This document shows positions 1 through 64,000 of a stretch of DNA of 64,000 nucleotides, in pieces. The notes beneath the pieces were generated by a model. That model ran no database searches and had not been told where the DNA came from. It saw only the letters and a program-made list of their open reading frames with translations. The position numbers and the translations under genes were made by a program. The stretch is taken from positions 1 to 64,000 of the forward strand of contig JACRIM010000026.1 of NCBI GenBank assembly GCA_016235815.1. Direction: 5' to 3'. Numbering within the stretch: position 1 is the first letter of the stretch; each line of letters starts with the position of its first letter. Source of the stretch: Planctomycetota bacterium (GTDB lineage Bacteria; Planctomycetota; Phycisphaerae; UBA1845; UTPLA1).

Positions 1-394
1 AACTGTGCGGAAGCACCCCCGCAGCGGCAGCGGCTGAGATGGGCAGATTCGACCGATGCCGACGGCGACGGGACTGTTCGGAAGATGCTTCCCCACAAAC
101 CCGGAACGTCCACCTTGACTCGCATCGCTTCATAGATGCTCGGTGTTTCAGTCGGGTGTGATTTTTTCGATAAGTCGTTTGGTGGGTGAGGGTTGGCGTC
201 GCGGCGGGTGCGGGTTTTGCAGGGCGAGCCGGTGGCCGTGGTGGAATGGTCGAAGACATCGCGTCGTTTTGTGTTTGGGGCGTGACGTCGGTCGCGTGGA
301 TGGTGGGATTTGGAAGCGCGTGGAGAGCTCGTTATTCTAACGTTTGGATGAGCCGGCAGGAGTGCGTTTGTCGGGAAGGGACTGGAAAAGTTGA
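1..394. other. left-edge stretch with no supportable gene
   Basis: One forward frame is open from the window edge to a stop at 133-135 and could be the tail of a gene starting outside the window, but its 44 residues show no recognisable motif. The G/T-rich stretch from about 140 to 390 has overlapping short open frames with no domain and no convincing ribosome-binding site. I see no RNA gene or terminator here. Confidence 0.3.
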
Positions 395-877
395 ATGCCC
401 CCTTTTTATGCCGACCTTATTCAATTTCGTGTAATGTTGGACATTTGCGCAGATGTGCGTTCGGCAAGAGATTTAGGGCGCACAGTCAAAATCAATCTCG
501 TTGGATGGAGTCGTGGTGCCGCAATTGCAACTTGGGTCGCCCACGAACTCGCTATGATTGGGTGTCCGAATTGTGGCACCAATACCCCTGTAGATGTCAA
601 TTGGCTGGGGTTATTTGATGCAGTCGATATGAGCCTAAAAATTCCTGACCAGTTCATGACCGCCCCCCCAAATGTGGGTGCCATAACTCATCTGGTGAAG
701 ACGGATCATAGTGGTTACCAAAATCTGTTTCCCACGGCGAACATCAATCCGCAAACACCAATCACTCGATACGACGGGACGAAGTCCGAACATGCCGATG
801 TTGGTGCGTATCGTGATACGAGCGATTCGTTTATTCGTATGCGTAGGGCAGCAAGGACAGCCGGTGTCAGAATCTGA
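395..877 (+). pseudogene. alpha/beta-hydrolase (DUF2235-like) fragment
   Basis: The 160-residue product carries a serine-hydrolase nucleophile elbow of the form VGWSRGAA at about residues 36-43, which recalls the GFSRGA elbow of DUF2235/Tle1-type lipases. Near the C-terminus HADVGAY recalls the HSDVGG histidine/aspartate motif of the same group. The frame is closed by a stop immediately before the ATG, and there is no N-terminal beta-sheet core upstream of the elbow, so it is much shorter than an intact enzyme of this group. I read it as the C-terminal remnant of a longer hydrolase, possibly a polymorphic-toxin or Rhs-linked effector; that link is inference. The next gene overlaps its 3' end. 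Confidence 0.45.
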
Positions 878-1193
878 CGGAATACCTGTGAAAGACAAAT
901 GGCAACCATTACATTTCTTGCTACTGGTGGACACCCTCAGTATAGCAGTGACTATTTGCCTTGTGATCGATGGCAGGTATGAAGCACATATTGTTCTTTC
1001 TTTGGCCGGATTGTGTTTTTTGGCAGTTCAAATCCCGATTGTTTTTTGGGGTATAATGCATTCTATCGCCTCAAAGAGTTTTATAAAACTGGCAATATTT
1101 CCATCGCATTGGCTGCTGTTGCTTATGGCATATCGTTTTTACACTAATGATACCTTCGGATTGCGGCATTGGATGTTTCCGCTTAAGCCATAA
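864..1193 (+). CDS. small integral membrane protein, unknown function
   Basis: A GTG at 864 is preceded by AAGGA at a spacing of six bases and overlaps the end of the hydrolase fragment by 14 bases, suggesting translational coupling. The product of about 109 residues has a short charged N-terminus and three hydrophobic segments (around residues 15-35, 42-65 and 75-92), so it is probably a three-helix inner-membrane protein. A longer reading from 711 exists, but its first 50 residues run over the hydrolase frame and look non-coding. I do not recognise a family. A role as partner or immunity protein of the upstream hydrolase would be a guess from position alone. Confidence 0.45.
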   Translation: MSESDGIPVKDKWQPLHFLLLVDTLSIAVTICLVIDGRYEAHIVLSLAGLCFLAVQIPIVFWGIMHSIASKSFIKLAIFPSHWLLLLMAYRFYTNDTFGLRHWMFPLKP

Positions 1194-1433
1194 CTAAAGC
1201 AGGGCGGAATCGGAAGGCTGCCAGGGGGCAATAACGGTTCATTCAGTATCTCGGCCCAGTGGTCGCTAAGCATGGAAAGAACAGGACTGCCGCCGATGGA
1301 ACACTAAATTTCCCGTTTTTGCTGCCGCAGTACAGCATTTCACCATTCCACGCGGTATAATAAATAGTCAGGACGACGGTACGTGATCGACCATTGGGGA
1401 AATCGTCTAGTACCGCGACAAAGCGAAGGGAAA
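1194..1433. other. intergenic region upstream of the PEP-CTERM gene
   Basis: About 240 bases without a supportable gene. It presumably holds the promoter of the PEP-CTERM gene. I see no clear -35/-10 pair, terminator hairpin or RNA gene. Confidence 0.4.
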
Positions 1434-2456
1434 ATGGCATCGCATTACAGTGTTCGTGACGAGCTTCGCTGCTTTGCCGTCCTATTAATGGCTGCCAGAA
1501 GTGTCTGGCTCGCCCCTGAGGCCGCCCACGCCGGTATGCTCAACCCCGGCAACATCCTCATCTCCACTGGCCAGCCTTTCCAGCCTAGAACGTTATCTGA
1601 ATACACGCGCGCTGGGCAGTTTGTCCAGTCATTCACCATTCCCACTCCACTTTCGCCATTACCGACCAGCGAGATTCCTCGGGATGTGGTGGTAACACCG
1701 GACGGCCTAGCACACGTCTATAACGGAACATTTGATCCGTTTCTTAGTACGCTTAATCCGATGTCATTGACGTGGTCCCATCGCGATCACCCTGGGTGGA
1801 CAACAATTGCTAACACCACCTACGGTGGGATCGCCACAATTGGACAGTACATTTTCGCGACCGACAACGACACTGGCAGCGGCGATGATCGACTCATGGG
1901 CGTTGTCCGTTTCGATCTCGTGAATGGCACGTCGGAGCGATTTGCCGACACTATTGAACCCATTGACCTGAACATGGGGCTCGATGGTCTTCTTTATGTG
2001 CAGTATCCCGGCGGATCGTCGAGCGGCAGGTCAGTAGAAGTGTACGACCCGGTTACCTTAACGCACATCCGCCATGTGTTCTTCGGTCTGGAGGATGAAC
2101 ACCGGTCTATCGCGGTAAGTGCCACGGGAGATTTCTATCTAGCCGATCCTAATGGCGATATTGAACGATGGGCCCCGAACGCCACCTTGATAAGCCGCGT
2201 CAATGTCTGCGGCCTGGCGCCGACCCGATGCCTTCTCTCCGACATTGATATCGCCCCTGATGGCACCGTAATCGCCACTTCCACTCGAGGCCGAATCTTC
2301 ACCACCGACCTCAACCTCTCCCCCCCGCAGCTTTTCCCGACGACCTTTCAGGATAAGCCGCTCTTCGTCACCTTTGTTCCAGAGCCGGGGTCCGCTGCCT
2401 TTTTGGGAGTCGTCACAATTGCCGTCGTCAGCCGCCCGACTCGTAGGCGACGATAA
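1434..2456 (+). CDS. PEP-CTERM-sorted exported protein with propeller-like repeats
   Basis: The ATG at 1434 follows AAGGGAA and begins a signal peptide (hydrophobic stretch about residues 11-30, likely cut after AHA). A GTG at 1383 is an alternative start but would bury the signal sequence. The body of about 300 residues has recurring strands ending in patterns such as TPDGLAHV, GLDGLLYV and APDGTVIA, typical of NHL/SMP-30-like beta-propellers. The C-terminus (bases 2376-2453) is a textbook PEP-CTERM signal: VPEPGS, a hydrophobic helix, then an arginine cluster. Such proteins are sorted by an exosortase in the inner membrane and usually end up at the surface or in the extracellular matrix. 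The probable sorting enzyme is at 36.1-37.0 kb. The ligand of the propeller is unknown. Confidence 0.85.
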   Translation: MASHYSVRDELRCFAVLLMAARSVWLAPEAAHAGMLNPGNILISTGQPFQPRTLSEYTRAGQFVQSFTIPTPLSPLPTSEIPRDVVVTPDGLAHVYNGTFDPFLSTLNPMSLTWSHRDHPGWTTIANTTYGGIATIGQYIFATDNDTGSGDDRLMGVVRFDLVNGTSERFADTIEPIDLNMGLDGLLYVQYPGGSSSGRSVEVYDPVTLTHIRHVFFGLEDEHRSIAVSATGDFYLADPNGDIERWAPNATLISRVNVCGLAPTRCLLSDIDIAPDGTVIATSTRGRIFTTDLNLSPPQLFPTTFQDKPLFVTFVPEPGSAAFLGVVTIAVVSRPTRRRR

Positions 2457-2850
2457 GCCTCGAGCAACCCCGCAATAAGCGATTTCGCATTTCTCGGCGC
2501 TCTCTGGTTAACAGCCCCACCGACCGAACTTCCAAAATCCGCGCTCTCTGGTTAACATCTAACTCGGATGCGCGGCGTCCAAATTGCGCTCTCTGTTTTG
2601 GTGTTCGAAAATGCCAAAATCTCGGGGAGCTTTTTCCTATTAACCGCTTCGAAACTACCGCCCCATCGGTTGACGATGGCCTGCGCGGACGTTTTGGCTC
2701 GGGGCCTCGGTAACGTGCCACGGATGCGCGAGTTACGACGAGTTTGTTTTGGGGCCGCGCTCTCTGATTCGAAAAGGGTCGGGGACGAGTGGGAGACGAC
2801 GCTGACGGGCGCGCGTGCTTTCGCCTGCGCAATCAAAGTAGATGTGCGGA
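2457..2850. repeat. intergenic region with four copies of gcgctctctg
   Basis: No gene is supported here. The 10-mer GCGCTCTCTG occurs at 2497, 2541, 2586 and 2757. The first two copies extend to a shared 17-mer ending GGTTAACA, and the first three are spaced 44-45 bases apart. The open frames on the minus strand are arginine-rich and look like chance frames. The convergent genes on either side would need terminators here, but I see no clear hairpin with a T-run. Confidence 0.5.
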
Positions 2851-4545
2851 TTACGCCGTCTGCGTGTTTAGCACGGCGAGGAAGTCGGTGTAACCGCCTA
2901 CTTGCATGACTTGGCCGCGAACGTGTTCGGGGCCGAAGGTGCGGGCCACGTCGGCGAGGAGTGACAACTGGGCGCCGTCGTCTTCCTTGGGGGTGATGAT
3001 GAGGCAAACGACATTGGCCGGCTGGCCGTCGGGGGCGTCGAAATCCACGCCGCCGCGCGACAGGCCGACGGCAACGATTGGACCGGCAAGGCCCTCAATC
3101 CTCGCGTGGGGCACGGCGACACCCTTGCCCATGCCGGTCGGCATCATCTTCTCGCGTGTCCACACGGCCTCTTCGATGGTGCGGGCGTCCACTTTCGCGG
3201 AGACGGCGGCCGCGGCGCAGAGTTGTTGAATGGCCTCGTAGCGGTCGGCGGCGCGCAGGGGGTTGATGAACGATCGCGGCGAAAGGAACTCGACGAGCCG
3301 GCGCTGTCGTTGCTTGCGCAGAATGCGCGTCACCAGTGGGCCGCTAAAGGCGGATGTCACCAGCGCCATCACGACGAGGGCGACAAACAGCCTTCGCCCG
3401 ATCAGCCCGGCCTGCAACGCGATCAGGCCGACGATGATCTCCATCGCCCCGCGGGCGTTGAGACAAAAGCCGATGCTCCACGCCTCGCGCCGGGCGATGC
3501 CGGCCCATCGCGCGCCGAGTCCGCAACCGAGCACTTTCCCGATGACGGCAATCACCATGACGGCCGACACGATGGTCAGGTCGAACGACGCGACGAAATC
3601 GACGCGAAGCCCGATGCTTGCAAAGAACAGCGGTGCGAAAAAGAACGAGACGAACTGGCTGATGACTTTTTTCGTGTGCTCGCGGACGTGTGACGAATCG
3701 CCCAGGGCGATGCCGACGAGGAACGAGCCAAAGATCGGATGAATGCCGATCCACGTTGTGCAGGCCGCGCCGACCAGCGCCAGTACGAACGCGGTCCCCA
3801 GGAATCCGCCCGGCCAACTCGTGTGGGCATGGACCCAGGGCATGCTGCGATGAATCAGCCATCGGCCCGCGGTCAGCATGAACAGTACATAGGCCAGCGT
3901 CATCCAGATCGTCGATGCCGGTCCGTGCGAGTCGCCGTGTGCAGCGCCGATCGAGCCGAGCAGCACGGCAAACACCAGCCAGCCGACAAGGTCATCGAAG
4001 ATCGCCGCGGCAATGACCACCATGCCCATGTCGCTGCGATAGAGATTCAGATCCATCAGCGTGCGAGCGATCACCGGCAATGCCGAGATGGACATGGCCG
4101 TGGCGATGAACGCGGCGAAGATGAAGTGGTCGCCGTGCGGTTCCTTTCCGAGAAGGCCCGGCGCGAACCAGCCAGCGGCGAAACCTGTTACGAATGGAAA
4201 CACCATCCCCAGCACGCTGACCACCGACGCTGTTCGGCCCTGTCGGCGAATAGTGTTGAGGTCGACTTCCAGCCCGGCGACGAGCATGAAAAGGGTGATC
4301 GCCACGGTGCGCAGGCCGTCGAACGCCAACGCACGCGGGCCTTCCGCGGGAAAGAGCACCGCCCCGGCGTCTGGGAAGATTCGGCCCACGAGCGTCGGAC
4401 CCAGCAGGATGCCCGCGACCAGCTCGCCGAGGATGGCGGGTTGACGAAAGTGCCTTGCCAGCTCGCCCAATAGCCGCGCGGCCCCGAGGATCACCGCGAC
4501 GGTGAGCAGGAAATACACGACGTCTTGATGGCTTAACTGTGCCAT
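2851..4545 (-). CDS. CPA2 cation:proton antiporter with C-terminal PTS EIIA domain
   Basis: The N-terminal 380 residues form a 12-13 helix Na+/H+ exchanger domain of the CPA2/KefB type, with the typical ILGELVAGILLGPTL motif near the start and an FDDLVGW helix in the middle. The last 150 residues are a fructose/nitrogen-type PTS EIIA domain, with the phospho-acceptor histidine in GVAVPHAR at about residue 480. The protein should exchange Na+ or K+ for H+ across the inner membrane; the EIIA domain suggests control by phosphorylation or by sugar/nitrogen status, which is inference. The ATG at 4545 has GGAG just upstream and places the first helix correctly; an ATG at 4575 would add ten polar residues. 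Confidence 0.9.
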   Translation of the reverse strand: MAQLSHQDVVYFLLTVAVILGAARLLGELARHFRQPAILGELVAGILLGPTLVGRIFPDAGAVLFPAEGPRALAFDGLRTVAITLFMLVAGLEVDLNTIRRQGRTASVVSVLGMVFPFVTGFAAGWFAPGLLGKEPHGDHFIFAAFIATAMSISALPVIARTLMDLNLYRSDMGMVVIAAAIFDDLVGWLVFAVLLGSIGAAHGDSHGPASTIWMTLAYVLFMLTAGRWLIHRSMPWVHAHTSWPGGFLGTAFVLALVGAACTTWIGIHPIFGSFLVGIALGDSSHVREHTKKVISQFVSFFFAPLFFASIGLRVDFVASFDLTIVSAVMVIAVIGKVLGCGLGARWAGIARREAWSIGFCLNARGAMEIIVGLIALQAGLIGRRLFVALVVMALVTSAFSGPLVTRILRKQRQRRLVEFLSPRSFINPLRAADRYEAIQQLCAAAAVSAKVDARTIEEAVWTREKMMPTGMGKGVAVPHARIEGLAGPIVAVGLSRGGVDFDAPDGQPANVVCLIITPKEDDGAQLSLLADVARTFGPEHVRGQVMQVGGYTDFLAVLNTQTA

Positions 4546-4688
4546 AACACTCCGGGCGGGATTGTAATGAGTCACACGGCGTCGGGATTCACCGGCGGGC
4601 GATAATTCTTCGGACTTTCGGCCCGGTTGGCGGGACGGTTTGCAGTAGTGTTATCAATTGGGATCATTATCCGAGGCACGACCGTAAG

Positions 4689-4823
4689 AAGCGGGTTTCC
4701 CTGCATCGAAATCCAGGTACTGGTACAGTTTGGCAAATCAGCACTTGGAAAAGCCGTGAAACGCACGGGCAAGATGCCCGTGCCACGCGAAACAATACCA
4801 GTACCGAAATCCAGAACCCGCTT
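4689..4823. repeat. REPIN-like element: inverted arms around a palindrome
   Basis: The left arm begins AAGCGGGTT (4689-4697) and holds GGTACTGGTA (4716-4725). The right arm has the complements TACCAGTACC (4796-4805) and AACCCGCTT (4815-4823). The 10-mer CGAAATCCAG occurs in direct orientation in both arms (4707-4716 and 4805-4814). Between the arms lies a near-perfect palindrome, GCACGGGC to GCCCGTGC (4763-4784). This layout resembles a non-autonomous palindromic mobile element. A RAYT-type transposase that could have moved it is at 14.5 kb; that link is inference. Confidence 0.55.
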
Positions 4824-4917
4824 GCTGACGCGCGCGGCTCGGTCCGAAACCCGGTTTGACCGGCCATTCGCCGATATCTAAAATACGATGTACGCAGCGT
4901 GTCATTGGAGCAGGTCC

Positions 4918-5025
4918 ATGATCGAGCAACTTGCGATCACTCAGCCCGAGATCGACGGCACTCCGTGCCTGCCGAATCGCTCCATCGGCTGCTCCGCGTT
5001 CATGTCCACCGTCTTCAACGTGTGA
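4918..5025 (+). CDS. possible 35-residue peptide upstream of lat
   Basis: An ATG at 4918 has GGAG eight bases upstream and opens a 35-codon frame whose codons end mainly in G or C, like the surrounding real genes. The peptide has two cysteines in its C-terminal half and no hydrophobic segment. A hairpin with a T-loop (CGCGCG, six T, CGCGCG; 5060-5077) follows before the aminotransferase gene. It could be a leader peptide or a genuine small protein. It has no lysine codons, so classical attenuation by lysine is not supported. Confidence 0.3.
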   Translation: MIEQLAITQPEIDGTPCLPNRSIGCSAFMSTVFNV

Positions 5026-5144
5026 CCCCGCAATTTTGAATCGCTTCCCCTTGTCGATCCGCGCGTTTTTTCGCGCGCCGATTTTGACATCCACCACGCG
5101 CCGGATTTGCAAAGAAGATCCCGGTTTTCCGGAAGGAATCAGAC

Positions 5145-6506
5145 ATGAACAAGACCGCCTCAACCGACATTTCCGCCCGCGACGCCCTCGTTGAACTCAA
5201 GAAGCACATCCTTGTTGATGGCTTCGAGATGGTCGTGGATGTCGCTCGCAGCCACGGCAGCCGTTTCTACGACGCGGCCCGCGATCGCGAATTCATCGAC
5301 ATGTACAGCTTTTATGCTTCCATGCCGATCGGATTCAACCATCCGTATTTCGATCAGCCCGAGGTGCGCGAGGATATTCTCGACGCCGCGCTGACAAAAG
5401 TCGCCAACTCCGACGTGTATACGCTTCAGTATGCCCGCTTCGTGCAGGCCTTTGCCCGCGTGGTCGGCGTGCCGCAGCTTGACCGACTCTTCTTTATTGA
5501 AGGCGGCGCACTCGCGGTGGAAAACGCATTGAAGGCCGCGATGGACTGGAAGGTGCAGAAGAACATCGCCGCCGGCCACTGTGGCACCGGTTCCCAACCG
5601 GTGGAGATGGGCACGGACGTCCTGCACTTTCGCAACGCCTTTCACGGCCGCACCGGCTACACCATGTCGCTGACCAACACCGACCCGAACAAGGTGAAGT
5701 TCTTCGCCAAGTACGACTGGCCCCGTGTGAGCGCGCCGGCCATTGAGTCGGAACTGCCCGAGCCGCAGCGTACGCAGCGTGCGATCACCGATGAGAAGCA
5801 GGCTGAGGCTGAAATCCTCGCGGCGATTCAGGCGCGGCCGCATCGCATCTGCGCGATCATTATCGAGCCGGTGCAGGGTGAAGGCGGCGACCGCCATTTT
5901 CGCAAGGAGTGGTTCCAGACGCTGCGACGCATCTGCGACCAGAATGAGATGATCCTGATCTTTGACGAGGTGCAGTGCGGCATGGGCCTGACCGGTCGCA
6001 ACTGGTGCTTCCAGCATTTCGACGTGTTGCCCGATGTCGTTGCGTTTGGCAAGAAGGCGCAGGTCTGCGGGATCATGGCGGCAAGCGCGAAGTTCGATCA
6101 GGTGCCTGAGAATGTGTTCCGAAAATCGAGCCGCATCAACAGCACGTGGGGCGGCAACCTGACGGACATGGTGCGCTCCACGCATTACCTGAACATCATT
6201 GAGCACGAGAATCTCGTCGAGAACGCCCGCGTCATGGGCGATCGATTCCTTGCGCAGTTGCAGAACCTTGCCGCGGAGGAGCCGGTCATCACCGGTGTGC
6301 GCGGGCGCGGCCTGATGCTCGCCTTCAGCCTGCCCAATGCGGAGATGCGCAACGCATTCTGGAAGGCTTGTTGGGATGCGGGGCTGCTGGTCATTCGCTG
6401 CGGCGAGCGGTCGATTCGGTTGCGGCCGGTGCTCGATGTGAAGGCTGATGTCATCGGCGATGTGACTGCCAAGATGCGCGAGGCGCTGCGACGAGTGACG
6501 AAGTGA
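5145..6506 (+). CDS. lat: L-lysine 6-aminotransferase
   Basis: A class III PLP-dependent aminotransferase of 453 residues. It should move the epsilon-amino group of L-lysine to 2-oxoglutarate, giving 2-aminoadipate 6-semialdehyde (cyclising to piperideine-6-carboxylate) and glutamate. Lat-specific features include MYSFYASMPIGFNHP near residue 60, AFHGRTGYTMSLTNTDPNK near 165, FDEVQCGMGLTGRNWCF near 275, and the PLP lysine in FGKKAQVCG (Lys303 or Lys304). The ATG is preceded by GGAAGGA. The aldehyde dehydrogenase at 7.9 kb would take the next step. About eight residues (GTGSQPVE, bases 5581-5604) are encoded by a palindromic repeat and look like an in-frame insertion just before the substrate-binding AFHGR motif. 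Confidence 0.92.
   Translation: MNKTASTDISARDALVELKKHILVDGFEMVVDVARSHGSRFYDAARDREFIDMYSFYASMPIGFNHPYFDQPEVREDILDAALTKVANSDVYTLQYARFVQAFARVVGVPQLDRLFFIEGGALAVENALKAAMDWKVQKNIAAGHCGTGSQPVEMGTDVLHFRNAFHGRTGYTMSLTNTDPNKVKFFAKYDWPRVSAPAIESELPEPQRTQRAITDEKQAEAEILAAIQARPHRICAIIIEPVQGEGGDRHFRKEWFQTLRRICDQNEMILIFDEVQCGMGLTGRNWCFQHFDVLPDVVAFGKKAQVCGIMAASAKFDQVPENVFRKSSRINSTWGGNLTDMVRSTHYLNIIEHENLVENARVMGDRFLAQLQNLAAEEPVITGVRGRGLMLAFSLPNAEMRNAFWKACWDAGLLVIRCGERSIRLRPVLDVKADVIGDVTAKMREALRRVTK
5581..5604. repeat. palindromic repeat inserted in frame in lat
   Basis: The 24-base sequence starts GTGGCACCGG and ends AACCGGTGG. It is the same type as the three copies at 16459-16547. Inside lat it reads GTGSQPV, a stretch that lat proteins otherwise lack here, judging from remembered family sequences. 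Confidence 0.6.
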
Positions 6507-6877
6507 GCAAACTTCGCGTCGCGACCATCCTCTACGGCTTTGTGGCAATCGCCATGATCGCCACGAGCCTGTACACCGGCCACCGCGCCACCGTCATCAG
6601 CGGCCGACAGCATTACATGCTGACGGCCACACAAATTAGTGTTGACGAGGAAGTCCCGGCAAGCTCCGCGGGGGATGCGGCATTCGATTCAGCCCTTCGC
6701 GAGGGAGGAGAATCACCCACCATGCCTGTCGACAAACCCTTGTTTGTCCTCGGTTTTGCCGATGCGACAGGCCCCTTTATCCTTGCCGGTGGGGGGATTC
6801 TGGCTATTTTGTGGGGGGTGAAGGTCCGTCGCCGGCGTCGTGCCGCCGTTTTCCCGCCAACGCCGCCGACGGTATGA
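6503..6877 (+). CDS. small membrane protein coupled to lat, unknown function
   Basis: A GTG start overlaps the lat stop codon (GTGA), a strong sign of translational coupling. The 124-residue product has an N-terminal hydrophobic helix (about residues 6-22), a periplasmic or loop region, and a second helix (about 88-108) followed by an arginine run, KVRRRRRA, which would anchor that end in the cytoplasm. I recognise no family. Its place between the lysine-degradation enzymes suggests a supporting role, but nothing in the sequence shows one. Confidence 0.6.
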   Translation: MSKLRVATILYGFVAIAMIATSLYTGHRATVISGRQHYMLTATQISVDEEVPASSAGDAAFDSALREGGESPTMPVDKPLFVLGFADATGPFILAGGGILAILWGVKVRRRRRAAVFPPTPPTV

Positions 6878-6950
6878 TGTCTACTGAAGGGGCGGCCCCG
6901 CCTGACCCCGGTGAGCAGGATAGACTCGAGCCAGATTCTAAGGATAACCC

Positions 6951-7787
6951 ATGACATCTCTTAATCGCCGTTTGTGCCTTTCGGTCGCACTGTTGACCGC
7001 GGCCAGCCTTGCATCGTGGAACGCCGTCACCGCGCAGCCGAGCCTCGGCGGCGCGAAGAAGAAGGCGAACGAAAGCAAGGAAGATCAAAACAAGAAGAAT
7101 GATCCGGCGGCCAAGCCGAAGGATCCAATCGTCTTCGGCATGGGGCCCGATGAGAAGGCGCACTTCGAGATTGACGCCAAGAGCAAGCGCAACGTCATCA
7201 AGTTCGAGTCGAAGGCTCCCAAGGAGACCATCGAAGGCAAGGTCACGAAGATCGAAGGCTCGCTCGACTTCAACCCGCGCAAGATGGACGCCATCGAGGG
7301 CAAGTTCACCATCGACTGGAAAGACGTCGACACCGGCAACAAGATGCGCAACGAGCACATGATGAGCGCTCCGTGGGTCGATGCGAAGAGTCACCCGCAG
7401 ATTGTCTTTACCGTTACCGGCATTGAGAATCTCTCGGCCAAGGACAAGCCGATCAAGAGCATCAAGGCTGATCTCGTCGGCAAGATGGCCATCAACGGCA
7501 AAGAGAAGGAAATGAAGATTCCGGTCACGCTGGCCTATCTCGAAACGGCCGGCACGCCGAAGAAGGGCGAGGCGCCGCACGAAGGGCTTGGCATTCGTGC
7601 CGGAAAATTCAAGATCGCGCTCGCTGATTTCGACATCAAGGGTAAGGGAGTGGGCGACAAGGTCGCTGCTGAACTCGACTTCTCCACCGCCTCGATGATG
7701 CTCATCGGCCCTGAGCACAAGGAAGAAAAGAAGGCGGTTGCCCCCAAGACCCCGATGAAGAAGCCGCCGCCACCCAAGGGCGCTTAA
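6951..7787 (+). CDS. YceI-family secreted protein
   Basis: The 278-residue product starts with a Sec signal peptide (hydrophobic about residues 8-25, cut near VTA-QP). A lysine-rich linker of about 35 residues precedes a YceI-like lipocalin-type beta-barrel (about residues 60-255). Family signs are KFESKAP, the GSLDFNPRKMD strand pair, NEHMMSAPWVDAKSHPQI (the family H..S..F.D....P.I pattern) and the terminal AELDFSTASMML. YceI proteins bind amphiphilic isoprenoids or amides in the periplasm; the ligand here is unknown. The C-terminal tail is rich in lysine and proline. The start has AAGGA upstream, and a terminator follows. Confidence 0.85.
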   Translation: MTSLNRRLCLSVALLTAASLASWNAVTAQPSLGGAKKKANESKEDQNKKNDPAAKPKDPIVFGMGPDEKAHFEIDAKSKRNVIKFESKAPKETIEGKVTKIEGSLDFNPRKMDAIEGKFTIDWKDVDTGNKMRNEHMMSAPWVDAKSHPQIVFTVTGIENLSAKDKPIKSIKADLVGKMAINGKEKEMKIPVTLAYLETAGTPKKGEAPHEGLGIRAGKFKIALADFDIKGKGVGDKVAAELDFSTASMMLIGPEHKEEKKAVAPKTPMKKPPPPKGA

Positions 7788-7821
7788 TCGCTCGCTTTCG
7801 ACTCAAATTGTGAAACACGCC

Positions 7822-7855
7822 AAAGCCCCGGGCACGAACTGTCCGGGGCTTTATA
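7822..7855 (+). terminator. rho-independent terminator after the YceI gene
   Basis: A perfect 10-bp stem, AAAGCCCCGG with CCGGGGCTTT, closes an 11-base loop 35 bases after the YceI stop codon. The T-run is short (TTTATAATT), but the stem is strong. It should end the lat-to-YceI transcription unit. Confidence 0.8.
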
Positions 7856-7899
7856 ATTGGCACAACGATTAACCCGTGAACTCCAACCGCGAGGACGCC

Positions 7900-9423
7900 A
7901 TGAACGACGTTCTGAAGAAACTCGGCATCGAACCTGTCAACCCCGGGGCCTTCAATGGTCGCTGGTTCGGCTCGGACTCAAAACTCGAATCCATCTCGCC
8001 CATCGACGGCAAACCGATCGCCGCCGTCATGCAGGCCACGCCCGCTGAATACGAGCAGGTCCTGGCCGCCGGCGTGAAGGCGTTTGAAACATGGCGGACC
8101 ACGCCTGCGCCGAAGCGCGGCGAACTTGTCCGCCAGCTCGGCAATGCGCTGCGAGAGTTGAAGGCTGAGCTTGGCGCGCTTGTCACCATGGAGATGGGCA
8201 AGATTCGCGCCGAGGGAGAAGGCGAAGTGCAGGAGATGATCGACATCTGCGACTTTGCGTGCGGCCTTTCGCGACAACTGTACGGACTCTCGATGCATTC
8301 CGAGCGCCCCGGCCATCGCATGTACGAGCAGTGGCATCCGCTTGGCGTCGTCGGCATCATCAGCGCGTTCAACTTTCCGGTGGCCGTCTGGGCGTGGAAC
8401 TCGGCGCTGGCCGCGGTCTGTGGCGATGTGTCGTTGTGGAAGCCGTCGAGCAAGACGCCTCTGACCGCTGTGGCCGTCACGAAGATCGCCGAGCGCGTCT
8501 GCCGGGATTTCGGCGTTGACCCGGCGATTTTCAGCCTGATCATCGGCAAGGGTTCGACCATCGGCGAGATGCTGATCAACGACCGGCGCATTCCGCTGGT
8601 ATCGGCCACAGGTTCGTGCCGCATGGGCTATCGCATCGGCGAGGTTGTCGGCAAGCGGCTGGGGCGGACGATTCTGGAGCTGGGCGGAAACAATGCCATC
8701 ATTGTGACACCCGAGGCCGACCTTGACCTCGCTGTGCGGGCGATTGTCTTTGGCTCCGTGGGCACGGCCGGCCAGCGTTGCACGAGCACGCGGCGCATCA
8801 TCGTGCATGAGAGCATTAAGAAGACGCTGACGGATCGCCTTATCGCGGCTTACAAGCAGGTGAAGATCGGCAACCCGCTGAGCGAAGGGACGCTCATGGG
8901 GCCGCTCATCGACACCGGCGCGGTCAACGACATGATGAACGCGCTCAAGAAGCTCAAGGAAGAGGGGGGGCAAATCCTCTGCGGCGGCGATGTGCTGTCG
9001 GGCGATGCCTATGCGGGCGGCTGTTATGTCTCGCCGGTCATCGCGTTCGCGGAGAACGAGTACAAGATCGTGCAGGAGGAAACTTTCGCGCCGATTCTTT
9101 ATGTCATTGGATACAAGACGCTGAACGACGCCATTGCGAAGCACAACGGCGTGCCGCAGGGCCTCTCGGGCGCGATCTTCACGCGAAACCTGCTGGAGGC
9201 TGAGCAGTTCCTCTCGGCGGCGGGCAGCGACTGCGGCATTGCCAACGTGAACATCGGCACCAGCGGCGCCGAGATCGGCGGGGCCTTCGGCGGCGAAAAG
9301 GAAACGGGCGGCGGCCGCGAGAGCGGCTCCGACAGTTGGAAGGCCTACATGCGCCGGCAGACGAACACGATCAACTACACGACGCAGTTGCCGCTGGCGC
9401 AGGGGATTAAGTTCGGGGATTAG
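7900..9423 (+). CDS. ALDH7-type 2-aminoadipate-semialdehyde dehydrogenase
   Basis: A 507-residue NAD(P)+ aldehyde dehydrogenase of the antiquitin (ALDH7A1/AmaB) type. It should oxidise 2-aminoadipate 6-semialdehyde, the product of Lat, to 2-aminoadipate. Seen directly: FNFPVAVWAWN, the general-base glutamate in LELGGNN (Glu260), the catalytic cysteine in GTAGQRCTSTRR (Cys294), and the ALDH7 C-terminal signature GGEKETGGGRESGSDSWK. The ATG at 7900 has GAGGA upstream; a GTG at 7876 would add eight residues. The last 21 or so bases of coding sequence (9387-9407) recur at 12519-12539, beyond the modification/nuclease operon. Confidence 0.92.
   Translation: MNDVLKKLGIEPVNPGAFNGRWFGSDSKLESISPIDGKPIAAVMQATPAEYEQVLAAGVKAFETWRTTPAPKRGELVRQLGNALRELKAELGALVTMEMGKIRAEGEGEVQEMIDICDFACGLSRQLYGLSMHSERPGHRMYEQWHPLGVVGIISAFNFPVAVWAWNSALAAVCGDVSLWKPSSKTPLTAVAVTKIAERVCRDFGVDPAIFSLIIGKGSTIGEMLINDRRIPLVSATGSCRMGYRIGEVVGKRLGRTILELGGNNAIIVTPEADLDLAVRAIVFGSVGTAGQRCTSTRRIIVHESIKKTLTDRLIAAYKQVKIGNPLSEGTLMGPLIDTGAVNDMMNALKKLKEEGGQILCGGDVLSGDAYAGGCYVSPVIAFAENEYKIVQEETFAPILYVIGYKTLNDAIAKHNGVPQGLSGAIFTRNLLEAEQFLSAAGSDCGIANVNIGTSGAEIGGAFGGEKETGGGRESGSDSWKAYMRRQTNTINYTTQLPLAQGIKFGD
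9387..9407 (+). repeat. 21-bp direct repeat, copy 1 (ALDH 3' end)
   Basis: This stretch encodes the LPLAQGI tail of the ALDH. A perfect copy lies at 12519-12539. The interval between the copies is exactly the modification/nuclease operon, so the pair looks like the ends of an inserted segment. Confidence 0.75.
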
Positions 9424-9427
9424 TCGG

Positions 9428-9457
9428 TTGACATTTTTCCGGGAACGCGTCAATAAT
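9428..9457 (+). promoter_or_regulatory. sigma70-type promoter for the modification/nuclease operon
   Basis: A perfect TTGACA (9428-9433) is followed after 18 bases by AATAAT (9452-9457), one change from TATAAT. It lies just past the ALDH stop codon and 55 bases before the methyltransferase ATG, inside the segment between the direct repeats, so the cargo seems to bring its own promoter. Confidence 0.65.
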
Positions 9458-9512
9458 CCATGCGGGCCGGCAATGTAATCTAGGCCGTCGCTCCAGACAG
9501 CGCGAGTCAGCA

Positions 9513-11324
9513 ATGGAAACACAGTTAGGTCGCATTCACAACGTCGATTGCGTCAAAGGGCTCTATTCTCTTCCGGCCGGATCAATCGACCTGGTTTTTG
9601 CCGACCCCCCGTTCAATATTGGCTACGACTATGACGTTTATGATGATCGCCGCAGCGTATGCGATTATTTGACATGGTCAAAACAATGGATCGAGGGTGT
9701 TCGGCACGCGTTAAAGGCCACGGGCACTTTCTGGCTGGCTATCGGCGACGAGTACGCGGCGGAGCTAAAAGTACTCTGCACGGGCGACTTAGGTTTCCAT
9801 TGTCGAAGCTGGGTGATCTGGTTTTACACCTTCGGCGTGCACTGCAACCAGAAATTCACCCGCAGCCACGCGCACTTGTTTCAATTCGTGAAAGACCCCC
9901 GGCGATTTACGTTTAATGCCTCTGAGATTCGCGTTCCCTCTGCCCGGCAACTGGTGTATGGGGACAAGCGGGCGGCTGCCGGAGGCCGAATGCCGGACGA
10001 CACATGGATGGTGCCAGCCGAATTGCCCAAGGACACGCCCCTGGCCAACGGATTCGTATTACGCCCGCAAGACATTCCCGATCGCTTCCCTCCTCATAGC
10101 GACACATGGTATTTCGCCCGAGTTGCCGGAACGTTTGCCGAGCGGCGCGGGTGGCATGGTTGCCAAATGCCGGAACAGCTCCTCGGGCGAATCATTCGAG
10201 CAAGCTCCAATGAAGGAGATGTGGTCTTGGATCCGTTCGGAGGAAGCGGCACGACTCTTGCTGTGGCAAAAAAACTTGGGCGCCGCTTCGTCGGGTTCGA
10301 GTTGTCGAAGAGCTACGCAATAAAAATTGAGGAGAGGCTCGCAGCGACGAACATCGGCGATCCACTTGTCGGCCCGGAAAATCCAGAATTGAGTTCTCCA
10401 ACAACAAAGTCCGGGCGGCGGTTGGTTACATCTCAACAGAAGTCGGCTTCGATTGAGAAATGGAATGTCTCTGACAGACTCATTTGCAGTGCTCCGGCCG
10501 CCCACGAAAAAGTAACCTGTGGGCAAGCGGCCGTTCCGAGCCGTGAATTGAGTACCGCAATTGCCGAGGCTTTTATCGCCTCTCACGATGGCTACTCTGC
10601 AGATCGCGTAGTTGCTGACCCGGAACTAAACGAGAGGTTTCTCGCAATTTGCACGAAGCGCGGGATACCGGGTGATGTTGCCGAATGGAATCGGGCGCTG
10701 CTTAATTTACGGAAGAAGGGCGCTCTTGCCGCCATTGATACCTCACGACGAACTTGCATGCGTGTGGCAGAGATGGATTCCTTTGTCTATGCAAGTGAAG
10801 TTGCATGGAAAACCGTTGAGAACTTGAAGGGGAGTTCGCTAGACGAGATCATTTGCGACCCTGAGCTCTCGGCGCTATTTGACAAGATCGCTCGTCGAAT
10901 ATCGCCGAACCGTTCTGTGTTTGAATATCGATGGGCCGCTTTGGCGGTTCGCAAGATGGTGGCGAAAGGCGACCGAATTCGCGGTCGTGTCGGGAGCCGA
11001 CTTTCCCGAATGACCCCCCTCGGCGCAAATGCGATTCTGCCTTCGGCGCAAGCGCACTACGTGTTATCGCATGATGACCAGCCGCTATTTGTCGGCTTGG
11101 CCGCGAATCTTCGACTTTGCACTTTTCTAGACCCATTACGAGTAGAAGCGGCGGCATCAGAACTCGGGGTTAAGAACTTTTCGTCGAGGCACGTACGACT
11201 CGCGTATCAGATACTCAATCCACTGGGCTTCAAGCGTACTGAGTTTGCTGCTGCGCGCAGGTTTGGACTGGTGGAAAGGCTTCACCCAATTGGAAATATC
11301 AAGCGACCGGAAAAGGTCGCTTAA
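9513..11324 (+). CDS. DNA methyltransferase (DPPF type) with long C-terminal extension
   Basis: Residues 1-285 form a beta-class amino-methyltransferase: the catalytic motif [11 protein letters not shown] is at 31-41 and the AdoMet motif [11 protein letters not shown] at 240-250, in the order typical of type II N6-adenine or N4-cytosine enzymes. It should methylate DNA at a specific site using AdoMet. Residues 286-345 are a linker. Residues 347-482 match, almost without gaps, residues 12-142 of the next gene product (DRVVAD.ELN, NR.LLN.RK, YRWAAL..RK). Residues 514-539 (HYVL...[12 protein letters not shown]) line up with the core of that protein's GIY-YIG domain but lack the downstream catalytic glutamate, so it looks like a decayed nuclease domain. 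Codons end in A or T more often than in the neighbours, consistent with transfer. Confidence 0.85.
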
Positions 11325-11332
11325 ACAGGGCC

Positions 11333-12112
11333 ATGATCCCGAGAATTACCTCACAGGACCGGGAGTTGATCCGCCGAGCATTTCTTGCTGTTCGCAATAA
11401 TTGGCCCCCGGATCGTGTTGTCGCCGATTCGGAGTTAAACGCCGCCTTTCTCGTCGAATGCGAACGCCTGGGGGTTTCGGCACCCGATCGAGAGCGAAAT
11501 CGCGTGCTCCTCAATATCCGCAAAGCCGGTCTTCTTCAGGGGATCAAATCGCAGCGAACCACTTTCGCGAACCAGGACCAATATCAGTTTGCGGCCGAAA
11601 TCGCTGTCCGGCTTTTGGAACGACGGGATGGCGTGACGCTGGACGACATACTCTGTGATCCAAAACGGGTCGCGGAATTTGATCGCCTGGCCCAGGAAAT
11701 CGCGCCCGGCTTTTCACCGCTTCAATATCGCTGGGCCGCGCTTTCAATCAGAAAAAGTAGTGGGCTGAAACCCGAGCCCGCTTCACGAACTGTCCCCGCA
11801 ATTGAGGTGCGCCGCTTTGCCACGGCCGGTATCAACATTCGTGAATTGCCTGACGAAAATGGTGTTTACTTATTTCAGACAACGACGAAGTTATTGTATG
11901 TGGGCGAAGCCGCCAACCTTCGAGTCCGCTTAAGTGTTCACCTCGATCATTCTGACAATCGGCAATTGGCTCGGTGGATATGGGAAAATGAGAACGAGCC
12001 ACTATTCATCGAGTGCCATGTACTGCCTGCAGGCACTTCGAAGCGGACGCGCAGGGCGGTTGAGCTTGAATTCATCAGATCGCGGAAACCCGAATTTAAC
12101 ATCCAACGATAG
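11333..12112 (+). CDS. GIY-YIG endonuclease sharing the methyltransferase's accessory domain
   Basis: The 259-residue protein starts eight bases after the methyltransferase stop. Residues 12-142 are the domain shared with the methyltransferase. Residues 176-259 are a GIY-YIG nuclease: GVY (177-179) and YVG (189-191) form the two strands, EAANLRVRL supplies the conserved arginine, Glu244 in AVELEFI aligns with the metal-binding glutamate of UvrC-type domains, and PEFN closes the fold. With the methyltransferase this suggests a restriction-modification pair in which the shared domain gives both enzymes the same DNA specificity; that is inference. GIY-YIG restriction enzymes such as Eco29kI and Hpy188I are known, but I do not know this domain arrangement. 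A repair or homing nuclease is the alternative. Confidence 0.8.
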   Translation: MIPRITSQDRELIRRAFLAVRNNWPPDRVVADSELNAAFLVECERLGVSAPDRERNRVLLNIRKAGLLQGIKSQRTTFANQDQYQFAAEIAVRLLERRDGVTLDDILCDPKRVAEFDRLAQEIAPGFSPLQYRWAALSIRKSSGLKPEPASRTVPAIEVRRFATAGINIRELPDENGVYLFQTTTKLLYVGEAANLRVRLSVHLDHSDNRQLARWIWENENEPLFIECHVLPAGTSKRTRRAVELEFIRSRKPEFNIQR

Positions 12113-12124
12113 CAGGTGCAAAAC

Positions 12125-12469
12125 ATGTCCCCGCTCGACAAAGCTATTGCTTTCTGCGGTTCTTTTGAGGCCGAGTTGTTAGTCGAATTGATGATGCGAC
12201 ATTGGGCGCATCCAAACTGCGACGACCGTGAAGTGCGTGATCAGCTTGTGGAGGGAGCGGCCGAAGTACTTCAACGATCTAAACTGGGGGAACAACTTGT
12301 TGAAGGTTTGGCGCCTGGCGATATGAACTTTGTCGCGGCCGTATGGTGTTTTGAGCATTCACAGATAGTGGATTCGCTCGCCGAGAGTGTGGGTGAGCGC
12401 CGAGATTGGTTGTCGAAAATTCGCAGGGCGATTCCATCGTGCTTTTGTGACCCACACGACTTGGCATAG
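12125..12469 (+). CDS. third gene of the modification/nuclease operon, unknown
   Basis: It begins 12 bases after the nuclease stop (ATG at 12125 with AGG upstream) and encodes 114 residues, acidic and mostly helical, with several cysteines (for example CFEHSQ and CFCDP near the C-terminus) and a tryptophan-rich middle. There is no signal peptide and no membrane segment. I recognise no family. Its place inside the direct-repeat-bounded segment, in the same operon, suggests an accessory role, for instance a controller, inhibitor or stabiliser of the nuclease. It does not look like a helix-turn-helix C protein. Confidence 0.6.
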   Translation: MSPLDKAIAFCGSFEAELLVELMMRHWAHPNCDDREVRDQLVEGAAEVLQRSKLGEQLVEGLAPGDMNFVAAVWCFEHSQIVDSLAESVGERRDWLSKIRRAIPSCFCDPHDLA

Positions 12470-12518
12470 CCATTGTGATTCTCGCGGCCTCTTCCCTCGT
12501 GTTTGGGCAAGCGGTGCG

Positions 12519-12539
12519 GTTGCCGCTGGCGCAGGGGAT
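12519..12539 (+). repeat. 21-bp direct repeat, copy 2
   Basis: Perfect copy of 9387-9407. In the frame matching the ALDH it again reads LPLAQGI, but there is no ALDH similarity upstream of it, and after it the sequence diverges at once. It marks the right end of the inserted segment. Confidence 0.75.
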
Positions 12540-12611
12540 CAATTGGACCTTTGTTGCTTGCCTCGCTCGGATTGTAAGCGCGTGCCATAATGAACCATTT
12601 GGAGCATTGGC

Positions 12612-12836
12612 GTGGCTGAGAATGGGTGGCGAAACCGAATTGTGTGCGACCCACAACTGCGCCATGGAGAACCCTGCATCGCGGGAACGAGAATCGCTGT
12701 TTCCGTGATCGTCGCCAGCCTCGCGGATATGGATAAGGACGCGCTCTTAAAGCAATTCCCGCAGCTGGCGATTGAGGATATTCAGGCCGCGTTGTATTAC
12801 GCCGCAGAAGCCTCCCACGCGACCCTTGTCTGTTAG
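12612..12836 (+). CDS. DUF433 antitoxin-like protein, orphan
   Basis: A GTG start with GGAG seven bases upstream opens 74 residues of the DUF433 pattern: RIVCDPQLRHGEPCIAGTRI, a short helix pair, then DALLKQFPQLAIEDIQAALYYAAE. DUF433 proteins have a winged-helix-like fold and are usually the antitoxin partner of a DUF5615 PIN-like toxin. No such toxin follows here, so the gene is an orphan, a solitary regulator or the remnant of a pair. Compare the complete pair at 62.6-63.3 kb. Confidence 0.75.
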   Translation: MAENGWRNRIVCDPQLRHGEPCIAGTRIAVSVIVASLADMDKDALLKQFPQLAIEDIQAALYYAAEASHATLVC

Positions 12837-12917
12837 ACGTTTACTCACCTATTCGCAATCTCTATTATCATTAGCCCCTCATCCGCACATGAGCCTCTTG
12901 TCCAAGGAGCCGGGAAC

Positions 12918-14420
12918 ATGAAAAAGTCCTTACTTATCTACGCAACTCTAATCCTCCTCTGCGCGTCGTCTACGCTTCGCGCGCAGAACTGGCCTGCCTT
13001 TCGGGGGCCGCTGGCCACGGGTGAGGGGCCGGGGTGTCATCCGCCGACGGAGTGGAGTGAGGAGAAGAACATTAAGTGGAGGGTGGCGATTCCGGGTCGC
13101 GGTCATGCGACGCCGATCATCTGGGGCGATCGTATTTACATTCAGACCGCGATCGAGACGCAGAAGGATGCGCCCGATGCGCCGAAGGCTGAGGAGCGCG
13201 AGGATGATGCTCCGCCGCCGCAACCGCAAGAGGGTGAGCGACGACGCGGCAATCGGCCGCCTCGCGACAACCCGGGCGGGGATGCGCCGTCGGCGAGCGC
13301 ATTCAACCAGCCCGGTGATCAGCCGCCGCCCGAGGGTGAGCGGCGGCGCGGTCGCGGGCAAGGTGGCGGCGGCGGGCGTGGGCCTGGTGGTGGTCGCGGT
13401 CCTCGGCCGGCACCGACGAAGCTCTACGAATTCAAAGTGCTCGCTCTCGATCGCGCCACGGGCAAGACGATCTGGGACACCACGGTCTGCGAGGAGCGCC
13501 CGCATGAGGCCGGCCACAACGATTCTACGCAGGCGTCGAACTCGCCCGTCACCGACGGTAAGCACCTCTACGCCTTTTTCGGTTCGCGCGGGGTCTATTG
13601 CCTTTCCATGGACGGCAAGGTCAAGTGGAAGGCCGATCTTGGCAAGATGAAGACGCGCAACGGCTTCGGCGAGGGCAGCTCGCCGGCGCTGCATGGCGAC
13701 ACGCTCGTCATCGACTGGGATCACGAGGGCGATGACTTCATCGTGGCCTTCGACAAGAAGACCGGCAAGGAAAAGTGGCGCGTCGCTCGCGACGAGCACA
13801 CCAACTGGTCCACGCCGCTGGTGGTGGAGGCCAACGGCAAGGCGCAGGTCGTCGTCTCGGCGACCGGGGCCATTCGCTCGTATGACCTGGCCACCGGCAA
13901 GGAGATCTGGAGTTGCAAGGGCATGACCGAAAGCGTCATCCCCTCGCCGATGGTGCTCGACGATCTGCTCATCGCCATCAGCGGCTTCCGCGGGGCGGCC
14001 TGCGTGGCGATCAAGTACAAAGAGGCCAAGGGCGACGTCACGGGGACCGAGACAATCGCATGGCAGTATGACAAAAACACGCCGTATGTCCCCTCGGCCA
14101 CCCTGCTAAACGGCAGGCTCTACTTCCTCGAGAACACGAAGCCGATGGTGACGTGCCTCGATGCCAAGAGCGGAAAGCCGGTCTTCACCAAGCAGCGCCT
14201 CTCGGGGCTGGATAGCATTTACTCCTCGCTGGTCGGCGCGGGCGGGCATGTGTACATCGTCGGCCGCAACGGCACCACGGTGGTGCTGAAGGATGGCGAC
14301 GAGTTCACCGTCGCGGCGACGAACAAGCTGGACGACGGCTTCGACGCCAGCCCGGCGATGGTCGGGGATGAGTTGTATCTTCGCGGTCGGGAGCATTTGT
14401 ATTGCATTAAAAAGTCGTGA
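12918..14420 (+). CDS. secreted PQQ-like beta-propeller protein
   Basis: A 500-residue protein with a clear signal peptide (residues 1-22, cut after LRA), followed by QNWPAFRGP, the usual opening of planctomycete PQQ-like propellers. Blades recur with the tryptophan-docking pattern DRATGKTIWDT, MDGKVKWKA, KKTGKEKWRV, LATGKEIWS and AKSGKPVFT. Residues about 85-158 are an arginine/glycine/proline-rich low-complexity insert between the first and second blades. It probably acts in the periplasm or on the surface as a scaffold or binding protein. No PQQ-dehydrogenase catalytic residues are evident, so enzymatic activity is doubtful. The start has AAGGAG upstream. Confidence 0.85.
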   Translation: MKKSLLIYATLILLCASSTLRAQNWPAFRGPLATGEGPGCHPPTEWSEEKNIKWRVAIPGRGHATPIIWGDRIYIQTAIETQKDAPDAPKAEEREDDAPPPQPQEGERRRGNRPPRDNPGGDAPSASAFNQPGDQPPPEGERRRGRGQGGGGGRGPGGGRGPRPAPTKLYEFKVLALDRATGKTIWDTTVCEERPHEAGHNDSTQASNSPVTDGKHLYAFFGSRGVYCLSMDGKVKWKADLGKMKTRNGFGEGSSPALHGDTLVIDWDHEGDDFIVAFDKKTGKEKWRVARDEHTNWSTPLVVEANGKAQVVVSATGAIRSYDLATGKEIWSCKGMTESVIPSPMVLDDLLIAISGFRGAACVAIKYKEAKGDVTGTETIAWQYDKNTPYVPSATLLNGRLYFLENTKPMVTCLDAKSGKPVFTKQRLSGLDSIYSSLVGAGGHVYIVGRNGTTVVLKDGDEFTVAATNKLDDGFDASPAMVGDELYLRGREHLYCIKKS

Positions 14421-14452
14421 GACCTGAGTCTTGAGGCGCACAGGAGTCGCGA

Positions 14453-15070
14453 ATGGCGCGGAAGGACCAAGTTGAGCGCGAACAACGCGGCCTCACACAT
14501 TCGCGTGTGATTTTCGCGCATCATTTGATTCTGCACGGGTACGGGCATTGGCTGCCTAATGACTCACGGGGCAGCGGTTCCACCGAAGTGCGCGAAGAAA
14601 AGTTGGTTGCGCTGGGCGACGTTCATCACGGTCGTCGCCGCGTGCAGCCCTCGCGTGAGACGTTAAAGGGGTTCTACCGCAAGGCGGAACCGCTTCTCGA
14701 ACACGCCCCTATTTGGTTTGATGACGCGAAGAGGCAAGCCCTTGGCGGCGCATTTGGCGAAACAATCCGGCAAGAACGGTACACGGTGTGGGTGTGCGTG
14801 ATTCTCAGGAATCACGCGCATTTTTGTATCCGGCGTCACCGTGACAATGCGACCATTATGTGGCGCAGACTCGCGGAGGAGTCGTCACGCGTGCTTCGCC
14901 TCTTCGCGGGGGTTGGCGCGGGGCACCCGGTCTGGTCCAAACGTCCATACAAGGTCTTCCTATACGATCGAGGAGATGTTGCCCGCGTAATCGATTACAT
15001 CGAAAACAACCCGGTCAAAGAAGGGCTTTCGAAGCAGGAGTGGCTATTCGTGACTCGTTTGGGTTTATGA
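14453..15070 (+). CDS. RAYT-like (Y1/IS200-type) transposase
   Basis: The 205-residue protein has the Y1-transposase layout of REP-associated tyrosine transposases. The N-terminal strand reads HLILHGYGHWLPNDSRGS, the HUH-type metal motif appears as NHAHFCIR (about residue 122), and the C-terminal YIENNPVKEGL contains the candidate catalytic tyrosine. Such enzymes cut single-stranded DNA next to REP palindromes. No IS ends are seen around the gene, so it is probably a domesticated single-copy RAYT. It could be responsible for the palindromic repeats in this window; that is inference. The start has AGGAG at a good spacing. Confidence 0.75.
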   Translation: MARKDQVEREQRGLTHSRVIFAHHLILHGYGHWLPNDSRGSGSTEVREEKLVALGDVHHGRRRVQPSRETLKGFYRKAEPLLEHAPIWFDDAKRQALGGAFGETIRQERYTVWVCVILRNHAHFCIRRHRDNATIMWRRLAEESSRVLRLFAGVGAGHPVWSKRPYKVFLYDRGDVARVIDYIENNPVKEGLSKQEWLFVTRLGL

Positions 15071-15150
15071 CGCGAAGAGGCAAGCAATTCAATTTGTTTC
15101 TGTGGTGGAGTGGGCCACGCGCAAGTTCGCTTGAAAAGGCAAGGTCACTT

Positions 15151-16428
15151 ATGCGACTAACTCTTGGAATTGTGGTTCTTGCGATTGCCGGAGTCGCGCA
15201 ATTGCAGGCGGACGATGCGGTTGAACTAACGTTTATCGTCGCTGGGCCGAAGGGGATGGCGGAGGCGGAGGTGATTCATGTTTCGGGGAATGTCGATTCC
15301 CTTGGGGCGTGGGCGGCGGATGGGTTGCAGCTTCAACGGCAGGGGGATGGGCGGTTTGCGGGGACGTTCAGCGTGCCGACCGGGACGCGGGTGGAGTTCA
15401 AGTTCACGCTCGGCTCGTGGGAGGGTGTGGAGAAGACGGCGGCGGGTGGGGATGTTCCGAATCGGACGCTCACGGCGTTGGCGAGCGGCACGCACGAGTT
15501 CACGGTGGCCCGCTGGGGGAATCAGCCGCAGAAGTCGTCGATTGTGGGGGGTGTTCGCTATCACCAGAAGTTCGCGTCGAAGATTTTGAAGAATGAGCGG
15601 ACGCTCATCGTCTATCTGCCGCCCGGGTATGACGCGGGCAAGGGTGGGGCGAATGAGTCACGCGCGGCGGCGGGTCGTGAGTCAAATGGTGGGTTGAGTA
15701 CAACCCGCCCTACGAAAGGCGAGGCGCGTGAAAAGGGAGGACTCCGATACCCGGTGCTCTATATGCACGACGGGCAGAATCTTTTTGACGCGGGGTCGTC
15801 GTTCATCGGGGTCGAGTGGCAGGTGGATGAAACGGTCGAACGATTGATAAAAGAGGGGAAGATCCCGCCGATCATTGTGGTGGGGATTTACAACAATGCC
15901 GAACGGATGAATGAGTACACGCCGACGCGCGATGCGGAGCGAAAGGCCGGCGGACACGGGGAGAAGTATGCGCGGTTCGTGATCGAGGAGGTCAAGCCGT
16001 TCATCGACAAGACGTATCGCACGAGGCCGGGGCGCGAGGATACGGCGGTGGCGGGGTCGTCTCTGGGCGGGTTGATTTCGTTGTACATGGGCGTGGAGCA
16101 TGGCGACGTGTTTTCGAAGTGCGGCGTGATTTCGCCGGCGCTGATGTGGGATGAGTCGTCGCTGCTAAACAAGATTGCGACGAAGCCGGAGGTGCTCAAG
16201 GGGCTGCGCATCTGGTTGGACATGGGCACGAAGGAGGGCAGCTCGCTGGAGTCGTTCAAGCGGGCGACGGATCACACGCAGCGGCTGGTGAAGATTATGA
16301 AAAAGGGCGGGCTGCGCGAGGGGGTGGACTTCAAGTACATGGAAGTCGAGGGGGCCGTGCACAACGAGGGGGCGTGGGCGGAGCGGTTTGATCGGGTATT
16401 GGTGTTTTTGTATGGGGAGGGGAAGTAG
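15151..16428 (+). CDS. secreted esterase with N-terminal starch-binding-like domain
   Basis: The ATG at 15151 opens a signal peptide (residues 1-20, cut after LQA). Residues 25-115 resemble a CBM20/CBM48-type module (VSGNVDSLGAW...FKFTLGSWEGVE). Residues about 130-425 are an esterase-D-type alpha/beta hydrolase: YLPPGYD, VLYMHDGQNLFD, the nucleophile elbow AGSSLGG (Ser304) and the terminal histidine in VHNEGAW (His404). It probably cleaves ester bonds on polysaccharides or siderophore-like substrates outside the cytoplasm. Between GYDAGKG and RYPVLYM there is an extra stretch of about 35 residues, partly encoded by a palindromic repeat (15688-15710). A longer frame from 14860 overlaps the transposase and is not used. 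Confidence 0.85.
   Translation: MRLTLGIVVLAIAGVAQLQADDAVELTFIVAGPKGMAEAEVIHVSGNVDSLGAWAADGLQLQRQGDGRFAGTFSVPTGTRVEFKFTLGSWEGVEKTAAGGDVPNRTLTALASGTHEFTVARWGNQPQKSSIVGGVRYHQKFASKILKNERTLIVYLPPGYDAGKGGANESRAAAGRESNGGLSTTRPTKGEAREKGGLRYPVLYMHDGQNLFDAGSSFIGVEWQVDETVERLIKEGKIPPIIVVGIYNNAERMNEYTPTRDAERKAGGHGEKYARFVIEEVKPFIDKTYRTRPGREDTAVAGSSLGGLISLYMGVEHGDVFSKCGVISPALMWDESSLLNKIATKPEVLKGLRIWLDMGTKEGSSLESFKRATDHTQRLVKIMKKGGLREGVDFKYMEVEGAVHNEGAWAERFDRVLVFLYGEGK
15688..15710. repeat. palindromic repeat inserted in frame in the esterase
   Basis: GGTGGGTTG and CAACCCGCC flank an AGTA centre. The repeat encodes part of the extra GGLSTTRPT stretch just before a core beta-strand of the hydrolase. Confidence 0.55.
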
Positions 16429-16458
16429 GGGGTGATAACTGAGGGGCTGGGGTGGTTT

Positions 16459-16547
16459 ACCGGCTGGAAAACCGGTGCCGCTGCACTATTCCACCGGTTG
16501 GAAACTGGTGTCACATCACATTCCCACCGGTTGGAAACCGGTGCCAC
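16459..16547. repeat. cluster of three CACCGGTTGGAAACCGGTG-type palindromes
   Basis: Three near-identical palindromes lie at 16459-16479, 16492-16513 and 16524-16547, separated by about 12 bases. The same unit occurs inside lat (5581-5604). The short, irregular spacers and palindromic units rule out a CRISPR array. This is a REP-like cluster. Confidence 0.75.
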
Positions 16548-16617
16548 AGCCGGGGTTGCCGGGGCGGGGGAAGGTGGTATGATGCTCCGCCCAATCGGAA
16601 ATCACAGGAGTATTCGG

Positions 16618-16938
16618 ATGGCAGCGGAAATCAAGGCCGGCACAATCATCTCTATTAAGGTCAAGCGGACCGTCATCAAGGAGGCGGCGGCGAAGACGCT
16701 TTCGCGGCTCTTCGCGAAGGACCCGGTCAACCGGCAGGCTCGCGGGCGGCGCAAGAAGCTGCTCAAGTCGGCGTTTCGCGTGCGTCGTCGCGGCGGTCGG
16801 CCGTGGGAAATTCGGCCGAAGGCTCCGCGGTTGTTCCAGCCGACGGTGGGCGACTCGTGTACGGTGCGAGCGACGTCGGATGTGCTCGGCGACCTGAAGA
16901 GCCTGACGCGGTATGTCGATGTGACGCCGAAGAAGTAG
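16618..16938 (+). CDS. small basic protein, unknown function
   Basis: The ATG at 16618 follows AGGAG and encodes 106 residues rich in lysine and arginine (KVKRTVIKEAAAKTLSRL, then RGRRKKLLKSAFRVRRRGG). There is no signal peptide and no membrane segment; the basic surface suggests nucleic-acid binding. A longer reading from 16432 runs through the palindrome cluster and is rejected. I recognise no family. It stands alone between the esterase and the convergent fliM gene. Confidence 0.6.
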   Translation: MAAEIKAGTIISIKVKRTVIKEAAAKTLSRLFAKDPVNRQARGRRKKLLKSAFRVRRRGGRPWEIRPKAPRLFQPTVGDSCTVRATSDVLGDLKSLTRYVDVTPKK

Positions 16939-17000
16939 GCGATTCCAGTTTTCAATTCAGGTGCTTGGGAATTCGTGGGGGGGAAGTTGCGCGCACAGTT

Positions 17001-17075
17001 TTGGTCCGCGCAGCGGACCCTACAGTTACTCGCGCCGGGGGCGGTGCGCGCAGGATTTGGTCCGCACAGCGGACC

Positions 17076-17082
<7 letters not shown>
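17001..17082. repeat. two copies of a GGTCCGC-GCGGACC repeat at the fliM 3' end
   Basis: Copies at 17001-17026 and 17057-17082 share TTGGTCCGC, a variable base, then CAGCGGACCCTACAGT. The second copy overlaps the end of fliM, whose last leucine codon and stop codon (minus strand CTG TAG) lie inside it. Confidence 0.7.
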
Positions 17083-18071
<989 letters not shown>

Positions 18072-18178
18072 GGTTTGAATCGGCGCGACGGGCGCAGAAG
18101 TTGCGCGACCCCTGTCGACTGCTTAGATATCGGACAAGGGCGTAAGAAACTGGAAGCCTCGGGCGGGCCGCGCGGGGA

Positions 18179-19201
18179 TCACTTCCTTCGGGCGAGAGTG
18201 TAGTTGGCGAAGAGGTCGTTCTTTAGGTCCATGGGGTCGCTGCCTTTGTCCCAGCCGAGGGCACGGCCCATGTCGCGGGCGGCGGCGGAATCGTCTTTTT
18301 CAAATTCGACGACTTCAAAACCGGCGGCGGCAAACTGCTCCGAGGTGAAGGGGCAGCGACCGTCGGTCCAGGGGAGGAAGGGCTTGTCTGGGGGGCTGAG
18401 CGCAGGGCTGAGGTTGTAGATCATCATGAGGCCGCCGGGCTTCAGAATGGAGTGGACAGCCTTCAGGTAGGTCGCATCGTCAACGCCGAGATTGATAAGG
18501 CGGCGGGCATCGGCTTTGCGGGTGGGGTGGATAAAACCCATTTTCAGTGTGTTTTTTGAGATGAAGAGGTCGTAGCCCTCGCCGATTTCCTTTTTCACGG
18601 CCTCCTCGGCGGGCCAGCGACCGGCGAAGACGGCGAGGTTTCCAACGGAGCCGTCGTCGTTGGGCACGGGTCCCTGATCGCCTTCCATTGAATACATGGC
18701 CTGAAGCCTTGTGTCGGTGTCGACACCGTGGGCGGTCGCGCCAAGCTGGGCGAGCAGGCGAAGGTGGCCGATGGTGCCATAGCCGAAGTCGAGGATCTTC
18801 ATGTCGCGAACGGTCTTGAGGCCGTGTTGCCCGAGGAGATCAAGCGGCCGGGCATAGGCGAGGGGCGTGCCGTAGCGGGTGTAGTAATAGTCAAAGTCGT
18901 TGAGCTTGTTGGGGATGAGTTTGTTCTGGTAGGAGACGCCGAAGGAGTAGTACTGATTGTGGTTGTAGAACTTTCGGTCTTGTTCGTCTTCATACACCTT
19001 ACGAGGGCCGATGATGGGCAGGCGGGTAACGCCGGCGGCGAATTGCCTGACCCATGGGGTCTTGATGAGGGGCATCAGGGCTTCGCTTTCGAGGCGAAGT
19101 TTGGCGAGTGCGTTGTTGGTGGGGGACGCGGGCTGGGAGGCGGGCGCGGGGGCCTGAGCGAGGGCAAGTGTCACGATAAATGAGATGCATGAAACGGTCA
19201 T
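18179..19201 (-). CDS. secreted class I methyltransferase-like protein
   Basis: 340 residues starting with a signal-peptide-like segment (residues 1-16), then an Ala/Pro/Ser linker. Residues about 130-300 form a Rossmann methyltransferase core: motif I is ILDFGYGTIGHLRLLAQLGA, followed by the acidic GVDTD strand end, a DLFISKNTLK strand, and HSILKPGGLMMIYNLSP. The enzyme type would be SAM-dependent, but export would place it away from AdoMet, so either the N-terminus is a membrane anchor or the fold has another role. The start has AAGGAA upstream. No clear operon partner. Confidence 0.65.
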   Translation of the reverse strand: MTVSCISFIVTLALAQAPAPASQPASPTNNALAKLRLESEALMPLIKTPWVRQFAAGVTRLPIIGPRKVYEDEQDRKFYNHNQYYSFGVSYQNKLIPNKLNDFDYYYTRYGTPLAYARPLDLLGQHGLKTVRDMKILDFGYGTIGHLRLLAQLGATAHGVDTDTRLQAMYSMEGDQGPVPNDDGSVGNLAVFAGRWPAEEAVKKEIGEGYDLFISKNTLKMGFIHPTRKADARRLINLGVDDATYLKAVHSILKPGGLMMIYNLSPALSPPDKPFLPWTDGRCPFTSEQFAAAGFEVVEFEKDDSAAARDMGRALGWDKGSDPMDLKNDLFANYTLARRK

Positions 19202-19439
19202 AATGGGTTTCCTTTGATTTCGGCGGGTCGCCAGGCGGGGATTTTACCGTTTCCGGGCGGGAAGATGGAGTCCAACAGGGGGTGGCGGGCAGGCTGGGGC
19301 TGCGGAGTGTCGGATAAGTTTATAGAATGAGGGGTGCGGGCGTGGTCGCCCGATAGAGGATCGGGCGGACGACGAGGTCTCTTCTGGCAAGCAGGGGGGG
19401 CGGATCGGCGGTATCGCGGCGGCACCAGGGAACTGAACG

Positions 19440-19847
19440 TTGAAAGAGATCACCGTTCCAAACGACCTCTCGGCGGCCAAGCAACCCGAGGATCTGATCC
19501 TCGAGGAATTGTCGCGGTGCGGTTACGACCAGAATGTGTCGTTCGCGATCAAGTTGGCGCTTGAAGAGGCGATGACAAACGCGTTTCGCCATGGGAACAA
19601 GTGCGACCCGTGCAAGTGTATTCATGTCCGGTACGCCATCACGCCCGAGCGGATTGAGATTGAGGTCGGCGATGAGGGCGAGGGATTCTGTCCTGATGAA
19701 GTACCGGACCCGACGTTGCCGGAGTTCATCGATCGCCCTCACGGGCGCGGCATTATGCTGATGAAGGCCTATTTGGACGAGGTGACGTATGGCGACAACG
19801 GCACCCGCGTGCGACTGGTAAAGGTCAACAACAAGCAGGAATCATGA
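19440..19847 (+). CDS. RsbW-type anti-sigma/serine kinase
   Basis: A 135-residue GHKL-fold ATPase with the N box EEAMTNAFRHGN (about residue 42), the G1 box GDEGEGF and the G2 box HGRGIMLM. This matches RsbW/SpoIIAB-like kinases, which hold a sigma factor or response regulator and phosphorylate a STAS antagonist. The start is a TTG at 19440. The next gene, a STAS protein, overlaps its stop codon by four bases, supporting partner switching between the two. No sigma factor gene is adjacent, so the regulated target is unknown. Confidence 0.85.
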   Translation: MKEITVPNDLSAAKQPEDLILEELSRCGYDQNVSFAIKLALEEAMTNAFRHGNKCDPCKCIHVRYAITPERIEIEVGDEGEGFCPDEVPDPTLPEFIDRPHGRGIMLMKAYLDEVTYGDNGTRVRLVKVNNKQES

Positions 19848-20221
19848 GCACCCCATCGACATCCGGGCATTTGTCTGGCGAATCGTTTCGCGTGGATGTG
19901 GATCGCCGCGACGACTCGGCCGTCGTGCGCCTGATTGGTTCATGCGAGATGCTGGAGGCGGAGCGTCTGACGGAGTGCATGGTGACGCTGGCGCAGGAAT
20001 CCATGAAGGTGATTGCGGTCGACTTGTCGCAACTGGATTTCATTGAGTCGACGGGACTGGGTGCGATCATCGCCGGCCATTTGCGATTGCGGCACCATCA
20101 GGGAGAGCTTCGATTGGTCGGGCCGCAGAAGCCGATCCTGCGTCTCTTGGAATTAACACGCCTGACGCAGTTATTTCACGTCTATCCAAGCGTCGAGGCG
20201 GCACTGGCTGGGTCTCGTTGA
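19844..20221 (+). CDS. STAS-domain anti-sigma factor antagonist
   Basis: 125 residues; the STAS fold spans about residues 15-120. The phospho-acceptor serine is in DFIESTGLGAI, the usual DS(T)xGLG-type loop of SpoIIAA/RsbV proteins. It overlaps the kinase gene as ATGA. In partner switching, the unphosphorylated protein would bind the RsbW-type kinase and release its target. Confidence 0.85.
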   Translation: MSTPSTSGHLSGESFRVDVDRRDDSAVVRLIGSCEMLEAERLTECMVTLAQESMKVIAVDLSQLDFIESTGLGAIIAGHLRLRHHQGELRLVGPQKPILRLLELTRLTQLFHVYPSVEAALAGSR

Positions 20222-20557
20222 AGGCGGCCAACCGGTCCACGAAGCCCAATTTTGCGAATTAGCGCCGAAACTCCGCATTCCATGACATGAAAGCCCCACC
20301 TTGGGCGTCCAATATGGGTGTCCACGGGGACATCAAGTGGGGTATTGGGGGTGTCCGATGAAAACCGGGGTCCCGGTGGCCAGGCCCGAGAAGAATGGAG
20401 AACGGACACGTTGAAGAATAGAATGAACGTGTTCGGAGCGAGTGAATTCCCGCGAACCGGGGCGGAATCTTATGGTACAGAGTAATACGACTGTGTCGTC
20501 CGCTGCCCTTTGCGGCGCGGCCGGCATGGGTAGCCCGATGAAGAACCTGGAGGTTCC
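20222..20557. other. intergenic region upstream of the processing protease
   Basis: About 330 bases without a supportable gene. It holds GC-rich segments with the potential to pair (around 20440-20550) directly before the GGAGG ribosome-binding site of the protease gene, so a structured leader is possible. I could not match it to a known riboswitch. Minus-strand frames here are chance readings. Confidence 0.35.
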
Positions 20558-22939
20558 ATGCGCATGTTGAAACGCACGTTAAGCGGCTGGTATTGCCCGA
20601 CACTGGTGCTGGCGGTACTGGCGATTTGTCCGGTTCTGCGGGCTGAGCCATCCGAGCCGGCGCTCGCATCGGGTCCGGCGCGCGAATTGTGGCGCAAGGG
20701 GTCGGACCAGGTACTGGCCGGCGACTTTGCGGCCGCGGCGGTAACGCTGGAGCAGGTCCAGAAGCTGGAGCCGGGGCATAAGGAGATTACGGACGCGCTG
20801 AGTTGGATGCGCGAGGCGAAGGCGCTTGAGGAAAGCCGGGAGCGGCTGCGATCGAAGACGTATGACTATTACGTCGAGCAGGCCAAGAAGTTTGCCCGGG
20901 AGGCCAAAGAGGCGCCGCCCGCGGAACCGAAGGCCGCAAAGGATAAAAAGAACAAGAAAGACAAAGGCGCGGAGGAAGCATCGACCGGTGATGACGAGGA
21001 CCCCGACGCCCCCAAGAAAGACGGCGAAGAGCGGAATGACCGAGGCTTCAAGTGGAGCAAGGCGCTCGTTGCCGCGCAGGCGGCGATGCTGAACGCGAAG
21101 GATGAGGTGGCGTTCCGGGATGAGCCGTGGCTGCCGGAGATTGTTGAAAATGTGCTGATCGAGATTGAGCGACACAAGAAGGAGAAGGAGTGGCGCGACG
21201 CGCTGTTCCTTTATGACGTGTTGCAGAAGATCTTCCCCAAGGAAAAGGAATACCAGAACGGATTCACGTATTGCAGCAAGCGGGCCCACCTGGATTTCGT
21301 CTATGGCCCCAAGAGCAACTGGCGAAGTGATCTTCGCGATGTGACGCCATCGGCCATTTGGCAGGTGCTGGATCGCATCGAGGATGATTACGTCCAGGAG
21401 GTCGACTTCCGGCAGCTTTGCACGAACGGGCTGGAGCATCTGATCATTCTGGCCGAGGCGGAGTCGATCACCGAGGCGTTTCCGACGCTGGGCGACAAGG
21501 ACCTGGTCAACAACTTCGTCACGCGCGTGAAGGGTATCATCAAGAATCGCGTGCAGGGCAAGGGGACGTTCGGCCCGCGGCAGGTGCGCGCGGTGTTTTC
21601 GAAGGTGTTGGAAGCAAATAGTGAAGGCCTGCGCCTGCCCGAGCAGGTGTTGGTTGATGAGTTTGTCTCCGGCATGCTGGAAAATCTGGACGAGTTCACG
21701 TCGGTGATCTGGCCGTCGGAAGTGGATGATTTCAACAAGCACACGCGGGGCGATTTCGTCGGCGTGGGCATTCAGATTACGCAGGACATCGGCAAGCATG
21801 TGCGGGTGGAATCGCCGCTTGAGGATTCGCCGGCCTATAAGGCGGGCATCAAGCCGGGCGATTTCATCACCGAAGTCGACGGAAAGAGCACGCTGGACAT
21901 GACGACCAATCAGGCGGTGTCCACGATCACCGGCGAGCCGGGCACGACGGTGCGGCTGACCATCAAGGACCCTGTGACCGAGGAGACGCGCGTCATTCCG
22001 CTGAAGCGCGAGCACATCAAGATTCGCACGGTGCGCGGCTACCAGCGCAATGAAAAGAAGAACACGGGCTGGGATTACATCATCGATCCGGCGACGAAGA
22101 TCGGGTATGTGCGGGTCAGCGGCTTCATGGATAAGACCGTGGAAGACCTTGAGGATTCCCTGCAGCAGATGCGCAAAGAAGGCGTCCGCGGGTTGATTCT
22201 CGATTTGCGCTTTAACCCGGGCGGACTTCTGACCAGCGCCGTTCACATGTGCGAACTGTTCATGAAGAAGGGCGACCCGGTGGTCATGACCAAGGGCCGA
22301 TCGCGCCAGCAGAACATGGAGATCAACTCAAAATCAGAGGATAATTTTCATGACCTGCCGCTGGTGGTGCTGGTGAATGAGTATAGCGCCAGCGCGAGCG
22401 AGATCGTCGCGGGCGCGCTTTCCGGCCTGAAGGAGGCGTGTGTCGTCGGCGCGCGCACTTACGGCAAGGGGAGCGTTCAGAACCTGATCCCGATTTCGGA
22501 CAATCAGGCATACCTGAAGCTGACGACGGCGAAGTATCACGTGCCTGACCGCGAGCGGCTGGAGGACCCGTGGTATTGCCTGCACCGAGAGAAGAACTCC
22601 GAGACGTGGGGGGTTGAGCCTCACATCACGGTAAAGGTCATCCCGCAGGAGCTTGGCAAGATTCTCCGGCTGCGCCGCGAGAAGGATGTGCTTAAGGGGA
22701 AGGATCAGTCGGAAGTGCCGAAGGAAGTGCTCGAACGTCGCCCGACGAGCGAGCCGGCCGAAGCGCTGCCGCAGGATGAAGATCCCCAGACTGATCCGCA
22801 GCTTGTCGCGGCGGTGAACATCATGCGCATCAAGCTGATGTCGAACCAGCCGTGGGCGCTTGCTCCGCGGGTGAATCCGGCGTTGTCGCGGGTGGATTCG
22901 AAGCCAACCGCCGAGCCTAAAAAGGCGGACGAACGGTAA
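20558..22939 (+). CDS. C-terminal processing protease (S41), secreted
   Basis: 793 residues: signal peptide (1-29, cut after LRA); a helical TPR-like region (about 40-90); a lysine/glutamate-rich linker (about 110-165); a helical domain (170-390); a PDZ domain (about 390-470, GVGIQI to LTIKDP) and the S41 catalytic domain (about 480-690). The Ser-Lys dyad is visible as YSASASEIVAG (Ser612) and YGKGSVQ (Lys637), with LDLRFNPGGLL before it. It should cleave C-termini of periplasmic proteins. The start has GGAGG upstream. The long N-terminal helical part is larger than in E. coli Prc and may recruit substrates. Confidence 0.88.
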   Translation: MRMLKRTLSGWYCPTLVLAVLAICPVLRAEPSEPALASGPARELWRKGSDQVLAGDFAAAAVTLEQVQKLEPGHKEITDALSWMREAKALEESRERLRSKTYDYYVEQAKKFAREAKEAPPAEPKAAKDKKNKKDKGAEEASTGDDEDPDAPKKDGEERNDRGFKWSKALVAAQAAMLNAKDEVAFRDEPWLPEIVENVLIEIERHKKEKEWRDALFLYDVLQKIFPKEKEYQNGFTYCSKRAHLDFVYGPKSNWRSDLRDVTPSAIWQVLDRIEDDYVQEVDFRQLCTNGLEHLIILAEAESITEAFPTLGDKDLVNNFVTRVKGIIKNRVQGKGTFGPRQVRAVFSKVLEANSEGLRLPEQVLVDEFVSGMLENLDEFTSVIWPSEVDDFNKHTRGDFVGVGIQITQDIGKHVRVESPLEDSPAYKAGIKPGDFITEVDGKSTLDMTTNQAVSTITGEPGTTVRLTIKDPVTEETRVIPLKREHIKIRTVRGYQRNEKKNTGWDYIIDPATKIGYVRVSGFMDKTVEDLEDSLQQMRKEGVRGLILDLRFNPGGLLTSAVHMCELFMKKGDPVVMTKGRSRQQNMEINSKSEDNFHDLPLVVLVNEYSASASEIVAGALSGLKEACVVGARTYGKGSVQNLIPISDNQAYLKLTTAKYHVPDRERLEDPWYCLHREKNSETWGVEPHITVKVIPQELGKILRLRREKDVLKGKDQSEVPKEVLERRPTSEPAEALPQDEDPQTDPQLVAAVNIMRIKLMSNQPWALAPRVNPALSRVDSKPTAEPKKADER

Positions 22940-22983
22940 GACTGGTCGAATTGTCCAATGACAAATTACGAGTGATAAAATAA

Positions 22984-23032
22984 GAGCGCGGATTCCGCGC
23001 GCCTTTTCATCGCTTTAAGCCGGGCGGGCTTA
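22984..23032. terminator. two hairpins between convergent genes
   Basis: GCGCGGATTCCGCGC (22986-23000) followed by GCCTTTT fits a terminator for the protease gene. TAAGCC/GGCTTA (23016-23032) sits next to the stop of the minus-strand gene but lacks a T-run, so its role as terminator is weaker. Confidence 0.55.
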
Positions 23033-24364
23033 TCAACTATCGCGCAGGGCGAGGCTCAGCTCGGTCAGTTTCTCTTTGATTTCCGTCAACGACGTGCTGC
23101 CGAAGTTTCGGGATTCGAGAAGCTCGGCCTCGGACTTACTGATAAGCTCGCCGATCGTTGAAATCCCGAGGCGCTGGAGGCACTTGCGCGACCGCACGGA
23201 AAAGTCGATCGTGCTCACCGAGCGCGAGAGGATGTCGACGTTTCCGGCCGGGGCCGGAGGGGTGAGCATGGCCGCCATGGGGGAGGCGGTGCGTGATCCC
23301 GGCTTGGTATGGGCGTTTTGGCCGAGCGCGAGGCCCTTTTGAGAGAGCATGGCTTTGATTTCCCGCAGGCTGGTTTCGCCGAAGTTTTTGTAGGCGAGAA
23401 GCTCGTGCTCGGTGATGCGCAGGAGATCGCCGAGTGTGTTGATGTTCATCTTCTTGAGGCAGTTTCGGCTTCGGACGGAGAGTTCAAAGTCGCTGACGGG
23501 GATGTCCAACACGGCGTCGCTGGCCTCGCGAACGCGCATTTGCACTTCATCGATGTACATGTCCATCGACGCCTGCACATCCTTCATGTAGAGCGTGGCC
23601 CGGGGGTGGTTGGGCTGCACGATCAGGACGCGCCGCAGGCATGAGGCGGCAGCTTCGAATTCGCAGGCGTCCTCCAGAATAATGGCGAGGTTCATCAGGG
23701 CGTTCGTGAAGACGAACGGCTCCTCGCAGCTTCGGGTGTACATCTCGCGGGCGCGCTCTTCATCGCCGTGCAGATCGAGAAGATAGGCGAGGCGGAAGGT
23801 CGCGAGGGTGTGAACGTCGTCGATCTTGAGGGCGGCCTCGTAGGCGTCCATGGCGGGTTCGAGGTTTCCGGTTTCTTCGGCGAGTCGTCCGGCGATGTAG
23901 TGCCATGTTGCGTTGGTGGATGATGCGCTCTTGTGGGTGTCGAGAATCTGCTTTGCACCGGCCAGGTCACCCTGCAAGGCGAGGCACTCGGCTCGGCGAA
24001 GCTCGCACTCCACACGATCCACGCCGGCTTTGGCGGCCTTGTCAAAGAGCGCGGCGGCATCGGCGAAGCGGCGCTGCTCCAGGCGAATCATGCCGAGGTA
24101 GACGGCGTGCTCAGGGATGGAGGAGGCCTTCTCCAGCATCGGAATCGCTTTTTCGAAGTTGGCGAGGAGGGTCCAGCAAACACCGAACTTGTAGGCCGAC
24201 GCGGCGTCATTTGCGCTCGATTCCTTCCCGGCCATGATCTCAAGGAGCCGGTCAATGGAATCGGCGCTTTCAAAGGCGGCATCACGGAGTGCGCTGATGG
24301 CATCCTTGTCAAAGGGCTGTTTGTCGAAGAGGGCGGCGATGTCGATTGTCGCTGTGTGTTCCAT
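23033..24364 (-). CDS. TPR protein with two RNA polymerase alpha-CTD-like domains
   Basis: 443 residues. About residues 50-275 are TPR repeats (for example [21 protein letters not shown] and [22 protein letters not shown]). Residues about 287-345 and 385-440 each match the C-terminal domain of the RNA polymerase alpha subunit: [21 protein letters not shown]...[10 protein letters not shown] and [21 protein letters not shown]...[10 protein letters not shown]. In RpoA this helix-hairpin-helix domain binds UP-element DNA and activators. There is no alpha N-terminal domain, so this is not a polymerase subunit. It may bind DNA or polymerase through the paired domains and other proteins through the TPRs. 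It lies next to the dnaA origin region on the opposite strand. Confidence 0.85.
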
Positions 24365-24788
24365 GATGTGTTTTGTGGCTCCTGAGGTGTCGAAAATGCG
24401 AACAGGGACCGCGCGGGGGCTAAAGTGCCGATTCGCGGTTAGGGTGTTCGTCGATTCATTTGTTTGGTGGTAATGCCGAACCGGTCATTGTATGGAACCG
24501 GCGGAGGATGGCAAGCCGGGGCCTATGAGGCGAATTACCTACCTTTGGGTGGTTGGATTTTTGTGTGGATAAGTTGTGTGATTTGTTGCAAGTACCGCCC
24601 TGAACAGATGGTGGAAAAAGTGGGGGATAGTGGTTGCTCTGGGGGGTGGTTTCGAGTAGGATCGACCTATCGAATAATTCAACGTGGAAATGCGCATTAG
24701 TGCTTTAGGAATAAGCACTTACAACACCTATCGGGATGGATTCCGAGCAAAACGGCCGACGTCTCCGGTCGTTGTCGAGTGGAATCAA
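24365..24788. promoter_or_regulatory. upstream dnaA region with a DnaA box
   Basis: This 424-base region between the divergent TPR/alpha-CTD gene and dnaA must hold both promoters. A perfect DnaA box (TTATCCACA on the minus strand) is at 24564-24572, followed by GTTGTGTG. A TTG- and T-rich stretch around 24545-24590 is AT-richer than its surroundings. With the boxes after dnaA it may be one half of a two-part origin, or serve dnaA autoregulation. Confidence 0.6.
24564..24572 (-). promoter_or_regulatory. DnaA box upstream of dnaA
   Basis: Exact consensus TTATCCACA when read on the minus strand. Confidence 0.75.
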
Positions 24789-26129
24789 ATGGACACCGTT
24801 TCAGAAGCGGTTTGGACGGATATTCTTGGGCATGTTCGGACACGGCATCCGGCGATCGCACGTGGATGGTTCGGCCAGCTAAGCCCCGGCACGCTGGATC
24901 GCGGCGAATTGATCGTCTTCACTGAAAACTTCGCTCAACTCACGTATCTCGTCGACCATTGTGTCCGGCCGTTTGTCGAGGCGGCACAGGCGGCGACCGG
25001 GCGGCTTGTGTCGGTGCGTTTTTCGACCCACTCGGGCGAGACGATCGAATCGAGCGATACGCGTGCGTCCGATCTTTCGGGGTTTGAGCACGCACTCTCA
25101 CCGGCCCGGCTCAATGGTGATTACACATTTGAGAATTTTGTCGCCGGGCCATGCAACCGGCTCGCGCATGCAAGTTGTGTGGCGGCGAGCGAATCGCCGG
25201 GCACGGCGTACAACCCGTTGTTCCTGCACGGCGCTGCAGGGCTGGGCAAAACACACCTGTTGCAGGCGGTGTGCCATCGAATTCTCGATCATTCACCGGC
25301 GGCCCATGTGGCGTATCTCACGTGTGAGACCTTCGTCAATCACTTCATAGAGGCAGTGGAAAAGGGGTGGCTGGACGGCTTTCGTTACCGCTATCGCCAC
25401 GTCGACCTGCTGGTGATCGACGATATTCAGTTCCTCGCCGGCAAGGACCGCACCCAGGAGGAGTTCTTCCACACGTTCAACTCGCTGCACGAGATCCACA
25501 AACAGATCATCCTTTCGGCCGATTGTCCGCCCGCGGATATTCCCAGTCTTGAGGAGCGATTGATCAGCCGGTTCAAGTGGGGCCTGGTCGCGCGGCTTGA
25601 GCCGCCGTGTCTGGAGACACGGCTGGCGATCATCCGCAAGAAATCGCGTGTCCTGGGGCTGGAGTTGCCGGATGAGGTGGCGATGCTGCTGGCCACGCGG
25701 ATCAAGTCGAACACGCGCGAACTGGAAGGGGCGTTGAACCGCCTTCACGGTCTTGCCCGGCTGGAGGGCCGGGAATTGGATGTTGGGCTGGCGGAGGCAA
25801 GTCTTGGGGATGGGGTCAGCGCGGTGAACAAGCGAGTTCGGATCGCGGACATCCTCACGGCGGTGACGTCGGGGTTTGATGTGCGAATGTCGGATTTACA
25901 GGGACGGCGACGGAGCCGGTCGATCGCGCTTCCGAGGCAGGTGGGGATGTATCTGGCCCGCCAGTTCACCGGCCACAGCCTTGAGGAGATTGGTGGGTTC
26001 TTCGGCGGCCGGGATCATACGACCGTGCTTCACGCCAATCGGCTGATTGCCAAACGGCGCGAGGAGGATGCGGTGTTCAGCGGGAGATTGGATGAGTTGG
26101 AAACGGTCATCAAGCGGGCGGCGGTTTAG
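24789..26129 (+). CDS. dnaA: chromosomal replication initiator DnaA
   Basis: 446 residues from the ATG at 24789. Domain I (about 1-80) has the usual WTDILGHV helix; a short linker domain II follows. Domain III is the AAA+ ATPase with Walker A GAAGLGKTHLLQ (about 148), Walker B LLVIDDIQFLAGK, the sensor and arginine region FKWGLV, and NTRELEGALNRL. Domain IV is the DNA-binding part with the signature GGRDHTTVLHA. DnaA-ATP binds TTATCCACA boxes and melts the origin. Starts at 24684 or 24690 would add about 35 residues lacking DnaA similarity. DnaA boxes lie on both sides of the gene. Confidence 0.95.
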   Translation: MDTVSEAVWTDILGHVRTRHPAIARGWFGQLSPGTLDRGELIVFTENFAQLTYLVDHCVRPFVEAAQAATGRLVSVRFSTHSGETIESSDTRASDLSGFEHALSPARLNGDYTFENFVAGPCNRLAHASCVAASESPGTAYNPLFLHGAAGLGKTHLLQAVCHRILDHSPAAHVAYLTCETFVNHFIEAVEKGWLDGFRYRYRHVDLLVIDDIQFLAGKDRTQEEFFHTFNSLHEIHKQIILSADCPPADIPSLEERLISRFKWGLVARLEPPCLETRLAIIRKKSRVLGLELPDEVAMLLATRIKSNTRELEGALNRLHGLARLEGRELDVGLAEASLGDGVSAVNKRVRIADILTAVTSGFDVRMSDLQGRRRSRSIALPRQVGMYLARQFTGHSLEEIGGFFGGRDHTTVLHANRLIAKRREEDAVFSGRLDELETVIKRAAV

Positions 26130-26469
26130 CTCACACGGCAGATCACAGCGCTTCACACAATGGCTGTTACTCGGTGTGGATAACGTGATTCGTCCGGCGA
26201 CGTCGCTCACAGGCGGTACAGGCCGCGGATGGTAAACAGTGAGTTGAAGCGCGAACTAGCGGTCTTGCCCAAAGCCGTCGACACAGGTTATCCAGCGTGG
26301 ACGAGGTGTGAGAAAAGCCGTAATATCAAGGCTGAATAAAGGATAGCGGTCGAGCCCCAAAAACAGTGCCGTACCTCACATGGTAGATGAGGGACGTATA
26401 CGAATTTGATTTCTCTCTTCTCTGAATAAGAGCAGAGCGGAATCGATTGAGATTTGTCGGGAGTGAGTC
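26130..26469. promoter_or_regulatory. oriC: candidate origin region between dnaA and dnaN
   Basis: 340 bases without a gene. It holds a perfect DnaA box on the minus strand (26175-26183), a weaker one on the plus strand (26288-26296, TTATCCAGC), and a relatively AT-rich part near 26390-26440 that could serve as unwinding element. The dnaN promoter must also lie here. The position fits a bacterial oriC, but a full origin usually has more boxes. Confidence 0.6.
26175..26183 (-). promoter_or_regulatory. DnaA box downstream of dnaA
   Basis: Exact TTATCCACA on the minus strand, 46 bases after the dnaA stop. Confidence 0.75.
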
Positions 26470-27564
26470 ATGAAGTGCGTCGTGGATCGCCAATCGTTGT
26501 ATGAAGCCCTTGCGGCGACGGCCAGCGTCACGCTGACGCGGACGCCGAAGCCGATTCTCCAGTGCGTCCGGGTCACGGCCGAGAAGGACTGCCTCATCCT
26601 CACGGCCTACGACCAGGAGGTCGGCCTGCGGTATCGGGTGAAGCAGGTCGATACGACGAAGCCGGGCGAGACATTGGTACAGGGGGATCGGTTCCTGGCG
26701 ATCGTGCGGGAGTCTTCAGACGAGACGATGGCGCTGGAGTCGAACGGGGATCAGTTGAACGTTCGCGGGGTCGATTCGCATTTTCAGATGGTGGGCCAGA
26801 ACGTGCGGGAGTTTCCGCCGGTACCGGACATGGAGGGCGAGCCGGATTTCGTGGTGAAGAGCGGGGTGTTGGTCGATGCGATCGGCAAGACGCTTTTTGC
26901 CGCGGCGAGGGAGAACACGCGGTACGCGATCAACGGCGTGCTGTGGGAGAAGAAGGGCAAGAAGCTGCTGATGGTGGCGACGGACGGGCGGCGGCTGGCG
27001 ATGTGCGATGCGTCGCTGGAAAAGAGCGTGGGCGACGAGGCCAGCGCGATCGTGCCGACCAAGGCGCTCAGCCTGATCATGAAATTGCACATGGATGCGG
27101 ATGAGACGATCGAGGTCAAGTTGCGGCCGAACCAGATCGTGCTTCGGACCGCGTCGGTGACGATCAGCAGCGTGCTGGTTGAGGGCCATTTCCCGAAATA
27201 TCAGGATGTGTTGCCCCGCGAGCACGACAAGACAGCTGTTTTGAAGACGGAAGAATTCCTGAGCGGTGTGAAGCGGGCGGCGCTGCTTGCGACGCCGGAA
27301 TCCAAGGGCGTGAAGATCATGCTCGGCAAGGAAGGCATGATCCTCAGCAGCCGGGCGGCGGAGCAGGGCGAGGCGACGATCAAGGTGCCGGTCGATTACA
27401 AAGGCAGCGACATTTCGATTGGGTTCAATCCAGAGTTTTTGGTGGACGCGCTGAAGGTGTGCGGCGATTCTACGACGTTCGAGTTGAAGGAGCCGGCGAA
27501 ACCGGGCGTGATCAAGAATGGATCCGGGTTTCAGTATGTGGTGATGCCGGTGAATCTGTCTTAG
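26470..27564 (+). CDS. dnaN: DNA polymerase III beta sliding clamp
   Basis: 364 residues, the usual length of the clamp, with three repeated clamp domains. Recognisable parts are the N-terminal MKCVVDR..L, NGVLWEKKGKKLLMVATDGRRLA in the second domain, and the C-terminal YVVMPVNL that lines the protein-binding cleft. The clamp holds DNA polymerase on DNA and recruits repair and mismatch factors. It follows dnaA in the usual order. Confidence 0.96.
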   Translation: MKCVVDRQSLYEALAATASVTLTRTPKPILQCVRVTAEKDCLILTAYDQEVGLRYRVKQVDTTKPGETLVQGDRFLAIVRESSDETMALESNGDQLNVRGVDSHFQMVGQNVREFPPVPDMEGEPDFVVKSGVLVDAIGKTLFAAARENTRYAINGVLWEKKGKKLLMVATDGRRLAMCDASLEKSVGDEASAIVPTKALSLIMKLHMDADETIEVKLRPNQIVLRTASVTISSVLVEGHFPKYQDVLPREHDKTAVLKTEEFLSGVKRAALLATPESKGVKIMLGKEGMILSSRAAEQGEATIKVPVDYKGSDISIGFNPEFLVDALKVCGDSTTFELKEPAKPGVIKNGSGFQYVVMPVNLS

Positions 27565-27566
27565 AA

Positions 27567-27663
27567 AGCTGAAACACCGAAAGCCGAAAGCCGAAACGCC
27601 GAAAGCCGAAACGCCGAAAGCCGAAATGTCGAAAGCCGAAATGTCGAAAGCCGAAATGTCGAA

Positions 27664-27666
<3 letters not shown>
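27567..27666 (+). repeat. 15-bp tandem repeat running into the dciA start codon
   Basis: Six units of GAAAGCCGAAACGCC or GAAAGCCGAAATGTC, with one 7-base partial unit, begin just after the dnaN stop. The last unit runs into GAAATG, which supplies the ATG of the next gene. No Shine-Dalgarno sequence other than the repeat itself is present. Confidence 0.8.
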
Positions 27667-30722
<3,056 letters not shown>

Positions 30723-30739
30723 GAGGGGCATGGGCGGGG

Positions 30740-30748
30740 TGCTATAAT
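30740..30748 (+). promoter_or_regulatory. extended -10 promoter of the TA pair
   Basis: TGC followed by a perfect TATAAT ends ten bases before the toxin ATG, so the transcript would start only about three or four bases upstream of the ATG and be nearly leaderless. No good -35 hexamer is seen. Confidence 0.6.
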
Positions 30749-30758
30749 CGTGTAACGA

Positions 30759-31076
30759 ATGGACGTCCTGAATCGAATCAAGCGTCTGGCGATGGATGGG
30801 GCTATTCGATACACGGAAAAAGCGCTGGGCGAGATGGCTTTGGATGGTCTTCGCCCACGGGATGTCGCCGAATCCATCCTGAACGCCCACGCGATTTCCA
30901 AGACGATCCGGTCAACAAGCCCCAACCGCCGGACTCACAAGGAGTTGCTATATGTCATCAAGAGTCAAAACTTCTCAGGGGCGTCAATCTACACGAAAGG
31001 CAAGATCGACACCGAAGCGGGCCGTGAGTATTTCTACGTCCTCATCTCTGCGAAAATCGACGATGATGTCCGCTAA
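30759..31076 (+). CDS. DUF4258 toxin-like protein
   Basis: 105 residues with the DUF4258 pattern: AIRYTEKALGEMALDGLRP, DVAESILNAH, a central ELLYVIKS strand and a C-terminal YFYVLISAK. DUF4258 proteins are distantly related to RelE/MqsR-type RNase toxins and are commonly encoded before a YgiT-type zinc-finger antitoxin, as here. The predicted role is mRNA cleavage, inferred from family and context. The downstream gene overlaps by 14 bases. Confidence 0.75.
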   Translation: MDVLNRIKRLAMDGAIRYTEKALGEMALDGLRPRDVAESILNAHAISKTIRSTSPNRRTHKELLYVIKSQNFSGASIYTKGKIDTEAGREYFYVLISAKIDDDVR

Positions 31077-31296
31077 GCGCGAAACGCTCTCACGGTGCGC
31101 GATGTGTGGGGCAAAGCAAATCAGGGTTCGACGGGTCGATTTGCGACTTCCCGACGGTCGGATGTCTCGGAGCGTACGCGCCGAAGTTTGCTCTGCTTGT
31201 GGTGCGAAGTTCTTTGACCCTGTGGCGGCGGACAGGGTGCTGGCTCCAAAAACACATGGGCTGAACGGCTCATCGAGACGAACGCGATCCATGTGA
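31063..31296 (+). CDS. YgiT-type zinc-finger antitoxin
   Basis: About 78 residues from ATG 31063 (or 31066), overlapping the toxin gene by 14 bases. Two CxxC pairs (CAMCGAKQ and CSACGAKFF, about 30 residues apart) form the zinc site of the MqsA/YgiT N-terminal domain. The usual C-terminal helix-turn-helix of MqsA is missing, as in other short YgiT proteins. The last dozen codons (SSRRTRSM) are read, in a different frame, from the duplicated gyrB tail, so the end of this protein was created by, or travels with, the insertion. Confidence 0.75.
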   Translation: MMSAKRETLSRCAMCGAKQIRVRRVDLRLPDGRMSRSVRAEVCSACGAKFFDPVAADRVLAPKTHGLNGSSRRTRSM

Positions 31297-31312
31297 GGGA
31301 TTTGGATATTTA
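31272..31312 (+). repeat. gyrB 3'-end direct repeat, copy 2
   Basis: In the gyrB frame this reads [13 protein letters not shown] and stops, exactly as gyrB does. The two base differences from copy 1 are synonymous in that frame, which suggests it was once a real gyrB end, from this lineage or a relative. Confidence 0.8.
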
Positions 31313-31382
31313 GAGGGTCCAAGGAATCAGTAGACCAACGGGCCACGTTGGGCGTGCGAGCCGGGTTACACTTCTCCGGCTG

Positions 31383-33311
31383 ATGAGAATCTTTCACCGC
31401 ATTATTCATTGGTATGAAACCTGCTCGCGGCCGTGGCTAGTGGTCGCTGGGTTGGTGGTGCTGTTGTATGGGTGGACGGTGCCGGGGGGATTTTTTATCG
31501 ACGACTTTCGGCATCTGCGGTTTATGCGCGAGTTTCGGGATGGGGGGCGCGGGGAGTTGGGGCTGTATCGATTTCTGCGGAGCGATGCGGAGAATGCGGC
31601 GATGCGGGGGGAGGGGTATTACCCGTGGTGGGTGGGTGATGATGTGCGCTATCAGCATTCGCGGCCGTGGGCGGAGCGGTGGCTGTATCGGCAATATGCG
31701 ATGTTTGGGGATCAGGCGTGGCCGTATCACGTGGTGAGCCTGGCGATGTATGTCGTTGGTGTGCTGACCGTCGGGCGGTTGTTTCGACTGCTCTTGCCGG
31801 GGGAGAGAGAGGCGCGGTGGGCGGCGCTTATCTTCGCGGTGGCGGGTTCGCACGCGGTGAGTGTTGTGTTTGTGTCCATGCAGTGCGACTTGCTGGGGCT
31901 GCTGCTGATCGGCGCGGCGATGTGTATGGCGATTCGCTTTGTGCGCGACGCGGGCGCGTGGCGATTGCCGATTGCGATCCTCTGCTACTGGCTCGCGCTG
32001 GGGGCCAAGGAATCCTCCCTGCCGACAGCGCTGTTGCCGGCGCTGGCGGGGTGGGCGTTGGCGACGGGCAAGGCGGGCAGGGACGCCCGCCCCACTATGG
32101 GGACAATGGTTGTGCGCCAAGGGGTTGCGCGACGCGGGGTGATTGCGTCGGCGTTGCTGCTGGCGGTAGGTGTCATTTGGCTGGCATCGTATGCGCGCGG
32201 CGGCTACGGCGCGAACAACGCGTGGATGCTCGATCCGCTGCGTGCGCCCGGGCATTATTTCTCCGAGCTTTGGACGCGCGCTGGAATTCTGCTGTCGACG
32301 TGGCTGCTGCCGGTGAACCCGTTTCTGTTCTATCTGCGGCGAATTGGCGTACCGTTTTTTCCGTACCTCGCGGGTGTCGGTGTCGTGACGCTGGCGGTCT
32401 TTGTGTGGATCACGATGCAGCGTGTGGCGCAGGCGGCCGCGTGGGTGATCTGGACGGTGGCGTTTCTTCCGCTGCTGGTTTGCACGGTGCCGGATGATCG
32501 GAATATGTTGTTGCCAGGTGTGGGGTTTGCGGCGATGGGGGCGATGTGGATGGGGCTGGAGAAGGCACAAAGGCACAAAGGCACAGAGGCACAAAGGGGA
32601 GAAGGGAACAACAGGGAGCAGGGAACAGGGAACGGGGAGCAGGGAACAGGGAACAGCGGGGAAGGGGAGGCGCGTGGCGTGCGGTGGATACCGGTGTTTT
32701 TATTCATCCTCGCGCAGGTGCCGACGGGGGTGGCGACGGCGTACTTCGTGGGGCGGACGCAGGCGACGGTGGAGCGGAATCTGGCCGGCGGGTTGGCGGC
32801 GTTTGGGCGGCCGGTCAGGGGTGGCGATCACATCGTGTTCCTGAACATCGACAATGATGCGCAGGTGTTGTTTGCGCAGTACATGCTGGATTGGCAGATG
32901 GCTGGCGGTGATCGCTCCGTGGGGGCTGGGCCGACGGTTACGGGTGACCGCGGGTTCGCTGCATCGAACCCTCGACTCGCGCCGCGCGGCTCGGATTCTG
33001 GTGTGCGCGTGTCGTTTCTGACGGACATTCGCAACCCGAAGGTGACGCGCGTTGATGATCACACGCTGCGCCTTGAGGGCGTGGAGGAGCCGATGCTCGC
33101 GGGGTTCCTCGGGGCGATGGGTCGGCCTCGCGGGCGGGAGCGGCGCGAGGGTGACGAGGTGGACGCGGGGGCCTACACCGTGCGCATCACGCGCATGAAA
33201 GATGGCGACGTGTGGGGAATCGAGGCGCGGTTCAAGGAGAGCCTGTCGAGTGATTCGGTGCGGCTGATGCGGTGTGTGGTAGGGCTGGCACCGGAGCGAG
33301 TTGGGAAATGA
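31383..33311 (+). CDS. multi-spanning membrane protein, GT-C-like
   Basis: 642 residues. The N-terminal helix is followed by FFIDDFRHLRF in the first loop, an acidic pair typical of GT-C glycosyltransferases. About ten hydrophobic helices extend to residue 460, with LALGAKESSLPTALL in the middle, a pattern seen in PMT/TMTC-type proteins. The last 170 residues are soluble. It may transfer sugar from a lipid carrier outside the inner membrane; activity and substrate are not shown. Residues about 394-427 (QRHKGTEAQRGEGNN onward) are a repeat-encoded insertion in a loop, and KAGRDARPT (about 233) is another. Confidence 0.6.
   Translation: MRIFHRIIHWYETCSRPWLVVAGLVVLLYGWTVPGGFFIDDFRHLRFMREFRDGGRGELGLYRFLRSDAENAAMRGEGYYPWWVGDDVRYQHSRPWAERWLYRQYAMFGDQAWPYHVVSLAMYVVGVLTVGRLFRLLLPGEREARWAALIFAVAGSHAVSVVFVSMQCDLLGLLLIGAAMCMAIRFVRDAGAWRLPIAILCYWLALGAKESSLPTALLPALAGWALATGKAGRDARPTMGTMVVRQGVARRGVIASALLLAVGVIWLASYARGGYGANNAWMLDPLRAPGHYFSELWTRAGILLSTWLLPVNPFLFYLRRIGVPFFPYLAGVGVVTLAVFVWITMQRVAQAAAWVIWTVAFLPLLVCTVPDDRNMLLPGVGFAAMGAMWMGLEKAQRHKGTEAQRGEGNNREQGTGNGEQGTGNSGEGEARGVRWIPVFLFILAQVPTGVATAYFVGRTQATVERNLAGGLAAFGRPVRGGDHIVFLNIDNDAQVLFAQYMLDWQMAGGDRSVGAGPTVTGDRGFAASNPRLAPRGSDSGVRVSFLTDIRNPKVTRVDDHTLRLEGVEEPMLAGFLGAMGRPRGRERREGDEVDAGAYTVRITRMKDGDVWGIEARFKESLSSDSVRLMRCVVGLAPERVGK
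32072..32091. repeat. GGCGGGCAGGGACGCCCGCC palindrome in a coding region
   Basis: The palindrome encodes GRDARPT in the membrane protein, in a loop between two hydrophobic helices. Confidence 0.55.
32562..32665. repeat. tandem aggcacaa and gggaaca(g) repeats in a coding region
   Basis: Repeats of AGGCACAA are followed by repeats of AGGGAACAGGGA. Together they add about 35 hydrophilic residues in frame. The same two units, in the same order, occur between genes at 50906-50991. Confidence 0.7.
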
Positions 33312-33317
33312 GAGTTT

Positions 33318-34022
33318 CTACCGCGTGCTGACGTACATGGGATCGCGGCCGTCTGGGGCGATGAGGTCGGTGAATTCAGAGACGCTTGGGGCGTTTTTGA
33401 TGGGGCGGGCGGGGACGCCGACGACGGTGGTCATGGGGTCGACATCCTGCGTGACAACGGCACCTGCGCCGACGATGGATTCGAATCCGATGCGGACGTT
33501 TTGGATCACCGTGGCGCCGATGCCGATGTGCGCGCCGCTTTCGACGGTGACGTGGCCGGCGAGGCGGACGCCGGGGCAGATGTGTGTGGCCATCCCGATC
33601 ATGGATTCGTGGTCGATGATGCAGCCGGTGTTGAGGATGGCGTAGTCACCGATCTGGCAATGGGCGCAGACTAATGCGCCGGCGGCGATGACGACGCCCT
33701 TGCCGATGGTGGTGTTTCGGGCGAGCTGTGCCGAGGGGTGGATGGCGGAGACGATTTCGAAATCATGTGATTCGAGTTGGTCGCCGAGGGCGCGACGGAC
33801 GCCGTTGTCGCCGACGGCGATGATGGCAGCACGGATGCCGGTGGTTTTCAATTTCTCCAGGTCATTCATGCCGCCGAGCACGGGCAGGCCGTCGATGCGA
33901 CGGCCGTGGAGGGCGGCGTTGTTATCGAGGAAGCCCACCGGGTTGTAGGTGCGTGCATGATGGATGATGTCGAGCACGACGCGCCCATGACCGCCTGCTC
34001 CAAGGATAAGGATGTCGGTCAT
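33318..34022 (-). CDS. NeuD-type sugar O-acetyltransferase
   Basis: 234 residues from ATG 34022. It starts with a Rossmann-like MTDILILGAGGHGRVVLD, the PglD/NeuD nucleotide-sugar-binding domain, then a left-handed beta-helix of hexapeptide repeats (about 95-205: IGKGVVIAAGALVCAHCQIG and IGFESIVGAGAVVTQDV) and ends GVPARPIK. The histidine in IIDHESMIG is the likely catalytic base. It should acetylate a nucleotide-linked sugar with acetyl-CoA, providing a modified sugar for the surface polysaccharide made by the next genes. Its gene is divergent from the export gene. Confidence 0.85.
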   Translation of the reverse strand: MTDILILGAGGHGRVVLDIIHHARTYNPVGFLDNNAALHGRRIDGLPVLGGMNDLEKLKTTGIRAAIIAVGDNGVRRALGDQLESHDFEIVSAIHPSAQLARNTTIGKGVVIAAGALVCAHCQIGDYAILNTGCIIDHESMIGMATHICPGVRLAGHVTVESGAHIGIGATVIQNVRIGFESIVGAGAVVTQDVDPMTTVVGVPARPIKNAPSVSEFTDLIAPDGRDPMYVSTR

Positions 34023-34447
34023 CGGAAACTCCTGCCGGGCGAGTGGGTGGCGGCGTTCGCGCGGATGTTGCGCGTGCCATTTGTCTGAAATGGCTATCGG
34101 AGCGCCAAGCCGAGAGGCTGAACTAGGATGGCGCGAGGGTCGTATTGATGTGAAATAGGGAGGTGGAGCGCAAAACCTGCGCGTCGCCGGGAAAGCAACA
34201 GCGTTGATGTCAGTGTTGATACGCGGCGCGCGACACTGGAGTTGCGGCGGCAGCATGTGTGAGGCGGTGGATTATGGGGCTAAGGTGCTGAAATAGCGGG
34301 TGTTGCGGCGAAAAGAGTAATTGGTATGGAACGAGTTTTGGGACTTAGAAACGCTGTTATCGGCATCGCGGACTGACGATAGAAGCCGTCGTGGTTTTTA
34401 TCGACTGCGGAGACATCCGCGCCGTGAGCTCTACCGAGAGGTGGACG
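34023..34447. other. divergent intergenic region of the glycan locus
   Basis: 425 bases between the divergent acetyltransferase and export genes. The promoters of both must lie here. No gene, repeat or hairpin stands out. Confidence 0.4.
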
Positions 34448-36007
34448 ATGCCGCAAGATCAAATGAAACAAAGCGTACGAATCTGGACTGGTCTCGTAAG
34501 CGTTAGCTGGCTCATCCTTTGTGCCGCCGGCTGCACGAAGCCTGAAAGCGCCACGTGGACGCTGAACGGCTTTTTCGATCCCACGCAGGTTGGAAACTTT
34601 CGCGAGCAAAGGCAAACGGAGATTCGCTCGGCGCTGAGCATTCTCGAAGAGCCCATGGGGATTCAGAACACGGAAGAGCCATCCCCTGAGGACCTGGAGG
34701 CGCGGTACGTCGATCAAAAGGTTTTTCCGGGTGACGTACTCACGGTTTCGGTTCTCGAGCTGATCAATCCCGGCGAGACATTCACTCAGCAGTTGCGTGT
34801 GAGTAACGCGGGCTTTGAGACGTTGCCGGTGTTGGGGCGGATTCGCGTGGCCGGCCTGACGACGCGCGAGTTGGAACTGGAGATGAAGGCCCAGCTTCGT
34901 GCGTTGCAGATTCTCGAAGACGCTGAAGTGCAGGTGTCGCTCGTGGAAACACGACAACTTCAATTCTCCATTATTGGCAGCGTGCAGCGGCCGGGGACGT
35001 TTGGTCTGCCGACGCCGGAGTATCGGTTGTTGAACGCGCTGGCGGAGGCGGGTGGGCTGTCCCCGCAGCTTGAAAAAGTCTACATCTTCCGACGTGGCGG
35101 CATGGGCGGCCCGCCGATGACGTCCACGGATTTGCCGGCCACACAGCCGACCGGCTCGGCGCCCGCGGCGTTCTCCATGAGTGACGTTTCCGGAAGCGCG
35201 GCGAGCATGCCGGGTTCCATGCCGTCATCAGGCCCGACGGCCGCGGCGACAAGCGGCTCGACAGAGCCGGTTGACGAGTTGAAGATTCTGGAGGGGGCAC
35301 CGGCACAGTCACAACCGGCGATCAAGTGGGATCCGGAGCGTGGCGAGTGGACCGTTGATACCGCGGCCACGACCGTTCCCAGTTCCGGTCCATCGGGTTC
35401 ACTTGCCCGACTGGCTCGCACCGCCAGCGGAAAGGCGGACGACGACAAAGGCCCCTGGGTGGGTGACGAGTTGGCGGCCGCATCGCGGATTATCGAAATT
35501 CCAGTGAAGGAGTTGCTAGACGGCGATCCGCGATACAATGTTGTGGTTCGGCCTTTTGACGTGATTAACATTCCGCCGGGCAACCTTGGCGAGTATTACC
35601 TGATGGGCAACGTGGCTCGTCCGGGTGCGTATGAGTTGACGGGTCGGCGGCTGACGGTGAAGGAAGCGATCGCGGCAGGCGGCGGATTCGGGCCGTTGGC
35701 ATGGCCTTCGCGTGCGGACTTGGTCCGGCGACTTGGACGAGATGAGGAACAGGTCATTCAGCTCGATCTGGACTCCATCTTTGCCGGGTCATCCCCGGAC
35801 TTTTATCTGAAACCGAATGACATTCTCAACGTGGGCACGAACGCGGCCGCCCCATTCCTTGCGGTGTTGCGAAACGCGTTTCGGTTGTCGTATGGGTTCG
35901 GATTTGTGTATGACCGGAACTTCGCGGACGCCGACAGTTTCCAGGCCCAGGAACAGATTAAGTCGCGACGTCTCCAGGAGTCGCAGTTACGCGGTCTCCC
36001 GATTTGA
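34448..36007 (+). CDS. polysaccharide export lipoprotein with SLBB domain
   Basis: 519 residues. The ATG at 34448 has GAGGTGGA upstream and starts a lipoprotein signal with lipobox LCAAGC (about residues 24-29). The Poly_export (Wza) domain is at about 75-160 (FPGDVLTVSVLE, LPVLGRIRVAGLTTREL), followed by a first SLBB-like domain (SIIGSVQRPGTFGLP). A low-complexity stretch of about 120 residues (Ser/Ala/Pro/Gly/Thr) comes next, then a second SLBB-like domain (YLMGNVARPGAYEL). It should form or join the outer-membrane pore exporting exopolysaccharide, working with the Wzc-like kinase. The inserted low-complexity stretch is unusual. Confidence 0.88.
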   Translation: MPQDQMKQSVRIWTGLVSVSWLILCAAGCTKPESATWTLNGFFDPTQVGNFREQRQTEIRSALSILEEPMGIQNTEEPSPEDLEARYVDQKVFPGDVLTVSVLELINPGETFTQQLRVSNAGFETLPVLGRIRVAGLTTRELELEMKAQLRALQILEDAEVQVSLVETRQLQFSIIGSVQRPGTFGLPTPEYRLLNALAEAGGLSPQLEKVYIFRRGGMGGPPMTSTDLPATQPTGSAPAAFSMSDVSGSAASMPGSMPSSGPTAAATSGSTEPVDELKILEGAPAQSQPAIKWDPERGEWTVDTAATTVPSSGPSGSLARLARTASGKADDDKGPWVGDELAAASRIIEIPVKELLDGDPRYNVVVRPFDVINIPPGNLGEYYLMGNVARPGAYELTGRRLTVKEAIAAGGGFGPLAWPSRADLVRRLGRDEEQVIQLDLDSIFAGSSPDFYLKPNDILNVGTNAAAPFLAVLRNAFRLSYGFGFVYDRNFADADSFQAQEQIKSRRLQESQLRGLPI

Positions 36008-36061
36008 CGAAGACTCGGGCGTTTGCCGATGTGACCGGCCGGGCTATTTGACAGCAGGACC

Positions 36062-37027
36062 ATGGACGCACCGACAGGCGCAAACATGAACACCAGTACC
36101 GGCGGCGGCAAGCCCCTGCGCGGCCCCACGAACCCATCGCCGTCCTGGGCGGAATACCTCGGGACGTCGGGGCTTGTCCGTGTCGCGGTGCTCGCGGCGC
36201 TTCTTGGGTGGATTTACTGGGATCACATCCTTCGGCTCGTGAAATACTGGCAGGAGCCGGACTGGTCGCACGGCTTTTTGATTGTTCCATTCTGCCTTTG
36301 GGTGGTTCATTCAAAGCGAGCGGAATTATTCAGCTCGGGGAATCGCGGTTCGCTTTGGGGGGCGGGGTTGATGTTATTTTCGACAACCGCGTATGTATGG
36401 GCGATCAGCGCGAAGATCGGCTATCCACAGCCCCTCTCGATCATCACGATGATTGCCGGGGTGGTGTTGCTCATGTGCGGATGGCGCACGTTATGGCTCA
36501 CCCTGTTTCCAATCGGGTTTCTTGCGCTGGGGATGCCGCCGCCGGAGCGGTTGTATCGCGCGTTTACACAGCCGCTTCAACAGTTCGCGGCGTTTGTGTC
36601 GGCCATCGTGCTAAACATGTTTCCCGGCGCGGAGGTGGAGCGCTCGGGCGTGAATATCTCCTATTGGGTGAAGGGCGGCGAACAGGGGATGTTTGCCGTG
36701 GCCGGCGCGTGCAGCGGGATGCGTTCACTGATGGCGTTCGTGGCGCTTGGATTGATGACAGCATATTTTACGCCGCGGCCGATGTGGCAGCGACTGGTGA
36801 TGACCGTGGCGGTGGTGCCGGTGGCGCTGTTCTGCAATGTGTTGCGTGTGATCGGCAGCGGCGCATTTCAGATGTATGGGCACAAGGACTTGGCGGAAGG
36901 CACTCCGCACGCCCTGCTTGGCATGTTCACGTTTGCGCTGGGGTTCGCCATTTACATGGGGATCTTGTGGGTGCTCGATCACGTTTATGTTGACGGTCCG
37001 GGTGAACCCGGGGGGGGCCACAAGTGA
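36062..37027 (+). CDS. exosortase
   Basis: 321 residues with about eight membrane helices. The three catalytic residues of the exosortase/archaeosortase family are present: the cysteine in GACSGMRSL (Cys217), the arginine in NVLRVIG (Arg262) and the histidine in PHALLGM (His283). The enzyme cleaves PEP-CTERM tails and probably transfers the protein to a lipid or glycan acceptor. It is surrounded by exopolysaccharide genes, as is usual. I cannot assign a subclass letter. The next gene overlaps it by four bases. Confidence 0.92.
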   Translation: MDAPTGANMNTSTGGGKPLRGPTNPSPSWAEYLGTSGLVRVAVLAALLGWIYWDHILRLVKYWQEPDWSHGFLIVPFCLWVVHSKRAELFSSGNRGSLWGAGLMLFSTTAYVWAISAKIGYPQPLSIITMIAGVVLLMCGWRTLWLTLFPIGFLALGMPPPERLYRAFTQPLQQFAAFVSAIVLNMFPGAEVERSGVNISYWVKGGEQGMFAVAGACSGMRSLMAFVALGLMTAYFTPRPMWQRLVMTVAVVPVALFCNVLRVIGSGAFQMYGHKDLAEGTPHALLGMFTFALGFAIYMGILWVLDHVYVDGPGEPGGGHK

Positions 37028-37776
37028 ATTCGTCGCCGCGAACTACGCTCCACTTCACGCTGGCTGTGGCGATCCTTGCGGCCAGCGGCGGTTTTCTGGC
37101 AGCGGGGAAACAAAAGGGCTGGTTTATCGTTATTAAGAAATCGCTCCCGATCCGCAAGCCACTGACGGACATGGACCAAAAGGCGATCGCGCCGTGGAAG
37201 TTGCTCAGCGCGGGCAAGCTTAGCGCCGAAAACGAGGGGGAAGTCGGCACCCAGGAGTACCTCCAATGGGCGATCACCGACCCGAACGGCACGGGCGAGC
37301 GTCACCGCCCCATCCATTTCACGGTGTTTTATTACACGGGCGTGCAGGACCAGGTGCCTCACGTTGGTGAAGAATGTCTGTTTCAGGGGGGTATGACACA
37401 GGCGGCACCGAAGGAAATTCTCGACTGGGATATGCCCACGGCTCGCCAGAAAGTGCAGGTCGGCCGCGTCATGTTCGACGACACCAAGCAGGGTGGCGTT
37501 CGCCTGCTGAACTATTACACTATCTGCGTAAATGGCGAGTTTTGGGGTGACCGGAATCCGGTCCGCTTGAAGATGGCGGACCCCCGGGACACCCACCTCT
37601 ATTACTGCAAGGTTGATGTCTCCATTCAGACCTCTCCGCTGGCGGAACTGGCGGAATTGGACGCCATTGCCAAAGAGGTGTTGGACAAGGGAATCGCGGA
37701 GCTGATTCGCGCTCACTGGCCTATCAAGGGCTGGGAACGCGGCGGTCCGCCGGAGACGGGAAAACAGGCCACGTGA
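37024..37776 (+). CDS. exosortase-associated (EpsI-like) protein
   Basis: 250 residues. The GTG start overlaps the exosortase stop (GTGA). An N-terminal hydrophobic helix (about 9-28) anchors it. The rest is a mainly beta-stranded domain with FYYTGVQDQVPHVGEECLFQGG near the middle, like the EpsI proteins encoded next to or fused to exosortases. It probably acts in the periplasm with the exosortase; the biochemical role of the family is unknown. Confidence 0.75.
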   Translation: MNSSPRTTLHFTLAVAILAASGGFLAAGKQKGWFIVIKKSLPIRKPLTDMDQKAIAPWKLLSAGKLSAENEGEVGTQEYLQWAITDPNGTGERHRPIHFTVFYYTGVQDQVPHVGEECLFQGGMTQAAPKEILDWDMPTARQKVQVGRVMFDDTKQGGVRLLNYYTICVNGEFWGDRNPVRLKMADPRDTHLYYCKVDVSIQTSPLAELAELDAIAKEVLDKGIAELIRAHWPIKGWERGGPPETGKQAT

Positions 37777-37916
37777 CGGTCCGCAGGCGTCCCCTGCGGC
37801 TAATTTGAATAAGGAACTAATGGGACCGAATCGGCCGGCACGTTGCGCCCGGACAGGGATGTTCGGGAGTGACGCGGACGCCGTTCGGCTTCAACGCGAA
37901 CGTAAGGCGGAAACTC

Positions 37917-40900
37917 ATGGCAAAGACACTCAATCGTAGTTTGGTCGGTGGACTTACCTTTGGCGGCATGGTCGTCCTTGCGGCGGCCGGTTTCCTTCTG
38001 CTTGCCAACCTTCCGGGCCGCGACCCGAAGGTGTACGAAGATGAAGCCAAGAAGCACGAAGGCGAGAAAGAGTGGAACAAGGCCGGGCAGGCATGGGTGC
38101 GGGCCTACCAGCGCGACCCTGAGCACAATCCGGAGTATTTGATTTCCGCCGCAAAGTGCGCGATCGAGGAGGGCGATGTCGGGGCGGTGCGCAATCTGAT
38201 CAGCCAGGCCCGGATCAAGGATCCCCAGCTCCGCTCTGCCAGTCGCATGAGCGCCGAGATTGAATTTGAAGTGGCGAAGCTGTTTCCGTCTGTTCCGCAG
38301 TGGGGCAAGGTTCTGACCGATGCCCAGAAGCTCATCGCGGCCGAGAAGGATTCGGCGCTGGGTCATCACGCACTCGGGCAAGCGTACATGAACCTTCAGA
38401 AGGAAGACGCGACCTATCGCGACAAGGGCCGCGAGGAATTGAAGCGAGCCCTGGAGCTTGACCCCGGCAACGCGGATATTGTGGAAACCCTGGCCCGCGA
38501 TCAATGGATGGTGGGCATTGAAAAACAGCAGACCGGCCAGAGGCAGGAGGGTGAAGAGATTGAGCGGGCCGCGACGGCGATGGTGGCGGCGGCCATCGAA
38601 AAGGCTCCACCCGAAAAAACATCGGACCGTTCCAAGCTGGAGCGTCTTCTTGCGTTTTACAGTCTGATCAAAGGTGATACCGACAAGGCGATCGCCGCAT
38701 TGACGGCCATGGCGGACAAGCAGACCGGCAAGGACGGCGTCGACACACAATTGATGCTGGGTTCGATTTACCTCGGGAGTGCGTATGGCAATGAGCGAAT
38801 GGACCAGGCTAAAGCAGAAGCCTGTTTTAAGAAAGCCATCAGCCTCGATCCGGGCGATGGCCGCGCCTATCAGGGACTGAGCCAAATCTATAAGGCGCGT
38901 CGGGAACGGGAGCAAGACGCGGCCAAGCGCGCCGAGTTGGCGGCGATGGAGATCGACCTCTTCAAAAAAGGGCTGGCGTCGATTCCCAAAACCAAGCATT
39001 TTCGGGATTTTTCCGACAATATTTCACGAATTAGCTTCTTCAGCGAGCTATGCATGATTGAGCTGGATCGGGCCGCCAACTCGAAAGATGAGGCGGAAAA
39101 GAAGGCAGCCATTGCCGTCGCGGAGGACTGGACGAACCAATTGAAGCGCGAGGTTGATCCGGCTTCGGTTGAGGCGCGTTTTTTGACGGCCAGCATTCTC
39201 AATGCGAAGGGTGAATATGTGGCGGCGACCAAGGAGGCGGAGGCGGCTGACCGCTCCAACGAAGCAGCCCGCCATGTGCGGTTGCAGGCGCTTCTTGGGG
39301 AGCTTTACGCACGCCAGGCGCAATGGGGCGCCGCGAGTAAATCATTGAAGAAGGCGATCGCGATCATGCCCAATTCGCCCATGCTCCGGCTGCGACTTGG
39401 CCAGGTCTATTTGCAGATGAACGAGCCGTCGCAGGCGCTGGCCGAGTTGAAGCCGCTTGAGAAGGGGCCGATGCGCGACTTCATGGAGAAAAATGAGACG
39501 GCGATTCAGTTCAGGGCAGAGGCCTATCGCCTGCTTGGGCAGACGGAACTCGCGGGGGATGAGCTGAAGAAGCTGGCGAAAAGTGAAACCGGCGGCGATG
39601 AGCTTCGTGAAATCCGTTTGCTCATGACCGAGCAGCGTTACAACGAGGCGGAAGCCCGGATCAAGCCCATCCTCTCAAAGGACCCTGGAAACGAATCAGC
39701 GGTCCGAATGTTGTTTCGCGTATATGAAGCGACCGACCGAATGACGGACGCGAAGGCGTTATTGAAGTCGGCCCTCAGTCGCGCGCCCGACAACGAATTA
39801 TTCCGCCGGCTGTATCTGGTGATTCTGGAGACGGAGCGCAATGACGACGCGACACTGGCTTTTCTCAAAGAAGAAAAGGACCCTTATGCCCGCGCGATGG
39901 CAATGGCGGACTTTTTCGGGCGACGAGAGAAGCTTGTCGAGGCCATGGCGGCGCTGGATGAAGCGGAAAAGATCAAGCCGGACTCGGCCGAACTTGTGGA
40001 CCGACAGCTGCGGGTTGCGGCGGCCAAGAAGGACTGGGATCGCATGGCGCGGTACGTCACGAAGGACGGCCAACTCAATGCCGACGGCACGGAAGGGAAA
40101 ATCGCCCAGGGCCGCATGGCCTACGCACAGGGTAAATACCAGGACGCGGTGGATCTGATCACGGCGGGCCTCGCCAAGTTTCCATCCAACGCGTTTGGGT
40201 GGACCTACCTGGGTGAGACGTACCTTGCCATGAAAAATCGCACGGCCGACGCGAAACAGGCGATTGCGAAAGCCCTTGAAATAGACCCGACCAACGGGTT
40301 CGCGAACCGCGCGATGGCGCAAATCTTGATGGGCGAGGGCAACGAAAAGGATGCCCAGAAGTTCATTCAAGCCGCGGCGCGGGTTATTCAGGATGACCGA
40401 TGGCTTCGCCAGCAGACGCAAGTCATGAGCGAGAAGGAGAATCCGGCCACCGGTATTGCGACCCGCGAGAAAGCCCGTCGCGACAACCCGAACGACATTG
40501 AAAATCTGGTGTTCCTGGCGCGGCTTTATGGCGACCCCAAGGTGGCCAAGTATGACAAAGCCGCGGAGATTTATCGCGAGGCGCTAAAGGTTTCCAAGAA
40601 TGATCTTCGACTTGCGCGTGAGATCGCCCGTTTCTTTGGCCGCGAGGAAGTCAATCGGCCACAGGAGGGCGATCAGCTTCTGGTCGACTTGATGAATGCG
40701 GAGACGGACAAGTCGCGCAAGGCTGAAGTCGCCGTGTGCCTTGGCCAGTTTTATGAAGTGCAGAAATCGCTGGCGACGGCGGATCGCTATTTCCGGCTTG
40801 CGGTAAGCCTTGATGCGTCCAAGGAAGTTCTCAACTCAGCGGGCGAGTACTACGCCCGCACAAACCGATTTCGCGATTCAGTTGAGTATTACAACCGTCT

Positions 40901-42449
40901 GCTTCAGATGTGCGCGGCCCCCGAGGACGCGGCACTGGCGCAGTCCACGCATTCGCGCATCATTGCCCTCTGGCTGGCGCTTGGCGATCTGGATAATGCC
41001 AAGAAGGAGATTGATGCCTTCGTTGTGAAATACCCCAATGACGCGCAGGGCATGATCTACACCGGCGCCTATCACCGCATCGGCGGCGACATACAAAAAG
41101 CCAAGGAGGCTTTTGACGCACATCTCGAACGGGATTCCAACAACGCGGTTGCGTTGTGGCAGCGCGGCCAGATGTTCATGCTGATGGGCCGCTGGCAGGC
41201 GGCCGTGGACGATCTTCGCAAGGCAAAGACGTTCAGCCCGGACGGCTTCCTGTATCAACATCGCATCGCGCTGGCCGATGCGCTGATTGAACTGGGTCGC
41301 GGCGACGAGGCGATTGTCGAGTTGCGTTCCATCATCGATCAGAAGCCGGATCAAACCGCCGTGGCCGAGGCGCTCATCGATGCTTATGCCCGGGTGCGTC
41401 CTCCGCGTTATACCGATGCGGAAAACATCGTCTATACCTACATGCGGCTCTATCCCAAGGAATACAAGTGGCCGATGATCCTCGGCCGCCTTGGCGAGCG
41501 AATGCAGAAGTGGGACAAGGCGGTGCAGGGTTACGAGAAGGCCGCCGAGCTGGCGCGCGATCGTCAGGAAGTGATCGCCGCACTATTCAACGCCTACAAG
41601 CAGGCCAATCGCCCGAAGGCCATGGCGGATTACCTGTCTCAGATGCTTTCTGATCGTCAGTTGGAGCAGGCCCCGTATCAGTTGTCGGGGCTCGGCTGGG
41701 CCTACCAGCAGATCGGTGAGAAAGAAAAGGCGATGGACACCTTCGACCGGGCGCTGACGGCGGCGGGCGAGGATTTCATTGCTTACACGCGCGTTGTTGG
41801 CGATATGGCAAGTGTCCTTGGGAAGGCCGAGGCGTTAAGCCGCGCCCAGTCGCGCGCTCAGGCCGACCCGAAGAACATTGAAAAGCAGAAGGCTGTGCTC
41901 CACCTGCTCCAGGCTTCAGGCAAGAACGACGAGGCCTTGGCGGCGTGCAAGGTGGTCACGGACCTCGCGACACGTGACCGGGACATCGTTTTTGCGCGAC
42001 TCGCGCAGGGAATGCTGCTTCAGCAGTTGGGCCGGGCCGAGGAGGCGCGAACCCACTATGAGGCTGTTTTGAAGGTGGACGCGAAGCAGCCGCTGGCCCT
42101 GAACAACCTCGCGTACCTGTTGGCAGATTCGCTCAACAAGCCGGCCGAGGCGCTGCCCTATGCCCAACAGGCGGTTAAGGCGAGCCCCAACGATCCCGGT
42201 TTTTTGGACACGCTGGGCTATGTTTTGTCGATGAACGGTCGCCACGGCGAGGCCCTGGGAGCCCTGTTCCGGGCTCGGGATCAGGACAAAAAGAATGTTG
42301 CAATTCAGTACCACCTTGGCCAGACCTATGAGCGCAAAGGCGACAAGATTGAAGCGCAAGCTTGGTACGAGCGAGCCAAGTCTCTCGCTCAAGAGCAAGG
42401 AGATAAACAGTATCTGCCGAAGATACTGAAGGCCCTCGGCGCGGCATAG
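37917..42449 (+). CDS. giant TPR protein of the exosortase/EPS locus
   Basis: 1510 residues from ATG 37917. An N-terminal transmembrane anchor (about 9-30) is followed by tetratricopeptide repeats along the whole length, for example DARTYLGETYLAMKNR-type helices, AVALWQRGQMFMLMGRWQAA and LALNNLAYLLADSLNKPAEA. The C-terminal part resembles PEP-CTERM/XrtA-locus TPR lipoproteins, which belong to this gene neighbourhood. It probably scaffolds polysaccharide export or protein sorting in the periplasm. It is larger than the roughly 900-residue relatives. An upstream ATG at 37869 would only add a polar stretch. Confidence 0.8.
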   Translation: MAKTLNRSLVGGLTFGGMVVLAAAGFLLLANLPGRDPKVYEDEAKKHEGEKEWNKAGQAWVRAYQRDPEHNPEYLISAAKCAIEEGDVGAVRNLISQARIKDPQLRSASRMSAEIEFEVAKLFPSVPQWGKVLTDAQKLIAAEKDSALGHHALGQAYMNLQKEDATYRDKGREELKRALELDPGNADIVETLARDQWMVGIEKQQTGQRQEGEEIERAATAMVAAAIEKAPPEKTSDRSKLERLLAFYSLIKGDTDKAIAALTAMADKQTGKDGVDTQLMLGSIYLGSAYGNERMDQAKAEACFKKAISLDPGDGRAYQGLSQIYKARREREQDAAKRAELAAMEIDLFKKGLASIPKTKHFRDFSDNISRISFFSELCMIELDRAANSKDEAEKKAAIAVAEDWTNQLKREVDPASVEARFLTASILNAKGEYVAATKEAEAADRSNEAARHVRLQALLGELYARQAQWGAASKSLKKAIAIMPNSPMLRLRLGQVYLQMNEPSQALAELKPLEKGPMRDFMEKNETAIQFRAEAYRLLGQTELAGDELKKLAKSETGGDELREIRLLMTEQRYNEAEARIKPILSKDPGNESAVRMLFRVYEATDRMTDAKALLKSALSRAPDNELFRRLYLVILETERNDDATLAFLKEEKDPYARAMAMADFFGRREKLVEAMAALDEAEKIKPDSAELVDRQLRVAAAKKDWDRMARYVTKDGQLNADGTEGKIAQGRMAYAQGKYQDAVDLITAGLAKFPSNAFGWTYLGETYLAMKNRTADAKQAIAKALEIDPTNGFANRAMAQILMGEGNEKDAQKFIQAAARVIQDDRWLRQQTQVMSEKENPATGIATREKARRDNPNDIENLVFLARLYGDPKVAKYDKAAEIYREALKVSKNDLRLAREIARFFGREEVNRPQEGDQLLVDLMNAETDKSRKAEVAVCLGQFYEVQKSLATADRYFRLAVSLDASKEVLNSAGEYYARTNRFRDSVEYYNRLLQMCAAPEDAALAQSTHSRIIALWLALGDLDNAKKEIDAFVVKYPNDAQGMIYTGAYHRIGGDIQKAKEAFDAHLERDSNNAVALWQRGQMFMLMGRWQAAVDDLRKAKTFSPDGFLYQHRIALADALIELGRGDEAIVELRSIIDQKPDQTAVAEALIDAYARVRPPRYTDAENIVYTYMRLYPKEYKWPMILGRLGERMQKWDKAVQGYEKAAELARDRQEVIAALFNAYKQANRPKAMADYLSQMLSDRQLEQAPYQLSGLGWAYQQIGEKEKAMDTFDRALTAAGEDFIAYTRVVGDMASVLGKAEALSRAQSRAQADPKNIEKQKAVLHLLQASGKNDEALAACKVVTDLATRDRDIVFARLAQGMLLQQLGRAEEARTHYEAVLKVDAKQPLALNNLAYLLADSLNKPAEALPYAQQAVKASPNDPGFLDTLGYVLSMNGRHGEALGALFRARDQDKKNVAIQYHLGQTYERKGDKIEAQAWYERAKSLAQEQGDKQYLPKILKALGAA

Positions 42450-42587
42450 CCGGACGGAGTATGTCCGATTCTGCCGGAAACAGGGGGTGAACCCGCATGC
42501 CATGCCTTCGTAGAGAAGGGTGGCGTGTGATCGGCAAGAATTGCCGGTCGATCTTCCAGGGTTTGGCCGGGTAACAGAGGTTTTGAT

Positions 42588-45077
42588 TTGACGACGCTGA
42601 CTACTGCGACCCCGAGCATGGCGAGTGGGCTTGGCCCCGCAGCGGCCCCACGTCCTGCTGGTCAGCCGCCGAGCGGCATGTCGGGCACCGACGTGGTGCG
42701 CGTTCTTCGCGCCCGAATGGTGTTGATCATCATTCTGACACTCCTGTTCTTTGCGATCGGCACCGGCGTCACGCTGATCTTTTTCTTCTGGTATCCAAGC
42801 TACAGCGCGATGGCGTATATCCGCGTTCAGTCGGTGAATCCGATCAACGTGTTAAATCCGCTGGAGCGTACGGAGGTGCAGCCCGAGGCGGTGTTGCGCC
42901 TGTTGCAGGACCAGTCGATTCTTGTGAAAAGCCCGGGCGTGCTCATGGCAGCGCTCGAAGACAACGATCTTCGCGGCACTGAATGGTTTCGCGAGGCGGA
43001 GCGAAAGCTGAAGGAGAAGAATGAGGACCCGGCCGATCTCCTGGCGGACATCGTGTCGGCCTCTCCGGTTCGCGATTCAAACTTCGTGGGTGTGTCGGCG
43101 ACCTGGCGTGTTGCCAAAGAAGTCCCGATCATCGTGAACACGGTCGTCGACCGGTACATGGTGATGATCAATCAGTTGGGAAAGGATAATAATCGCGCGA
43201 TCGCCGCGGGATCGCAAAAAGATCTGGAAGACGCGAAGCGTGAATACGACGCCAAGCAGCAGGAAATCGAAAACTACCGAAGCAATGAGGAAGTGCAGCT
43301 TCGCCCCGGGGAAGAGGGAAACGAGACCATCGCCACCCTGAAGGCCGTGGTGACGGAGCTCGAACTGGACACCGACGGCAAGAAGGCGCAGTACGAAGCG
43401 ATCAGCGCGGTCAAGCCGGAAGACCTGCCGATCACGCCGGAATTGAAGAATCAACTCGATAATGACCCCATGATCTATCAATACGATCAGCGGGTTCAGC
43501 AGGCCGACGAAACGCTTCGCGCGATGCAGGCTCGATACGGCCCGAACCATCGGCTTGTGAAGGAAGCCCAATCTCAATTGGATCTTGCCTCGGAGCGGTC
43601 GGCCTCGGAGCGAGCCCAGAAGATCGTCAAGTTCAACTCCGACCTCATCGAGCAGACGCGGCGCAATTACCTCGAGGCCCTGGAGATGCTGACGCGGGCC
43701 AAGGATCGCCTCAACCTTGCGGATCGCGAGCAGCGCGACAAGGATGCCAAGCAGTGGCGCTATCAGAAGATGCTCGAAGAAGCCGAGCAGTTGAAATCTG
43801 ATTACGAGAAGAAACTTGACCTTCATAATCAAGTGAAGGCGACCGTGAGCCGCGACAAGCAGGTGCAGATCGACGTGCGATCGCGGGCCGTCGCTCCGAA
43901 GCGGAAGTCGCAGCCCAAGCTGGAAATCTGGCTGCCGGCCGCCGGCATCCTCGGGTTGGGCCTGGCTGTCGGCATTGCGATGTTGCTTGAGCTTTCGGAT
44001 ACGACGGTGCGAACGCCGCGCGACGTGCTGCGGCAGTCGATGCCGGTTCTCGGCACGGTGCCCGTTACCGACGACGATGAAGTCGAGATCGATCGCGTGG
44101 AGACGGCCTGCCTCGATGCGCCGCACTCCATCACAGCCGAGGCGTTTCGAAATCTGCGCACGAATTTGTTCTTTAGCGCGCCGGCCGAGCAGCAGGCGAC
44201 GCTGCTGGTCACCAGTCCGCACGGCAGCAACGGCAAGACGACGATTGCATCGAACCTCGCCATCTCGGTGGCGCTGTCGGGGCGACGCGTGCTTTTGGTT
44301 GATGCGAACTTCCGGCGGTCTTCGCTGCCACGAGTCTTCCCGGGCATGCCGGCGGAAGGATTGAGCAATATTCTCATCGGGCAGGGGCGGCTTGAAAATT
44401 ATGTGACGTCGACGGCCGTGCCGGGGCTTGATGTGCTTGGTGCCGGTCCGATTCCGCCGAACCCGGCGGAGTTGTTAGGCAGCAGTTATCTTCGCGACCT
44501 GATCGCCGATGCGCGGACGCGCTATGACCAGGTGATCTTCGACGGGCCTCCACTTCTGCTGGTGAGCGATGCAATGGTGTTGGCGTCATCGGTGGATGGC
44601 GTGATTCTGGTGTGCCAGTATCGCGTCACGTCGCGCGGCGCCCTGCAGCGAACGGCGTCGCAACTGGCATCGGTCGGTGCGCGAATCTTCGGCGCGGTGC
44701 TGAATCGCGTGGAGACGCGGGCCGGCGGCTACTTCCGCAAGACCTATCGCGAGTTCTACGAATATCAGGAGCAGGAAGCGGACGATCAGGGTGTCACGCG
44801 GCAGCGGCTGGATGGCGGCACGCCGACGGCGGATGCCGCGGGCGAGTCGATCACCGAAGGCGAGGCCGGTGCGGCGGATGTGGGCGGCCCGTCGCTGCTG
44901 TCGGAGGGCGCTGTGGCGACCGCGACGGACCCGGATGCACTGGAAGGCACGTGGGGTTCGTCAGACATCGACAGCGAACTGAATAAGATCACGGGGGAGC
45001 AGGCGCTGGGGGACATTGACGACTTCAAGATTACGGATGATTTGAAGCTGGATGATGATCTGGACAAGAAGGCGTAG
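42588..45077 (+). CDS. Wzc-like polysaccharide chain-length kinase
   Basis: 829 residues from a TTG with AGAGG upstream (an ATG at 42618 is the alternative). The Wzz domain has two membrane helices (about 45-68 and 442-462) flanking a long coiled-coil part (GNETIATLKAVV, RYGPNHRLVKEAQSQL). The cytoplasmic BY-kinase domain has Walker A SPHGSNGKTT (Lys550), A' motif LLVDANFR and B motif QVIFDGPP. The tyrosine cluster is YFRKTYREFYEY (about 715-728). An acidic tail follows. It should control the length and export of the polysaccharide through the outer-membrane protein at 34.4 kb, by cycles of autophosphorylation. Confidence 0.9.
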   Translation: MTTLTTATPSMASGLGPAAAPRPAGQPPSGMSGTDVVRVLRARMVLIIILTLLFFAIGTGVTLIFFFWYPSYSAMAYIRVQSVNPINVLNPLERTEVQPEAVLRLLQDQSILVKSPGVLMAALEDNDLRGTEWFREAERKLKEKNEDPADLLADIVSASPVRDSNFVGVSATWRVAKEVPIIVNTVVDRYMVMINQLGKDNNRAIAAGSQKDLEDAKREYDAKQQEIENYRSNEEVQLRPGEEGNETIATLKAVVTELELDTDGKKAQYEAISAVKPEDLPITPELKNQLDNDPMIYQYDQRVQQADETLRAMQARYGPNHRLVKEAQSQLDLASERSASERAQKIVKFNSDLIEQTRRNYLEALEMLTRAKDRLNLADREQRDKDAKQWRYQKMLEEAEQLKSDYEKKLDLHNQVKATVSRDKQVQIDVRSRAVAPKRKSQPKLEIWLPAAGILGLGLAVGIAMLLELSDTTVRTPRDVLRQSMPVLGTVPVTDDDEVEIDRVETACLDAPHSITAEAFRNLRTNLFFSAPAEQQATLLVTSPHGSNGKTTIASNLAISVALSGRRVLLVDANFRRSSLPRVFPGMPAEGLSNILIGQGRLENYVTSTAVPGLDVLGAGPIPPNPAELLGSSYLRDLIADARTRYDQVIFDGPPLLLVSDAMVLASSVDGVILVCQYRVTSRGALQRTASQLASVGARIFGAVLNRVETRAGGYFRKTYREFYEYQEQEADDQGVTRQRLDGGTPTADAAGESITEGEAGAADVGGPSLLSEGAVATATDPDALEGTWGSSDIDSELNKITGEQALGDIDDFKITDDLKLDDDLDKKA

Positions 45078-45223
45078 CGTCCGCTCCGGCGCATCTCCAA
45101 CACGATTCACATCAATCCAAAGGCTTGATTTTCTCCGGCTAGAAACGGCGTCCGGAGTCTGCCTGTTCGGCATACTGGCCGGAATGTGATAAGATTCCTC
45201 CATTCACCGAGGAGTTCACTTCA

Positions 45224-46219
45224 TTGCGCGATCCGGTTGAACTGGCACGAGGCATTATTCGCGAGCAGGCCAAGGCGCTGACAGCGCTGGCGGAGCTGGT
45301 GGGGGAGCCGTTCCGCGAGGCCGTGCGGCTGGTGCAGAACTCTCGCGCGCAGATGGTGGTGACGGGGATTGGCAAGAGCGGGTTGATCGCACGGAAGGCC
45401 GCGGCGACTCTTTCCAGCACGGGGACGCCGGCGGTGTTTATGCATCCGGTCGAGGGTGTGCACGGCGATCTGGGCATGGTCGATCCGAATGCGGTGCTGC
45501 TGGCACTTTCCAAGAGTGGGAACACGGACGAACTTGTTCGATTCGTGGGGCACTTTCGCCGGGTGGGCGGGAGTGTGATCGCGGTGTGTGAAGGCGGGAC
45601 GTCGGGCCTTTCTGAGTTGGCGGATATGGTGCTGGAGATGCCGAAGCTGCCCGAGGCGGGGCCGCTGGCGCTCGCGCCGACGACAAGCACGACGATGACG
45701 CTGGCGCTGTGCGATGCACTGGCGATGGCGCTGCTCGATTCGCGGGGGTTCAACGAAGAACAATTTGCGCGGTATCACCCGGATGGGAGTCTTGGGCGAC
45801 GGCTCCTGCTTCGCGCATCGGACGTGATGCACGGCGGGGCGGAGATGCCGTGCGTGGCGGGGGGCAAATCGTTCAAAGACATGCTGCTGGAGATGACGGG
45901 CAAACACCTCGGCATGACGTGTGTGGTGGATGACGGCGGGCTGCTGGTCGGCGTGTTCACGGACGGCGATTTGCGGCGATTGCTAACGCGATGCGAGACA
46001 CCGACGAAGCTGACGGCGGGCGAGGCGTGGCGGCAAAGCCGGCGTGACCCGAGCGAGCCGCCGGTGCGGTGTTCGACGGTGTCGCCGGAGGAATTGGCGG
46101 TGGATTGTCTGCGGCTGATGCGGGAGAGCGAGATCACGATGTTGGTGGTGAGCGCGGATGGTCAGCGGCCGAGCGGGGTAGTGCGGCTGCAGGATTTGGT
46201 GCGGGCGGGATTGGGATAG
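45224..46219 (+). CDS. KdsD/KpsF-type arabinose-5-phosphate isomerase
   Basis: 332 residues from a TTG with GAGGAG upstream. The SIS domain (about 25-170) has GIGKSGLIARKAAATLSSTG, LSKSGNTDEL and the DALAMALL helix; the two CBS domains (about 200-325) end the protein. It should interconvert ribulose 5-phosphate and arabinose 5-phosphate, the first step to Kdo, a lipopolysaccharide sugar. Its neighbour is the EPS kinase, so it may supply a capsule or LPS sugar. Confidence 0.9.
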   Translation: MRDPVELARGIIREQAKALTALAELVGEPFREAVRLVQNSRAQMVVTGIGKSGLIARKAAATLSSTGTPAVFMHPVEGVHGDLGMVDPNAVLLALSKSGNTDELVRFVGHFRRVGGSVIAVCEGGTSGLSELADMVLEMPKLPEAGPLALAPTTSTTMTLALCDALAMALLDSRGFNEEQFARYHPDGSLGRRLLLRASDVMHGGAEMPCVAGGKSFKDMLLEMTGKHLGMTCVVDDGGLLVGVFTDGDLRRLLTRCETPTKLTAGEAWRQSRRDPSEPPVRCSTVSPEELAVDCLRLMRESEITMLVVSADGQRPSGVVRLQDLVRAGLG

Positions 46220-46274
46220 AATTGCGAATGGCAAATTACCAATTACAAAATGGGTTGCGGCGCGGCGGGCTGAA

Positions 46275-46847
46275 TCACTCGGGCAACTGATCTTCGCATT
46301 GTCGTCTTTGGGTTTGTGTTTCTTTAATGAACGATGTTTTGTCTCGGCTGTTAAGCCACACTCGCGACGTCATGTAGCGCCCATTCTTTAGGTTGATGCG
46401 GATATAGCCCCATCCTACGTGGCATCCCAAGACATCGTCCCATGAGATCAAGGTGCGGGAAAAGACATTTCGCACAAAAATTCCGCGAGCACTGGTTGCG
46501 ATGTACACGGGGGTCTTAAAGCAGATCAATGCAAATATGGAGAGGCCGAGTAGCACGGCGCCGCTAAACAATCGTTGTCCGTATTCCTCCCAAAAAGTCA
46601 GCGGCGGAATACGAATACCATGACTCTTGGTTGCGAAAAGGAATGGCAACAGGAGATTGGGTATCAGTACAAAGATGGCTGGACCGCCCAAGGCGCGCAA
46701 CCAATACCCCCTCCAGATTTTTGTGGTTTGGTCAAACTCGAATCCGCATTCCGGGCAACGCGGACCGGTTGGTGTTCCGCGCAGGTCATAGCGGCATTCG
46801 GGGCAGACAAGCGTCTCGGAAAGTTTTTCGTGACCGGCCCAACGCAT
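46275..46847 (-). CDS. membrane protein with N-terminal zinc ribbon
   Basis: 190 residues: a zinc ribbon (CPECRYDLRG...CPECGFEF, residues 15-39), two membrane helices (about 50-72 and 93-112), and a C-terminal soluble domain of about 75 residues. It is a type widespread in planctomycetes with a CPxCxYDLRG ribbon; function unknown. It precedes nothing in its operon except, 9 bases upstream on the same strand, apt. Confidence 0.75.
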   Translation of the reverse strand: MRWAGHEKLSETLVCPECRYDLRGTPTGPRCPECGFEFDQTTKIWRGYWLRALGGPAIFVLIPNLLLPFLFATKSHGIRIPPLTFWEEYGQRLFSGAVLLGLSIFALICFKTPVYIATSARGIFVRNVFSRTLISWDDVLGCHVGWGYIRINLKNGRYMTSRVWLNSRDKTSFIKETQTQRRQCEDQLPE

Positions 46848-46855
46848 AATGATTG

Positions 46856-47437
46856 TCAGAAATCCGTGGCGACGGCGGGGCCTTCGCCGTTGATTTTGAT
46901 GACCGAGTGGACGGGGATACCGGGGAAGCGGTTGCGGCCGTTGAGGAAACAGAGTTCGATCAGCACCGCGACGCCGGCTATTTCACCTTTTAGTTCTCTG
47001 ACGAGATCGCAGCAGGCGACCATGGTTCCGCCGGTGGCGAGGAGGTCGTCGATCATGAGGACGCGCTCGCCGGGGCGGATGGCGTCTTCGTGGATTTCGA
47101 GCGAGTCGGTGCCGTACTCCAGCGCATAAGACATCTTTCGCGTCTTGTAAGGGAGCTTGCCGGGCTTGCGAATGGGGACGAAGCCTGCGGAGAGGTTTCG
47201 GGCGACGGCGGTGCCGAAGATGAAGCCGCGGCTTTCGGCGCCGACGACCTTGTCGATGTGCAGCGAGCGGAAGGGCTGCGTGAGGAGTTCAACGGCCAGC
47301 GACAGGGCGGCCGAGTCGGCGAGCAGCGGGGTGACATCTTTGAAGACGATGCCGGGCTTGGGGAAGTCCTTGATGTCGCGCAGCTTGGCGGCGAGGGTGG
47401 ATACGTCGGGGAGTTTGAGATTCGGTTGGTCCGGCAC
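46856..47437 (-). CDS. apt: adenine phosphoribosyltransferase
   Basis: 193 residues from a GTG with AAGGAG upstream. It has FPKPGIVFKDVTPLL at residues 25-39, ESRGFIFG, and the PRPP-binding loop VLMIDDLLATGGTM (about 127). It makes AMP and pyrophosphate from adenine and PRPP in purine salvage. Confidence 0.95.
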   Translation of the reverse strand: MPDQPNLKLPDVSTLAAKLRDIKDFPKPGIVFKDVTPLLADSAALSLAVELLTQPFRSLHIDKVVGAESRGFIFGTAVARNLSAGFVPIRKPGKLPYKTRKMSYALEYGTDSLEIHEDAIRPGERVLMIDDLLATGGTMVACCDLVRELKGEIAGVAVLIELCFLNGRNRFPGIPVHSVIKINGEGPAVATDF

Positions 47438-47627
47438 GGCGGTCTCCTTCGGGGCGCAAAAACCTTCCCCATGATCGGTCGATCAGGATCGCATCATTTG
47501 ATGGATCTGGCTGGTGTGTGAGGATTATAACGAAGGGCGACGGAACACGTTGTCGACATGCCACCGGGGTCTTCAAGGCGACTCTTCGACTCGCGCCAGG
47601 TGCTCGGATTGGGATGCTACGCTCGGA

Positions 47628-49022
47628 TTACGGCTGGAGAGCGGCTGGTTTTAGGAGGATTGAGCCGCCGTTGGCGAGGCCGAGGAGGCAGTCGTCGGAG
47701 AGGGCGGCGAGCGTGTCGGCGGAGTCGGGGGTGAGGCCGCGGCCGTTGACGCGGACGACGACGTCGCCGGGGGTGAGGCCGGCGCGGTCGGCGGGGGAGC
47801 CGGCGGTGACCATGAGGACGAGAAGCGCGCCGGCCGGGGCATCGAGTTGGCCGAGCATGGCGGCGTCGACTTCGCCGAGGGCCGCACCACGGAAGAGCCA
47901 TTGGCGCGACGCGTTCTGCGCCGTCGGCGATGGGCGGCGGGTGAGGTCGACGGTGGCTTGAAGTGTTCGGTTGTCGCGGCGAATCGTGAGTGCGACACGG
48001 CGGCCGGGGCCGGCGGCGCCGATGAGCTGCACAAGCTCGTCGGCGGTGGAGATCGGCGTGGCGTTGACGCTGAGGACCGCGTCTCCGGTTTGGAGGCCGG
48101 CGCGGTCGGCGGGGCCGCCGGGGGTGATGATCGTGAGGACTGGGGCGCGGCGCGGCGCGAGCGGCTCATTTGTTGAGGAGACGGTGGTGAAGTTGAATGG
48201 CCGGTCGGCGGACGTCGTGTCGTCGCGGGCGCTGATGCCGAGGTAGCCGTATTCGACGTCTTCGCCGCGGGCGAGTTTGGCGATGACGGCGCGGGTGCGC
48301 TGCGAGATGGGCACGGCGAAGGCGAGCGATTCGCCGGGTCTGTTCTGCGAGGCGATGGCGGTGAGGATGCCGACGACTCGGCCGTGGATGTCGACGAGCG
48401 GCCCGCCGGAGTAGCCGGGGCCGACCGGCGCGGTGCACTGGATCATGTCGCCGTAGTAACGATCTTCGGATTGGCCGAAAGAGTCGGGCAACGGGCGGGC
48501 GATGGCGGAGACGAGGCCCATACTGGGTGCGGCGGGGCCATCGGCGGAGAGGCCGAGGGGGTTTCCGAAGGCGACGACCATGTGGCCGCGTCGGAGCGAT
48601 TCGGGATTGTCCAGCCATTGGACGGGGGTGAGCGAGGGGGTGTCGATCTGAATCACGGCGAGATCGGCGCGCGGGTCGGAGGCGAGGCGGCGGGCTCGGA
48701 TGCGGTTACCGGAGTGAAGCGTCACGTAGATTGAGATCGCGTCGGCGATGACGTGTTCGCTGGTTAGTATCTTGCCGTCGCCGGTGATGATGAAGCCGGC
48801 ACCGGCGGAGCGGGTATCGCTTGCGCCCGCGGTCGGAGGTCGATGGGCCTCAATCGCCACGACTGAGGGTGTGATCGAGCGGACGAGGGACTCGATGGCA
48901 TCCTGTGTTTCGGCGAGGGGGGCGGGCTTGGCAAAGAGGCGGGAGAGAAATTGTGCGTTGGCCGGCGCGGCGAGGGTGCAGAGGGTGAGCGCGGTGGCGG
49001 TGAGGATGGTAAGACGGGGCAT
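47628..49022 (-). CDS. HtrA/DegP-type serine protease with two PDZ domains
   Basis: 464 residues: signal peptide (1-23, cut after ANA), trypsin-like domain (about 40-240) with the triad His90 (LTSEHVIA), Asp120 (DPRADLAVI) and Ser205 (GPGYSGGPLV), and two PDZ domains (about 245-350 and 375-455). The serine motif has Tyr instead of the usual Asn before Ser, but the triad is complete. It should cleave misfolded periplasmic proteins. Confidence 0.9.
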   Translation of the reverse strand: MPRLTILTATALTLCTLAAPANAQFLSRLFAKPAPLAETQDAIESLVRSITPSVVAIEAHRPPTAGASDTRSAGAGFIITGDGKILTSEHVIADAISIYVTLHSGNRIRARRLASDPRADLAVIQIDTPSLTPVQWLDNPESLRRGHMVVAFGNPLGLSADGPAAPSMGLVSAIARPLPDSFGQSEDRYYGDMIQCTAPVGPGYSGGPLVDIHGRVVGILTAIASQNRPGESLAFAVPISQRTRAVIAKLARGEDVEYGYLGISARDDTTSADRPFNFTTVSSTNEPLAPRRAPVLTIITPGGPADRAGLQTGDAVLSVNATPISTADELVQLIGAAGPGRRVALTIRRDNRTLQATVDLTRRPSPTAQNASRQWLFRGAALGEVDAAMLGQLDAPAGALLVLMVTAGSPADRAGLTPGDVVVRVNGRGLTPDSADTLAALSDDCLLGLANGGSILLKPAALQP

Positions 49023-49068
49023 TGTGATTCATCGGCGAAGTTCAGCGCGATGAAACAGTACCACCGTT

Positions 49069-50880
49069 TTACGGCACTTCGATGGTCACGGCTTGGCCGC
49101 CGCCGGTGCCGCCGGATTTGAAGGTGGTGATCTTGACGCCGGGGTCGACGACGAAGATGTAACCGAAGCGGCGGACCTCTTTGGGGGTCGATTGGAGGAC
49201 ATCTTTGGTAATCTTCTTGGGCTTGGCGACACAACGCTCTGGCACGTCTGGCTCGGGGTGATACTGAATCTCGACCCATGTTTTTCCGCTCGTCTTGCCG
49301 ACTGCGTAGAAGCCCTGGGCGAAGTAAGTCTCGCCCTTGTCGGTGGTGAGGGTGACCTGGGCGAGCACGTTGGACGAGAAGTTCAGGGCGCGGCCGTACA
49401 TGCTGAGGGGCTGATTCTTGTCGGCGTCGAGGATGACCAACTTCTTGCCATCGGGGACGAGGAATTCCTTCACCTCCAGCGACTTCTCGATGTCCTCCTC
49501 CAGCTCGACGGCGAAATGGCAATCGTCGAGCTTGCCGCCCTTGAGTGCCCCACTCACGACCGATTCTGACCGCGAAACGGGTACAGGAATCTTGGAGGTA
49601 ACATAGACATCCGTGGCGTTGGCAATTTGCGTTGCCCCGCCTGTCGGCTTGCCGACGGTACCGGCGGCTTCCTGGCCGGGCTTGGGCTTTGGCTTGGCGG
49701 CGGAGGATTCGCCGAGGGAGCGGCCGGGGCCGGTGTTGCCCATGGCGATGGCGCCGGACTTAGGCGGCGTCTGTTTGAACATCTTGGCCTTGTTGATTTC
49801 GCAGCGGCCGCCATTCTTGTAGGCGAGGTACCACGGTTCGAAATCATCGGGGACTTCAAAGGCCACACAGATGCGATAGCCCTTGCCTTGCTCGACGACT
49901 TCCTTGGTGGAGTTGTTATTAAGGACAAACTTGGTCATTGGGTCGAATCGGACGAGCCGCCTGGCTTGGCCGTCCTGGACCTGAATCCAGTTATGCGTTT
50001 TGTTCACATAGACATCGCTGGAGCCACAGGCAAGGATCGCCTGCGCGGATCGCTTGGTCTCCGGCGGCGGACCGATGAGGCGGAACTGCGGGAGGCGGAA
50101 ATAGATGTCGGCCTTGTCCTTCACGCCCGCGGTGGGGCCGAGGATGATGTCAAACACAAGGAGTTTCCCGCCGGAGACTTCCTTGGTTTCAAATGAACGG
50201 GATAGGCCGATGGTCTCGCGTTTAGCAGTGACGGCGTCGATCTGCCGGGTTTCCCAGTAAGAGTTGATCTTGATGCAGTCGGCGGGGACGTCGTGGGTGT
50301 CCTCGGTCTGGACGCAGGATCGCGCGCCGTAGAGGTTCATGAGCATGTCGGGTTGCGCCGTGGCGAGATTGGCCGAACCGCTCATGCTGCCGGCTGAGGC
50401 CATGGAGGCGAGTCCGGCGGCGAAGTTGTCGGGCTTGAAGAGGATGTTCTTTTTTGAGACTTCGCCTTCGGGGCTGACGGCGAGTCGCTCGAAACCGAAG
50501 ACGGCGGATCCAATGGGGAGCATCTGCACTCCGACGAGGGCGGTGCCGACGAGCACGAGGGAACTGAGCAGCCCGAAGATGCCGGCGACGGCACGATCCA
50601 CCGCGACGTTAAAGCGCAGGTTCTCCCTGAAGTAGTGGTCGGTGGCGGCCTTCATGCCGGCGAGCGGAATCAGGAAAAGCACGGCAAATGCGAGTGGCTT
50701 GCCGATCCCGGCGCCGAGCGAGCCGACCCAAACGCCGTTGAGTGGTTCATAGAAGCCAAAGGCGATGAGGGTGGCGATGACGCATTCGAAGAAGAAGATG
50801 GCGGAGCTATAGAGGCCCTGATAGGTCCAAAAGCCGGCCACGAGGATGATCATGAAGGCGATGCCGATTGAGAAGAGCAT
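49069..50880 (-). CDS. CvpA-like membrane protein with large C-terminal domain
   Basis: 603 residues. The N-terminal 135 residues have four membrane helices of the CvpA (colicin V production) type. The rest (about 470 residues) is a soluble domain with no clear family, with an alanine/lysine/proline-rich linker at about 385-425 and two stretches of beta-rich sequence with paired cysteines. CvpA homologues sit in the envelope and affect its integrity; the extra domain probably lies outside the membrane. The start has GGAG upstream. Confidence 0.7.
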   Translation of the reverse strand: MLFSIGIAFMIILVAGFWTYQGLYSSAIFFFECVIATLIAFGFYEPLNGVWVGSLGAGIGKPLAFAVLFLIPLAGMKAATDHYFRENLRFNVAVDRAVAGIFGLLSSLVLVGTALVGVQMLPIGSAVFGFERLAVSPEGEVSKKNILFKPDNFAAGLASMASAGSMSGSANLATAQPDMLMNLYGARSCVQTEDTHDVPADCIKINSYWETRQIDAVTAKRETIGLSRSFETKEVSGGKLLVFDIILGPTAGVKDKADIYFRLPQFRLIGPPPETKRSAQAILACGSSDVYVNKTHNWIQVQDGQARRLVRFDPMTKFVLNNNSTKEVVEQGKGYRICVAFEVPDDFEPWYLAYKNGGRCEINKAKMFKQTPPKSGAIAMGNTGPGRSLGESSAAKPKPKPGQEAAGTVGKPTGGATQIANATDVYVTSKIPVPVSRSESVVSGALKGGKLDDCHFAVELEEDIEKSLEVKEFLVPDGKKLVILDADKNQPLSMYGRALNFSSNVLAQVTLTTDKGETYFAQGFYAVGKTSGKTWVEIQYHPEPDVPERCVAKPKKITKDVLQSTPKEVRRFGYIFVVDPGVKITTFKSGGTGGGQAVTIEVP

Positions 50881-50905
50881 GGGGGACTCCGGTTACCGGG
50901 GCTCG

Positions 50906-50991
50906 CAGGCACAAAGGGGGGAGGGAACAGGAAGCAGGGAACAGGCACAAAGGCACTGAGGCACGACGGCACAAAGGGCGGAGGGAACAGG
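50906..50991. repeat. intergenic copy of the aggcacaa/gggaacag repeat
   Basis: The same AGGCACAAAGG and GGGAACAGG units as in the membrane protein gene at 32562-32665, here between two genes. The stretch has no coding sign. Confidence 0.7.
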
Positions 50992-51086
50992 GGTCATGAT
51001 TCGCAACTCCGATGTTGGATCGTGGATGTCGGATGTTTCAAGTTGTCGCGGCTGTTCCATAATCGCCATCCGCAATATTGCATTCA

Positions 51087-52811
51087 TCACTGTGCCGGGG
51101 CCGCGGAGGGTCGGGGCGCGGCGGGTTTGTCGGACTCGCTCTTGGTAACACGGAGCACTTCCGCAATGCTGGTGACACCGTCGTAGACTTTTCGCAGGGC
51201 CGTTTCCTGCAGGAAGAGCATCCCCTTCTTGCGGACTTCGGCCTTGATGGTGGCGAGGGGCACACCCTTTGCAATCATGCTGCGGATGGCCTCGTCCACG
51301 AACAATGTTTCGAATACGCCTGTGCGGCCGAGGTAACCCGAGCCTTGGCAGACGGCGCAGATGATGGGGTTGCCCTTCTTATCCACCTCAACCTCGTTCG
51401 GATTGGGCGGGCGATAGAAGGGGCGCTCTTCACCCTGCGGGAGATTGCCTTTCTTGAGGATGGCCGGGTCGGGGCGATAGGCCTTTCGGCAGTGCGTGCA
51501 GAGCAGGCGCACGAGGCGCTGATTGGTGATGAGCAACAGTCCGGCCGCGGCCAGGGCCGGGTCGCCGACGGCCTGGATGTAGGTGCCGAGGGCGGAGAAG
51601 ACATCCTTGGAAACAAAGCCGGCGTAGATGCGTTTGCCGGATTTTCCTGTTTGGGCGATGAGCTGCGCCGTTTCGTTGTCGGGCAGGTCGCCTGCCATGG
51701 TGACGTCGGGATCGGTGCGGATGATGGAGCGGAGCCGCTTGCCGAAGGTGATGGTGCCGCCCTGGCTGTCGAAGACGTGCTGTGTCACATTCTCAATATC
51801 CATGAGCTTCACGACTTCGAGGGCGTGGATGTTCTGCATGTAGGCGTCGTGAGCGCGGAGCATGGCGTAGAGCGTCGACGTCAGGCCGGAGGATTTGGGA
51901 GATGTGACCAGCACGACGCCCTTGGCCGCCTTGTGTTCGACGAATTTATCGAGCTGATCCTTGAGGAGGCCGATGTCGCCGATCTGGAACTTGCTTTCGT
52001 CGGAGTGCATTCGGAAGGTGATTCGCTCACCTTGCGTGCTGCCGGCCGACTTCACTTCGACTTCAACGGTTTTGTCGCCCTTGCCGCCGGCGCCGATGGT
52101 GGCCTTGAATTTTCCGACCTGGGGCTTTCGCTTTTCGTCGGTGTTCTGGCCGGCGATACGCTTGAGGTGGATGAACACCAGGGGGCCGAGTTCGGCGGGA
52201 ATCGGCTCGCGGGCGCGATCGACGCCGTCAATCTTGTAGACAACCGTGACGGGCTGATTGGGGGCAAGGTCCATGCGGACATCACTGGTGCGCCGCCAAA
52301 TCGCGTCGAAGAGCAGGTCCTGAAGCGCCTGGTAGCCGGCGTGCTGTTCGGGATCGTTTGGCCATGGCGGGTTCTTGCCGTGGGCGTCTTTGATTCGGAC
52401 GCGATCCTTGCCGGAAAGCTCACCGCCGGATTCGCGTTTCTTTCCGATCCGCCCGAGGTGGGCCATGGTGAGAACGGTGTCAGAGGGCGCGACGCGTTTG
52501 TTGCGGGTGACGACGTAGCTAATGATGCACGATCCGTAGATCGCAGCGAAGAGCAGCAGGCCGAGCCAGAACATGGGCACCAGCAACATGGCGAGCAGAC
52601 CGGCGATGCCGCCGAAGAACGCGAGCTGCGTCCAGATGCCGGGAGGGATGCGAACCTTGCGAATGTCGACTTGCACCCAGCCGGCATTATGCACCCAGAG
52701 TATGAAGCAGGCGACAAAGACCGCGAGCTTCACGGGGTGCATGTAGGCGCCCTCCGTGGGAAGCTCAGCAAGTATGTAGGATGGCGAAAACGTCATGCTG
52801 TTTTGAGACAA
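51087..52811 (-). CDS. degenerate GspE/PilB-type ATPase with membrane domain
   Basis: 574 residues. Unusually, it starts with membrane helices (about 28-45, 65-82 and 84-100). The following domain aligns with GspE/PilB secretion ATPases, including the zinc-binding CTHC...CAVC (about 430-480), GYLGRTGVFE and RTDPDV. The Walker A sequence is SPKSSGLTST instead of GPTGSGKTTT, so the catalytic lysine is Leu310, and the Walker B region is AGDLPDNE instead of VGEIRDQE. It is therefore probably not an active ATPase; it may be a structural partner of the intact enzyme encoded next (upstream). Confidence 0.85.
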   Translation of the reverse strand: MSQNSMTFSPSYILAELPTEGAYMHPVKLAVFVACFILWVHNAGWVQVDIRKVRIPPGIWTQLAFFGGIAGLLAMLLVPMFWLGLLLFAAIYGSCIISYVVTRNKRVAPSDTVLTMAHLGRIGKKRESGGELSGKDRVRIKDAHGKNPPWPNDPEQHAGYQALQDLLFDAIWRRTSDVRMDLAPNQPVTVVYKIDGVDRAREPIPAELGPLVFIHLKRIAGQNTDEKRKPQVGKFKATIGAGGKGDKTVEVEVKSAGSTQGERITFRMHSDESKFQIGDIGLLKDQLDKFVEHKAAKGVVLVTSPKSSGLTSTLYAMLRAHDAYMQNIHALEVVKLMDIENVTQHVFDSQGGTITFGKRLRSIIRTDPDVTMAGDLPDNETAQLIAQTGKSGKRIYAGFVSKDVFSALGTYIQAVGDPALAAAGLLLITNQRLVRLLCTHCRKAYRPDPAILKKGNLPQGEERPFYRPPNPNEVEVDKKGNPIICAVCQGSGYLGRTGVFETLFVDEAIRSMIAKGVPLATIKAEVRKKGMLFLQETALRKVYDGVTSIAEVLRVTKSESDKPAAPRPSAAPAQ

Positions 52812-52975
52812 AGTGGAGTTTTGTCCTGCCGGGGTACTGGGGGTGTCGTCCTATCGGGGTGGGTCGCCGCGGGGTCATTCGCGGGCTACTGGACCACGCT
52901 CCTATTGTATTGGCTGCGGGGCGTCTGGCAAAGCGGCGGCAACCCCGAAAGCGAAAACAGACAAGGTTCGGCGGA

Positions 52976-54697
52976 TCAACCGGTGACCTTTCGCACTTCG
53001 TCGAGGGTGGTCGCGCCTTCGATGACCTTTCGGATGCCGGCGGCCTGGAGGGTGTTGAACATCCACTCTCCGGCGGCCTTGCGGATGTCCGATATGGTCG
53101 GGTTGGTCAGGATGACGTCGCGGACCTGCTGGTTAAAGACGAGCGTTTCATAGAGGGCGACGCGACCGCGGTAGCCGGTGCCCATGCATTTGCGGCAACC
53201 GACGGCTTCGAAGAATTGGCCGTGGGCGCGGGACTCGAGGCCGAATTCACGGATGAGCTTGGCATCAGGGCGATAGCCTTTTCGGCAGGCCGGGCAGAGG
53301 GTTCGGACGAGTCGCTGCGAAATGCACATGGTCACGGCGTTGGCCACAAGGAACGCCTCCACGCCGAGATCGAGAAGTCGGAAAACAGTGCCGATGGTGT
53401 CGCGGGCGTGAATGGTGGTGAGGACGAGGTGGCCGGTGGTGGCGGCCTGCATGGCGAGCTTGGCGGTTTCCTGATCGCGGATTTCGCCGACGAGGATGAC
53501 GTCGGGGTCTTGTCGCAGGACGCTGGAGAGGACCGAGGCGAAGGTGAGATTGTGGACGGGGTCGATGGAAATCTGCGTGGTGTTCTGCAGTTCATATTCG
53601 ACCGGGTCTTCGATGGTAATGATGTTTCGCTTGGTGGCGTCGAGGCCTTGCAGGGCGGTGTAGAGTGTCGTGGTTTTTCCGCTGCCGGTGGGGCCGGCGA
53701 GAATGATCATTCCGGCGTCTTTTTCGCAGACGGCCTGCAACTCGTTCACGGTGCCCAAATCCATGCCGAGGTTTTCAAAGAGCGGTGGGACCGCGCCCTT
53801 ATCGAGGAAGCGGAGTGCGAGCTTCTGGCCGTGGGTGGTGGGTGTGAGGTTGATTCGGAAGTCGACGCGGCGGGAGGGCAGCTCCACGGCGAAGCTGCCT
53901 TCCTGCACGATGTTGCGCTTGGCGATGTCCTGCTCACAAAGAATCTTGATGACATTGAGGATGGCGATCCCCATCTTGGCGGTTACTTCGCCGACGGAGT
54001 GCATGACGCCGTCAATGCGAAAACGGATGGCATAGACCTCGGCCTTTGGTTCGATGTGGATGTCTGTCGCGCGCGTGCGAAAGGCCGCGAAGAGGAGCTG
54101 CCGGAAAGCGATGGCCGCATCGCCCGTGGCGGTTTTCGCATCATCTACTTTGACGGCCACGGCTTTTCGATTAAGGAGCCGAATGTCGCGGGCCACGCCC
54201 GGCGCGCCCTCGGCAGGCGGCACATTGATGCAGGCCTCCATGAGCGGGGCGAGTTGTTTGGAAAGCGGCCCGGCAGCCATGGCGCGCACGGCGATGTTGG
54301 TCGCGACGACGGCTCGATCGGGCTGGCTCGGCGGGAGTTCTTCGTCGGGGCTGTCTTCGTCTTCGATCAGTTCGGCGACAGGCGGGATGTCGTCATCGAG
54401 CTTCGGCTGTTTGGCATCGGCGATGATGCGTATGAAGGTCGCGCCGATGCGGAAGGGTTCGCCGGGACGGAGCATGGCTTCGACGACTTTGTTCTCGCCG
54501 ATCCAGGTGCCGTTGTGGCTGCCGAGATCGACGAGCTTGAAGCCATCGGCGGTCTTTTCGATGACGCAATGTTTTCGCGACGAGGCCGGATCGGCGAGGA
54601 TGAGATCGTTGCCTTCGAGCCGGCCAATGGTGAACCGGAGGCCGTCGAAGCTGACGGTGCGGGATTGATCCTTGGTTTTGATTTCGAGCGTGGCCAT
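52976..54697 (-). CDS. FHA-domain GspE/PilB-type ATPase
   Basis: 573 residues from ATG 54697. An FHA domain (about 1-85: FTIGRLEGNDLILAD, SRKHCVIEK, GSHNGTWI) is fused to a GspE/PilB-type hexameric ATPase: RATDIHIEP, Walker A GPTGSGKTTT, Asp box DPVEYEL, Walker B VGEIRDQET, His box GHLVLTTIHA, and the zinc-site CPAC...CRKC. It should power pilus or type II-like secretion. The FHA domain, which binds phosphothreonine, suggests kinase control. Located directly upstream of the degenerate paralogue on the same strand. Confidence 0.9.
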   Translation of the reverse strand: MATLEIKTKDQSRTVSFDGLRFTIGRLEGNDLILADPASSRKHCVIEKTADGFKLVDLGSHNGTWIGENKVVEAMLRPGEPFRIGATFIRIIADAKQPKLDDDIPPVAELIEDEDSPDEELPPSQPDRAVVATNIAVRAMAAGPLSKQLAPLMEACINVPPAEGAPGVARDIRLLNRKAVAVKVDDAKTATGDAAIAFRQLLFAAFRTRATDIHIEPKAEVYAIRFRIDGVMHSVGEVTAKMGIAILNVIKILCEQDIAKRNIVQEGSFAVELPSRRVDFRINLTPTTHGQKLALRFLDKGAVPPLFENLGMDLGTVNELQAVCEKDAGMIILAGPTGSGKTTTLYTALQGLDATKRNIITIEDPVEYELQNTTQISIDPVHNLTFASVLSSVLRQDPDVILVGEIRDQETAKLAMQAATTGHLVLTTIHARDTIGTVFRLLDLGVEAFLVANAVTMCISQRLVRTLCPACRKGYRPDAKLIREFGLESRAHGQFFEAVGCRKCMGTGYRGRVALYETLVFNQQVRDVILTNPTISDIRKAAGEWMFNTLQAAGIRKVIEGATTLDEVRKVTG

Positions 54698-54782
54698 GGC
54701 ATCGCCTTTGGGGGGCCCATTGGGGAGGGCTGACGGCAATTATACCGCACGAGGGGGCGTTGTTTCCGCAGCCCCGGCCTGA

Positions 54783-55184
54783 TTATGAAAGCAGGGTGAG
54801 TGCGGGCAGCTCAATCGCGGTGTTGCTCAGTTTTATGACAGACTTCTCAATGTCATAGAGCAGGGCAAAGACTCGGGATTGAAGATCCTCCTGTTTAACC
54901 CATGTCGCGGGATTGGCAAGATATCGAACGGTGCGCGATAGATCGTAGAGCGGCCGATAAGCGCGATTGATCGCCTGGTAGCGATTCGTTTTCATGAGCG
55001 TGGTGTTTCGAGATTCGTGGGAAACGATTCCGGCGACGCGGTCGTGTTCAAGCAACGTATCAACCGCATGGAGCGCGGTGTAGAACGTCACCGTGACAAT
55101 CCAGTCACGGTATTGGGGCGGGATATGGGCTATGAACGAGCGGTTATGCGTCCACTGCGCCAGGTGTTTCGATGGGTTGGCCAT
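54783..55184 (-). CDS. HEPN-like protein
   Basis: 133 residues from ATG 55184 (an ATG at 55211 is possible). The pattern RDWIVTVTFYTALHAVDTLLE, then HESRNTTL, then helices to the end, resembles HEPN-fold proteins. I do not see a clear RxxxxH ribonuclease motif, so the enzyme activity is doubtful. It overlaps the upstream gene by 41 bases, a sign of coupling. The pair might be a defence or toxin-antitoxin-like module. Confidence 0.6.
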   Translation of the reverse strand: MANPSKHLAQWTHNRSFIAHIPPQYRDWIVTVTFYTALHAVDTLLEHDRVAGIVSHESRNTTLMKTNRYQAINRAYRPLYDLSRTVRYLANPATWVKQEDLQSRVFALLYDIEKSVIKLSNTAIELPALTLLS

Positions 55185-55617
55185 GAATGTGTCGGGCCGT
55201 TTGGGGATCAATAAAGCGATTCAACTCAGCGTGCGGAACCTGATAGACCTCGACGGTTCCGACGTTGTATTCGCGGAGGAGCGTGAGATTAAGGTCCGTC
55301 AATTGTTCGGCGAGATCGAAGTCGTATGTGCTTCCGATCGGCGATACGAACAGGCAAATCTGGGGACCGCGCGGAAAGCAATAGCACGACGCAATTGAAT
55401 TGGCGCGCTCCGCACACCATGCCGCGACGTTGCGCTGCATCGACTCCATCTCCTCCAGCCATAGATCAACACTAATTCCAAGCCGGCATGACTCGATGAC
55501 TTGACGACCCGTGCGAATGAAAAGATCGTTGTCCTGGGGATGAAGAATCACCTGGCTCGCCCCGTCGCGTGCCTCGCTTATCCTGATGGCATCGTGTTGA
55601 GTGGGGCTGTCGCTCAT
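55144..55617 (-). CDS. unknown protein coupled to the HEPN-like gene
   Basis: 157 residues; no signal peptide or membrane segment. The middle (ISVDLWLEEMESMQRNVAAW) is helical, and the second half alternates strands and helices (ICLFVSPIGSTYDFDLAEQL, VGTVEVYQVPH). I recognise no family. The close overlap suggests that it works with the HEPN-like protein, possibly as its partner or target sensor. Confidence 0.55.
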   Translation of the reverse strand: MSDSPTQHDAIRISEARDGASQVILHPQDNDLFIRTGRQVIESCRLGISVDLWLEEMESMQRNVAAWCAERANSIASCYCFPRGPQICLFVSPIGSTYDFDLAEQLTDLNLTLLREYNVGTVEVYQVPHAELNRFIDPQTARHIHGQPIETPGAVDA

Positions 55618-55674
55618 CGATCAATAACCATTCTTGTAATGGCGATAAAACAAGTCAAACTGAAAGCGCACTGC

Positions 55675-56304
55675 TTACCGGCCCTCTGTGCCCCTCGTTT
55701 CGGGAGTTCCTGCCTCGGGGTGCGAATAGGGTGGGGCGAGCATGGCCACATCCGGCGGTTCGCGGGTGACGGAGTCGCTGCGCTTGGGGTCGTGGTCGTA
55801 ATTCAGGATGTTCTTGCTGATACGGCCATCGCTCTCCATCAACATTCCGGGGTGTTCGACGACGGCGCTGATGGGCCAGCCGGCGATGTTGAGCAGCTCG
55901 CGGGCGGGACCATAGGCGAGATGAAGGTAGTCGACCCAGGTGACGGCGAAGGTGTTATCCGGCAGGTCGCGCTGAGTGTCGGGGTTGGTCATCCGGATAT
56001 CGGTGTTGCCGCGATCTTCGAATGGGTCCTGGAACCAGAGCGGCCAGTGCGTCACTGAGCCGTTGTGATAGGCGACGGACGAAGGATCGCATACGCGGCC
56101 GTGGCGCGTGCGGAATTCGGCGAGATTCCCTTTGCTGTAGGTGTCAGCGCTGGGTGTGTGCATGTCGCCATTGACGGCGAGGCTGGAGTCGCGCCAGGGG
56201 TCGTTGACATGGGCGCAGCCGAGGCCGGCCACCAATGTGAAGGACCATGCAAGCCCGAGCAGGGTTCGCCCGGTTTCAGATTTCGACCATGTGTTCGACG
56301 GCAT
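55675..56304 (-). CDS. lipoprotein of unknown function
   Basis: 209 residues with a lipoprotein signal ending in the lipobox LVAGLGC (about residue 30). The mature part has no recognised domain; it contains [32 protein letters not shown], which resembles a short helix-rich envelope protein. It overlaps the guaB 3' end by 29 bases on the same strand, so guaB ribosomes may feed into it. Confidence 0.65.
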
Positions 56305-57793
56305 AATTCGGTGCTTCCTCAGTAATGACGAGATTGTGCGGGTGGCTTTCAGTCATGCCTGCCCCGCTGACGCGCACAAATCGCGCGTCTTCGCGGAGGG
56401 CCTCGATGCTCGGGGTTCCGCAGTAGCCCATCCCGGCCCGGAGGCCGCCGACGAGCTGGAAGGTCAGTTCGGCCAGCTTCCCACGGTAGGGTACCCGGCC
56501 TTCGACGCCTTCGGGAACGAGCTTATCCCGTTGCTGCGTCCCACCCTGACTGTATCGGTCGGAACTGCCCGCGACCATTGCCCCGAGCGACCCCATCCCG
56601 CGATATTCCTTGAAACGGCGGCCTTTCCAGAAGACCAGGCTGCCCGGTGACTCATCCAGGCCGGCAAAGAGCGACCCGATCATGACGCAATGTGCCCCGG
56701 CGGCGATGGCCTTGGTGATGTCTCCGGAGAAACGGATTCCGCCGTCGGCAATCACGGGGATGCCCGCGTCGTTGGCGACCGAGCATACATTGAAGATGGC
56801 GGTGATCTGAGGGACGCCGACGCCGGAGACGATGCGGGTGGTGCAGATGGAACCTGGGCCGATACCGACCTTGAGGGCGTCGGCGCCGGCCTCGATCAGG
56901 TCGATGGCGGCTTCGGCGGTGGCGATGTTGCCTGCGATGATGTCGATGGTATGGCGTTTGCGAATTTCGCGGACGGTTTGGATGACGTTTTCGCTGTGGC
57001 CGTGGGCACTGTCCACGGAGATGACGTCGGCGCCGGCCTGAATCAGGGCGTCAACGCGTTCGAACTCATGCACGCCGACGGCGGCACCGACGCGTAGCCG
57101 GCCGCGCTGATCGCGGCAGGAATTCGGAAACTGGCGGTTCTTGTCGATGTCCTTGATCGTGATCATGCCGACGAGACGGCGCTGATCATCGACGAGGAGC
57201 AGCTTTTCGACCTTGTGACGCTGAAGAATCTTGTCGGCGTCGTCGAGAGAGGTGTTCGGTGGGGCGGTGACGAGGTTGTCCTTCGTCATGACCTCTTCGA
57301 CGCGGAGGCTTGGTTGTCGCGGGGCGGTGCGGGCCTTGGATGCGTCGACGGGGTTGTGCTCCATGAATTTCATGTCGCGGCGCGTGAGGATGCCGACGAG
57401 CTTGTCATCCTCGGTGGTGATGGGCACGCCGGAGACATTATGCAGGCGCATCAGTTCGGCGGCGCGATCGACGGTATCGGTCGGGCGGAGCGTGACGGGG
57501 TCGAGGATGACGCCGTTGGCGCTGCGTTTGACTTTCTCGACCTCGCGACATTGGGCCTCAATGGTGAGATTCTTATGGATGATGCCCATGCCGCCCTCTT
57601 GCGCGAGGGCGATGGCGAGGCTGGCCTCGGTGACGGTGTCCATGGGGGCCGAGACGAGCGGGATGTTGATGATGATGTTTCGCGTGAGGTGGGTGCGGAC
57701 ATCGGTGTCGCGCGGGACGACGGCGCTTCGCGCTGGCACAAGGAGGACGTCGTCGAAGGTGATTGCGTCGCCGATGATTTTGTTGGTTGGCAT
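56276..57793 (-). CDS. guaB: IMP dehydrogenase
   Basis: 505 residues. TIM-barrel halves flank two CBS domains (about 95-215). The active-site loop [11 protein letters not shown] contains the catalytic cysteine, and [10 protein letters not shown] and [13 protein letters not shown] are recognised. It oxidises IMP to XMP, the first step to GMP. Confidence 0.96.
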
Positions 57794-57895
57794 GGCGGCA
57801 CCCCGGATGGCGAAATGGGCTTGTGGGGCATTCTAGTCGAATGGTTGTTTTGGACAAGCAGGCGTGGGTAAAGAAGTGTGATCGGCGATGGGTGA

Positions 57896-60829
57896 TTACG
57901 GGTTGGGTTGGGTTGTTGGCGATTTGTCGCCGAGGGCGGTCCATAGCGGGTTGGCCGGGTAACGTGTACGTAGATTGCGGAGGATTGCCGTCGATGTGTC
58001 GGCGGGTGTTGCGGCGATCAGGTCGGTTGCAGCGCGAAGCGCCGCGGCATCATCGTTGTTGGCGATCGCGGCGTGGACGAGTGCGGCGAGGGCGCGCGGA
58101 TTCTTCGGCAGCAGTTCGACGGCGCGGCGGGCGAACCGGATCGCATCGGCCATTCGTGTGGTGGTGGCGAGGCAGCGGAGGGCGACGTCGGCGTTGGCGT
58201 TGGAGAGACGTTCCGGGGCGCGATCGGCTGAGATGTTCAGTCGCGAGAGTTGTACGGCGATGCCAGGCTCATTCCCTATCGCGATGAGGACGAGCAGGCG
58301 CGTGTCGCCGAGCGGGGCGACAAGCGGGATGTTGGTATCGGCCGATCCGCCGTTCACGCGATCAGCCTGGGCGAGCTGCTCAAGGCAGAGGGCGGCATCT
58401 GCAAGTGGGTCGGCGGCGAGACGGTAGCGCGCGCCTTCGTGCAGCGCAGCGGAGTGTGCGGCGGCGAGGCGCGAACCGGCGGCGCGGTACATCGAGATCG
58501 CCTTGTCGATGATGGCGACGGCCTCGGCTGGCTTTCCGGAGAGCGCCTTTGCCAGGGCAGCCGCGCGAAGCGTCTCGGGCGAAAGCTTGTCGCGCCACTT
58601 CTCCGGCGGTAGGTCGGCGTCCTGGGTTGCGAGGGTGTAGAGGTCATTGAGCGCCTGCGTGAGATCGTTCATCGCGGGGAGCTGGCGGAAGAGGGTGACA
58701 AAATCATCGCCGAACTCTCCGCCACGCAGGAGGCAGCGAAGCCAGTTGATGCGATCGAGTGCGGTCGCGCCGGCGTGGACTTTCCAGAGGGCCTGCACGC
58801 GGCCGATGAGGAAGGGGTCATCTTTCTGGCTCTGCATGAGGGCGCTGAGCATTCCGACCTGGGCGTCTTGCTCGGATTTCTCGAGACTGGCTTTCGCGGC
58901 GGGGTCCGTCGACTGTTTTGCCATGCGCTCGAAGGCGCGGGCGCGGTTGAGATACAACTCGGTCGCGATTCGGCTGACTTGGAGGAAGCGGGGGACGTCG
59001 CGTTCGAGGCTTACGATTCGCACCAGCGCGTCTTCGGCCATCGCCATTTGCTGTTTTGTTGGCGGACCATCAGAGGCTCGCAAGGCGTCGTCGAAGTCCA
59101 TGTTGCGCGCCGAGGCGGCGATCATGCGGGCTTGGGCACGCTGGAACGGGTCGAGGAACCAATCGGCCGCAAAGTCGGCGGGGGTAATGGCGGATGCGGC
59201 GCGTTGTCCATCGACATTGCGCGCGGCGGTGTAGCGGGCCAGCGCGGCGCGCCAGTCCTGCACACCGCGTAAGCCAAGCGCGAGCGCTGAAGCAAGGACA
59301 AACGCACCACCGAGTTTGACAGCACCGGAACCGAGACTCTGATCCGGCTCGGCCACGCGCGGCGGGCGGACGATGGTGCGGGCCATGGCCCAGAGCGCGG
59401 CCCAGACGGTGAGGAAGATCGGCGGCAGTCCCGGTTCGCGAATAGCGGGGTTTGTGCATTGGTCGACGACACCGGCGACAAGGGCTGCGCCGAGCGCGGC
59501 GGCGAGATATCGATCGGCCGCGGACATGGTGCGGTCGCAGAATTGAACGGTGCGCACGAGCGTGATGATGATGGCGACGAGATAGGCAATCGCGCCGACG
59601 AGGCCGAGGTCGCAGAGAAGTTCGAGGAATTCGTTGTGGGCGTGGCCGGTCCAGCTCCAGCCGTCGAAGCGGAGGATGCCGGGGTCATCGAGTTGATCCT
59701 CGCGGGCGAGTTGGCCGGCGAGCATGGAATAGGCACCGTCGCCGTTGCCGGCGATGGGTTTCTGGAAGAACAGGGTGAGCGCGTAGGGCCATTCATAAAG
59801 CACGCGGCTGCGGATGGAGGCGGTTCGCTGGCCGGGGGCGTCGGCCTGAAGGGCGCGGTGAAGAAGCGCGCTTCCCCCGAGTGCGGCGAGAATTGTGCCG
59901 AGGAGGAGCAATCGTCGCGTGAGGCGGCCGGTGAGGAAGACGGCGAGGGCGATGAATCCGGCGATGGCGCCGAGTTGGGCCGAGCGGGCGCGGGTGAGAT
60001 AGAGGGCGGCGGCGAGGATGAAGAGGCAGAGAAGGCTTGAAGCTTGAGGCTTGAGCCGTTCGGGGTGAGTGTTGTCTCTGCTTAAGTAGAAACCGATGGC
60101 AAGGAAAAGGCCGGGAAGCAGACAGGCGCCGAGCCAGAGTTCGTTGCCGAGGGGGTAGGCGAGGCGTTGGCCGGGCGTCATGCGAATCGCGTAATAGGCC
60201 AACGCGAGCGCGGCGGTCAGTGCGAGTGCGCCGAGCAGCGCGGCGGAGAGCGTGCGGGCGTGACGAATGCGAAGCATGGCGGCGAGCGGCCAGAGCCACG
60301 CGGTTTGAAGAAATCGCGCGTACATCTGCCCGCGGCACATGTCGGGTGCGTGGGAGTAGGTGGAGCTGAAGAAACTGACGATGAGCAGCAGAAGCCACCA
60401 GAAGTAGGGGCTGGCGGCGCGGGCCTTGAGATCGAGCAGGTCGTCGATGGTGAGTCGCGGAGTTCGCGCGGCGAGAATCATTCGCAGACCGGCGACGAGG
60501 GCAATGCAGGCCGCGCCGAGATAGAACGCGAGATTGCGGACTTCGATTCCGCGGGCCGTTGGATAGTTGCCGGAGAGGCCGAGCGTATCGACGACTCGTT
60601 TGAGGATTGTCGCGTCGTTCTTGTGGGCCTCGCTGAAGGCGGATGGGGATGTAAGAAGACAGTTCGCGAGCAGGGCGACTGCTGCAATGACGACCATTGC
60701 CGTCGAAAACATGCGCGCGGCCGGCGAGTCGTCGTTGAGGAAGCCCGGTGGGGCCTGCGGGATAACCAATGCGGAACCTTGTTCCAACGGAGGGGGGTTG
60801 GCGGGATCAGGCGAGGGCGCGTCGTGCAT
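57896..60829 (-). CDS. O-antigen-ligase-like membrane protein with TPR-like C-terminus
   Basis: About 977 residues from ATG 60829. The first half has 12 or so membrane helices with the Wzy_C motif GHAHNEFLELLCDLGLVGAIAYL near residue 415, as in O-antigen ligases and polymerases. The second half (about 540-977) is helical and alanine-rich with TPR-like repeats. It may join glycan chains to a lipid or protein acceptor, working with the EPS locus. LKPQASSLL (about 271) is coded by a repeat found also in radA. Confidence 0.8.
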   Translation of the reverse strand: MHDAPSPDPANPPPLEQGSALVIPQAPPGFLNDDSPAARMFSTAMVVIAAVALLANCLLTSPSAFSEAHKNDATILKRVVDTLGLSGNYPTARGIEVRNLAFYLGAACIALVAGLRMILAARTPRLTIDDLLDLKARAASPYFWWLLLLIVSFFSSTYSHAPDMCRGQMYARFLQTAWLWPLAAMLRIRHARTLSAALLGALALTAALALAYYAIRMTPGQRLAYPLGNELWLGACLLPGLFLAIGFYLSRDNTHPERLKPQASSLLCLFILAAALYLTRARSAQLGAIAGFIALAVFLTGRLTRRLLLLGTILAALGGSALLHRALQADAPGQRTASIRSRVLYEWPYALTLFFQKPIAGNGDGAYSMLAGQLAREDQLDDPGILRFDGWSWTGHAHNEFLELLCDLGLVGAIAYLVAIIITLVRTVQFCDRTMSAADRYLAAALGAALVAGVVDQCTNPAIREPGLPPIFLTVWAALWAMARTIVRPPRVAEPDQSLGSGAVKLGGAFVLASALALGLRGVQDWRAALARYTAARNVDGQRAASAITPADFAADWFLDPFQRAQARMIAASARNMDFDDALRASDGPPTKQQMAMAEDALVRIVSLERDVPRFLQVSRIATELYLNRARAFERMAKQSTDPAAKASLEKSEQDAQVGMLSALMQSQKDDPFLIGRVQALWKVHAGATALDRINWLRCLLRGGEFGDDFVTLFRQLPAMNDLTQALNDLYTLATQDADLPPEKWRDKLSPETLRAAALAKALSGKPAEAVAIIDKAISMYRAAGSRLAAAHSAALHEGARYRLAADPLADAALCLEQLAQADRVNGGSADTNIPLVAPLGDTRLLVLIAIGNEPGIAVQLSRLNISADRAPERLSNANADVALRCLATTTRMADAIRFARRAVELLPKNPRALAALVHAAIANNDDAAALRAATDLIAATPADTSTAILRNLRTRYPANPLWTALGDKSPTTQPNP
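60032..60056. repeat. aggcttgaagcttgaggcttgag repeat in a coding region
   Basis: Units of GCTTGAG encode LKPQAS on the minus strand in the ligase-like gene. Related copies lie in radA at 61761-61794. Confidence 0.55.
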
Positions 60830-62285
60830 CGGAGAGGCTTCCACAGGCGAGCAACTGTATACCATTCTCCTGCTTTGCGGGCGAGCGCGGCTTGGCGTCG
60901 CGGCCGGCGATGGCCTGCGGCAGGATGAACTGTTTGAAGCCGACGCGGGCGGCCTCGGAGATGCGCTGTCGTTGGTGGTGCACGGGTCGAAGCTCGGCGC
61001 CGAGGCCGAGTTCGCCGCAGACGACGGTGCCCGAGGGTAGAGTTCGATTGGTCATGGCGGAGATGACGGCGAGGGCGATGGCGAGGTCGGCGGCAGGCTC
61101 CTGCACGCGGACACCGCCGACGACATTCACGAACACATCCTGGTCGCCTACAACGCAGTCGGCATGTTTTTCGATGACGGCGAGGATCATGGCGACGCGG
61201 CCGGAGTCGACGCCCGTGGCCTTTCGTTTGGCCGAGCCGAAGACGGATTGGGCGCAGAGGGCCTGGACTTCGACGAGCAGGGTGCGTGTGCCTTCGCAGG
61301 CGGCGAGGATGACGGAGCCGGGGCGTGGTTCGCGCTGTTCCTGCAAGAAAAGTTTTGACGGATCGGCAACCGGGATGAGTCCGGCATCGGTGATCTCGAA
61401 GATGCCGAGTTCGTCGGTGCTGCCGAAGCGATTCTTGATGGTGCGGATGATGCGATGCGAGTGATAGCGGTCGCCTTCGAAATAAGCGACGCAGTCGACG
61501 AGGTGTTCGAGAATCTTGGGGCCGGCGATTGCGCCGTCCTTGGTGACGTGGCCGACAAGCAGTAGCGAGAAGTTCAGTTGCTTGGCGAGCCAGATGAGCC
61601 TGGCGGCGGAGTCGCGGAGTTGCGTGGCGGAACCCGGGGCGGAGGACATGTCGGGGCGATAGACCATCTGGATGGAGTCGATCATGACGACTTCGGGGCG
61701 CTCTTTCTCCACCAGGTTCGCGATGATGTCGAGGTTGGCCGTGGCGGAGGCGAGCATGGAGGAGGCTTGAGGCTTGAGGCCAGAGGCTTGAGGGTTGGCG
61801 TGCCGATTGTTTTTCTCAGGACCGGATGGCTTTTCAGTATCGGCGCTGGAGGGTTGAGTGAGGTGCAGACGGTCGGCGCGGAGTCGGATCTGGCCGAGGG
61901 ACTCTTCGCTGCTGATGTAGATCGTTTTGCGGCCGCTTACGGCGAGGGCGTGGCCGACTTGCAGGAGCAGGGTCGATTTGCCGATGCCCGGGTCGCCGCC
62001 GATGAGGATGGCGGAGCCGGGGACGATGCCTCCGCCGAGGACGCGGTCGAACTCGCCGATGCCGGTGGGGTAACGGCGCGTGCTGTCAGGGCGGATGTCG
62101 TCGAGCGGCGCGGCGACGGGCTGGTCGGTGGTGGCGAGGATGGGGCGGTGCAGGTCTTCGGTGACGTCGGTGATGGCCTGCTCGACGAGGCTGTTCCATT
62201 CGCCGCAGTCGGGGCATTTGCCCATCCATTTGGTCTGGGCGCGTCCGCAGTTGGAGCAGATGAATTGGGAGTGTTTTTTGGCCAT
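60807..62285 (-). CDS. radA: DNA repair protein RadA
   Basis: 492 residues from ATG 62285 (MAKKHSQFICSNCG). A C4 zinc finger (CSNC...CPDC) precedes a RecA-type ATPase with Walker A GGDPGIGKSTLL, the RadA motif KNRFGS, and a C-terminal Lon-like domain. It helps branch migration in recombination. About 35 residues (including PQASGLKPQASS) between the ATPase strands before DIIANLVEKERPE look like a repeat-derived insertion. Confidence 0.93.
   Translation of the reverse strand: MAKKHSQFICSNCGRAQTKWMGKCPDCGEWNSLVEQAITDVTEDLHRPILATTDQPVAAPLDDIRPDSTRRYPTGIGEFDRVLGGGIVPGSAILIGGDPGIGKSTLLLQVGHALAVSGRKTIYISSEESLGQIRLRADRLHLTQPSSADTEKPSGPEKNNRHANPQASGLKPQASSMLASATANLDIIANLVEKERPEVVMIDSIQMVYRPDMSSAPGSATQLRDSAARLIWLAKQLNFSLLLVGHVTKDGAIAGPKILEHLVDCVAYFEGDRYHSHRIIRTIKNRFGSTDELGIFEITDAGLIPVADPSKLFLQEQREPRPGSVILAACEGTRTLLVEVQALCAQSVFGSAKRKATGVDSGRVAMILAVIEKHADCVVGDQDVFVNVVGGVRVQEPAADLAIALAVISAMTNRTLPSGTVVCGELGLGAELRPVHHQRQRISEAARVGFKQFILPQAIAGRDAKPRSPAKQENGIQLLACGSLSDARRALA
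61761..61794. repeat. gaggcttgaggcttgag repeat in radA
   Basis: Repeats of GGCTTGAG encode PQASGLKPQAS on the minus strand, in a radA segment that I remember as shorter in other RadA proteins. Confidence 0.55.
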
Positions 62286-62325
62286 TTGGCAGGTGCCGTT
62301 CAAATCGTAGTCTTCGTATTTCGAA

Positions 62326-62592
62326 TCAAACCAGCTTGGAAGCCACTTTGTCGATTTCACGAAGCTTCCGTAGCAGGTCAGGGTTCATGTCCAATCGAAC
62401 ATAGCTTATGCCGAAAGCCAGTAGGGCGCTGTACTTTTGTTTGAAAACTAATCGCATTTGCCCTTTTCGACGGCAGAGCAAGGCAGAAGTCCTAATCTTT
62501 GCCAAGCCCACCAACTCCTCGCTGAATGGCCCGAAGTCGTGAATAACCTCTCCCAAGAACATCTTGCGTTCAATCCAATTGAACAAGCCCAT
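62326..62592 (-). CDS. small protein of unknown function upstream of radA
   Basis: 88 residues from ATG 62592; no signal peptide. It contains MFLGEVIHDFGPFSEELVGL and a lysine/arginine-rich second half. I recognise no family. It may be part of the accessory gene group with the DUF433/DUF5615 pair just upstream. Confidence 0.5.
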   Translation of the reverse strand: MGLFNWIERKMFLGEVIHDFGPFSEELVGLAKIRTSALLCRRKGQMRLVFKQKYSALLAFGISYVRLDMNPDLLRKLREIDKVASKLV

Positions 62593-62644
62593 GTGATACC
62601 TCCTGAATTCCAAAGCATAGACATCTGGGTGGAGCCAAGAGCCG

Positions 62645-63013
62645 TCACAGATTGCTGCGATGGGGCAGTGCGCGCACGCGGATTCGCCTCGGCGTTGCAG
62701 TTACGAAGTGTTCTAAGAGCCTTTGTTCCACATCGGGCCAAAGACTCGTGAATTGAATGAAAAGGTGTTCTGGCGATCCGGCCCTGATACGAAAATAGGC
62801 AACCCCCGGCGGTCGGACACCCTTTCTAAAAATGATATCTCCGAAGTCTCTGTCAAACGTGATCAGACATCGGTTGCCAGTCACCGCCTGATTTGCAATC
62901 TCCAAGTCTGAAGCACCAGAAGCGTCTTCTTGAACACTGGCGACATCGTGCCCCAATCCTCGCAGCCATCGTACGAGCGGCGCGTCAACGTTTTCATCGG
63001 TAAGCAGGCGCAT
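62645..63013 (-). CDS. DUF5615 PIN-like toxin
   Basis: 122 residues. MRLLTDENVDAPLVRWLRGLGHDV at the start and LITFDRDFGDIIF in the middle give the acidic residues of the DUF5615 (Mut7-C-like PIN) fold. It is the predicted toxic RNase of the pair. Its ATG overlaps the antitoxin stop by one base (TAATG). Confidence 0.85.
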   Translation of the reverse strand: MRLLTDENVDAPLVRWLRGLGHDVASVQEDASGASDLEIANQAVTGNRCLITFDRDFGDIIFRKGVRPPGVAYFRIRAGSPEHLFIQFTSLWPDVEQRLLEHFVTATPRRIRVRALPHRSNL

Positions 63014-63252
63014 TACCCTTCCTGCTCGGCCAAGAAAATGAACTCATCATTGGACAATGCCGCAGCGGCATAGGCTTGCGCCGCCCGTATCTGCTCCGGC
63101 TGCAAATGCGGATACGCTTCGACGATCTGCGCGTCGGTCCATCCGTCGCCCAGGCGCTCGAGAATTAGCTCCACGGTTATACGGGTGCCCTTGATGCACG
63201 GCTTGCCAGCCATCACTGCCGGATTGATTGAGACATGGTCTTGCCATTTCAT
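63013..63252 (-). CDS. DUF433 antitoxin
   Basis: 79 residues from ATG 63252 with GGGAG upstream. It has HVSINPAVMAGKPCIKGTRITVELILERL and YPHLQPEQIRAAQAYA, the DUF433 pattern. It overlaps the toxin start by one base. Together they form a DUF433/DUF5615 toxin-antitoxin module. A longer frame from 63666 runs over the divergent GTPase gene and is not used. Confidence 0.85.
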   Translation of the reverse strand: MKWQDHVSINPAVMAGKPCIKGTRITVELILERLGDGWTDAQIVEAYPHLQPEQIRAAQAYAAAALSNDEFIFLAEQEG

Positions 63253-63313
63253 AGGCCTGCTCCCAGAGAAATCATCTACACTTATTATAACAGGCTGGGT
63301 GGAAGGAACGTAG

Positions 63314-64000
63314 ATGGCCATTAACGCAACACCGATGTACGCCAAGGCCGAGGAGCGGTATCGCTCGGCGCATTCGCCGGCCGAGAAGGTCGCGGCGCTG
63401 GAAGAGATGTTGCGGCTGGTGCCGAAGCACAAGGCGAGCGAGAAGTTGCAGGCGCAGCTTAAGGAGAAGCTCAAGAACGCTCGCGAGACGATGGTGAAGA
63501 GCCAGGCGGCCAAGAGCGGCGGCCACGGTCCGGGTGATTTGTTCAGCATTCCGCGGCAGGGCGCGGGGCAGATTGTGCTGCTTGGTGCGCCGAATGTCGG
63601 CAAGAGTTCCATTGTTGGCGCGCTGACGGCGGCGAAGGTGGAGATTGCCGAGTTCCCCTTCAGCACGCACGCGGCCGTGCCGGGGATGGCGCGGCATGAG
63701 GATGTGCCGATTCAGTTGGTGGATATGCCGCCGATCATGGATGGGCACGCGCAGCCGGGGATGATGCAGGCGTATCGCGCGGCGGACGTGTTGCTCATCG
63801 TGGTTGATCTTGCGGCGATTGAATTGATCGATCAGTACGAGCAGAGCCTGAAACTTCTGACGGATCATCAACTGCGGCCGGTATCGATGCCGGTGCTGGA
63901 GTTTGACGAGGATGAAGAGGCAGCGATTCCGAAACGTGTGCTGGTCGTCGCGAACAAGTTTGATACACCGGGTGCGCAGGACAATTTCGACGGCTTCAAG
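63314..64000 (+). CDS. DRG-like GTPase, cut by the window edge
   Basis: 229 codons are seen from ATG 63314 (with GGAAGGA upstream) to the window edge, still open. The N-terminal helices MYAKAEERYRSAHSPAEKVA and LRLVPKHKASEKLQAQLKEK precede a GTPase domain with G1 GAPNVGKSS (about residue 97), G3 VDMPP and NKFDT-type G4 (ANKFD). This fits bacterial homologues of DRG/OBG GTPases, which usually end in a TGS domain lying outside the window. Probable role in translation or ribosome function. Confidence 0.85.
   Translation, partial: MAINATPMYAKAEERYRSAHSPAEKVAALEEMLRLVPKHKASEKLQAQLKEKLKNARETMVKSQAAKSGGHGPGDLFSIPRQGAGQIVLLGAPNVGKSSIVGALTAAKVEIAEFPFSTHAAVPGMARHEDVPIQLVDMPPIMDGHAQPGMMQAYRAADVLLIVVDLAAIELIDQYEQSLKLLTDHQLRPVSMPVLEFDEDEEAAIPKRVLVVANKFDTPGAQDNFDGFK

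Follow-up and report, generated by a model that had tools for sequence, protein, structure and literature searches.

A Planctomycetota restriction-modification-like island in which a predicted adenine methyltransferase carries a degenerate copy of its neighbouring GIY-YIG nuclease

The methylase and the restriction enzyme of a Type II system have, as a rule, no recognition part in common, and how the two came to recognise the same site is an old question. Here we compare with described systems a locus in a 64,000-nucleotide stretch of Planctomycetota DNA (the window). Among these systems, Eco29kI and Cfr42I likewise consist of separate genes for a methylase and a GIY-YIG nuclease. The residues Y49, Y76, R104, H108, E142 and N154 of Eco29kI (PMC1952068) recur as the same set in the window nuclease, with the same spacings from Arg to His (+4) and from Glu to Asn (+12). 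However, the structure match to Eco29kI spans residues 146-258 of the nuclease model only, so that the tandem helix-turn-helix (HTH)-like N-domain (residues 1-145) lies outside it, and no nuclease copy has been reported in the Eco29kI methylase. The described fusion of the Eco29kI restriction and modification enzymes is an engineered, active one (PMC3039593).

Type IIG/IIC enzymes, such as BpuSI and MmeI, combine methyltransferase (MTase) and nuclease domains in one chain, with one recognition part for both activities (PMC4081073). The window system differs in that its fused nuclease is apparently dead, the active nuclease is predicted from a separate gene, and the MTase belongs to the beta rather than the gamma class; with the catalytic residue missing from the fused nuclease, and the active enzyme encoded by a gene of its own, we do not regard the system as Type IIG. 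Furthermore, the DnmA-YeeB-YeeC operon of Bacillus subtilis brings together an adenine methylase and a GIY-YIG-family gene (PMC9973331), but its MTase is of another class, a helicase lies between the two, and no GIY-YIG duplication in the MTase has been reported. BREX-type helicases keep an inactive restriction endonuclease domain for sensing or binding (PMC12839542). That domain, however, has the PD-(D/E)XK fold and sits on a helicase, whereas in the window it is a methylase that carries the dead domain, a GIY-YIG paralogue of the nuclease from the same system. An earlier note on this DNA knew of no type II system of such a kind, and our limited keyword search of the open-access literature (subscription papers and REBASE lay outside it) likewise found no described system with this layout.

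Layout of the three-gene island

The MTase and nuclease open reading frames (ORFs) lie where the earlier note had placed them, both intact and both on the forward strand (Table 1), and the three blocks by which it had aligned their products (DRVVAD.ELN, NR.LLN.RK and YRWAAL..RK) are present. As both ORFs are intact and the same layout is found in many genomes, a frameshift or assembly artefact was ruled out. None of the ORFs of the three-gene island looks like a helicase or an ATPase.

Table 1 Features of the island and of the proteins that it encodes (window positions)
Feature	Position	Strand	Details
Left copy of 27-nt direct repeat, in 3' end of aldehyde dehydrogenase gene	9384..9410	+	
Beta-class N6-adenine DNA MTase (predicted), C-terminal tandem-HTH and pseudo-GIY-YIG module	9513..11324	+	603 aa
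Catalytic MTase domain, residues about 1-290, DPPF motif before DPFGGSGTT motif	9513..10382	+	Pfam N6_N4_Mtase E=1.5e-49; model structure matches MboIIA Z 26.7, CcrM Z 26.2
Tandem HTH-like N-domain copy within MTase, residues 344-493	10542..10991	+	BLASTP, predicted structure
Degenerate GIY-YIG domain within MTase, residues about 506-598; Arg583 at catalytic Glu position	11028..11306	+	Profiles, predicted structure
Putative GIY-YIG restriction endonuclease, nuclease of the pair	11333..12112	+	259 aa
Tandem HTH-like N-domain of nuclease, residues 7-145; homologous units 7-64 and 85-142	11351..11767	+	
GIY-YIG catalytic domain of nuclease, residues 158-256; Tyr179, Tyr189, Arg199, His203, Glu244, Asn256	11804..12100	+	
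Third operon gene, no known family	12116..12469	+	117 aa; homologues at 13 other loci
Right copy of 27-nt direct repeat, beyond the three genes	12516..12542	+	25/27

The direct repeat, 25 of whose 27 positions are identical in the two copies, brackets the MTase, the nuclease and the 117-aa gene, and is probably the target duplication of an insertion at the 3' end of the aldehyde dehydrogenase gene. The GC content of the three island genes is 53-56%, against about 57-69% around them. In one relative of the same family (G008) the island is absent and the two flanking genes are adjacent, leaving an empty site. Another relative of this family (G010) has, at the same chromosomal site, an MTase (locus L172, contig C269, 5492-6634) that is 68% identical but ends at about residue 348, without the module. 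This locus looks like a decayed system, since the nuclease and the third gene have been lost as well.

Homologues of the 117-aa gene were found at other system loci (L049, L090, L131, L142, L147-L149, L152, L155-L158 and L160), mostly after the nuclease and otherwise after the MTase, and its product gave no Pfam, NCBIfam or PADLOC match. About 2 kb past the island, an IS200-type (REP-associated) transposase-like ORF occupies window positions 14453-15070.

Residues 1-290 of the MTase match PF01555 and, in structure, MboIIA and CcrM (Table 1). The DPPF/Y motif lies N-terminal to the AdoMet motif FxGxG and the fold is that of the beta class, so the window domain belongs among the beta-class N6-adenine methylases (PF01555) with CcrM, YhdJ and MboIIA, and the class given in the earlier note was borne out. 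To our knowledge, none of these three enzymes carries a tandem-HTH and GIY-YIG module. The best NCBIfam match, PRK11524, falls below the family cut-off; family and motif predict N6-adenine methylation.

Homology of the MTase C-terminus to the nuclease

BLASTP between the two proteins aligned MTase residues 350-535 with nuclease residues 13-198 at 39% identity (120 bits, E=2e-35), which rules out chance similarity and upholds the homology that the earlier note had read by eye. With the nuclease as query against the whole genome, the MTase segment was recovered at E=4.6e-33, together with a third copy on another contig (E=5.3e-18). The BLASTP alignment extends into the GIY-YIG domain of the nuclease (LLYVGEAANLR against [11 protein letters not shown]). 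As the similarity continues into this domain, the whole nuclease has a counterpart in the MTase. A profile built from the last part of 47 fused MTases (pseudo-GIY-YIG) matched the nuclease GIY-YIG domain with 99% probability in hhalign (E=7.7e-18) and that of UvrC at E=1.9e-10, and 20 of the 47 sequences had a Pfam GIY-YIG match when taken singly. The window's own pseudo-GIY-YIG, which is among the most decayed copies, had no Pfam match when searched singly. We read the MTase as a beta-class N6-adenine methylase to which a complete, apparently dead copy of the nuclease is fused. The single recogniser domain that the earlier note had proposed for both enzymes is therefore half right: the segments are homologous and have an HTH-like fold, with DNA binding plausible, but the shared part is the whole nuclease, and its catalytic domain is dead in the MTase. 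Across profile searches, structure prediction and the locus survey, the two segments neither fell into unrelated folds nor occurred only with unrelated partners.

The AF2 model of the nuclease (pLDDT 93, pTM 0.90) comprises two four-helix units and the GIY-YIG domain (158-251 in the model). The units are themselves homologous: hhalign aligned one with the other at 97%, with a score of 54.5, and none of 30 column shuffles scored above 15.3. The best structure matches of each were the HTH DNA binders TnsB, Nur, DUX4 and PAX6 at Z 4.9-5.8, all under 8, a level where common arrangements also turn up; a relationship to HTH DNA-binding units is suggestive, and such a fold makes DNA binding by the shared segment plausible. 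In the MTase model, whose pLDDT is 77.6 and rises over the module, the same helices are predicted at 344-493, with a beta-beta-alpha-beta-alpha arrangement at 514-590. The structure search with the whole MTase was filled by MTase matches, and its C-terminal part was assessed by profile searches.

The GIY-YIG part of the nuclease matched UvrC at Z 9.5 and Eco29kI at Z 6.9 in the structure search, and its Tyr, Tyr, Arg, His, Glu and Asn (Table 1) are invariant in 19 MTase-adjacent nucleases. Fold and conserved residues place the window nuclease in the GIY-YIG superfamily, where the earlier note had put it, and with the full Eco29kI residue set. The catalytic Glu was present in all 16 active copies and in 0 of 42 MTase-fused copies, in which it was replaced by Gln (29 copies), Lys (5), Arg (3, the residue also seen in the window) or others. 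The position of Tyr179 is Tyr or Phe in all 42 fused copies, Gly191 and Asn256 are each kept in 41, and the active-site His is kept in 6. With Glu lost and Tyr, Gly and Asn mostly kept, the catalytic residue is gone and the fold is retained. Judged by this Glu, the MTase C-terminus is not an active nuclease, while its fold relation to GIY-YIG holds; an active Type IIG fusion was ruled out, as the Glu is absent from every fused copy tested. In Eco29kI, the substitution E142A abolished cleavage and left DNA binding robust (Kd 45 against 16 nM, PMC1952068), and E142Q is the variant in one crystal structure of the enzyme (3mx4).

Proposed role of the module and inheritance of the pair

We propose that the island would be a mobile Type II-like restriction-modification operon encoding a methylase, a nuclease and a small third protein. 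In the methylase, the beta-class MTase domain precedes a paralogue of the complete restriction enzyme that has lost the catalytic Glu. This dead copy would be the DNA-targeting part of the methylase, in the manner of the target recognition domain in other MTases; that is, the module may bind DNA and set the specificity of the methylase. Methylase and nuclease would then read DNA with related modules and might use one site, and the nuclease would spare methylated sites, with methylation blocking its action. The reading that we consider probable from sequence and models is that the methylase owes its targeting to the dead module and that both enzymes read the same or closely related sites.

Searches of Planctomycetota genomes, the phylum to which the wide scans were confined and which the following counts cover, yielded 70 fused MTase loci, some of them near-identical. 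A nuclease ORF lies directly downstream at 22 of the 70, the window included, in 8 families, with its start between about -6 and +30 nt relative to the MTase stop. Nineteen of these nucleases are full-length with the Glu, one is cut at a contig end and two are truncated. At 48 of the 70 loci the module is kept and there is no neighbouring nuclease, so that most relatives are solo MTases and homologues do not always pair methyltransferase with nuclease, a point that the earlier note had raised. Pairs, or MTases with a truncated nuclease, account for 15 of 17 loci in the window's class and for few in the family of another genome (G197); in one family, most fused MTases have no nuclease gene nearby.

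Where both are present, MTase and nuclease are co-inherited. The N-domain distances of partners correlate (r=0.73, with 0 of 5000 permutations as high), a correlation that would arise equally from simple joint inheritance. The likeness of N-domain residues within pairs, compared with that between loci, was not significant (permutation p=0.057), nor was GIY-YIG residue matching within pairs (p=0.45). Gene conversion or matched specificity residues are thus unsupported, and because the N-domain residues are not clearly matched in pairs, a common specificity is put forward here as a proposal. The tight co-inheritance of genes that overlap or nearly do so would also suit a dead module that is mainly a protein-protein part, pairing with the active nuclease module in one methylase-nuclease complex (a pseudo-dimer) and controlling cutting or sensing hemimethylated sites. 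Bound to its site, Eco29kI is a homodimer (PMC4081073), and a dead paralogue could therefore serve as the partner. Nevertheless, such a role is unlikely given that the module is kept at the 48 loci without a neighbouring nuclease, and that dead modules occur on or beside other MTase classes with no active nuclease of the same family in view.

Over 20 pairs, N-domain identity was 46% among MTases and 47% among nucleases, whereas GIY-YIG identity was 26% among MTases against 45% among nucleases. The much lower conservation of the GIY-YIG part in MTases, the grouping of fused copies on the module tree and the complete loss of the module in the relative at the same chromosomal site (L172) would fit a drifting remnant of an ancestral single-chain (Type IIG-like) methylase-nuclease, whose cutting was lost after a second nuclease gene arose. 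We regard this as quite unlikely. The N-domain is equally conserved in the two proteins, GIY-YIG fold residues are retained in most of the 42 copies, the module persists over many genera, and the relative has lost its nuclease and third gene too, as a decayed-looking system might.

Other partners and evolutionary history of the module

Dead modules accompany three unrelated adenine-MTase classes (beta, gamma and D12), and active copies accompany cutting. At L163 (1839-6944), a helicase-like ORF precedes a gamma-class Eco57I-type MTase whose gene is split into two ORFs; the module lies at the C-terminus of this MTase, with Arg in place of Glu. At two loci (L116, 1731-2879; L159, 2119-3249), an intact D12-class adenine methylase gene has as its neighbour a gene for a HicB-like RHH domain joined to a dead module. 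Furthermore, standalone dead modules follow a conserved gene of about 139 aa at L004, L020, L143, L164 and L165. The first of these, in the window's own genome (C11, 142345-142821), lies beside a D12 MTase fragment, and the last beside a D12-class MTase gene. The association of dead copies with three MTase classes and of active copies with cutting favours a module that guides enzymes to DNA. We see about even chances that these loci represent a restriction-modification family in which the restriction enzyme of the system has an inactivated paralogue that guides the methylase to its sites, the dead module being portable across three unrelated adenine-MTase classes and active in the restriction enzyme and in secreted nucleases. 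If this is true, one duplicated module would explain same-site recognition, the cutter having been duplicated, killed and fused to the methylase, and the three MTase classes with which the module occurs suggest that it could be reused to send methylases or cutters to new sites.

At L054 and L094-L104, active GIY-YIG nucleases that share the tandem-HTH domain stand alone, with signal-peptide-like N-termini and no MTase of this family beside them, and are probably exported. Such secreted-looking nucleases without an MTase, and the one family with mostly solo fused MTases, would suit a non-cognate pair, with the solo MTase as the main enzyme, in a housekeeping (regulatory) role, and a general or methylation-dependent nuclease downstream that shares a non-specific DNA-binding module, but this is very improbable, as the nuclease is co-inherited in the same place at 22 of 70 loci in 8 families, and a cutter of methylated sites would attack its own host.

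The module tree has a single group for each of four kinds of copy: fused copies (support 82), paired nucleases (82), standalone secreted-looking nucleases (99) and standalone dead modules (100). On the MTase tree, the presence of the nuclease is scattered, with 11 changes by parsimony, at least 4 of them forced by well-supported branches. Most simply, a single old duplication and fusion was followed by nuclease losses on several occasions, though gains may have occurred too. Phage and plasmid collections gave no match in tblastn searches and viral contigs held no relative, and a single-protein scan of genome contigs found one relative. At one of the solo fused MTases (L050), two small TIR-domain-like genes follow directly (7057-8123).
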